From Bermanella sp. (GTDB taxonomy: Bacteria > Pseudomonadota > Gammaproteobacteria > Pseudomonadales > Oceanobacteraceae), in assembly GCA_029938135.1 (NCBI GenBank), contig JAPYOO010000018.1, positions 1 through 37,493 on the forward strand: DNA of 37,493 nucleotides. Direction: 5' to 3'. How positions within the stretch are numbered: position 1 is the stretch's first letter; every line of letters starts with the position of its first letter. The translations under genes were made by a program, and so were the position numbers. Positions 1 through 37,493 of the stretch are shown piece by piece. Under the pieces are notes generated by a model, which worked only from the letters and a program-made list of their open reading frames with translations, was not told the DNA's origin and did not search any database.

Positions 1-350
1 TGTCTTTGGCCATCGCTTATGCCGTGGATATTAAAGCGGGCAAGGTATATTACGGTGCCCATTCTGGTGATCATGCTATTTACCCGGATTGCCGTCCTGA
101 GTTTGTGCATAAAATGAATGAAGTGGCCGGTATCGCTAACTATGAACACGTATCTATAGAAACACCCTATTTAAATTCCACTAAAGGGCAGATCCTTGAA
201 GATGGAATAAGCATGGGTTTAAGCTATGAAAATACCTGGACCTGTTATAACGGCCGAGAAAAAGCCTGCGGCAAATGCGGTGCCTGTGTAGAGCGATTAG
301 AAGCGTTCGCCCACAACAACGTCACCGACCCAGTGGAATACGAATCATAA
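1..350 (+). CDS. queC: 7-cyano-7-deazaguanine synthase QueC, 3' part only
   Basis: This is the C-terminal part of the ATP-dependent enzyme that converts 7-carboxy-7-deazaguanine to preQ0 in queuosine biosynthesis. The gene enters from the left edge of the window, so its start and N-terminal ATP-pyrophosphatase motif are not visible. About 115 residues are readable. The recognisable part is the zinc-binding end, with the cysteine cluster CYNG...CGKCGAC followed by VERLEAF, typical of QueC. The stop codon TAA at 348-350 shares its last base with the ATG of queE, which implies translational coupling of two enzymes acting in the same pathway. Identification rests on the cysteine motif and on the neighbour. 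Confidence in the family is high. Confidence 0.93.
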
Positions 351-1036
351 TGCCCGGTTCTCAATCGAAACCTGTCAACAGGGATCTTAGAATTAAAGAA
401 GCCTTTTATACCCTGCAAGGGGAAGGCGCTCGCAGTGGACGAGCTTCGGTATTCATTCGTTTCAGTAAATGTAATTTATGGAACGGCCGTGAAAGCGGAC
501 GTGCCGCTGCCTTATGCCAGTTTTGTGATACTGATATTACCGGTATTGATGGTGAAAATGGTGGTACTTATAGTGTTAAGTCACTCTTAGAACTGGCATT
601 AAAGCTGTGGCCTACGGGCCCAGAAGGCACACCATACGTGGTATTTACCGGGGGCGAGCCTGCATTGCAGTTAACCACTGATTTAGTCGCTGATTTCAAA
701 ACGGCGGGCTTTGAAACGGCGGTTGAAAGTAATGGCACCCTTCCCCTTCCAGAAAACCTTGACTGGGTATGTATTAGCCCTAAAGGCCAGAGTGACGTCA
801 TTATTCATCAATGTGACGAACTTAAATTGGTATTCCCTCAGTTAGACCTGCCTCCGGAAAACGTCAGCCACATCCGTGCCAGTCACTACTTTATCTCTCC
901 CATGGCTTACTATGGTGAAAATGAAAGTAGCGGCATGATCGTGCGGGAGAATATGCAGGCCGCTACTCAATATTGCCTTCAGAATCCTAAATGGCGTATG
1001 TCTTTGCAAACCCACAAGTTACTGGGCATCGATTAA
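350..1036 (+). CDS. queE: 7-carboxy-7-deazaguanine synthase QueE
   Basis: Radical SAM enzyme making 7-carboxy-7-deazaguanine from 6-carboxy-tetrahydropterin in the queuosine/preQ0 pathway; 228 residues. The N-terminal stretch EAFYTLQGEGARSGRASVFIR is a QueE hallmark. The cluster cysteines are C41, C56 and C59, giving a C-X14-C-X2-C spacing. That is the extended form known from some proteobacterial QueE proteins, in place of the common CX3CX2C. The motif FTGGEPALQL is the glycine-rich SAM-binding segment. The frame is open upstream to 275, but the ATG at 350, which overlaps the queC stop, gives the family-typical N-terminus and was chosen. It likely forms an operon with queC. Confidence 0.95.
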   Translation: MPGSQSKPVNRDLRIKEAFYTLQGEGARSGRASVFIRFSKCNLWNGRESGRAAALCQFCDTDITGIDGENGGTYSVKSLLELALKLWPTGPEGTPYVVFTGGEPALQLTTDLVADFKTAGFETAVESNGTLPLPENLDWVCISPKGQSDVIIHQCDELKLVFPQLDLPPENVSHIRASHYFISPMAYYGENESSGMIVRENMQAATQYCLQNPKWRMSLQTHKLLGID

Positions 1037-1094
1037 GCCACCTTGCAAAATTTTGGAATGCAGCTCAATATTACCTCATGTTTTAGGAGTGTGT

Positions 1095-1892
1095 ATGAGC
1101 CGTATTCTTTTTGAAAAACACGACACCATTGCCGTGTTAACCCTTAATCAACCCGAACAGCGTAACCCCATTTCAGAAATTGAAGTGGTGGATGAGTTTG
1201 TAGCGCTATTAGAGCAGGTTAACAAAGATGATCAACTACGCTGCTTGATTATTACTGGGGCCGGCAGCGCATTTTCAAGTGGTGGCAATATTAAGCATAT
1301 GCTTAATAAAGAAGGCATGTTTAAGGGCGAGGCTAACGATATTCGTGAGAACTACGCCCGTGTTATTCAGCGCATTCCTATGGCTTTATACAATATAAGC
1401 ATACCTACGATTGCCGCTGTAAATGGCCATGCTGTCGGCGCCGGTTGCGATCTTGCTATGTACTGCGATATGCGTATCGCGGCCCGCAGCGCCACTTTTT
1501 CCGAAAGTTTCATTCGCGTGGGGCTCATTCCTGGTGATGGTGGCGCATGGATACTACCCAAGATTGCAGGCTTTGGGCGTGCGGCTGAAATGGCTTTCAC
1601 GGGGGATTCCATTAGCGCTCAACAGGCTTATGACTGGGGCATGCTGAATAGACTGGTCGACGATGAAAATCTGTTAGATGAGAGCATGAACCTGGCAAAA
1701 CGTATCGCAAAAAACCCACCTCAAGCTCTAAGAGGTACCAAGCAACTTATGCGCGCCGGCACCACTATGCCGCTGGATAACCTATTACAAATGAGTGCCG
1801 CTATTCAAGCAAACTTGCATCAAACGCAAGACCATATGGAAGCAGTTACTGCTCTAATAGAAAAACGACCTGCCGTTTTTAAAGGCAAGTAA
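1095..1892 (+). CDS. Enoyl-CoA hydratase/isomerase (crotonase) family protein
   Basis: A 265-residue crotonase-fold enzyme, expected to act on an acyl-CoA thioester in the cytoplasm. Oxyanion-hole segments are visible: AFSSGGNIKHM and the GHAVGAGCDLAMYCDMR region, followed by the VGLIPGDGGAW loop and a typical C-terminal helix region (KNPPQALRGTKQLMR). At the two positions of the catalytic glutamates of classical enoyl-CoA hydratase I see Asp (GAGCD) and no glutamate (SFIRVGLIPG), so simple hydratase activity should not be assumed; isomerase or another crotonase reaction is possible. ATG at 1095 was chosen because an AGGAG ribosome site lies at 1085-1089. The frame is open to 1053, but that adds no family sequence. 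The substrate is unknown. Confidence 0.85.
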   Translation: MSRILFEKHDTIAVLTLNQPEQRNPISEIEVVDEFVALLEQVNKDDQLRCLIITGAGSAFSSGGNIKHMLNKEGMFKGEANDIRENYARVIQRIPMALYNISIPTIAAVNGHAVGAGCDLAMYCDMRIAARSATFSESFIRVGLIPGDGGAWILPKIAGFGRAAEMAFTGDSISAQQAYDWGMLNRLVDDENLLDESMNLAKRIAKNPPQALRGTKQLMRAGTTMPLDNLLQMSAAIQANLHQTQDHMEAVTALIEKRPAVFKGK

Positions 1893-1902
1893 AGAGGTAA
1901 GT

Positions 1903-2253
1903 ATGTTACGAGCAATTTTGGTGTTATTAGTCTTATCGGCTACAGGTTGCGATATTGGCAATAACAAAAGTGACTACCTAGGAGGCTTTGCCACTCAAAC
2001 CGGAAATTGTCCGGCCACTGGGGATTCGTCTATAAATTATGCAGACCAAGAAATCGAAATAGCGTTTTATTGTTTCTTAAAAAAATGTGGAAATATGCAA
2101 GGGCAGACTCGCCAAGGGGGTTACTTTCATATAAAGGACAACTCCGGTCACTATATAGAAGGTAAAATCACCCGTTACGAGGCCAGTGGTAAATGGTTTT
2201 TAAACATGAAAGGTGAAGAATGCTCCGGACATTGGTCAGCCCTTAAAAATTAA
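1903..2253 (+). CDS. Small cysteine-containing lipoprotein, function unknown
   Basis: I do not recognise this 116-residue protein. It begins with a short hydrophobic signal (MLRAILVLLVLSATGC) ending in a plausible lipobox, which predicts lipidation on Cys16 and export. The mature part has five further cysteines (in GNCPATG, FYCFLKKCGNM and GEECSGHW, among others), suggesting disulfide bonds in the periplasm. It starts 10 bases after the crotonase stop, with a GAGG-type ribosome site in between, so it is probably cotranscribed with that gene. The stop is followed by a strong hairpin at 2270-2301. No enzymatic motif is visible. Confidence 0.72.
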   Translation: MLRAILVLLVLSATGCDIGNNKSDYLGGFATQTGNCPATGDSSINYADQEIEIAFYCFLKKCGNMQGQTRQGGYFHIKDNSGHYIEGKITRYEASGKWFLNMKGEECSGHWSALKN

Positions 2254-2269
2254 ATAACCACTTGAAGTC

Positions 2270-2301
2270 CTGTTTAGGCAAACCTCTTTTTGCCTAAACA
2301 G
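2270..2301. terminator. Bidirectional terminator-type hairpin
   Basis: Perfect 13-bp inverted repeat (2270-2282 with 2289-2301) around a 6-base loop, lying between two convergent genes: the lipoprotein (+) ends at 2253 and pdxH (-) ends at 2320. The T-tract after the stem is weak on both strands, so termination is inferred from stem strength and position. Confidence 0.7.
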
Positions 2302-2319
2302 AATTTACACTTGGAAGTG

Positions 2320-2961
2320 TTAAGGCTGCAGCCGCTCAATTGTAAACTCACCGGTGTCATTGACACTATACACAAAGCGATCGTGCAAGCGATTCTCTCG
2401 CCCTTGCCAAAACTCAATACTCACTGGCTTCACTCTGTACCCTCCCCAAAAATCAGGTAACGGTACTTCACCTTTACTGAATTTTTTTTTCATCTGAGAA
2501 AAGGCTTGTTCAAGCATTTTACGGGCTGCTATGGGTTTACTTTGCTCACTGGCCCAAGCGGCTAACTGACTATCTTTAGGGCGCGAAAGAAAATACTTAG
2601 TGACCTGTGAAATGGGTAATTTCTCGGCCACCCCGCGCACAATCACCTGACGCTCAAGCCCTAACCAAGCAAAGTGTAAGCAGACTTGATTGTTCTGTTT
2701 AATTTGCTGAGCCTTATTGCTTTGCAAATTAGTGTAGAACACAAAGCCTTGTTCATCGTACTGTTTTAACAAAACGATACGAGAACTGGGCATGCCGGAC
2801 TCATCCACCGTAGCAATATTCATGGCAGTTGGGTCTTTAAATAACTTGGAAGCTATAGCTTGATCAAGCCAGTGCTGGAATTGATCCATTGGATGCTGAG
2901 CCAGTTGTTCCGAATTTAACTGGCCCGTGCCGTATTGACGACGGATTTCGCTTATATCCAT
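2320..2961 (-). CDS. pdxH: Pyridoxine/pyridoxamine 5'-phosphate oxidase
   Basis: FMN-dependent oxidase that converts pyridoxine or pyridoxamine 5'-phosphate to pyridoxal 5'-phosphate, in the last step and salvage of vitamin B6; 213 residues, the usual length. Family segments in order: MDISEIRRQYG at the start, DPTAMNIATVDESGMPSSRIVLLK (FMN-binding region), GFVFYTNLQSNKAQQI, ERQVIVRGVAEKL, SRPKDSQLAAWASEQS, and the C-terminal FWQGRENRLHDRF block with the substrate-binding arginine/histidine segment, ending RLQP. The ATG at 2961 is preceded by an AGGAG site. It stands alone between a convergent lipoprotein gene and the start of pdxH's divergent-free upstream gap before the chemoreceptor gene. 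Confidence 0.96.
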   Translation of the reverse strand: MDISEIRRQYGTGQLNSEQLAQHPMDQFQHWLDQAIASKLFKDPTAMNIATVDESGMPSSRIVLLKQYDEQGFVFYTNLQSNKAQQIKQNNQVCLHFAWLGLERQVIVRGVAEKLPISQVTKYFLSRPKDSQLAAWASEQSKPIAARKMLEQAFSQMKKKFSKGEVPLPDFWGGYRVKPVSIEFWQGRENRLHDRFVYSVNDTGEFTIERLQP

Positions 2962-3033
2962 GATGACTCCTAATTAATGGAGGCATTATAACGACTAAAA
3001 TTAATGTGACTATCTTTGCCGTTAAAATAATTT

Positions 3034-5058
3034 TTATACTTTAAACTGCTGCACTGTGTCCTCTAAACGGCTACTACCTGTCGCCACGTCATCGGCAATG
3101 ACAGACACGGCTCGTGCTTTATCAACTAAATCTGTGGACGATTCATTTACCCCATGAATATGCACCGAAATTTCTTCGGCGGCACCCGCCTGCTGCTCGC
3201 CTGCTGTCGCCACTTGTAAAATCAAGTCACTGACCAAGCTCACAGATTGTTCAATTTCAGCCAGCATTTCACCGGTCTGAATGGCTTCATTTTCCCCTGA
3301 AGTGGCTTGCTCACAGGCAATATCCATGGCCGATACCGCTTGCTCTGCCACTAACTGCAGACTTGAAATAGTACTTTCTATTTCATTGGTGGAGTCTTGT
3401 GTTCTATTAGCCAAAGTACGTACCTCATCTGCTACCACTGCAAATCCGCGTCCTTGCTCTCCAGCACGGGCAGCTTCAATGGCCGCGTTTAATGCCAATA
3501 AGTTTGTTTGTTCCGCGATGGCTTTTATGACATCGATGACCGTACTAATGGAAGCCGCTTGTTGAGCTAGCTGCCCGATCTCATCACCTGCCTTACGAAT
3601 ACTAACGGCTAACTCGCGAATAACTTTCGCCGAAGCCTGAGAACGACTTGCTCCAGCCACCGCTTGCGCTTGCGCATTTTTTGTCTCGTTCGCGGCATTA
3701 TCACAATGAGACGCCACTTCTTTTGCGGTAGCGGCAAGCTGGGTTGATGCGGTGACGATTATGCCCACTTTCGTTTTTTGGCTTTCACCTAGGTTATCCA
3801 CTTTTTTGGAGACCACTTTAAGCTCACTAGAAGATGAAAACAGTATTGAAGAGTTTTCACGAACTTGGCATACCACTTTTCTCAATTGCGAATACGCGCT
3901 GTTTAAGGCCCCCACTGTATCGCCCAACTCATCCTTACTTTGACTGACATATTCGCCATTTAACACAGACCGCTCTAAATCTGCCGCCATGCCCTGAGTA
4001 ATACCTATATTTGCGTCTACCGACTTTTTGAGACAGGTAAACAAATAGATAGCCGCGAGTAATAAAAAGCCATAAATACTAAAAATAATTATGAGCCTAT
4101 TAACGGCTTCTGATTTATAACCCTGTAAAGCCCCTTTAAATACCTGGTCATTCAGTTTATAAAGCTTAGAAAGACTAACAATGGCATGAGTACCCGTATT
4201 AAAGTAATCGGTACCGCTTACAGTGGGGGCATCTGGGTCCAACAGTTTGGACTTGGTTATGTGTTCAAAGTCACCCACAGCCGCAACAGCTTCAGCTAAA
4301 GCACTTTGAACTATTGACACATGTTCCGGGTGACTTTTACGGACCTCTTTGAACTGATTTACCACTTTTTGCATACCTATATTAATAGAGTCATAAAGCG
4401 TACTCACAAACACAAACGAAGCAGAGTCAAACCCCCCTTTTGTTGCTACACCCGCACCCTTTCCTCTGAGCCTTCCTAAGTGTTCTTGTATTTTAGGTAT
4501 ATTGAATACGGTAAGCTGCATAAGTAGGTAAGTATCCATGTGACTGTCTAAAATCAAGGAGCTTTCAATAGATACGGTATCCACTAAGACATTTACACTG
4601 TTAATCCACTGTGTGTGATCATTAAAACTACCCGCAGCATTGTCCGATTCAAGCTCGTTAAGTGATAACGCATGCCAAGTTGTTGCCAGATTATCCCGTT
4701 GCTTACGCGCATCTTGGCTAAAGGTAGCGGAATTAAGGTCCTGCTTAACAAGCTTTAGTCTTTTAGACATTTCCTCCTCAAGTGACGTAATATTACTGCG
4801 CTGTCCTTTATCTCCTGCTTGCCACTGCGCTAGCGCTCCTCTGTGCTTAGCGCCTATTATGCGTAAGGCATGAATACCATCAAGGGCTTGGGCGCCCTGT
4901 ATTTCAAGATTAACGGTATCCACTTCGGCTTTTTCATTCAGATAAATTAGCCAGGAGCTATACATAATGGGCAATAATAACGTAAGTAAAATAACCTGAA
5001 ATTTACGCGCAAATGACAATTGATTTAGAAAGGTAACGCCAACACTATAAAAACCCAT
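3034..5058 (-). CDS. Methyl-accepting chemotaxis protein
   Basis: Transmembrane chemoreceptor of 674 residues. The first membrane helix is about 19-40, followed by a roughly 280-residue, largely helical periplasmic sensor region, a second membrane helix at about 320-341, a HAMP linker at about 342-395, and the long cytoplasmic coiled coil. The highly conserved signalling tip, which binds CheA and CheW, is at about 515-548 ([20 protein letters not shown], then [15 protein letters not shown]). Glutamine/glutamate-rich flanks are candidates for methylation. The ligand is unknown; the sensor domain is helical and does not show Cache motifs that I can recognise. ATG at 5058 has GGAG upstream. No che genes are nearby, so it likely feeds a chemotaxis system encoded elsewhere. 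Confidence 0.95.
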
Positions 5059-5161
5059 ACTTTCGCTCCATTAAGCTCATTTTAGTATAGACAAAAAATT
5101 AGCTTTAGCTGATACGAGTATTACCGTTAAACTAGCGCCCAATTAACACTAGGCCCCAAAC

Positions 5162-5977
5162 ATGAGCAAACATAAAAAAAAACCTATCCCTATATTTGAA
5201 CATGCCATTATTGAGACACACTGTCACTTAGACTACCTTAAGGAATACAGTCTAGAGGAGGTAATAGAGCGTTCTTGTGAAGTGGGCATAGAGAAAATCA
5301 TTACGATCGCGGTATCACCCGATAACCTTGAGAAGGTCATGAGCCTCGTAAAGCAACACCCTATGATTTGGGGCACACAAGGCGTTCACCCCCACGATGC
5401 CGATAAATTCACTTCCGAGACCCAAAGTCACATCCGTGAAAATGCCCAACATGAACGCATTCTTGCCATTGGAGAAATTGGCCTAGATTACTTTTATGAA
5501 AACAGTGACCGTAAAACTCAACAGCAAGTATTTGAGACTCAATTACAAATTGCCAGCGACATGAATTTACCGGTAGTGATTCACAGCCGTGATGCGGATG
5601 ACGATATGATGGCGATACTGAAAAACTTTGAATTCACTCTTAAGAAACGGGGCGTTATTCATAGTTTTACCTCAGGCCCCAAGCTTGCCCAATACGCCAT
5701 TGATCAAGGGTTTTGTTTAGGCTTTAACGGAATTTGTACCTTTAAAACCGCTGAAAATGTACGAGACATTATTCGTATGACCCCATTGCAACAAATAATC
5801 CTTGAAACGGATGCGCCTTATTTAACACCCGTGCCTTATCGCGGCAAAGAAAATGCTTCGTTTTATCTGCCATTTGTAGCACAGCAAGTCGCCGATGTTA
5901 AAGAAGTGCCCATTGAGCAGTTACTTAAACATGCCTTTGATAACAGCGAAGCACTATTTTTTAGCGGCGCTAAGTAG
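5162..5977 (+). CDS. TatD-family metal-dependent hydrolase (DNase)
   Basis: A 271-residue TIM-barrel metal-dependent hydrolase of the TatD/YcfH/YjjV family, whose members act as 3'-5' deoxyribonucleases. All expected metal ligands are visible: ETHCHLD (the paired histidines), GEIGLDY (glutamate), VIHSRDADDD (histidine), VIHSFTSG (histidine) and LETDAPYLTP (aspartate). The N-terminus is extended by a few lysines (MSKHKKK). The ribosome site upstream of the ATG is poor, but no alternative start fits the family. It is divergent from the chemoreceptor, and the mutarotase gene follows after 17 bases, suggesting cotranscription. Which TatD paralogue this is cannot be settled from sequence alone. 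Confidence 0.92.
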   Translation: MSKHKKKPIPIFEHAIIETHCHLDYLKEYSLEEVIERSCEVGIEKIITIAVSPDNLEKVMSLVKQHPMIWGTQGVHPHDADKFTSETQSHIRENAQHERILAIGEIGLDYFYENSDRKTQQQVFETQLQIASDMNLPVVIHSRDADDDMMAILKNFEFTLKKRGVIHSFTSGPKLAQYAIDQGFCLGFNGICTFKTAENVRDIIRMTPLQQIILETDAPYLTPVPYRGKENASFYLPFVAQQVADVKEVPIEQLLKHAFDNSEALFFSGAK

Positions 5978-5994
5978 GAATAGGGATTAATAAT

Positions 5995-6897
5995 ATGTTA
6001 AGTCGCAGCGCATTTTGTAACCTTAAGCAAGTTGACGAACTAACTTGCTTACACATTGAACACCCTAATTTTTTTGCTGAAATTTGCTTACAAGGCTCAC
6101 AACTCACTCAATTTAAGCACCGCTCGAAAGGCGATTTTTTATGGTTGAGTCCAGATGCCTTTTACAAAAAAGGCCGCAGTGTTCGCGGCGGAATTCCTGT
6201 TTGTTGGCCTTGGTTTGGCGCGTTAAATTTTAACCCTGAGGCCGTTAAACAAGCTGTGAACTCTGATCTCGCCCACGGTTTTGCCAGAGAGTTAAACTGG
6301 TCCATAGAAAATATTTACGAGTCAGTCCACGGTGTTCGCTTAACGTTAACGCTTTCCCATACGGAAGAGACATTAAAGATTTGGCCTCATGAGTTTCGCC
6401 TTACTTGTCATATGGATTTGGGGGATGACATAAAAATTGAACTCACCACTGAAAATATAAGCAAAACTTCAATGGCATTATCACAGGCCTTACACACTTA
6501 TTTACCAACTCAGGATATTCATCGAACACGAATATTAGGTGCTGGCAACGGTCAATACATAGATGCTTTGGACAACTGGCAACTAAAACAACAGCAAGGC
6601 AGTATTGGCTTTACAGAGGAAGTTGACCGAATTTACTTGGGGGCTTATCAATATCAAATATTGTCATACAATAAACATTTTGTGCTTAACAGTAACAGTC
6701 AAAGCAGCATTATTTGGAACCCTTGGGTAAACAAGAGTAAAAAGCTTGCTGGATTTCCAGCTAATGGCTATAAAAAAATGTTCTGTATTGAAAGCGCCAA
6801 TGTTTTAAGTGATCATTTAAAACTGGTACCGGGACAAAGTCATACATTAAAAATGTCATTGGGTTGCATCGATTCCGGTGGAGATGTGCACGAATAG
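5995..6897 (+). CDS. D-hexose-6-phosphate mutarotase (YeaD-like)
   Basis: Aldose 1-epimerase-like protein of 300 residues, closest in motifs to the glucose-6-phosphate 1-epimerase (YeaD) group, which interconverts the anomers of hexose 6-phosphates. Visible segments are GDFLWLSPDAFYKKGRSVRG, then GIPVCWPWFG, AHGFARELNW with the conserved histidine, LSQALHTYL, the acidic EEVDRIY stretch, WNPWVNKSK and FCIESANV. The gene follows the TatD gene closely. Its stop lies 127 bases before the next assigned start, although an open frame without a plausible family N-terminus overlaps its end. Confidence 0.9.
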   Translation: MLSRSAFCNLKQVDELTCLHIEHPNFFAEICLQGSQLTQFKHRSKGDFLWLSPDAFYKKGRSVRGGIPVCWPWFGALNFNPEAVKQAVNSDLAHGFARELNWSIENIYESVHGVRLTLTLSHTEETLKIWPHEFRLTCHMDLGDDIKIELTTENISKTSMALSQALHTYLPTQDIHRTRILGAGNGQYIDALDNWQLKQQQGSIGFTEEVDRIYLGAYQYQILSYNKHFVLNSNSQSSIIWNPWVNKSKKLAGFPANGYKKMFCIESANVLSDHLKLVPGQSHTLKMSLGCIDSGGDVHE

Positions 6898-7024
6898 TTT
6901 AAGTTTGCATATACATTCCCGATTATTAGGAGGAAAATTAAGCTATATCGTTACCCCTATATACGTTTCTCTATGGATATTCACTGACAGAGAGACACAT
7001 TTAAAGCAATTGGATTTAAGCTGT

Positions 7025-7438
7025 ATGAGTAAAGCTTCAGAAAAACACAAGGCTCGCATTAATGAGCTAAACAGTTTTGGAAAAAACCTAGCCAGACGCA
7101 GCAAGAGTCACTGCGAGCTGTGTGATGTGCACGGCATGAAACTTATCGTGCACGAAGTTCCCCCTGTGGACAAAGATCCCCAGTTTGATAGCTGTATCTT
7201 TATCTGTGAGAATTGCCAAGGTCAAATTGAAAGACCTAAATCAATGAATATCAACCATTGGCATTGTTTACACACTAGTATTTGGAGTGAAATACCGGCT
7301 GTTCAGGTTATGGCGGTATTGATGGCAAAACGCATCGGTGACAAAGCGGACTTTGCTGAAGAATTACTAGATCAGGTGTATCTTGAAGAGGACATAAGCA
7401 ACTGGGTGGATGAAGCCATTAAGGATCAGGAAAAATAG
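7025..7438 (+). CDS. PhnA-like zinc-ribbon protein
   Basis: A 137-residue protein resembling the gammaproteobacterial PhnA-domain proteins annotated as alkylphosphonate-utilisation proteins; their true role is unclear. Two CXXC pairs (C30/C33 in SHCELCDVHG and C61/C64 in ICENCQG) form a likely zinc ribbon. The downstream segment NHWHCLHTSIWSEIPAVQVMAV is characteristic of the family, and the C-terminal half is acidic and helical. The open frame extends to 6878, but ATG 7025 was chosen because the family N-terminus reads MSKASEKHKARINELNSFG and nothing upstream looks conserved. No phosphonate genes are nearby, so a link to phosphonate use is not supported by context. Confidence 0.8.
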   Translation: MSKASEKHKARINELNSFGKNLARRSKSHCELCDVHGMKLIVHEVPPVDKDPQFDSCIFICENCQGQIERPKSMNINHWHCLHTSIWSEIPAVQVMAVLMAKRIGDKADFAEELLDQVYLEEDISNWVDEAIKDQEK

Positions 7439-7449
7439 ACTTCCACGCA

Positions 7450-9723
7450 TTAAAGCCAGCGCAGCATCGCGCTGGCAATTTCCTTATCTAAAACTCTTAA
7501 CTGTCCATCATCAAACAATATATGCCAATGGCGGGTCGTCTCCTGTTTAATCCTGCCCTTACCAAACTTACTGTGCTCAACTAGCTCAAGTGACGTAACA
7601 CTTTCTTGAACTGAATTGCGGTTAATTTTTGACACGGTTTTTAAATCTGGTTTTTCAAGTGCCTTCGCACTAATCTTTACAGGCCACTTAAGTTTATCTA
7701 GATACTTTTGCACGCTCTTTAAGATTCGGCGGCTTAATTTCAAATCCCCACCACCTTGCTGCCACATAGCCTTAACTTTCAATATATCGGTTATGGCCAT
7801 GCTTTGTATAAAGTCACTTATTTCTTGTGAGGCCGCCATGGGCGAGCCTAAACTTGGGTCATTGGTAGGTGTAATAAAGTGCAATTGCTCGATACAGCGA
7901 GTCATAGCCACATAAAATAGTCTCCGCTCACTTTCTATAGAGGCACTGGTTTGTAATTCACCTTCGCTCTGATAAGGATAAAAGTGACTGGTTAACCCCG
8001 GTAAAATTACCACAGGCCATTGAAGTCCTTTGGCACGGTGAATAGAACTAAGGACAATTCCTTGGCGATTTGTTTGATTGGCTCTTTTTTGTGCTAATTC
8101 TTGTAGGTATTGATACGTTTGGCCCGCTGGTAAATTTAAGCGTGCTATGAAACGCACAAAGCCCTGCACTGTGGCCAATCGATCGTCCACTTGCTGCTTA
8201 CTAAATGCACTGTCCGACACCCCTTTATAAAAGTCGGTTTCACGGATATAACAGTTTGCTAGTTGAAATCCCATCATGCGCTTATTTAGCGCCAACTTTA
8301 CAATAGACAGACGGTTTTCCAATTGCTGGCTTTGCCATTTTGACAGGTCCGGTAGGGTTAATTGCGAAAAAACCGGCATGACCTCTCTACCGCAGGCAGC
8401 TAGGTTGCGTGCGACTATTTGTAAATCTGCACGTTTAATTTTCATAGCTGGAAATGTTAAAAACGTCAGCCAACTTTGATAACGGTTACGCTCTTTGCGC
8501 TCAATGAAAGTACCTGCCGCTATTTCCAATAACATCATGATGGGCTGCAGTTCCATACGTTGCAGAACCCACGACTGATGAGACATTTGATAAGGAATAT
8601 CTTCTTGTAGAAGTGCCAACTCCAACGGTGCACTCATGCCCCATAACCTAAGCAACACCGCTATGTCTTCAAGGGGTCGATCAATGATGGCTTTTTTAAT
8701 AATTACGAGTGTTTGCTGGGCGTAATCAATGTGCTGGTGCACACTCACATGGCTATCGGGGTTATTGTCTCCTGCCACACAAATTACATCTTCGCGTTGT
8801 TTGTTTTGCAGAATGAGTTGATTGCTTAACAGCGCCACATCGTGACCATAACGAAACGTCGTGCTTAGAGTATAGCGGTGAACATCATTAAAGTGTTCGT
8901 CAAAATGCTTGAGCATGAACTGAGCACTGGAGCCCCGAAACTCATAAATGGTTTGATCTGGATCTCCAATAACGACAACTTGGGAACGTGTTCCTGCCAG
9001 CGTTTGTAAAAGAAATTGCTGGATGGGATTAATATCTTGATATTCATCCACCAACACCCAGTCCATATGATTACTAAAACGAGCAGCCACATCTGGGCGC
9101 GCACTGAACACTTGGCAAGGGTCGTACAACATGTCCGAAAAGCCAATGCGTCCATGCTCTTTACGCCAATTTTCATAAGCATCAAATACTTTGGCAAAAA
9201 AGGCGCAATTTTTTGGTAAACCCGTTTGTTTGAAAACTAATTCTGCAGGCTCTAGACTGGCTTTAACGTTTTCCATGAACGACATCATGGGATCTAACCA
9301 CTTCTTTTTATCTTGCAGGATCTCCAGAGCCGTTTGTTTATTAGCGTGCTCTTGTAAAAGACGCCACAAAATATACTCTTGCTCAGATTGAGAGATTAAC
9401 TCTTCTTTAAACTGCCTTAAAATACCTTCACTAATGAGGGAGTTATAAATTTTAAGGCCCAGTGCATGAAAAGTGCGTACTTGTGGCAGTTGAGTATTGG
9501 GTATCAGAGCAGACAACTTACTTGAGAAGTCTAGTTGTGCTGATTTATTGTACATAATCACTAACAAGCGTCGTGGGTTTTGGCCCATCTGTAAACGACG
9601 CTGAATAAACAAGGCAAGCGTCGTGGTTTTACCTGCACCCGCTACGGCAATAACCTTCGCATGACCATTTTCATGGTTAATGATTTGCTCTTGCTCTGGA
9701 CTTAACTGCAATGATGGACCCAA
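7450..9723 (-). CDS. UvrD/Rep-type superfamily 1 DNA helicase
   Basis: ATP-dependent DNA helicase of 757 residues. Motifs in order: Walker A (IAVAGAGKTTT, about 25-35), motif II DEYQD (226-230), motif III GDPDQTIYEFRGS (253-265), motif IV TFRYG (289-293), motif V IHRAKGLQWPVVILP (561-575) and motif VI RRLFYVAMTR (600-609). The last 45 residues (VEHSKFGKGRIKQ...HILFDDGQLRVLD) resemble the Tudor-like tail of UvrD/PcrA that contacts RNA polymerase. The start is forced to TTG at 9723: an in-frame TAA lies just upstream, and no ATG or GTG precedes Walker A. It differs from housekeeping UvrD and Rep in details, so it is probably an additional repair helicase. It is divergent from ppnP. Confidence 0.9.
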   Translation of the reverse strand: MGPSLQLSPEQEQIINHENGHAKVIAVAGAGKTTTLALFIQRRLQMGQNPRRLLVIMYNKSAQLDFSSKLSALIPNTQLPQVRTFHALGLKIYNSLISEGILRQFKEELISQSEQEYILWRLLQEHANKQTALEILQDKKKWLDPMMSFMENVKASLEPAELVFKQTGLPKNCAFFAKVFDAYENWRKEHGRIGFSDMLYDPCQVFSARPDVAARFSNHMDWVLVDEYQDINPIQQFLLQTLAGTRSQVVVIGDPDQTIYEFRGSSAQFMLKHFDEHFNDVHRYTLSTTFRYGHDVALLSNQLILQNKQREDVICVAGDNNPDSHVSVHQHIDYAQQTLVIIKKAIIDRPLEDIAVLLRLWGMSAPLELALLQEDIPYQMSHQSWVLQRMELQPIMMLLEIAAGTFIERKERNRYQSWLTFLTFPAMKIKRADLQIVARNLAACGREVMPVFSQLTLPDLSKWQSQQLENRLSIVKLALNKRMMGFQLANCYIRETDFYKGVSDSAFSKQQVDDRLATVQGFVRFIARLNLPAGQTYQYLQELAQKRANQTNRQGIVLSSIHRAKGLQWPVVILPGLTSHFYPYQSEGELQTSASIESERRLFYVAMTRCIEQLHFITPTNDPSLGSPMAASQEISDFIQSMAITDILKVKAMWQQGGGDLKLSRRILKSVQKYLDKLKWPVKISAKALEKPDLKTVSKINRNSVQESVTSLELVEHSKFGKGRIKQETTRHWHILFDDGQLRVLDKEIASAMLRWL
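7455..7483 (+). terminator. Possible terminator hairpin overlapping the helicase 3' end
   Basis: Perfect 8-bp GC-rich inverted repeat (7455-7462 with 7469-7476) with a 6-base loop, followed on the + strand by AATTTCC. It lies 17 bases after the PhnA-like stop, inside the last codons of the convergent helicase gene. It would suit ending the + transcript; the T-tract is short, so the call is tentative. Confidence 0.45.
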
Positions 9724-9783
9724 GGGTAGTCTGTATTAAAGGGAGGCTATTTTAAACAATATCCTTAGCCTTAACAGCTCGTT

Positions 9784-9812
9784 TTGACTAAAATTCGCTC
9801 TTAAATTAGGAT
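9784..9812 (+). promoter_or_regulatory. Candidate sigma70 promoter for ppnP
   Basis: TTGACT (9784-9789) and TAGGAT (9807-9812) separated by 17 bases, upstream of ppnP and in the divergent gap with the helicase gene. A second candidate is an extended -10 (TGCTAGAAT, 9829-9837). Which one is used cannot be told from sequence. Confidence 0.5.
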
Positions 9813-9890
9813 ATTTCCTCAGCAATAGTGCTAGAATCCACCTCCAATTTTTTTCACGTACTAAAACACACACATAATCTGGAGTTGCCC

Positions 9891-10172
9891 ATGTTTGACG
9901 TAAACGAATACTTTGAAGGTAATGTTAAATCTATCGCTTTTAACACTGAAACTTTGCCTGCTACATTAGGTGTTATGGCACCTGGCGAGTACACGTTTGG
10001 TACTGACCGCAAAGAAACTATGTCTGTCGTTAGCGGTGCTCTTACCGTTAAGTTACCAGGACAGGACGACTGGAACACCTTTAATCAAGGTGAGCAGTTT
10101 AAAGTGGATGCTAATGTAAGCTTTGACGTTAAAGTGGCCACCGCCACGGCTTATATGTGTATTTACGGATAA
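9891..10172 (+). CDS. ppnP: Pyrimidine/purine nucleoside phosphorylase (PpnP/YaiE family)
   Basis: A 93-residue single-domain cupin of the PpnP (YaiE) family, which catalyses phosphorolysis of a broad range of nucleosides. The family sequence is clear throughout: [17 protein letters not shown] at the start, [31 protein letters not shown], and the [13 protein letters not shown] end with YMCIYG. The open frame extends to 9828, but ATG 9891 gives the family start and has GGAG at 9881-9884. It is monocistronic by appearance, with a candidate promoter at 9784-9812 and a hairpin terminator after it. Confidence 0.95.
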
Positions 10173-10182
10173 GACGCTTTTA

Positions 10183-10238
10183 GGCGTTGTATGCTTTGAT
10201 TATAGTCATTAAATACAGCGCCTAGCTTTTAATTATTT
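10183..10238 (+). terminator. Terminator after ppnP
   Basis: Ten-base-pair stem with one G-U pair (10183-10192 with 10213-10222), a 20-base loop, then the T-rich run TAGCTTTTAATTATTT. It lies 11 bases after the ppnP stop. The loop is long, so efficiency is uncertain. Confidence 0.55.
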
Positions 10239-10287
10239 ACCCCGATTTTCTGGTCAGCAATCTCTTTTCTGACTATATTTAAAGTGT

Positions 10288-10776
10288 ATGGATACAACAC
10301 TTTATTCAATTACCCCCTTTGATTGGCCCTCAATCTTTACTGCACTTGCCTGCGGCACGATCATAGGTATTGAGCGACAATTACGTGGTAAACCGGCGGG
10401 TATTCGCACCTCTGCACTTATCATTTTAGGCACCTACATTTTTATGGCGTGCTCCATTTATGTATCCCAAGCTGCCACCATGACGGATCCCTCTCGTATT
10501 ATTGGCCAGGTGATCACCGGTATTGGTTTTTTGGGCGCTGGCGTGATGCTAAGCAAAGGACGCAGCGTTTATGGCGTCACCAGTGCTGCGACTATCTGGT
10601 CTTTGGCTGCGATAGGGGTGTGCATTGGCATAGGGCAGCTTGGAAGTGCCTTTAAATTGTCTATTGTGGTGGTGGCAGTATTATTTGGCGTGGATATATT
10701 TGAGGATTACAGTCAGCGCATTGGGCAGCGAATGCAAAGCCGCTATAGCGATTGGCGTAATAGGGATGATGAGTAG
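10288..10776 (+). CDS. MgtC/SapB family inner-membrane protein
   Basis: A 162-residue hydrophobic protein with about four to five membrane helices. The hallmark of the family, GIERQLRGKPAGIRT, is at about 27-41 and is followed by RIIGQVITGIGFLGAGVML and GRSVYGVTSAATIWSLAAIG. It lacks the soluble C-terminal domain of Salmonella MgtC and ends soon after the last helix, as in the short YhiD/SapB-like members. Family members are linked to magnesium limitation and acid stress or to control of the F-type ATP synthase, but the role here is not known. No magnesium-sensing leader is evident in the 50 bases upstream. Confidence 0.88.
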   Translation: MDTTLYSITPFDWPSIFTALACGTIIGIERQLRGKPAGIRTSALIILGTYIFMACSIYVSQAATMTDPSRIIGQVITGIGFLGAGVMLSKGRSVYGVTSAATIWSLAAIGVCIGIGQLGSAFKLSIVVVAVLFGVDIFEDYSQRIGQRMQSRYSDWRNRDDE

Positions 10777-10866
10777 TATTAACATACAGATAAATATGCC
10801 ATTTAACCAACATACGCTACACAGGTGTAATGCAGATGGAGACGTACTTATCTGTACTTAGAAGTA

Positions 10867-11730
10867 TTAACCTTCTTGATAATTAACGCTATACCCAGCC
10901 TCAGCCGTTGTACCCAAAGACTTCACCAAGAATGGCAAGCCCTCTTCCAATTGCTTAGCTAAATTCCAAGGGGGATTGATCACTGCCATCCCGCTGCCAT
11001 ACATACCCGGTGCTTCATTTTCACCGCGAACCCACAAGCGAACATCTAAAAAGCTTTTACCCCCAGCTAAACTTAATTGCCTAACCATGGTTTGCGCCAT
11101 GTCTTTTTTGTTATCGGTTAAACTGTCGGTTCGGTTAATCAACGGATACCATACGATATACACGCCGTTGGCAAACCGTTTAATGCTGTCTTTTAAACTG
11201 GCCACTACTAACTTGTATTCATGGGCCTGCTCATATGGGGGATCAATCACCACCATCGCGCGCTTAGAAGTTGGCGGTAATAACGCTTTTAATCCAGCAA
11301 AACCATCTTGTTTTTCAACTTTGACATTACGTTTATCATCAAAGTTTTTCTTCAGTAATACGTAATCTTGTGGATGTAACTCAAACAAACGAGCCTTATC
11401 TTGGCTGCGCAGGCACTCATTAACAAACCATGGGCTACCCGGATAAAGCTTAAGGTTGCTTGAGCCGTTAAGCTGTTTAATTAAATCTGTGTAGGGCATC
11501 ATGGCAGATGGAATTTTTTTATCCCAAATAGCCTTAATACCTCCTTCAAATTCAGCCGTTTTATTGGCAATGCTGCTTTTTAAACTGAAAACACCGGCAC
11601 CCGCATGGGTATCTACGTATAAAAATGGTTTGTCTTTTTGGCCCATGTATTGGGCGGTTAAAACACACAACCAATGCTTAAGTACATCGGCATGATTGCC
11701 CGCGTGAAAACCGTGACGGTAACTTAACAT
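10867..11730 (-). CDS. rlmJ: 23S rRNA (adenine(2030)-N6)-methyltransferase RlmJ
   Basis: SAM-dependent methyltransferase that modifies A2030 of 23S rRNA; 287 residues from the chosen ATG at 11730. The start MLSYRHGFHAGNHADVLKHW is the classical RlmJ N-terminus. The motif PFLYVDTHAGAGVFSL binds SAM, and VVIDPPYEQ is the DPPY catalytic motif of N6-adenine methyltransferases. YPLINRTD and GSGMAVINPPW follow. The open frame continues 17 codons upstream, but that extension is not family sequence and reaches into the nhaB terminator, supporting the start chosen here. It is transcribed behind nhaB in the same direction but separated from it by a terminator. Confidence 0.95.
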   Translation of the reverse strand: MLSYRHGFHAGNHADVLKHWLCVLTAQYMGQKDKPFLYVDTHAGAGVFSLKSSIANKTAEFEGGIKAIWDKKIPSAMMPYTDLIKQLNGSSNLKLYPGSPWFVNECLRSQDKARLFELHPQDYVLLKKNFDDKRNVKVEKQDGFAGLKALLPPTSKRAMVVIDPPYEQAHEYKLVVASLKDSIKRFANGVYIVWYPLINRTDSLTDNKKDMAQTMVRQLSLAGGKSFLDVRLWVRGENEAPGMYGSGMAVINPPWNLAKQLEEGLPFLVKSLGTTAEAGYSVNYQEG

Positions 11731-11778
11731 GTATATTCTCTTAAGACGCTCGCCCGTAAGGGTTTGCATCAGGCGGTA

Positions 11779-11810
11779 CAAAAAATAAAGGCTGCACTAG
11801 GCAGCCTTTA
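11779..11810 (-). terminator. Rho-independent terminator of nhaB
   Basis: Perfect 9-bp stem (11787-11795 with 11801-11809) and a 5-base loop, followed on the minus strand by ATTTTTTG. It begins about 20 bases after the nhaB stop. Confidence 0.85.
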
Positions 11811-11828
11811 AAGAAATAGTATTTATAC

Positions 11829-13322
11829 TTACAAACTCGCTACGCAAAAAGCCGCAACCGAGGTCATTACGATGGTATAAGGCAATGCCATCCACACCAT
11901 TTTCCCGTAAGACAAGCGAATCAGCGGAGCAATAGCAGACGTTAATAAGAATAAAAAGGCAGCCTGACCATTCGGTGTCGCAACACTTGGCAAGTTAGTA
12001 CCGGTATTTACGGCAATGGCCAATAGATCGAAGTGTTCACGAGTAATATCACCCGCATCCAAAGCGGCCTTCACTTCGTTAATATATACGGTTGCTACAA
12101 ATACATTATCACTGATCACAGACAAAATGCCGTTAGCAAAAAACATAATGAGAGGCTGGGCCGATATACTTTGTGTAAATACCCAATCAATAATAGGTTG
12201 AAACAAGTGTTGATCATGGATCACTGCGACTACCGCAAAGAATACAATTAACAAGGCCGTAAATGGCATGGCTTCTTCAAATGAATGGCCAATTTGGTGT
12301 TCTTCGGTAATACCATTTAAAGCCGTTTGCAATATGATGATCGTTAGGCCAATTAAACCCACTGGTGCTAAATGAAGTGCAAGGGCTATTACTAAGAATA
12401 CCGCAGCACTGGCTTGAATCCACAATTGAGCCACTTCATGTTTGGTTCGCTTTTCAGATTCATATTTATCGTAATCGCGTAAAATGTTAAACACTGGCTC
12501 TGGAATAGTTTCTCCGTATCCAAATAATTTGAATTTTTCTACTACCACTACCGTCATTAAACCGGCTACAAATACCGGTATTGATACGGGTGCCATTTGT
12601 AAAAAGAACGTAATAAAGTCCCAACCGGCCTTCTCAGCAATCAATAAGTTTTGAGGTTCGCCCACCAAAGTAGATACACCACCCAAAGCCGTACCCACTG
12701 CACCATGCATCAGCAAACTACGTAAAAAGCTGCGAAACTGCTCTAAATCGGTTTTGTGATGGGCATGAACGCTTTCGTCATCACCATGATCATGGTCATC
12801 GTGATGATAATCACGGCCTGACGCCACTTTGTGGTAAACACTGAAGAAACCCACGCCTACAGAAATAATAACGGCGGTGACCGTTAATGCATCTAAAAAT
12901 GCCGACAATATCGCACACATAACACTAAAGGTTAAAGAGAGTAAAACTTTAGAGCGCACATTAATCAATAGCTTAGTAAATACAAATAGCAGTAGGTTTT
13001 TCATAAAGAAAATACCTGCCACCATAAACATCAATAACAAAATCACTTCAAAGTTAGCGATAATTTCATGTTTCACTGCACTAGGACTCGTCATCCCTAG
13101 TGCCACGGCTTCAATCACCAGTAAACCACCTGGTTGTAACGGGTAGCATTTAAGCGCCAAGGCAAGCGTAAAAATAAACTCTAAAATTAGTGCCCAACCG
13201 GCCACTGTGTAACCAATATCTGGAATCATCACCAATAAAGGGTTGATTAATAAAAAGGCAATTATGGCCTTTTTATACCAGGACGGGCTGTTGCCCAAAA
13301 AGTTGTGATATAGACTGCTCAT
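11829..13322 (-). CDS. nhaB: Na+/H+ antiporter NhaB
   Basis: Polytopic inner-membrane sodium/proton antiporter of 497 residues, close to the usual length of about 510. Similarity to E. coli NhaB as I remember it runs the full length: [11 protein letters not shown] at the start, [51 protein letters not shown], and [22 protein letters not shown] near the end. The cytoplasmic or periplasmic loop at residues 172-189 is unusually histidine-rich ([18 protein letters not shown]), where E. coli has an acidic loop with few histidines. The gene fits salt and alkaline pH homeostasis of a marine cell. It ends in a strong terminator and is preceded by a short gap after moaA. Confidence 0.96.
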
Positions 13323-13378
13323 AGGCTTTATCTTATTTTAAGTGATGATTCTTTTATTGGCGCTAAATTACTTAAAAC

Positions 13379-14374
13379 TTAGCCGCCAGTTGTGTTCATA
13401 AAGCGCAATATTTTAACCTCTTGAGCTAAATTAAAGTAGTGCCTTTCGGGTTTAATAAGCATCGCATCTCGAATTGCTTGCTTAATAGGCTCTAAATCCC
13501 CAGGGTTTTGACGAACTACTTCCCTTAAGTCAACGCTGTGTTCATTTCCTAAGCATAGTAGTAATTTCCCTTCTGCGGTTAATCTTACTCGATTACAGCT
13601 TCCGCAAAAATTATGACTGTGTGGAGAGATGAATCCCACACGACTTTTATGGCCATCGTTAAAGCGCCAATACTCACTTGGACCACCACTGGTGTGGTCA
13701 ATTTTTTCTATTGGGAATTGAGCTTGAATGAGCGTGCGTATCTCATCACTGCTCATGAAGGTTTGCTCACGATCATGTTCACTGATTTGCCCCAATGGCA
13801 TTTCTTCAATAAAACTAATGTCCAATTCATTCTGACGAATATAGTTTATCAAATCTAAAATTTCATCATCGTTACGGCCCTTTAAAATAACCGCATTAAG
13901 TTTAATGTGAGAAAAGCCCTGTTGTTTAGCAGCCTGAATACCCGCTAATACCGTTTCAAGATTGCCCGTTCGGGTTAACTCTTTAAATCGCTGTGGATTT
14001 AAACTATCCAAAGAGATATTTAATCGATTTAAACCCGCTGCTTTTAGTTCTGAAGCCAAACGCGGTAACTGACTGCCATTACTGGTCATATTGAGTTCTT
14101 TTAAACCCGGCAACGCGGCTATATTCCCCACTAACTGAGCAACGCCATTTCGAACCAATGGCTCTCCCCCCGTTAGGCGAATTTTTTTAACCCCTAGCTC
14201 CACAAATGCGGTGGCAATTAATTGTATTTCTTCCAATGACAAAATTTGTTCACGGGGTAGAAAGGTCATCTCTTCCGACATGCAATACACACAACGAAAA
14301 TCACAACGGTCAGTGACGGAAATACGAACATAATCCACCACTCGATTAAACTTATCTACTAACTGTTCGGCCAT
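13379..14374 (-). CDS. moaA: GTP 3',8-cyclase MoaA
   Basis: Radical SAM enzyme for the first step of molybdenum cofactor synthesis, converting GTP to 3',8-cyclo-7,8-dihydro-GTP; 331 residues. The N-terminal cluster is CDFRCVYC (C24, C28, C31). The SAM-binding LTGGEPLVR follows, the C-terminal cluster begins [19 protein letters not shown], and the protein ends in the conserved GG needed for activity. ATG 14374 was chosen over the in-frame GTG three codons upstream because GAG lies 8 bases before the ATG. No other moa or moe gene is nearby. The 5' leader carries a long-range stem followed by a T-tract (14423-14503). Confidence 0.95.
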
Positions 14375-14422
14375 AATCTGCACTCAAGATGAGCCTCTGT
14401 AAAGATAACGCCATACTATCAA

Positions 14423-14503
14423 GAATAAAAAGCCCCTCGCCAGTTTAGATATGGAATTAACTGTTTTTATTGAAGAACACAGATATAAGCACAGGCGTGA
14501 GGC
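14423..14503 (-). promoter_or_regulatory. Structured moaA leader, possible attenuator
   Basis: On the moaA-coding strand, a 10-base arm (14503-14494) pairs with 14441-14432 (one A-A mismatch, one G-U). A 52-base loop lies between them, and TTTTTATTC follows the 3' arm, about 50 bases before the moaA start. This is the layout of a riboswitch or attenuator. moaA genes of gammaproteobacteria are known to carry a Moco RNA motif, but I cannot confirm its conserved core here. Confidence 0.35.
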
Positions 14504-14524
14504 GGGTTAACTAAAGAAAGCACT

Positions 14525-14564
14525 ATAAAAGGCCGTTTTAGCCTTTTAAAACAGGCTAAAGGCC
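14525..14564 (-). terminator. Rho-independent terminator of the class V aminotransferase gene
   Basis: On the minus strand GGCC-TTTAGCCT pairs with AGGCTAAA-(AC bulge)-GGCC (14564-14531), followed by TTTTAT. It starts 15 bases after the aminotransferase stop. Confidence 0.8.
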
Positions 14565-14579
14565 CTATGAAATGAAGGG

Positions 14580-15803
14580 CTATGCTGTAAGGGCCTCTTT
14601 CACATCTAAGTGCCGCTCAAGCGCTGCCATACCCTGCGGTAGGTCAACAGGCGCCCCATTATTTTTTAAACTCATGCCAAATGCATGTAAGGTTCGATAT
14701 AGATTATGAGCACGACTTTGCTCTCCCATTTGACCAATACGCACAATGGGCAAGCCAAATGAACCCGATATCTCAACTTTATATAGATTCGACATGGTCG
14801 CCAACACTTGTTTGCCATCAACGCCATCAGGCAGGCGAATTCCCACCACACTGTTTAAACGACTTTTAGGCGCCACAAACAATGCTAAGCCCATGGCTTC
14901 AATAGCTGCTTGCAAAGCTTGGCTGCATACCAAGTGACGATCAAATCGCTTTTCTAAGGTTTCTGAGCAAACCTGTCGCAGCGCCTCGTGTATTGCTAAG
15001 ATTCCACTCACTGGAGCCGTGTAGTGATACCCTTTCTTTTCCCAAAATTGCAAAGCCAATCGAGCATCTAAACACCAATGTGGCATGGGGGCAGAGCGAT
15101 TCACAATCTCCGGCCAAACGTGTTCACTAAAGGCAATTAAAGAAACCCCTGGAATTGAGGCCAATCCTTTTTGGCCACCGGTAATGACGACATCTACCTG
15201 CCATTCATCCATTTTCAATGGCATTGTGCTTAACGTACAAACAGCATCCACTATGGATAACACCCCATACTGGCGCGCAAGCTTTGTGATGTCAGCCAAT
15301 TGATCATTCCAAACCGTACACGAGGTTTCCCCTTGCACCAACGTAATCACATCAAAGTCGCCGTTTTCAAGTAAGGTTTTCACTTGTTGCGCTTCACAGC
15401 CCTGCCCTTCCGGTAAATCTAATAGAGTCACTTCCCCGCCTACACGGGTGGCCATTTCAGCTAATCGTGCACTGAAGAAACCATTATTAATGCACAGAAC
15501 CTTTCGACCAGGCCACACAAGGTTAGTGATCGCCATTTCCATGGCCGCACTGCCCGGTCCCGCAACCCCTAAAATGTGCTGACTACGGGTTTGAAACACA
15601 TACTGAGCCATCAAGCGTACACGCTCGATGACCTTATTCATGGTTTCGCCCAAATGGTTAATCACCACGGAATTTGCCGATGCGACTTTTTGAGAGACCG
15701 GTACCGGTCCTGCTCCCATGAGCAAAAGAGGCTCGTCTGGCAAAATACTATCTAAAGGAAGATCGGTTGGAGGTAATATTAAGGTGCTATTGGTCATAAG
15801 CAT
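14580..15803 (-). CDS. Class V PLP-dependent aminotransferase (alanine/serine-glyoxylate type)
   Basis: A 407-residue fold-type I PLP enzyme of the alanine-glyoxylate/serine-glyoxylate aminotransferase group. LLMGAGPVPVSQKV near the N-terminus and HILGVAGPGSAAMEMAITNL (phosphate-binding loop) fit the family. VDAVCTLSTMPL contains the pyridine-N aspartate (D186), and VVITGGQKGLASIPG carries the Schiff-base lysine (K212). The C-terminal IVRIGQMGEQSRAHNLYRTL region binds the substrate carboxylate. The physiological substrate pair cannot be read from sequence; a pyridoxamine-pyruvate transaminase-like activity is another possibility in this group. Two in-frame ATGs are two codons apart at the start. 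A perfect 14-base palindrome lies just upstream (15812-15825). Confidence 0.88.
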   Translation of the reverse strand: MLMTNSTLILPPTDLPLDSILPDEPLLLMGAGPVPVSQKVASANSVVINHLGETMNKVIERVRLMAQYVFQTRSQHILGVAGPGSAAMEMAITNLVWPGRKVLCINNGFFSARLAEMATRVGGEVTLLDLPEGQGCEAQQVKTLLENGDFDVITLVQGETSCTVWNDQLADITKLARQYGVLSIVDAVCTLSTMPLKMDEWQVDVVITGGQKGLASIPGVSLIAFSEHVWPEIVNRSAPMPHWCLDARLALQFWEKKGYHYTAPVSGILAIHEALRQVCSETLEKRFDRHLVCSQALQAAIEAMGLALFVAPKSRLNSVVGIRLPDGVDGKQVLATMSNLYKVEISGSFGLPIVRIGQMGEQSRAHNLYRTLHAFGMSLKNNGAPVDLPQGMAALERHLDVKEALTA

Positions 15804-15811
15804 GATCCAAA

Positions 15812-15825
15812 GGGGCGTGCGCCCC
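15812..15825 (-). other. GC-rich hairpin just upstream of the aminotransferase start
   Basis: A 14-base palindrome (GGGGCG-TG-CGCCCC) ends 8 bases before the aminotransferase ATG and follows the YfaZ-like stop on the same strand. It has no T-tract, so it is more likely a translational or mRNA-processing element than a terminator. Its function is unknown. Confidence 0.4.
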
Positions 15826-15848
15826 AGTAAAACGGTAGAAGAGTGTCA

Positions 15849-16502
15849 TTAAAAACGAGCGCGCAGACCCAACATTGAGCCTTCAGCCAGCTTGATTTCG
15901 TCATCATTTTTATCAATTACAGCCACATAACGATAATGTGCATAAATGGCCACATCCCAACTAAAGGCATATTCAACCCCAAGCTGGTATTCATATTCTA
16001 GTTGAGCTTGATCGTCCCAGTCACTGCTTAGGAAAAACGGGCGGATATTAAAACCAATATTACTTTGCAAGCCCGCAACCACAGGTATGAATAACTGAGT
16101 GCGAAACCCTATGCCGGTGCGTTTATAGTTATCTAAAGAGTCAATGCGGGTTTGTGATAATTCAAAATCAAATTCTGCCCCGCCATTAAGGCTTGGGTCT
16201 TTAAGGTAACCAAAGCCGCCAGCTCCTAAGGCTAAAATTTCAACTTCTTGCTCTTCTTGATTGACGCCCATTACTTTAACAGTGTCTTCACTATTGAAGT
16301 AACTCAGGTAGAACATGCTGGTGACTTTCTCGCCTTCACTGCCAGGAGGGGTTTCACCCACGCCTATTCGCAGCTGCGTCATTTCATCACCTTGTGCCAA
16401 ATCTAAAAATAAGGTGTCATATTCGGCATGGGCGGAGGCTGTGCAGAGCATCAATGTGCTCATGAAAATAGGGATGGATAAGCGTAACAATAATGAATTC
16501 AT
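15849..16502 (-). CDS. YfaZ-like outer-membrane beta-barrel protein
   Basis: A 217-residue exported protein. It has a typical signal peptide (MNSLLLRLSIPIFM...ASAHA, cleavage before EYD), alternating aromatic/polar beta-strands throughout (GIGFRTQLFIPV, IGFNIRPFFL, YQLGVEYAFSWDVAIYAHYRYV) and a terminal phenylalanine, the signal for outer-membrane insertion. The overall pattern resembles the YfaZ family of small outer-membrane proteins, whose function is unknown. ATG 16502 was chosen over an upstream in-frame start because it places the signal peptide at the N-terminus. It lies 45 bases before the aminotransferase gene in the same direction and divergent from the haem lipoprotein. Confidence 0.75.
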   Translation of the reverse strand: MNSLLLRLSIPIFMSTLMLCTASAHAEYDTLFLDLAQGDEMTQLRIGVGETPPGSEGEKVTSMFYLSYFNSEDTVKVMGVNQEEQEVEILALGAGGFGYLKDPSLNGGAEFDFELSQTRIDSLDNYKRTGIGFRTQLFIPVVAGLQSNIGFNIRPFFLSSDWDDQAQLEYEYQLGVEYAFSWDVAIYAHYRYVAVIDKNDDEIKLAEGSMLGLRARF

Positions 16503-16691
16503 GTAAATAACCTCGATGTCGGCCCAGAGCATAACAAAATAGGCCTGCTTATCAATAGTTTAGCCCGTAACGGTGGGCTTTATAGACATACTACTTAGGT
16601 CCCATGCATGTCTGGCCTATTGGATATGGGCGTACCCCCTGTTTTGCCTAATAATAATGATCATCTACATACACGAACCCACAGGCAAGCC

Positions 16692-17408
16692 ATGAGTAAA
16701 ATATTATTTATTGTATCTCTAATCATGCTCACCAGCGCCTGCGTACCTACCTCTTACGAGGCGTTACCTGAACAACAAAGCCCTTTGGAAAGTTTTTGGC
16801 AAAAGAGTATCAGCACCGACATCACTCAATACTCCTGCATCGTTTGCCATCACAGTGAAAGCATTGCCAGCGAAACCGACTATGTTTTATTGCAAAACAA
16901 CGTAGATGATTATTTGGATAAGAATCTAGAGATTACACTGGCGTACCTAGAAAAAAGTGAGCAGCACGGGCAACTCTTTTTAAGTAAGTCTCGCGGCCTA
17001 GATCACACTCAAGTGTTGAATGTTGAGTCAGATAAGTACTTAACATTGCAATCGTTTGTTGAGATGGCTACCCAGCAGGATGAAATTCGCGCTTCTGCCA
17101 TTAGCTATTACAAAGCCTCGCTATCAGATAACCTGATGCAAACTCAATGTCTTGCCTGCCATGTTGAAGAAGGGTTAGCCGCCAGCACCGGGTTAGTGTT
17201 AACCGACGCCAACACAGCTAATCACCAGGATATTAATGCTAACCGCGTTATTAACTTTGCATCACTGTCAAACACCAACTTTGATAACGTATTATTGAAA
17301 GCCACAGGCTTTGATCATGCGGGTGGCGAAGTGGTGGCCAGCGACTCAGAAGAAGCTGGCTTTTTAATGGCGTTTTTAAGTTTATTAAATCCTAGCAGCA
17401 CACAATAA
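16692..17408 (+). CDS. Two-haem c-type cytochrome-like lipoprotein with internal duplication
   Basis: A 238-residue exported lipoprotein with a signal ending in LTSAC (lipidated Cys17). Two haem-binding CXXCH motifs are present: CIVCH (49-53) and CLACH (153-157). Each is followed by about 75 residues of matching layout that ends in a G(L/F)DH motif (H105, H209) and a hydrophobic helix (FVEMA, FLMAFLSLL). This indicates an internal tandem duplication of a one-haem unit, with the later histidine a candidate sixth ligand. It probably sits on the periplasmic face of a membrane and carries electrons; partners are unknown and no other cytochrome gene is near. ATG 16692 was chosen for the signal peptide. 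An in-frame ATG at 16608 would bury it. Confidence 0.75.
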   Translation: MSKILFIVSLIMLTSACVPTSYEALPEQQSPLESFWQKSISTDITQYSCIVCHHSESIASETDYVLLQNNVDDYLDKNLEITLAYLEKSEQHGQLFLSKSRGLDHTQVLNVESDKYLTLQSFVEMATQQDEIRASAISYYKASLSDNLMQTQCLACHVEEGLAASTGLVLTDANTANHQDINANRVINFASLSNTNFDNVLLKATGFDHAGGEVVASDSEEAGFLMAFLSLLNPSSTQ

Positions 17409-17409
17409 T

Positions 17410-17439
17410 TAGGCGGTTTAAATTCGCCCACCCCGCCTA
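17410..17439. terminator. Hairpin between convergent genes
   Basis: Seven-base-pair stem (17410-17416 with 17433-17439) and a 16-base loop in the gap between the haem lipoprotein (+) and cmoB (-). Only short T-runs flank it, so bidirectional termination is a tentative call. Confidence 0.45.
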
Positions 17440-17459
17440 TTTGCACCCTTTATTACATG

Positions 17460-18455
17460 TTAGGTGCGGCCGATTAACGTGGCTCTCTTTGGGGCTGGGT
17501 ACCCTTCGATGGTTTTCGTAGGGTCTTGGGGATCTAGAAAGTCTTTTAACGAGTTAAATTCCATCCAATCGGTACTGCGTTGCTCTTCAATGCTAGTGAC
17601 ATTTTGCTCCACCACTTTTACATCTTTAAAGCCCGCTCGTCGCATCCATAAACTTAAGGTTTCAACTGTGGGTAAAAACCACACGTTGCGCATCATGGCA
17701 TAACGATCTTCTGGCATAAGTACTTGACCAAGCCCACCATCAACCACTAGGGTTTCCAATACGACTTCGCCGCCGGCCCGTAAAGCCTGATGCAATTCAG
17801 ATAAATGCTCTATCGGCGAGCGACGGTGGTATAACACACCCATTGAAAAAACCGTATCAAACGCCCTTAGCCCCGCGGGCACATCTTCCATTTTTAACGG
17901 TAAGAAATGCGCAGGTACCTCTTTTCCTGCCGCCACTAAATATTTTTTCATGGCTTCAAATTGCCAAAAAAACAACTTGCTAGGGTCTACCCCAATAACA
18001 CGCTGAGCGCCCTCTCCCAGCATGCGCCACATGTGATAACCCGAACCACAGCCCACATCCAGCACCCGGCGATTTTTTAATGGGGAAATGTGCTCTCTAA
18101 TGCGCTGCCATTTCCAATCGGAATGCCACTCAGTATCTATGTGATGGTCAAAGAATTTAAACGGACCTTTGCGCCAAGGCTTTAAGCCTTTTAACGCCGC
18201 TAATAATTGCGCCGATTGTTGTGTATCTATATTGGGGCTTGATACCGTTAGAGTATCCTGATTAATTTGGGCCGCAACCGACTCTATATTTGGCAGCGCT
18301 TTAAAGGCTTCACCCCAGCGCTCCATGTCTCCATGAGCTTGCCCCATGAAAGCGGTTGCTAGCTGAGCCTCAAGTGTATTTTCCCAAATTTTAAGGCGAG
18401 TCTCATCGGCTTTAAGGTATTCAAATAGCTCGGTGTAATATTCTAAAAAAGGCAT
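17460..18455 (-). CDS. cmoB: tRNA U34 carboxymethyltransferase CmoB
   Basis: Enzyme of 331 residues that transfers a carboxymethyl group from carboxy-SAM to 5-hydroxyuridine at tRNA position 34, giving uridine 5-oxyacetic acid. The Rossmann SAM motif is RVLDVGCGSGYHMWRMLGEG. KGPFKFFDHHIDTEWHSDWKW before it and VFSMGVLYHRRSPIEHL, YAMMRNVWFLPTV and WMEFNSLKDFLDP after it are CmoB signatures. The start lies 8 bases after the cmoA stop on the same strand, so the two enzymes that make and use carboxy-SAM form an operon. Confidence 0.97.
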   Translation of the reverse strand: MPFLEYYTELFEYLKADETRLKIWENTLEAQLATAFMGQAHGDMERWGEAFKALPNIESVAAQINQDTLTVSSPNIDTQQSAQLLAALKGLKPWRKGPFKFFDHHIDTEWHSDWKWQRIREHISPLKNRRVLDVGCGSGYHMWRMLGEGAQRVIGVDPSKLFFWQFEAMKKYLVAAGKEVPAHFLPLKMEDVPAGLRAFDTVFSMGVLYHRRSPIEHLSELHQALRAGGEVVLETLVVDGGLGQVLMPEDRYAMMRNVWFLPTVETLSLWMRRAGFKDVKVVEQNVTSIEEQRSTDWMEFNSLKDFLDPQDPTKTIEGYPAPKRATLIGRT

Positions 18456-18463
18456 GACACAAC

Positions 18464-19213
18464 CTATTTGATGGCAATAAAAGAGGTGAAATTAAAACAC
18501 TGATACCACTGACTGGCCTGACTAAAACCCGCAGACTTTAAGCGATCAATATGTGCTTGAGCCGTCTCGGGGAGCAATACATTTTCCAACGCGCTGCGCT
18601 TTTGACTTACTTCTAAGTCGCTGTAACCGTTAGCGCGTTTAAAGTCCCAATGGAGCTGCTCTTGTAGCGTTTGCTCCATGCCTTCAAAACATATTTTTTC
18701 TGAAAGAATAAGCGCGCCACCTGGCAACATGGCATCAAACAACGTTTGAATTAAGGCTTGGCGTTTATCAGGATCAATGAACTGCAAAGTAAAGTTAAGT
18801 GTCACAACCGAGGCATCAACATATGGGAAGCGAGTAATATCGCCTAGATGTAATTCCACTGGTACATTGTCGCTAATGCCTGCTTCAATAGCTTTATCAC
18901 TGTCTTTATCAACGTAGGTCTGACAACGCTCCAACATGGCTTGCGCATTATCAATGCCCACCACCTTGCAGTTTTTAGCCTTCACGCCATTACGCATGGC
19001 CAATAACGATGCCCCTAACGAGCAACCTAAATCATATAGTTGGCTATTATCCTGAGCATAATGCTCACTGATAACGCCAATCATGGGGATAATAGTGGTG
19101 TAGCCAGGCACAGAGCGTTTTATCATGTCAGGAAACACTCGCGCCACGGCGTCATCAAAGGCAAATGCACCTAGTGACGGATGATTCTGGGCGTAAATAT
19201 TATCTCGCGACAT
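18464..19213 (-). CDS. cmoA: Carboxy-S-adenosyl-L-methionine synthase CmoA
   Basis: Converts SAM and prephenate to carboxy-SAM, the donor used by CmoB; 249 residues. FAFDDAVARVFPDMIKRSVPGY at the N-terminus is a strong CmoA signature. The SAM-binding motif is LYDLGCSLGASLLAMR, and VTLNFTLQFI and KICFEGMEQTLQE follow. ATG 19213 (MSRDNIY) was chosen over an in-frame TTG four codons upstream. It is the first gene of the cmoAB pair. A hairpin with a six-T tail lies 34 bases upstream and probably ends the transcript of the upstream kinase gene. Confidence 0.97.
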   Translation of the reverse strand: MSRDNIYAQNHPSLGAFAFDDAVARVFPDMIKRSVPGYTTIIPMIGVISEHYAQDNSQLYDLGCSLGASLLAMRNGVKAKNCKVVGIDNAQAMLERCQTYVDKDSDKAIEAGISDNVPVELHLGDITRFPYVDASVVTLNFTLQFIDPDKRQALIQTLFDAMLPGGALILSEKICFEGMEQTLQEQLHWDFKRANGYSDLEVSQKRSALENVLLPETAQAHIDRLKSAGFSQASQWYQCFNFTSFIAIK

Positions 19214-19246
19214 GACGGTTCCCAATACGGTTAAATTTGTAGGGCG

Positions 19247-19272
19247 AAAAAACCGTGCATTGTACGGCTTTT
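19247..19272 (-). terminator. Probable terminator between the histidine kinase gene and cmoA
   Basis: Nine-base-pair stem with one G-U pair (19272-19264 with 19256-19248), a 7-base loop, and six Ts on the minus strand (19252-19247, partly in the stem). A TACAAT element within the hairpin could also be the -10 of a cmoA promoter, so the site may serve both roles. Confidence 0.5.
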
Positions 19273-19360
19273 GTCACAAGCCGCCAGTGAAAGCTCACCT
19301 ATTGCTGTACCCAACGTTATTTTGCCTGCGATAAAATCCAGCTTAATATTTAAAGGGGGC

Positions 19361-21598
19361 CTAACTGCCGCCATTTGATAGCCCGGGCTTAACTAAAATG
19401 ACAATAGCCTCGCAAAGCTTTTTAATATCCAAGGGTTTGCTCAAATAACCATTCATGCCTGCCTCTAAGCATATTTCTTTATCCCCCCTCATGGCATTAG
19501 CCGTTAATGCGATAATAGGTACATTTATGTATCGCTTACCCCCTTCACCTCGGCGTATGGCACTGGTGGTTTGCAAGCCATCCATAACCGGCATTTGGCA
19601 ATCCATTATCACCCCATGAAAAGGCGATTCATCAGGGCAATTTTTTAACATACTGATAGCATCCTGCCCGCTAAAAGCAGTGAAGGCCGTGTAGCCTAAA
19701 TCATCTAAAATGGCACTGGCCACTTCAAGGTTTATGGCATTGTCGTCCACCACTAATATTCGAATATCACTGCCATCATGGTGCATGGTATCTATATACG
19801 TGTGGGTCAATTTTTTAGGCTCACCATCTAACGGATCGACCCCTTGAACACCCTGTTGTATAAGTAAAGATAACGCGGATTGTAAATCACCGTACGTGGC
19901 AGGCTTAGGAAAACAAGCACTGACCCCAAGTGCCGAAAAAGTGGATTCATTGGCAATAGACTCTATTGGCGTCATCATTACTATTTTCATTTTACTCGAT
20001 TGAAACGACCTTTTACTTTGCTCTTTCAAAGTTTTAGCCAACTCAATGCCATCCACATCAGGCATTTTTAAATCGATAAGTCCCAATTCAAAAGGTTCGT
20101 TAGATGTATCGCTTAGAACCGCCAGGGCTTCTTTAACGGTTTGTGCTGTTCTCACTTGCGCGCCCCAATCTTGTAACTGGGCATTTAATACTTGCAAACT
20201 TTTAGCATTATCATCGACCAATAATATTTTTTGGCCGTGTAACACAATGGGGCCATCAATCTGAGCCAAAGACTTTGCTACTTGTAAATTAATACTCACA
20301 ACAAATTTACTACCAACACCTACCTGACTCGTGACCGATACTGTTCCACCCATTAATTCGCATAATTTTTGAACGATGGCCAACCCTAAACCGGTACCAC
20401 CAAATTCCCGTGACGTAGAGCTTTGTACTTGAGTAAACTGCTCAAATAAACCATCCACTTTATCTTCGGGTATGCCCATGCCCGTGTCAGACACAACCAC
20501 ACCCAACAGCCAGCCCTCGTCTGCTTGCTGTAAATCAGCAAGAATCACCACCTCTCCATGCTTAGTAAATTTTATGGCATTACTGACCAAATTTGACAGA
20601 ACTTGACGCAACCTCGTGGGGTCGCCGTGCACCCACGTCTCTTTTACATCTTTGAAATCCAATATCAATTCTAAATCTTTGACTTCGGCTTGAAAAGCCA
20701 GTGCCTCTGCTAGGTCCCCCAGCAACTCCCTTAAATCAAAGTCTATAAACTCCAACTCTTGTTTACCCGCTTCCACCTTAGAGAAATCTAATATGTCATT
20801 TATTAATAGCAATAAAGATTCGGCGCTGCTGCGAGCAAGAGCTGCACGATGCCTTTGCTCTTGGGTCAATGAACTGTTTAATAACAACTCTAACATCCCC
20901 AATACACCATTAAACGGCGTACGCAGTTCATGACTCATATTGGCCAGAAACTCCGATTTATGACGATAGGCCGCCTCTGCTTTTTCTTTTTGCGCCGTCA
21001 GGGCGTTATTGAGTAAGTGCCTACTATGATCATAAACCCGAGCAACAATGGCCACAAACATCAAAGAGAATATCCCCGTCACCATCCGTCCAAATAATGA
21101 ATCATTAGGTAATGGGTTTTTAATTACACCGGTTAAATGAAGGTAATACAGGACCAATAGAAGCAAACTCAATAAAAAGAACGTCATGACTGCGCGTAAG
21201 GTATGAGCAATGAACTGCGAGACCAATGGAATGGCTGGCAACCAAATAAGCGCCCGTGACGTTAACCCGCCATCGCTATAGGCTGTTGAGAATAAAGAAA
21301 GCATGGTCAGTAAGACGGCTAGGTCAGCTATTTGGTTTAAATGGTTAAAACAGCGGTAAAAGACTAATAACGAACCCAACAGAATAGGCCCAAGTAAAGC
21401 CGTTTGAGTTGAGGCTATCCAGCCTGAATGAATATACCTAACGACAAAGAGTAACGAGCCAAATAACAAGGCGTAACACAGTATCCCCACCAATAACCGT
21501 GCGCGCCGCAACTGCTGGCCTGACAAGACCTCAACATCGGGTATTAAGCTGTCCAATCCTTGAGTATGGTTAACCCCAAGTCTTTGCCGGAAAGTCAT
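19361..21598 (-). CDS. Hybrid sensor histidine kinase with two receiver domains
   Basis: Membrane hybrid kinase of 745 residues. About six hydrophobic helices (roughly 36-188) form an N-terminal membrane sensor. A HisKA domain follows with the H-box FLANMSHELRTPFNG (H223), then the HATPase with N-box LSNLVSNAIKFT, G1 DTGMG (371) and G2 GTGLG (401). Two receivers come next: REC1 about 457-580 (phospho-Asp509 in LIDLKMPD) and REC2 about 613-735 (Asp666 in IMDCQMPVMDG, and the conserved lysine in YLSKP). No HPt domain is present, so a separate phosphotransfer protein is expected. ATG 21598 was chosen because the frame beyond it is reachable only from TTG. No response-regulator gene adjoins it, so the signal and output are unknown. 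Confidence 0.92.
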   Translation of the reverse strand: MTFRQRLGVNHTQGLDSLIPDVEVLSGQQLRRARLLVGILCYALLFGSLLFVVRYIHSGWIASTQTALLGPILLGSLLVFYRCFNHLNQIADLAVLLTMLSLFSTAYSDGGLTSRALIWLPAIPLVSQFIAHTLRAVMTFFLLSLLLLVLYYLHLTGVIKNPLPNDSLFGRMVTGIFSLMFVAIVARVYDHSRHLLNNALTAQKEKAEAAYRHKSEFLANMSHELRTPFNGVLGMLELLLNSSLTQEQRHRAALARSSAESLLLLINDILDFSKVEAGKQELEFIDFDLRELLGDLAEALAFQAEVKDLELILDFKDVKETWVHGDPTRLRQVLSNLVSNAIKFTKHGEVVILADLQQADEGWLLGVVVSDTGMGIPEDKVDGLFEQFTQVQSSTSREFGGTGLGLAIVQKLCELMGGTVSVTSQVGVGSKFVVSINLQVAKSLAQIDGPIVLHGQKILLVDDNAKSLQVLNAQLQDWGAQVRTAQTVKEALAVLSDTSNEPFELGLIDLKMPDVDGIELAKTLKEQSKRSFQSSKMKIVMMTPIESIANESTFSALGVSACFPKPATYGDLQSALSLLIQQGVQGVDPLDGEPKKLTHTYIDTMHHDGSDIRILVVDDNAINLEVASAILDDLGYTAFTAFSGQDAISMLKNCPDESPFHGVIMDCQMPVMDGLQTTSAIRRGEGGKRYINVPIIALTANAMRGDKEICLEAGMNGYLSKPLDIKKLCEAIVILVKPGLSNGGS

Positions 21599-21717
21599 AA
21601 ACGTAACGTGGCCCTGAACAGTGGGAGATGGGTGGATAACAGCATCTTTAAAGTTTAGGGCAAGTTGAGCAAGGCACAACTGCTAACCACAAATACTCGT
21701 CCCCGCAGGCAAAGGCT

Positions 21718-21726
21718 TGCTATAAT
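21718..21726 (+). promoter_or_regulatory. Extended -10 promoter of truC
   Basis: TGC-TATAAT, a perfect extended -10 element, lies 30 bases before the truC ATG in the gap divergent from the hybrid kinase gene. No good -35 is present at the usual spacing, as is common for extended -10 promoters. Confidence 0.7.
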
Positions 21727-21755
21727 CCGCGTTCTTTTCTTAAGTGTACTCCCCC

Positions 21756-22460
21756 ATGGCCCTCACCATACTTTACCAAGACGCGCATATAGTCGCGGTG
21801 AACAAACCCAGCGGCCTACTGGTGCATAAAAGTTGGGTGGCCAAGGATGCCAAAGAATTTGCCTTGCAGATGGTGCGCGACCAAGTAGGCGAGTTTGTCT
21901 ATCCTATTCACCGGCTAGACAGGCCTACATCAGGGGTGCTGCTATTTGCTTTCAGTGGCGAGTTGGCGGGTATTATTCAACAAAGTTGGGAGCAGACTGA
22001 AAAAACTTACTGGGCATTGGTGCGTGGCTGGTTAAAAGAGAGCATTTTGGTTGATCACGCTTTAAAAGGCATGAAAGATTACGGCCAGGATCAAGATAAA
22101 AGCCAAGAGGCACAAACAGAATTTAAGCCGTTGGCCCAAATAGAAATTGACGCCACTATTGATCGTTACCCCAAGAGCCGCTTTAGCTGGATAGAAGCGG
22201 CCCCAAAACAAGGACGCACCCATCAAATTAGACGCCATTTAAAACACCTTAGCCACCCCATTATTGGTGATGCACGCTATGGCAAAGGCAACTACAATCG
22301 CTATTTTAGTGATCAGTTAAACTGTCACCGACTACTATTACACGCTCGCAGCTTAGCCTTTACGCATCCGGTAACCGAAGAAAGGATTGAAATTATCGCG
22401 CCTTTAGAGAGTCATATGGAGGCTTTGTTTTCAGACTTTGGGTTTTCACAAGCACTTTAA
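21756..22460 (+). CDS. truC: tRNA pseudouridine(65) synthase TruC
   Basis: RluA-family pseudouridine synthase of 234 residues. ILYQDAHIVAVNKPSGLLVHKS at the N-terminus, the catalytic motif HRLDRPTSGVLLFA with Asp55, and GRTHQIRRHLKHLSHPIIGDARYG are all present. The short length, without an S4 domain, and the HRLDRPTSG form match TruC, which modifies U65 of tRNA, better than RluA, RluC or RluD. ATG 21756 was chosen; a GTG four codons upstream is the alternative. Its promoter is the extended -10 at 21718-21726. Confidence 0.88.
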   Translation: MALTILYQDAHIVAVNKPSGLLVHKSWVAKDAKEFALQMVRDQVGEFVYPIHRLDRPTSGVLLFAFSGELAGIIQQSWEQTEKTYWALVRGWLKESILVDHALKGMKDYGQDQDKSQEAQTEFKPLAQIEIDATIDRYPKSRFSWIEAAPKQGRTHQIRRHLKHLSHPIIGDARYGKGNYNRYFSDQLNCHRLLLHARSLAFTHPVTEERIEIIAPLESHMEALFSDFGFSQAL

Positions 22461-22667
22461 GCACCTATTCAACCAGGGTCTAGAAATAAACACTCGGCCC
22501 TAGGCTTTTAATACCTCTCACCACGTGCCCCAAACATCCCCACCAATAAACTAGTTATATATTCTGAGTAACAAAGCAATATCTATTCACTATATGGTAA
22601 TTAACGACGCTTTCATTAAACTGCGCCACATAATTAAAACTGCATAATTATCGCGGAAGTACGACCC

Positions 22668-23366
22668 ATGCCCCCAATACAGAGTCTAAATAAGAAATTA
22701 ACCACTTTGCGCGAAATTTTTGCTCAAGGTGGATTATCGGGGATAACTCAAACTCTACTTAAAAAAATATGCCCATCCGGAAACTATTTCTTTTCTTGGG
22801 ACAATCGCGTTTTATTGGAGTGCCCTCCTACCTATCTAGCTACGCTCGAATCAAGCAGTACCTATAGCGCCAAAATATTTCGTGATGATGAGGCGTATTG
22901 CCTTGTGGGAGTCAATGCGCAAAGTTTAAAGTCGATACGTGCTGCGATTAAGAGAAATGAAGCTTGCTGGGCTTTAATGGAGGATGAAAAACTATTAAGT
23001 TATGTCTGGATTAGCCAAAAAAAAACACCTATCTGCTCAGACACTGCTTTTTTATTGCCCAATGTACCCGTGAATTACTGGTGGCGTGATATATATATTA
23101 CACCTGAATACCGTGGAACTGGAAAAATTAGCGAACACCTATACCACTGGTTTCAGAGTATTCCAAATACAGGTGATAGCAGACTATTTTGTGAAATCAG
23201 CCCTGATAATACCCCCTCACTGGTCGCCCATAAGCGTAATGGCTTTACAGTTATAGGCACGTTAAAAATGGTTTGTTTACTGGGTTGTCGTTTTTATTAT
23301 TTATCAACGCCACAAACGTCAGGTTTCAGCTATCGCTTTTATCCCCGCAACATTTATTATTCTTAG
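22668..23366 (+). CDS. GNAT-like acetyltransferase domain protein
   Basis: A 232-residue protein whose C-terminal half looks like a GNAT acyltransferase. WWRDIYITPEYRGTGKISEHLY resembles the beta4/motif A acetyl-CoA site (R/QxxGxG/A form, here RGTGK), and SPDNTPSLVAHKRNGFTVIGTLKM is the typical 'N..s...y.k.GF' segment. The N-terminal about 100 residues are not recognisable. No signal peptide is visible. It has a GGAAG ribosome site, stands alone with a 200-base gap upstream, and uses more AT-rich codons than its neighbours, which may indicate acquisition. The acceptor substrate is unknown. Confidence 0.6.
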   Translation: MPPIQSLNKKLTTLREIFAQGGLSGITQTLLKKICPSGNYFFSWDNRVLLECPPTYLATLESSSTYSAKIFRDDEAYCLVGVNAQSLKSIRAAIKRNEACWALMEDEKLLSYVWISQKKTPICSDTAFLLPNVPVNYWWRDIYITPEYRGTGKISEHLYHWFQSIPNTGDSRLFCEISPDNTPSLVAHKRNGFTVIGTLKMVCLLGCRFYYLSTPQTSGFSYRFYPRNIYYS

Positions 23367-23431
23367 CGGTCAACAGTTATCAATGAACCTACCTAAAAAC
23401 CCTGATCTAGCCCATGTAAAGCACTGTCGTG

Positions 23432-24052
23432 TCATTTTTTGAATGCGTCACGTAGGTGTGGGTAAGCCTGGGCCACACTGTCCACGATGAGCTCTAAAGG
23501 TACATCTTCGAACGTGCCATACTCAGTGAGGTATTCCATATGGCGAGCACCCTCTCCATTGTGCTCATGAAAAATTGAGTCGTCACAGCCATTAAACTCC
23601 AAGGGGGCCACTTTCATATGCGCGCACAGCTTGGCATCAAATGCAGGCGTCGCTTTCACCCACTTCCCCGCTAAAAACAATTCAATGTAACCATGCATCA
23701 CAAACACGTCACTTTTAAGCCATTCAACCAAACCAGGGCTTGATAAATGATTACGCACATCTGCCAGCCCCAATCGAGCCGGAATACCATTTAACCGGCA
23801 TAACGCCCCCAGTAATATGGCTTTGGGCACACAATACGATTGCCCTTGCAGCAAACAAACACTGGCCTTAAATCCGCAAGCTGCGGGGTCAAAGGTATAT
23901 GGGTTGTAAATAATGTCATCTCGCACAGCATAATAGAGCACCACGGCTTTCTCTACATCGCTCATGCCTTGCTCAATTGTGCTCTGGCTGAACGCTTGAA
24001 TGCCAGCATCATTAAAATCAAAGAAGGCACTCGCCTTTAAATACGCCTGCAT
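23432..24052 (-). CDS. Transglutaminase-like (papain-fold) protein
   Basis: A 206-residue cytoplasmic protein with the transglutaminase-like core: catalytic Cys74 in GQSYCVPKAILLGALCR, then His120 in VMHGYIELFL and Asp139 in TPAFDAKLC. The arrangement Cys-His-Asp and the sequence NGIPARLGLADVRNH match bacterial transglutaminase-like proteins, which are usually proteases or amidases rather than cross-linking enzymes. No signal peptide or membrane segment is visible. The start at 24052 has an AGGAG ribosome site. It is convergent with the GNAT-like gene, and its upstream region is the long gap before liuR. The substrate is unknown. Confidence 0.82.
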   Translation of the reverse strand: MQAYLKASAFFDFNDAGIQAFSQSTIEQGMSDVEKAVVLYYAVRDDIIYNPYTFDPAACGFKASVCLLQGQSYCVPKAILLGALCRLNGIPARLGLADVRNHLSSPGLVEWLKSDVFVMHGYIELFLAGKWVKATPAFDAKLCAHMKVAPLEFNGCDDSIFHEHNGEGARHMEYLTEYGTFEDVPLELIVDSVAQAYPHLRDAFKK

Positions 24053-24212
24053 AAATACTCCTTAACATTGGCACCAATACCCCATTCATTAAAACCTTTG
24101 ACTATGACTTGGCCAATAACCACATCGCTCAATATTCATGGCATCTGTGATTTATGTTCTTTTTTAAACATCTGTATGAAAGAAATACAGACACCAACAG
24201 GGTTCCTTGCGG

Positions 24213-24235
24213 TTACCCACATTTCCTGTGGATAA
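24213..24235. promoter_or_regulatory. Inverted pair of DnaA-box-like sites
   Basis: TTACCCACA (one mismatch to the DnaA box) and TGTGGATAA (perfect reverse complement of TTATCCACA) face each other across 5 bases. AT-rich sequence follows. The match is direct; any DnaA binding is inference, and nothing else here looks like a replication origin. Confidence 0.35.
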
Positions 24236-24513
24236 CTTAGTTAATAACTTATTGAAAAGGTTCTATAAGCCCCGTGTAAGCTGACGGTAGATCAAATTGG
24301 TTTTTTTTCAAACAATTAGTTTTAGTTATACTTTTCAAACACTTAGCGAAGTCAACAGATCAAGTGGGCCAGCCACACTATTAGCCTGACCGTTTTTATC
24401 TAAATCATCCTCAATGTGCATAACAACCCAAGCAGCCGCTTGTTTTGTACTATTGTCAGTGCCCTGCCAATAGACATATTGGCGAATACCGCCTACCCTA
24501 TTTAGATTATTAC

Positions 24514-24531
24514 GTTGACGTAAACGTCAAC
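24514..24531. promoter_or_regulatory. Probable LiuR operator
   Basis: Perfect 18-base palindrome (G-TTGACGT-AA-ACGTCAA-C) 19 bases before the liuR start. MerR-family regulators bind such palindromes in the spacer of their own promoters, and an ACGT-centred palindrome fits LiuR-type sites. It overlaps by one base a second palindrome, CTAGATCTAG (24531-24540). Autoregulation of the liu operon is inferred. Confidence 0.6.
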
Positions 24532-24549
24532 TAGATCTAGAGTTATAAA

Positions 24550-24954
24550 ATGAGCATAAAAAATCAAAACCACAACAATGTTGGCACCATATACAGCATC
24601 AGTGATTTGTCGCAACGATTCGACATCACTACTCGCGCCATACGTTTCTATGAAAGTGAGGGCCTACTAAGCCCTGAACGACAAGGCCAGAAACGAATCT
24701 ACAACCAACGGGACTACACCACTCTTAAACTCATTTTACGAGGGAAACGCTTGGGCTGGACCTTGGCGCAAAGTCGCCAAATAATTCAAATGTACAACCC
24801 GGCGCAAAACAACCAGGCCCAGTATGAAAAAATATTAGAGATGGTGCAGCAAAGCCGAGAACGCCTGCATCAGCAGTTAAATGACATTGAAATAATGATG
24901 AGTGAGCTGGATGACCATGAAAGTCAGATTCGCGATGCCATGAAAAAGATTTAA
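24550..24954 (+). CDS. liuR: MerR-family regulator LiuR
   Basis: A 134-residue transcription factor with an N-terminal MerR winged helix-turn-helix (YSISDLSQRFDITTRAIRFYESEGLLSPERQGQKRIY, about 16-52), then the second DNA-contact wing and a C-terminal coiled coil for dimerisation. Effector cysteines of metal-sensing MerR proteins are absent, consistent with a metabolite ligand. Directly upstream of liuA and the full leucine/isovalerate operon, this is the regulator called LiuR in proteobacteria. The palindrome at 24514-24531 is its likely operator. The ribosome site (TAGAG) is weak, and the leader is very short if transcription starts near the palindrome. Confidence 0.87.
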   Translation: MSIKNQNHNNVGTIYSISDLSQRFDITTRAIRFYESEGLLSPERQGQKRIYNQRDYTTLKLILRGKRLGWTLAQSRQIIQMYNPAQNNQAQYEKILEMVQQSRERLHQQLNDIEIMMSELDDHESQIRDAMKKI

Positions 24955-25039
24955 CCAAATAGACAATTAATCTAGAAAAACCGCTATGGCTTTTCACTAT
25001 TACTTAATTTAAACAAAAATAAACTAAAGAGACTGTTTC

Positions 25040-26209
25040 ATGAAAAGCATTTATAACGAATTTAATTTTGGTTTGGGCGAGACTATCAACATGTTGCGCG
25101 CGCAGGTAAACGAATTTGCCAGCCGTGAAATCGCCCCCTTAGCCAAACAAACCGATAATGATAATGCCTTTCCTAACGATCTGTGGAAAAAATTTGGCGA
25201 CATGGGTCTATTAGGGGTAACCGCAGAAGAAGAATTCGGCGGCATCAATATGGGATACCTGGCCCACGTAGTAGCCATGGAAGAAATTAGCCGAGCTTCT
25301 GCCTCTATCGGCTTAAGTTACGGTGCCTTTTCAAACCTGTGTGTAAACCAGCTAACCAAGAACGGCAGCAAAGAACAAAAAGCCAAGTACCTGCCAAAAC
25401 TGTTAACGGGTGAACACATTGGTGCCCTGGCCATGAGTGAACCTAATGCAGGCTCAGACGTAGTGAGCATGAAATTGCGCGCCGATAAAAAAGGCGACAA
25501 GTATGTATTAAATGGCGGCAAGATGTGGATCACCAACGGCCCAGACGCTGACGTATTTGTAATTTATGCTAAGACCGATTTTGAAAAAGGCGCCCATGGC
25601 ATCACGGCCTTTATTGTAGAGCGTGACTTCCCAGGCTTTAGCCGTGGAAAAAAACTGGATAAGTTAGGCATGCGCGGTTCCAACACCTGTGAATTAATTT
25701 TTGAAGACTGTGAAGTACCGGCAGAAAATATCATGGGTGGCCTAAACCAGGGCGTAAAAGTATTGATGAGCGGCCTGGATTATGAACGTGTGGTATTAAG
25801 TGGCGGCCCCACAGGCATCATGCAGGCGTGTATGGATTTAGTAATCCCTTACATTCACGACCGTAAGCAGTTTGGTAAAAGCATAGGTGAGTTTCAGTTA
25901 ATTCAAGGCAAGGTCGCCGACATGTACAGCACTATGAACGCCTGTAAGTCTTACCTGTATGCTGTGGCCGCGGCCTGTGATCGTGGTGAAACCACCCGTA
26001 AAGATTCCGCTGGGGTGATTCTTTACTGTGCCGAAAAAGCGACCCAGATGGCGCTGGATGCCATTCAAATTTTAGGCGGCAACGGTTACATCAACGACTT
26101 CGATTGTGGTCGATTGTTACGCGACGCCAAGCTGTATGAAATTGGTGCCGGCACCTCCGAAGTACGACGCATGTTAATTGGTCGTGAATTGTTTAACGAA
26201 AGTAAATAA
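25040..26209 (+). CDS. liuA: Isovaleryl-CoA dehydrogenase
   Basis: FAD-dependent acyl-CoA dehydrogenase of 389 residues that oxidises isovaleryl-CoA to 3-methylcrotonyl-CoA, passing electrons to [21 protein letters not shown] and [19 protein letters not shown] are the family signatures. Glu249 in [12 protein letters not shown] is at the position of the catalytic glutamate typical of isovaleryl-CoA dehydrogenases, different from medium- and short-chain enzymes. [15 protein letters not shown] and [18 protein letters not shown] complete the C-terminal domain. It lies 85 bases after liuR and is followed by a 90-base gap with a perfect 20-bp hairpin before liuB. Confidence 0.96.
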
Positions 26210-26221
26210 GACCGTCACCGC

Positions 26222-26270
26222 GGAATGAGGGAGTAGAGTTATTAAGTATTTAACTCTACTCCCTCATTCC
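26222..26270. repeat. Perfect 20-bp inverted repeat in the liuA-liuB gap
   Basis: Arms 26222-26241 and 26251-26270 are exact complements around a 9-base loop; the hairpin starts 12 bases after the liuA stop and ends 29 bases before the liuB start. On the + strand the sequence after the stem is CTTTACGC-like with a weak T-run, so it could be a partial terminator, an mRNA-stabilising structure, or a copy of an intergenic repeat. Confidence 0.9.
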
Positions 26271-26299
26271 TTTACGCATTCGTTTTAAAGGATTGGTTT

Positions 26300-27907
26300 A
26301 TGCCCGTCATTCATTCAAAAATAAATATTCACTCTCCTGAATTTAAAGACAACCAAGCCCACTTACAGGGCCAGGTTGATGATCTTGAAAGTTTGGTTGC
26401 CACCATCCGTTTAGGTGGTGGTGAAAAATCACAGGCTCGCCATAAAAGTCGTGGCAAACTATTGGTACGTGACCGCATCGCGCACTTGTTGGATGAAGGT
26501 TCGCCGTTTTTAGAGATAGGTCAACTGGCGGCTCATGAGGTTTACACCGATAACGTACCCTGTGCGGGCGTGGTGGCTGGCATAGGCAAGGTCAACGGCG
26601 TTGAATGCATGATTGTGGGTAACGATGCCACTGTAAAGGGCGGCTCTTATTACCCCATAAGCGTTAAAAAACATCTGCGCGCCCAGGAAATTGCCGAGAA
26701 AAATTATCTTCCGTGCATTTATTTGGTAGACAGCGGCGGCGCAAACCTACCACGCCAGGATGAAGTATTTCCAGACCGAGATCATTTTGGTCGCATCTTT
26801 TTTAACCAAGCCAACATGTCGGCCAAAGGCATTCCACAGATTGCCGTGGTCATGGGCAGCTGTACTGCCGGAGGCGCTTACGTGCCGGCCATGGCCGATG
26901 AATCTATTATCGTCAAAGAGCAGGGCACCATCTTTTTAGCCGGTCCGCCATTAGTGAAAATGGCCACGGGTGAAGAGGTGGACGCACAAACCCTGGGTGG
27001 TGGCGACATGCATACTAGCCAAAGTGGTGTGGTTGATCATTTGGCCGAGAACGATGAACACGCCTTGCAAATTGCTCGCAACATTGTTGATCGCCTTAAC
27101 TGGAAAAAACACACCGAGTTGGATGTACGTGACGTTATCGCCCCACTTCACGATGCTAAAGAGCTTTACGGCGTGGTTCCCAAAGACAGTAAAAAACCCA
27201 TGGACGTGCGCGAGATTATTACCCGCATGGTGGATGGCAGTGAGTTCGACGAATACAAGGCCAGATTCGGTACAACATTAGTATGTGGTTTTGCACGCAT
27301 CTGGGGTTATCCGGTGGGAATCGTGGCCAACAACGGCGTACTGTTTTCCGAGAGCGCGCAAAAAGGCGCTAACTTCATTGAACTGTGTTGTCAGCGCAAC
27401 ATCCCTTTAATCTTTTTGCAAAACATCACCGGCTTCATGGTGGGCAGCAAGTACGAACAGGAAGGCATCGCCAAGCACGGCGCCAAGATGGTAACCGCAG
27501 TGGCCTGTGCCAAGGTGCCCAAGTTCACTATGGTCATTGGTGGCAGTTTTGGTGCCGGCAACTATGGCATGTGTGGCCGAGCCTACGATCCCAACTTCAT
27601 GTGGATGTGGCCCAACGCGCGCATCTCGGTAATGGGTGGTGAGCAGGCAGCTGGTGTGATGGCATTAATTACTAAGGGCGCCAAGGAAAAACGCGGGGAA
27701 ACTTTTAGCGAAGAAGAAGAAGCTGAATTTAAAAAGCCTTTGTTAGAAAAATATGAAAAAGAAGGCCACCCGTATTATGCCTCGGCCCGCTTATGGGATG
27801 ACGGGGTTATAGATCCGGCTCAAAGTCGCGACATCTTAGGGCTGGCCATTAGTGCATCGTTAAATGCACCGGTTCAGGAAACAAAATTCGGCATCTTTAG
27901 AATGTAA
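26300..27907 (+). CDS. liuB: 3-Methylcrotonyl-CoA carboxylase, beta (carboxyltransferase) subunit
   Basis: A 535-residue carboxyltransferase subunit that moves the carboxyl group from biotin to 3-methylcrotonyl-CoA, forming 3-methylglutaconyl-CoA with LiuD. Crotonase-like N and C halves are visible: [22 protein letters not shown] at the start, [33 protein letters not shown] and, in the C half, [32 protein letters not shown] and [10 protein letters not shown]. The length is typical for MCC beta. AGGA precedes the ATG. Its last codons (GIFRM, stop) and the following bases are duplicated 67 bases downstream. Confidence 0.96.
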
Positions 27908-27977
27908 CGGGGTTGTTATGAAAAATAAAAACTCAGGAAACACACTTAATATTAACAGTATCTTTAGAATGTAACGG
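27893..27977 (+). repeat. Direct repeat duplicating the liuB 3' end
   Basis: An identical 18-base unit occurs at 27893-27910 (end of liuB, with its stop codon) and 27960-27977 (just before the liuC ribosome site), offset by 67 bases. The second copy keeps the same reading frame, so the short frame 27918-27974 ends in the same residues IFRM-stop as LiuB. Confidence 0.9.
27918..27974 (+). CDS. Possible 18-residue leader peptide between liuB and liuC
   Basis: A short frame, ATG at 27918 and TAA at 27972-27974, encodes MKNKNSGNTLNINSIFRM. It has GGGG 4-7 bases upstream, and its last four residues repeat the C-terminus of LiuB because of the duplicated 18-base unit. It may be a translated mini-gene that couples liuB and liuC, or simply scar sequence from the duplication event. 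No conservation can be judged from one genome. Confidence 0.3.
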   Translation: MKNKNSGNTLNINSIFRM

Positions 27978-27986
27978 AGGGGCATC

Positions 27987-28775
27987 ATGAGTCATTTATT
28001 ATTTACCATAGAGAACGGCATAGCTCGCCTTACTCTGAACAAACCAGAAATACACAACGCCTTCGACGACTTGTTAATCGCCGAAATTTTAGCAGCACTT
28101 AGTGAGATTGAAAAAAACGACCTTGTACGGGTAGTGGTACTGGGTTCCAACGGTAAACATTTTTCTGCCGGGGCTGATCTTGCCTGGATGAAACGTATGG
28201 CGCAATTGGATGAGCAGCAAAATCGTGATGATGCTCAGCACCTTGCGGAACTCATGCACAAGCTTAATGGTTTAAATAAACCCACCATCGCTTTAGTGGA
28301 TGGCGCAGCCTTTGGTGGCGCAGTAGGTTTAGTGGCGTGCTGCGACATGAGCGTCGCCACTACCCGCAGTCGCTTTTGTTTAAGTGAAGTGAAAATTGGT
28401 TTAAGCCCGGCAGTGATTAGTCCGTTTGTGGTGAGTGCCATTGGTGAGCGTGCCTCGCGCCGTTATTTTTTAACCGCCGAAGCTTTTGACGCACAAACCG
28501 CAAGCAACCTAGGATTAATACACGAGGTGGTCGCCGATAAAGAGGCGCTTGCTGAAAAAGGCCAACTATTAGTTGATGCGCTATTAAAAAATAGCCCGCA
28601 GGCCATAGACAAAACCAAACAGCTTATTCAAACCGTGAGTCGCGGCGACATTAATCAACAGATGCGCGATTACACAGTGAACCTCATTGCTGCTATTCGA
28701 GTAAGCACGGAGGGCCAAGAAGGTCTGTCATCATTTTTAGAAAAGCGTACTGCAAACTGGGTGAAGGAATCTTAA
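27987..28775 (+). CDS. liuC: Methylglutaconyl-CoA hydratase
   Basis: Crotonase-family enzyme of 262 residues expected to hydrate 3-methylglutaconyl-CoA to HMG-CoA. Motifs: LNKPEIHNAFDDLLIAEI, HFSAGADLAWMKRMAQ (oxyanion-hole region), VDGAAFGGAVGLVACCDMSVA and the FCLSEVKIGLSPAVISPFVVSAIGERASRRYFLTAE segment, which matches LiuC/AUH-type hydratases. GGAGG lies just before the ATG. The stop is followed one base later by the liuD ATG, so the genes are translationally coupled. Function is assigned from family plus operon position. Confidence 0.92.
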   Translation: MSHLLFTIENGIARLTLNKPEIHNAFDDLLIAEILAALSEIEKNDLVRVVVLGSNGKHFSAGADLAWMKRMAQLDEQQNRDDAQHLAELMHKLNGLNKPTIALVDGAAFGGAVGLVACCDMSVATTRSRFCLSEVKIGLSPAVISPFVVSAIGERASRRYFLTAEAFDAQTASNLGLIHEVVADKEALAEKGQLLVDALLKNSPQAIDKTKQLIQTVSRGDINQQMRDYTVNLIAAIRVSTEGQEGLSSFLEKRTANWVKES

Positions 28776-28776
28776 T

Positions 28777-30798
28777 ATGAGCACCTCTATTAATAGAAAA
28801 ACAATAACCCGCCTGCTGATTGCTAACCGTGGTGAAATTGCCATTCGCATCATGCAAAGTGCACAAAAACTCGGCATTCATTGCATCGCTCTTTATTCAG
28901 ATGCCGATCGTAACGCCCTACACGTAAAAAAGGCAGACGAAGCCTGGTTTATTGGCCCCTCCCCTGCTAAAGATAGTTACCTAGTAGTAGAAAAAATTCT
29001 TGAAGTAGCAAAAAAATCAAACGCCGATGCGGTTCACCCAGGTTACGGATTTTTATCTGAAAACGCCGAGTTTGCCCAGGCGATTATGGATGCTAGCATG
29101 GCATGGGTGGGTCCACCGGTGGCTGCCATACAAGCCATGGGTTCAAAAATTGAATCCAAAAAACTCATGGAAGCCGCCAACGTACCATTAGTGCCCGGCT
29201 ACCACGGCGACAACCAGGACGAAGCCTTTTTAAGTGAAGAGGTTCGGAAAATTGGCTTTCCGGTCTTGGTAAAAGCCAGCGCCGGTGGCGGTGGTAAAGG
29301 CATGCGCGTGATTGAGTCGGAAGATGAAATCGCTGCCGCCATTGCTGCTTCTAAACGGGAAGGTTTAAACAGTTTTGGTGATGACAAGTTACTGGTGGAA
29401 AAATACATCACTAGACCTCGCCACGTAGAAATTCAGGTATTCATGGATGAAATGGGCAACGGGGTTTATTTATTTGAACGTGATTGCTCTATCCAACGTC
29501 GCCATCAAAAAGTCATCGAAGAAGCCCCAGCGCCGCAGTTCAGCCAAAGTATGCGCGAGAAAATGGGCGAAGTGGCGTTGTTATCGGCTAAGGCCATTAA
29601 CTATGTGGGAGCCGGTACTGTAGAATTTCTGTATGCAAACGGCGAATTTTATTTCATGGAAATGAATACCCGTTTGCAGGTTGAACACCCGGTAACTGAA
29701 ATGATCACCGGTCAGGACTTAGTGGCCTGGCAGATTAAAGTGGCACAGGGTGAAAGCCTTCCGTTAACACAAGCTCAATTAAGTATTAACGGCCACAGCA
29801 TGGAAGTACGCATCTACGCTGAAGACCCGGACAATCAGTTTTTACCTACTACGGGTAGACTGGATTTTGTGCAACTGCCTGAGCTGATTGACGGCAAGGT
29901 TCGTCTGGATACCGGCGTAGTGCAAGGGGATGAGGTAAGCCCGTTTTACGACCCCATGATTGCCAAACTTATTGTGTGGGGTGAAGATCGCCGCCAATGT
30001 TTAAGCACCTTAAAAAATGCCCTGCAGCAATATCAAATTGCCGGTGTCACCACCAACCTGTCGTTTTTACGCCGCCTGGTGAATGTGGCCGCCTTTAAAG
30101 AAGGCACTGTAAGCACAGCCTTTATTGAAGAGTTTTCAAGCCAGCTCACCACCGACAATCAGGTTAAACAACATCACCTGATCGCGGCCGTTTGCCAGCA
30201 CATGTTAGTGCGAGTGAGCCCGGGCATTAATAGTAACGCCCAAGGGGATGCCAACAGCCCATGGCACAACATGAGTGCCCTTCGCCTCAACGCCCCTGCC
30301 CGTGAAACCTTGAGGTTGGCCTACAGCAATGGTGACGCCCTGGAAATTCAGGTGGACTCATTGGCAAGTAATGAATGGTGTCTACATCTGGAATCTGGCG
30401 CAATTAACGTTAAAGCCCGCTTAGAAGGCCAGCAATTGCAATATGAATTTAGTGGCCAGTGGCACAACGCTCGGGTGATCAATCACGATCAACGCATCTG
30501 GGTATATGACAGTCAGGGTGAAAGTGAAATTCATTATCAGCAAAATAACTTCAGCCAGGACGAAGAAATGGGTGGCAGCCTAAAAGCTCCCATGAACGGC
30601 ACTTTAATTCAGCTGGACGTAACCGTTGGCCAAAGTGTATCCACTGGCGATTCGCTAATGATTATGGAAGCCATGAAGATGGAGCACGCCATAAAAGCCC
30701 CACACGGAGGTGTAGTGAAATCCATTACATTCGCGGTGGGTGACTTGGTAGGCGGTGGTGACATCTTAATCGAACTGGAAGAGGTCGATGCATCATGA
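28777..30798 (+). CDS. liuD: 3-Methylcrotonyl-CoA carboxylase, alpha (biotin) subunit
   Basis: A 673-residue biotin carboxylase/biotin carrier fusion, partner of LiuB. Biotin carboxylase start [23 protein letters not shown]-grasp core with [47 protein letters not shown] and [14 protein letters not shown]; and a C-terminal biotinyl domain with [15 protein letters not shown], where Lys634 carries biotin. The middle part is the BT-type linker region of MCC alpha. It overlaps liuE by four bases (ATGA) and starts one base after liuC. Confidence 0.97.
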
Positions 30799-31703
30799 GC
30801 CTACCCAGTTCCGTTGAAATCATCGAAGTGGGTCCAAGAGACGGCCTGCAAAATGAGAAAAAAACTCTCAGTGTTGAGTTAAAAGTTGAGCTCATTGAAA
30901 GACTGGCCAAGGCCGGTCTTAAAAAAATTGAAGCCGGCAGTTTTGTGTCCCCTAAGTGGGTGCCGCAAATGGCGGGCACAGATTTGGTATTGGATAGGCT
31001 CAATAACAACAAGACATTAATAAAAGATACCGGAGTACGCTACGCTGCCCTTACCCCTAACTTAAAAGGGCTGGAAGGCGCCATTCAGCATAGCGCTGGT
31101 GAGATCGCTATTTTTAGCGCCGCATCCGAGTCATTCACGCAAAAGAATATCAACTGCTCCATCAAGGAAAGCCTGCAACGCTTTGATGCCATCATGGCTC
31201 AGGCTAAGCAAATTAACCTACCAGTACGCGGCTATGTATCCACAATAGTAGGATGCCCCTACGAGGGCGACATAGACCCGCTAAAGGTGGCCGAGGTAGC
31301 AAAGCACCTTTATCAGATGGGCTGCTACGAAGTATCCCTAGGGGACACCATAGGGGTGGGCACTCCGTTGATCTTTAAACGCATGCTGGAAGCGGTGATG
31401 AAAGAAGTGCCAGTAAACAAGTTGGCGGTGCATTGTCACAACACTTACGGTCAGGCTCTGTCCAACATTTACGCCAGTCTTGAATTGGGCATCTCAAAAA
31501 TTGATGCGTCGGTGGCCGGTTTAGGCGGCTGCCCTTATGCCAAGGGTGCCAGTGGCAACATTGCCACCGAAGATGTGCTGTTTATGCTCAACGGCATGAA
31601 TATCCAAACCGGGGTGAACCTGGATGAAGTGGTTGAGATTGGCCACTGGATTTGCAATGAGTTAGACAGAGAAAACCAAAGCAAGGTGGGTCTGGCTCGA
31701 TAA
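30795..31703 (+). CDS. liuE: Hydroxymethylglutaryl-CoA lyase
   Basis: TIM-barrel lyase of 302 residues that cleaves HMG-CoA to acetyl-CoA and acetoacetate, the last step of leucine catabolism. [14 protein letters not shown] at the N-terminus, [27 protein letters not shown], the metal-binding [12 protein letters not shown], and [14 protein letters not shown] with the catalytic cysteine are all present. The ATGA overlap with liuD implies coupled translation. No acetoacetyl-CoA synthetase or CoA-transferase gene follows in the window. Confidence 0.97.
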
Positions 31704-31753
31704 ATATTGCCCCCCGGCGTCGCTTTAGCAAGCTAATATAAATCGTTTATTGC

Positions 31754-31790
31754 TGCATTGAACAATCGTCACCAAATTGAGTTCAATGCA
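31754..31790. promoter_or_regulatory. Inverted repeat before the PECR-like gene
   Basis: Perfect 10-bp inverted repeat (31754-31763 with 31781-31790) with 17 bases between, ending 20 bases before the dehydrogenase ATG. It has no T-tract. It could be an operator giving this gene its own control or an mRNA hairpin; its role is not known. Confidence 0.45.
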
Positions 31791-31810
31791 CAGCGGAACA
31801 GGTACAAAAT

Positions 31811-32692
31811 ATGACATTCAAATCGGTACTGCGTAACGGCACTTTTGATCAACGCACCATTATTGTCACCGGCGGCGGCAGCGGTATCGGCCGTTGTATT
31901 TCCCACGAACTTGCATCACTGGGTGCCCAAGTGATTCTCTTTGGTCGCACCGAAGAGAAATTACGCAGCGTACAAAAAGAGATTCAACAAGATGGCGGCT
32001 GGTGTGAATATCGTTGCGGCGATATTCGTGACACTGATATGGTCGTGGAAAATATTGCATCCTGTGTAGAAGAATACGGCACAATCAGTGGCCTGGTTAA
32101 TAATGCGGGCGGTCAATTTCCAGCCAACCTGGAAGACATCAGTGCCAATGGTTTTCTGGCAGTGCTCAAGGTTAACTTGTTAGGCGGCTTCTTAATGTCG
32201 AAAGAAACTTACCGTCAATCCATGCAACAACATGGTGGCGCCATAGTGAACATCACTGCCGACTATTTTGGCGGCATGCCACGCATGGGACATTCGGGTG
32301 CCGCTCGCGCTGGCATGGAAAACCTAAGCCAAACCGCCGCCGTGGAGTGGGCCAAATCGGGTGTACGAGTTAACAGTGTGGCTCCTGGCTACATTGCCTC
32401 CTCTGGCATGGACAGTTACGAAGATCCAGAGATGATTGCTCGTATTCCCAAGTTTGGTCAGAGCATCCCATGGGGACGCATGGGCACAGAGTCGGAAGTG
32501 AGTGCCGCGGTGTGTTTTCTGCTAAGTGATGGGGCCAGCTATATTAATGGTGCCACCTTACGAATCGATGGCGGCAGTTCACTGTGTCTGAACTCTCCGC
32601 TCACCGACTTGCAAACCGCTACCGAGCACAACGCACCTTTCAATGGTTTTCACTTAAGCGAAACACCCAATGTTCTTAAAACGGCTAAATAG
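31811..32692 (+). CDS. PECR-like short-chain dehydrogenase/reductase
   Basis: SDR-family NAD(P)(H) oxidoreductase of 293 residues. The Rossmann glycine motif is TGGGSGIG (20-27), the NNAG motif is at 97-100, and RVNSVAPGYI with a C-terminal RIDGG is standard. The classical YxxxK is absent. The segment is HSGAARAGM (Ser162, Arg166), as in human peroxisomal trans-2-enoyl-CoA reductase (remembered), with a tyrosine at 152 roughly where 2,4-dienoyl-CoA reductase has its catalytic tyrosine. It is probably a CoA-thioester reductase or dehydrogenase. It lies 107 bases after liuE in the same direction and may belong to the leucine operon or have its own control through 31754-31790. Its exact substrate is unknown. 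Confidence 0.82.
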   Translation: MTFKSVLRNGTFDQRTIIVTGGGSGIGRCISHELASLGAQVILFGRTEEKLRSVQKEIQQDGGWCEYRCGDIRDTDMVVENIASCVEEYGTISGLVNNAGGQFPANLEDISANGFLAVLKVNLLGGFLMSKETYRQSMQQHGGAIVNITADYFGGMPRMGHSGAARAGMENLSQTAAVEWAKSGVRVNSVAPGYIASSGMDSYEDPEMIARIPKFGQSIPWGRMGTESEVSAAVCFLLSDGASYINGATLRIDGGSSLCLNSPLTDLQTATEHNAPFNGFHLSETPNVLKTAK

Positions 32693-32713
32693 CAACAACT
32701 GACTACCCTCATT

Positions 32714-32742
32714 AGCGCTCTATTGTAGGATTATAGAGCGCT
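32714..32742. terminator. Hairpin between the PECR-like gene and the periplasmic protein gene
   Basis: Nine-base-pair stem (32714-32722 with 32734-32742; a tenth T-A pair closes the loop) in the convergent gap. T-runs are short on both sides, so it may work in either direction or not at all as an intrinsic terminator. Confidence 0.5.
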
Positions 32743-32831
32743 CATGGCCTAGCCAATTTTCAATCATATGTAAGAGGTGGTGATAAAGGAAATTCTGCCT
32801 GACAATTTGTCAAATGTTCTAGCATCTGTAT

Positions 32832-33554
32832 TTAAGAACCTGCCAATGTATGAGAGGACTCATTTAGTAATAAACCTATGCTCATTACATTTTTGTATAC
32901 CAAATAATACGGGGTGACGTCGTCATAACTAATTAAACTTTTCTTTACAAACCCAAATTTCGTATTCACTTTTCGTATGTTTTTCACATTCTCTTTTGAC
33001 AGATTTAAGTTTAACAATTCATTTAAATTTTTCTGAACGGCCTTTGCCAACTCTACTTCATTCACCTTACGATCATGTTCACTTAAACCATTACTGCCTG
33101 TTTGAGACGCCACAATATCAATTAAGCGCGCAGACATCATTGCTGTTGAAAGTTTAATACTTTGCATTTTAGCGGCAACTACTTCTTGATGCGCAGGAAC
33201 CTTTTTTGCGTAAAGAAAGATATTTGTTAAATAATGACGAACATCATTTCGCACCACAGAATCTATATTTAATCCCACGCCTTTTACTTGGTTAAACTTC
33301 CAATACGGTTGAAAACTATCCCAAGCGCTTATAAATTCTTTTTTTTGTTCCTTGGTACTGCCTTTTAAAGCTTGATTAGCCGCACGCTGGTGTTGGCTAA
33401 ATTGATCTAGATATTTACTATCCCCTTCACTTAATTCATACATGTAAAATGCCGAGACGGCCTGAGCAGTGCTATATACATGCTGATGAAATGGGGTCAT
33501 AGCCCAAGAAATTTGTGCGCCAACCAGCATAATAGCCGCAATTAACAACCGCAT
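32832..33554 (-). CDS. Periplasmic helical protein of unknown function
   Basis: I do not recognise this 240-residue protein. It starts with a signal peptide (MRLLIAAIMLVGAQISWA, cleavage before MTPFHQ), and the mature part is predicted largely helical and lysine-rich with no cysteines. There are no metal or catalytic motifs that I can point to. Sequence stretches such as YLDQFSQHQRAANQALKGS and AKAVQKNLNELLNLNLSKE suggest a helical bundle, possibly a sensor-type or binding domain. It is the last gene on the minus strand before the convergent PECR-like gene and lies 84 bases downstream of the marR stop, so it could share that transcript. Codon use is more AT-rich than in the liu genes. Confidence 0.6.
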   Translation of the reverse strand: MRLLIAAIMLVGAQISWAMTPFHQHVYSTAQAVSAFYMYELSEGDSKYLDQFSQHQRAANQALKGSTKEQKKEFISAWDSFQPYWKFNQVKGVGLNIDSVVRNDVRHYLTNIFLYAKKVPAHQEVVAAKMQSIKLSTAMMSARLIDIVASQTGSNGLSEHDRKVNEVELAKAVQKNLNELLNLNLSKENVKNIRKVNTKFGFVKKSLISYDDVTPYYLVYKNVMSIGLLLNESSHTLAGS

Positions 33555-33638
33555 TGAATTGTCCTTTGTTTATTTTTTTTACACCCTAGCAAATTAGATT
33601 TATAGAAACAACTAGTGCGCGTGCCTCCCATAGCTACG

Positions 33639-34097
33639 CTATACCTCTAGATCTTCAGCGTGTTCATATAACTTGTCGATTAACTCACTAAACTGAAGTT
33701 TTTCATGCTTGCTAAAACAGGTTAACAGCTGCTGCTCGTACTGATAGGCCATAGGTACAATTTCTTTGTACACCTGAATACCCGTAGCTGTCAGTGTTAA
33801 AATAGAACGCCGGCGATCGGTTAAGTGAAAACTGCGATCCAACAAGTTACGTTGGCGTAATACATTGATGGCACGACTCAAGACAGACTTCTCTATCTGC
33901 GTCTTGGTAGACACTTCATCCGCTGATAAGCCAGGATATTCACCCAGAACAGCCATGATTCGCCACTCCATAATGGAAAGCCCAAATCTATCATGGTAGC
34001 TGCGAGCAATATCCGCGCTTACCTTGTTTGATAAGATGGATAACCTATAAGGCAAGAATCGTTCTAGAGTTAAAGCACCGTGAATCTTTTTTGTCAT
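33639..34097 (-). CDS. MarR-family regulator, divergent from hpd
   Basis: A 152-residue MarR winged-helix protein: MEWRIMAVLGEYPGLSADEVSTKTQIEKSVLSRAINVLRQRNLL is the DNA-binding helix-turn-helix, and DRRRSILTLTATG is the wing. Flanking helices form the dimer. It is transcribed away from the hpd operon; the shared 133-base gap contains a 22-base palindrome over the hpd promoter, so this protein most likely represses tyrosine degradation and perhaps itself, releasing on a pathway intermediate. The ligand is not known from sequence. Confidence 0.88.
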   Translation of the reverse strand: MTKKIHGALTLERFLPYRLSILSNKVSADIARSYHDRFGLSIMEWRIMAVLGEYPGLSADEVSTKTQIEKSVLSRAINVLRQRNLLDRSFHLTDRRRSILTLTATGIQVYKEIVPMAYQYEQQLLTCFSKHEKLQFSELIDKLYEHAEDLEV

Positions 34098-34133
34098 TTT
34101 TAATGCCTTTAATAGAACCAGTAGTACTTAACA

Positions 34134-34162
34134 TTGACAAGCGAACACGCTACAACCAATAT
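34134..34162 (+). promoter_or_regulatory. Sigma70-type promoter of the hpd operon
   Basis: Perfect -35 TTGACA (34134-34139), 17-base spacer, -10 CAATAT (34157-34162), about 70 bases before the hpd start. The -10 runs into the palindrome at 34161-34182, so binding there would block polymerase. Confidence 0.65.
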
Positions 34163-34182
34163 TAGTTGTAAGTACAACTAAT
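34161..34182. promoter_or_regulatory. MarR-type operator in the marR-hpd gap
   Basis: Perfect palindrome of 10-base arms (ATTAGTTGTA-AG-TACAACTAAT). A further TACAAC half-site lies at 34151-34156. The shape and position over the hpd promoter start fit a MarR dimer site; the binding protein is inferred to be the divergent regulator. Confidence 0.7.
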
Positions 34183-34230
34183 AGACAGTTTGGATCATTA
34201 TTTCCAATGTGCATAGCACTGGAGTGAATA

Positions 34231-35313
34231 ATGGAAGACCTTTTTGAAAACCCCATGGGCCTTGACGGTTTTGAATTTGTAGAGTTTTGCGCCCTCAGCC
34301 CTGGCGTGCTTGAGCCCATATTTGAAACTCTTGGTTTTTCAATGGTCGCTAAGCACCGCTCAAAGGATGCGGTTTTATATCGCCAAGGGGACATTAATTT
34401 CATCATTAACTATCAAGTTAACAGTGGCGCACATTTTTTTGCCAAAGAGCACGGCCCCTCTGTATGCGGTATGGCCTTTCGGGTTAAAGATTCCCATTTA
34501 GCGTATAACCGAGCAATAGAGCTCGGCGCCCAGCCCATAGACATTCCCACCGGCCCCATGGAATTAAGGTTACCCGCGATAAAAGGCATTGGTGGGGCGC
34601 CTTTATATCTCATAGACCGCTATGAAGAAGGCAAGTCCATATATGATATTGATTTTAATTTTTTAGAAGGCATTGACCGACACCCAATAGGTTGTGGTTT
34701 TAAAGTCATTGACCACCTAACCCACAATGTCTATCGCGGTCGCATGGATTTTTGGGCCAAATTTTATGAAGAGATTTTTAGCTTTAGACAAATTAGATAT
34801 TTTGACATTAAAGGGGAATATACCGGGTTACGTTCAAAAGCCATGACCGCACCCGATGGTCGCATACGGATCCCATTAAATGAAGAGGCCTCTCAAGGGG
34901 GGCAAATAGAAGAGTATTTAATGGCGTATAACGGTGAAGGCATTCAACACATTGCCTTTTCTTGCGACAACTTATTTGACGCCATCGATCAATTAAAAAA
35001 ACGTGGGCTGGTATTTATGAGCCCGCCCCCTGATACCTATTATTCTATGTTACAAAATCGACTGCCCAATCATGGTGAACCTTTAGAGCAATTAAAATCT
35101 CGCGGCATATTATTAGACGGTAATACCGACAAAGGGGAGGTGCGGTTATTACTGCAAATTTTTTCGGCCACACTTATTGGTCCAGTATTCTTTGAGTTTA
35201 TTCAACGCAAGAAGGATGACGGCTTTGGTGAAGGCAATTTTAAGGCGTTATTTGAATCCATTGAACGGGATCAAGTGGCCAGAGGTGTGATCCAGAAAAA
35301 CGCTAGCGAATAA
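34231..35313 (+). CDS. hpd: 4-Hydroxyphenylpyruvate dioxygenase
   Basis: Non-haem Fe(II) dioxygenase of 360 residues that converts 4-hydroxyphenylpyruvate to homogentisate. It has two VOC-fold halves. The iron ligands are His162 (DHLTHNV), His240 (GIQHIAF) and Glu322 (FFEFIQR). Further family marks are [26 protein letters not shown] and the C-terminal [17 protein letters not shown]. First gene of an operon under a promoter with TTGACA and a MarR-type operator. In many relatives the next gene is hmgA, which is missing here. Confidence 0.96.
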
Positions 35314-35342
35314 AACATTCTACACATTTAATTGGGGCTGAT

Positions 35343-35894
35343 ATGAATATACAACGAATCCATCATGTAGCCTACCGCTGTCATAACGCTAAACAAACGG
35401 TGGCATTTTATCAGCAGGTATTAGATATGGATTTTAAATTAGCCATTGCTGAGAATGAAGTGCCCTCTACAAAAGCGCCTGACCCGTACATGCATGTTTT
35501 CATGGATGCAGGCCAAGGAGGCGTTATTGCTTTTTTTGAAGTGCCACATTCCCCAACAATGCAAGCCGACCCTAACACACCACCTTGGGTGCAGCACATT
35601 GCATTTGAGCTTGGCAGTATAAAGGAATTAATGGCAGCTAAAGAAAAGCTAGAAGCATTGGGTATAGACGTTTTAGGGCCCGTGGAGCACACCATTTTTA
35701 AATCTATTTACTTTTTTGACCCCAACGGTCACCGGTTAGAGCTAGCGGTTAATACCGACAAACCTGGCATGTTAAAGCAACTTCAATGTGTAGCCCCTGC
35801 CATGTTAGAAGAATGGGATAAAACTAAAAAGGCACCAAATCATGCGGCATGGTTACACGACGGTAGTTTTCACGCAAAAAAGGTGAGTTCATGA
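35343..35894 (+). CDS. VOC-family (glyoxalase/dioxygenase-fold) protein
   Basis: A 183-residue vicinal-oxygen-chelate protein with two beta-alpha-beta-beta-beta units: IQRIHHVAYRCHNAKQTVAFY (His8 as first metal ligand), WVQHIAFELGS (His85) and HRLELAVN (Glu133). The 2-His-1-Glu set suggests a metal-dependent enzyme rather than a binding protein. It sits between hpd and the fumarylacetoacetate hydrolase gene, and its stop overlaps the next start by ATGA, so it is a true operon member. It is much shorter than homogentisate dioxygenase and unrelated to it; whether it acts in the homogentisate step, on an inhibitory intermediate, or as a glyoxalase is unknown. Confidence 0.82.
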   Translation: MNIQRIHHVAYRCHNAKQTVAFYQQVLDMDFKLAIAENEVPSTKAPDPYMHVFMDAGQGGVIAFFEVPHSPTMQADPNTPPWVQHIAFELGSIKELMAAKEKLEALGIDVLGPVEHTIFKSIYFFDPNGHRLELAVNTDKPGMLKQLQCVAPAMLEEWDKTKKAPNHAAWLHDGSFHAKKVSS

Positions 35895-36871
35895 AACTGG
35901 CATCCTTAAAACAGGGTCGCGATGGCCAATTAGTCGTGGTTAATGATGCCATGAATACTTATGTAGAGGTCACTGACATTGCCGACACATTACAACAGGC
36001 GTTGGATAACTGGGCGTTTTGTGAACCGAAATTAAAAAATATATATGAGCAATTAGAACGTGGTGAGTTGTCTGGGAAGATATTTAACAGCAGCAACTGT
36101 GAATCCCCCCTACCCCGTAGCTATCACTGGGCAGATGGCAGTGCCTATGTAAACCATGTAGAGCTAGTACGTAAGGCTCGCAATGCCACGATGCCAGACA
36201 GCTTTTGGCAAGACCCACTTATGTACCAAGGCGGCTCTGATAGCTTCTTAGGCCCTAATGATGACATCCCAATAAAAGATGAAGCGTGGGGAATTGATTT
36301 TGAGGCGGAGGTCGCCATAGTTGTTGATGATGTTCCTATGGGAGTCTCTATTAAAGATGCTGAACAGCACATAAAGCTCGTCATGTTAGTCAATGATGTG
36401 TCATTGAGGAATTTAATTCCTGGTGAGCTGGCCAAAGGGTTTGGTTTTTATCAGGCAAAACCTTCCAGTAGCTTTTCTCCTGTGGCGGTAAGCATTGATC
36501 AGCTAGAATCGCATTGGAAAGACGGTAAATTGCACCTTCCTTTGCGAGCAAAACTCAATGAAACGCGTATTGGGCAACCCAATGCAGGTATTGATATGAC
36601 CTTTAACTTTCCTCAACTTATTCACCATGCCGCCAAGAGTCGCCCCCTTTGTGCAGGTACCATTATTGGATCGGGTACTGTATCCAACTTAGATCGCTCT
36701 AACGGGTCCTGCTGTTTAGCAGAAGTCCGAATGCTCGAAACTATTAATCAAGGCCAAGCCTCTACACCGTTCATGCAGTTCGGTGATCGTGTTGTGATTG
36801 ATATGTTAAACGAAAATGGTCAGTGTATTTTTGGTAAAATTGATCAACGGGTTATTCAATATACATCTTAG
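35891..36871 (+). CDS. Fumarylacetoacetate hydrolase family protein
   Basis: A 326-residue FAH-fold enzyme likely hydrolysing fumarylacetoacetate to fumarate and acetoacetate. The metal-binding acidic residues are in GIDFEAEVAIV (Glu138/Glu140) and LVNDVSLRN (Asp169), and FGFYQAKPSSSFSPVAV, GTIIGSGTVSN and MLNENGQCIFGKIDQ are typical of this bacterial type. It is shorter than mammalian fumarylacetoacetase and has its own N-terminal domain. It overlaps the VOC gene by four bases and is followed 17 bases later by maiA. Operon context makes the fumarylacetoacetase assignment likely. Confidence 0.9.
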   Translation: MKLASLKQGRDGQLVVVNDAMNTYVEVTDIADTLQQALDNWAFCEPKLKNIYEQLERGELSGKIFNSSNCESPLPRSYHWADGSAYVNHVELVRKARNATMPDSFWQDPLMYQGGSDSFLGPNDDIPIKDEAWGIDFEAEVAIVVDDVPMGVSIKDAEQHIKLVMLVNDVSLRNLIPGELAKGFGFYQAKPSSSFSPVAVSIDQLESHWKDGKLHLPLRAKLNETRIGQPNAGIDMTFNFPQLIHHAAKSRPLCAGTIIGSGTVSNLDRSNGSCCLAEVRMLETINQGQASTPFMQFGDRVVIDMLNENGQCIFGKIDQRVIQYTS

Positions 36872-36888
36872 CGACACAGGAAACATCC

Positions 36889-37493
36889 ATGATAAAACTG
36901 TATAGCTATTATCGCTCCTCGGCAGCCTATCGAGTACGAATTGCGCTTCATTTAAAAGCCGTTGAATGGGCATGCATTCCCGTTAACTTACTTAAGAATG
37001 AACAATTAGCTAAACCTTATAAAAAGGTAAACCCCCAGGGTGTTGTGCCTACATTATCCATTGAAGAAATATCTTTAACTCAATCACTGGCTATTATTGA
37101 ATGGCTTGAGGATAAATTTCCTACACCACAACTTTTACCCGCCTCACAAATAGGCAAAGCGCAGGTACGTTCATTAGCCTATCAAATAGCCATGGATATT
37201 CACCCTCTTAATAACCTTAAGGTCATCACATATTTAAAAAGTGAAATGGGAATAAATGAATCACAAAAAATGCAGTGGTATCAACACTGGATTAAACAAG
37301 GATTTACAGCTTTAGAAGAGTCATTACAGCAGGTTAATAGTAATGGGAAATTTTGTTTTGAGGGAAGATTGAGCTTGGCAGATGTATGTTTAATTCCCCA
37401 AGTTTATAATGCACAACGCTTTGAATGTAATTTAAACGATTATCCACTTATTCAATCGGTATCGGTACACTGTAATACTCTCACTGCATTTAA
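36889..37493 (+). CDS. maiA: Maleylacetoacetate isomerase, truncated by the window end
   Basis: Zeta-class glutathione S-transferase; the first 201 codons are visible with no stop before the right edge. MIKLYSYYRSSAAYRVRIALHLK is the N-terminal thioredoxin-fold part with the SSxxxRVRIAL zeta motif. NPQGVVPTL and SLTQSLAIIEWLED (glutathione-binding segment) follow, then the helical C-terminal domain with SLADVCLIPQVYNAQRF. The enzyme isomerises maleylacetoacetate to fumarylacetoacetate using glutathione, just before the hydrolase encoded upstream. The start is 17 bases after the fumarylacetoacetate hydrolase stop, with AGGAA upstream. Confidence 0.94.
   Translation, partial: MIKLYSYYRSSAAYRVRIALHLKAVEWACIPVNLLKNEQLAKPYKKVNPQGVVPTLSIEEISLTQSLAIIEWLEDKFPTPQLLPASQIGKAQVRSLAYQIAMDIHPLNNLKVITYLKSEMGINESQKMQWYQHWIKQGFTALEESLQQVNSNGKFCFEGRLSLADVCLIPQVYNAQRFECNLNDYPLIQSVSVHCNTLTAF

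Follow-up and report, generated by a model that had tools for sequence, protein, structure and literature searches.

Probable tandem-duplication remnant of the liuB 3' end in the liuB-liuC gap of a Bermanella genome

When a tandem duplicate of part of a gene decays, a remnant of the gene's tail can be left in an intergenic gap, and regulatory leader peptides are the products of attenuation or stalling ORFs. The locus described here, the gap between liuB and liuC in a Bermanella sp. genome, resembles a decayed partial duplication in that pieces of the liuB 3' end are repeated directly downstream of the gene, in the same orientation, in shortened form, and are absent in sister species; it differs in that the remnant is very short (about 65 nt), reaches into the ribosome-binding site of the gene that follows, and gives rise to a small ORF. 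This mini-ORF shares with the ORFs of regulatory leader peptides that it is short and lies directly upstream of an operon gene. In contrast to them, its coding sequence for MKNKNSGNTLNINSIFRM contains no series of regulatory codons, leucine codons included, and the mini-ORF comes without RNA structure, Rfam match, or conservation in the genus.

Small ORFs between genes may also be considered in the light of termination-reinitiation. In the study by Huber and colleagues, coupling was almost abolished at a distance of about 20 nt, and distances from -8 to +10 nt were predictive of coupling, those from +11 to +20 nt being omitted as gene-specific (PMC10666635). By these figures, the 10 nt between the liuB stop and the mini-ORF start and the 12 nt between the mini-ORF stop and the liuC start would allow or border on coupling. 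There is, however, no sign of the mini-ORF being kept, and liuC is provided with its own, stronger site.

An 18-nt direct repeat at the end of liuB

The window, that is, the whole stretch of DNA analyzed (37,493 nt), belongs to a draft assembly of 687 contigs, 90.28% complete and with 3.64% contamination. According to its ORFs and their NCBIfam matches, it carries a leucine/isovalerate-type catabolic operon with the following genes.

25040-26209: acyl-CoA dehydrogenase gene, a member of the operon
26300-27907, plus strand: liuB, biotin-dependent carboxyltransferase subunit (methylcrotonyl-CoA carboxylase type), an ORF of 535 aa ending in IFRM-stop; carboxyltransferase family matches, all below curated cut-offs
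27987-28775, plus strand: liuC, enoyl-CoA hydratase family, 262 aa; best NCBIfam match gamma-carboxygeranoyl-CoA hydratase, below cut-off
28777-30798: liuD, the operon gene after liuC
30795-31703: liuE, with a hydroxymethylglutaryl-CoA lyase product

The NCBIfam matches support the enzyme classes, and among the matches shown the curated cut-off was passed by the liuE product only; the liu names are based on the order of the operon and on the label used in the earlier note, which had been made from the letters of this DNA. The gap between liuB and liuC measures 79 nt, and the junction is made up of the features below.

27893-27910, plus strand: first copy of the 18-mer ATCTTTAGAATGTAACGG, containing the liuB stop codon (27905-27907)
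27960-27977, plus strand: second, exact copy of ATCTTTAGAATGTAACGG, containing the stop codon of the mini-ORF
27908-27974, plus strand: 67-nt segment absent from the eight other genomes of the genus compared at the junction; its borders can slide within the repeat
27918-27974, plus strand: mini-ORF of 18 codons, product MKNKNSGNTLNINSIFRM-stop
27976-27982, plus strand: GGAGGGG, the liuC ribosome-binding site, duplex energy -10.0 kcal/mol

The two exact 18-mers are 67 nt apart. With up to three mismatches allowed, they were the sole sites of this sequence in the window, where 0.04 would be expected, and with up to two mismatches they were also the sole ones in the window's own genome. The second copy lies directly before liuC, and its end covers the first bases of the liuC ribosome-binding site. 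The mini-ORF starts 10 nt past the liuB stop codon, with CGGGG located 5 nt upstream of its ATG, and ends 12 nt before the liuC ATG. These positions agree with the earlier note, which had described an 18-base unit with the liuB stop codon recurring 67 bases further on and an inserted ATG with a G-rich site and an 18-codon frame. Its wording that the unit is repeated in frame applies to the mini-ORF and to liuC, which share one phase (both starts are divisible by 3) with the second copy, and does not apply to liuB, whose start at 26300 leaves a remainder of 2; as 67 cannot be divided by three, the second copy falls into a different phase from that of liuB.

Two other direct repeats were observed in the window, at 9565-9580/9615-9630 (16 nt, 94%) and at 4563-4597/4902-4936 (35 nt, 74%). 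Both are found within long ORFs and are probably internal protein repeats.

The junction in related genomes

LiuB was searched in 55 genomes, 41 of which had a match, and then in 293 genomes of the order, 275 of which had a match, and the junction was examined in the loci that were fetched, which cover a part of these 275. The junction set comprises 57 loci including the window's own: 29 of the 30 loci of the first search, 23 new loci of the order search, and 5 of the 47 stretches obtained by a 16-mer scan of genome contigs. Left out of the set were L001, L032-L041, and L089-L101, which repeat the same places, the other 42 stretches of the 16-mer scan, and L031, whose LiuB match was 45% identical.

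In the eight other genomes of the genus that were compared, LiuB is 83 to 97% identical to that of the window, and none of the eight (0/8) carries the 67-nt segment; one genome, that of the window, carries the insert. The nearest relative, G001, has a LiuB that is 97% identical, with 90.2% identity of the liuB DNA and 73.5% identity at third positions (26.5% differ); its liuB-liuC gap is 11 nt, and its first liuC codons are the same as those of the window. In G006, the gap is 23 nt by alignment or 14 nt when the earliest ATG is taken. Across the eight genomes, it ranges from 8 to 26 nt by alignment and from -1 to 14 nt by the earliest liuC start, the 79 nt of the window being the longest liuB-liuC gap in the genus. 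The comparison of this gap with related genomes, which the earlier note had named as one of its checks, thus found a segment unique to the window genome at the level of species, not of strain. Moreover, no other ATG ORF of at least 8 codons was listed in this gap at the eight other genus loci; a GTG-started ORF of 15 codons was found in the gap of L010.

Across the wider set, none of the 56 other liuB loci has an exact repeat of at least 12 tail bases within the next 200 nt, and the longest exact tail repeat among them is an 11-nt A/T run in L087; the scan covered exact repeats of at least 8 nt, such that decayed copies in other species could escape it. The 16-mer ends a liuB-like gene in 5 of the 47 scanned stretches (L048, L065, L066, L087, and L088), and none of these repeats 12 nt of the liuB-like tail.

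Sources of the inserted segment

The middle of the insert, between the two 18-mers, was compared with liuB, and the following blocks were distinguished.

27740-27759, plus strand: probable source block A in liuB, TTGTTAGAAAAATATGAAAA, from local alignment to the insert, part of a two-block chain
27913-27931, plus strand: putative copy of block A, TTGTTATGAAAAATAAAAA, aligning to 27740-27759 at the cost of one extra and two missing bases
27874-27888, plus strand: source block B in liuB, TCAGGAAACAAAATT, identical to 27933-27947 at 13/15 positions
27933-27947, plus strand: copy of block B, TCAGGAAACACACTT, identical to 27874-27888 at 13/15 positions
27948-27959, plus strand: 12-nt stretch, with 4 nt at the corresponding place of liuB and no convincing match by genome search or local alignment

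Blocks A and B keep the order that they have in liuB, and both stand before the 18-mer. Taken alone, block A was equaled by 25 of 1000 shuffles and the 10-nt core of block B by 22 of 1000. As a two-block chain, the 49-nt middle aligned to liuB with a score of 44, which was reached by 0/4000 dinucleotide shuffles when the last 300 nt before the 18-mer were used and by 8/4000 with the whole gene; in neither test did any of 2000 other segments, drawn with overlap from the window, attain it. Repeats of this two-block test, which was designed after both blocks had been noticed, gave 0/300, 0/300, 0/80, and later 0/3000. An earlier version of the chain with unlimited jumps was weak, being matched at 160, 200, and 300 nt by 4, 12, and 128 of 400 shuffles and by 9, 30, and 123 of 400 other window segments, respectively.

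The chain score depends on the liuB that is used as the source: it is 44 with that of the window's own genome, 42 each with those of G001 and G006, and 25 to 33 with those of the other six genus genomes. Both 18-mers of the window end in TAACGG, where G001 and G006 have TAAGGG, suggesting that the copying probably followed a lineage-specific change. By our count, which sets indels aside, 2 of the 51 bases in the aligned blocks differ, a figure to be read with the caution that these blocks were picked for likeness; together with the shared TAACGG, it makes the event look more recent than the divergence from G001.

Block A has a competing source. An old liuC start similar to that of G006 could explain it nearly as well as liuB, as judged from these alignments: TGTTATGAAAAATAA, within block A, agrees with the G006 liuC start, TGTTATGACAGATAA, at 13/15 positions (15/1000 shuffles were as good), and in the genus search the G006 match continues to window base 27928. 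A model of an old liuC start followed by the liuB tail scored 40 with the start of G006 (3/3000 shuffles), against 44 for the all-liuB model (0/3000), G006 being the best of several relatives tried. It fits G006 only, for the start of G001 gave 30 (315/3000) and that of the window's own liuC, rejected as a source, likewise 30 (342/3000). When liuC starts of 11 relatives were scored as single blocks, the shuffles as good numbered 4/500 for L004 (the G006 locus), 34 for L014, 56 for L005, 62 for L011, and 119 to 397 for the other seven. The liuB tail is tandem-copied in both models, and the difference is whether the unit reaches back to 27740, and so measures at least 171 nt, or runs from about 27874 into liuC. 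On the alignment scores, we prefer the unit reaching back to 27740, without certainty. The all-liuB model assigns no source to the 2 bases before block A, and neither model assigns one to 27948-27959.

Further candidate sources were tried and rejected. The window's own liuC as the source of the middle gave a whole-gene chain score of 29, reached by 3104/4000 shuffles and 1562/2000 other window segments; inverted copying by template switch from the local 3 kb gave a score of 17, with 387 of 500 shuffles as good; and for a transposed copy from elsewhere in the own genome, the next best match had E = 0.275. There was no plasmid match for 27780-28180, and one 20-mer of the insert had no exact match in viral contigs.

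In our reading, the liuB 3' end was duplicated in tandem within this lineage, and the insert is what deletions have left of the duplicate. We give a probability of about 0.8 to the insert being a remnant of a duplicated liuB tail, whatever the size of the unit; the claim on that size is weakened by the test with an old liuC start. In support, the repeat of the 18-mer is exact, has the same orientation as the adjoining liuB end, is beyond chance, and is absent in the close relatives. A tandem duplication including the liuB 3' end would have arisen in the lineage of the window genome, with a unit of at least 27874-27910, or of 27740-27910 (171 nt) if block A is liuB. The first copy would have remained the functional end of liuB, and the second, past the liuB stop codon, would have decayed and, for a unit of 171 nt, become shorter by about 106 nt overall, leaving the extra 67 nt in the gap. 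Its last 18 nt would so have come to stand directly before liuC, over the start of the ribosome-binding site. The mini-ORF would be a by-product, its mainly copied sequence being read in a frame other than that of liuB, from an ATG to the duplicated liuB stop codon. We infer that the decay was neutral and that the mini-ORF has no function; the insert is probably an ordinary tandem-duplication remnant. A single complex event, instead of a duplication followed by a deletion, would have the same appearance.

The earlier note had offered a duplication scar as one of two explanations, and this one gains from the absence of the insert in 8/8 other genus genomes and from the further likeness to the liuB tail beyond the 18-mer. 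Its copied unit of 18 bases is confirmed as an exact 18-mer, but the copied DNA appears to be longer, with a further liuB-tail block at 27933-27947 (13/15) and probably a second block. The locus would offer a small, clear case in which the tandem duplication of a gene end gives an operon gap a stop codon and a partial ribosome-binding site, and so an instant short ORF. It also calls for caution, as such ORFs should not be annotated as leader peptides from sequence alone.

The mini-ORF and other accounts of the insert

The other explanation of the earlier note, a selected leader peptide, was left without positive support, given a single genome, a chance ORF that is fairly common, no RNA structure, and a stronger site at liuC. 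In simulated fillers of the gap, an ORF that started with ATG and ended at the copied stop codon was present in 14% (shuffled) or 20% (window-drawn), and one of at least 15 codons in 3% or 7%, respectively; when GTG and TTG starts were allowed as well, 24% of the shuffled fillers had an ORF into the copied stop. The mini-ORF was found in none of the eight other genus genomes, which are of different species. The RNA fold at the junction was equaled or bettered by 191 of 200 shuffles (z = +1.52), and Rfam gave no match up to E = 1 in 26100-28800. The predicted pairing with the anti-Shine-Dalgarno sequence is -5.7 kcal/mol for the mini-ORF, the same as for liuD, compared with -10.0 kcal/mol for liuC and -8.3 kcal/mol for the liuC of G001.

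A different role is conceivable, in which ribosomes that terminate on liuB start again at the mini-ORF and then at liuC, so that coupling is retained despite the insertion and the ORF, born by duplication, is kept by selection. As coupling was almost abolished at about 20 nt in the study cited above (PMC10666635), a bare gap of 79 nt should uncouple liuB and liuC. A translated mini-ORF could in principle restore this link, by analogy with such coupling: the spacings of 10 nt (liuB stop to mini-ORF ATG) and 12 nt (mini-ORF stop to liuC ATG) would permit stepping, the mini-ORF has a weak G-rich site equal in energy to that of liuD, and an ORF of at least 15 codons is not the commonest chance outcome (3 to 7%). 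We nevertheless regard this role as unlikely, with a mini-ORF known in one genome only and an own site of liuC that is stronger than in G001. The second spacing, moreover, is near the ancestral liuB-liuC spacing (11 nt in G001) that would have been copied along. Gaps of more than 20 nt are found in 13/45 (earliest start) or 20/46 (alignment) of the other loci with liuC next, indicating that tight liuB-liuC coupling is not generally kept. The fuller proposal, that the duplication of a gene tail itself supplied the stop codon and the partial ribosome-binding site and thereby made a relay ORF kept for the passage of ribosomes from liuB to liuC across the insertion, appears even less likely. If true, operons could acquire new small ORFs in this way, and the present one would let the gain of a coupling role be traced.

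Loss in the relatives, instead of gain in the window genome, is very unlikely. The insert would then date from before the window genome and its nearest relatives diverged, and recombination between the direct repeats would have removed it from the relatives. Such a deletion leaves one clean copy, as is seen in the relatives, and a mini-ORF start resembling the G006 liuC start would fit an old arrangement. Nevertheless, the insert would have to have been lost from G001, from G006, and possibly from more distant genomes as well, as 0/8 other genomes have it, and the TAACGG common to both repeats is absent in G001 and G006. The 2/51 differences between the aligned blocks (indels aside) also contrast with the 26.5% of liuB third positions that differ from G001. 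Finally, a chimeric join or local misassembly, which the fragmented draft state of the genome described above would favor, is likewise very unlikely, given that liuB continues into liuC as in G001 and then into liuD and liuE, that the insert is altered and not an exact copy, and that usual assembly words are longer than an 18-nt repeat.

At other loci outside the genus, the liuB-liuC gap measures 92, 101, 124, 198, 347, and 617 nt by alignment, and gaps up to this size suggest that the site tolerates insertions. In another species of the order (L105, 944-1475), the gap contains six near-identical 89-nt tandem units (99% matches), and the same operon gap therefore took up a different repeat. 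The gaps in L012 (347 nt, counted from the liuB stop codon) and L020 (92 nt) contain G+C-rich stretches that look palindromic and, by eye, REP-like, again a sign of a gap that tolerates insertions. The liuB end itself also varies: in L008 (genome G007), the usual position of the stop codon is CAA, and the frame runs two codons longer to a TGA, so that the product ends in FRMQW.
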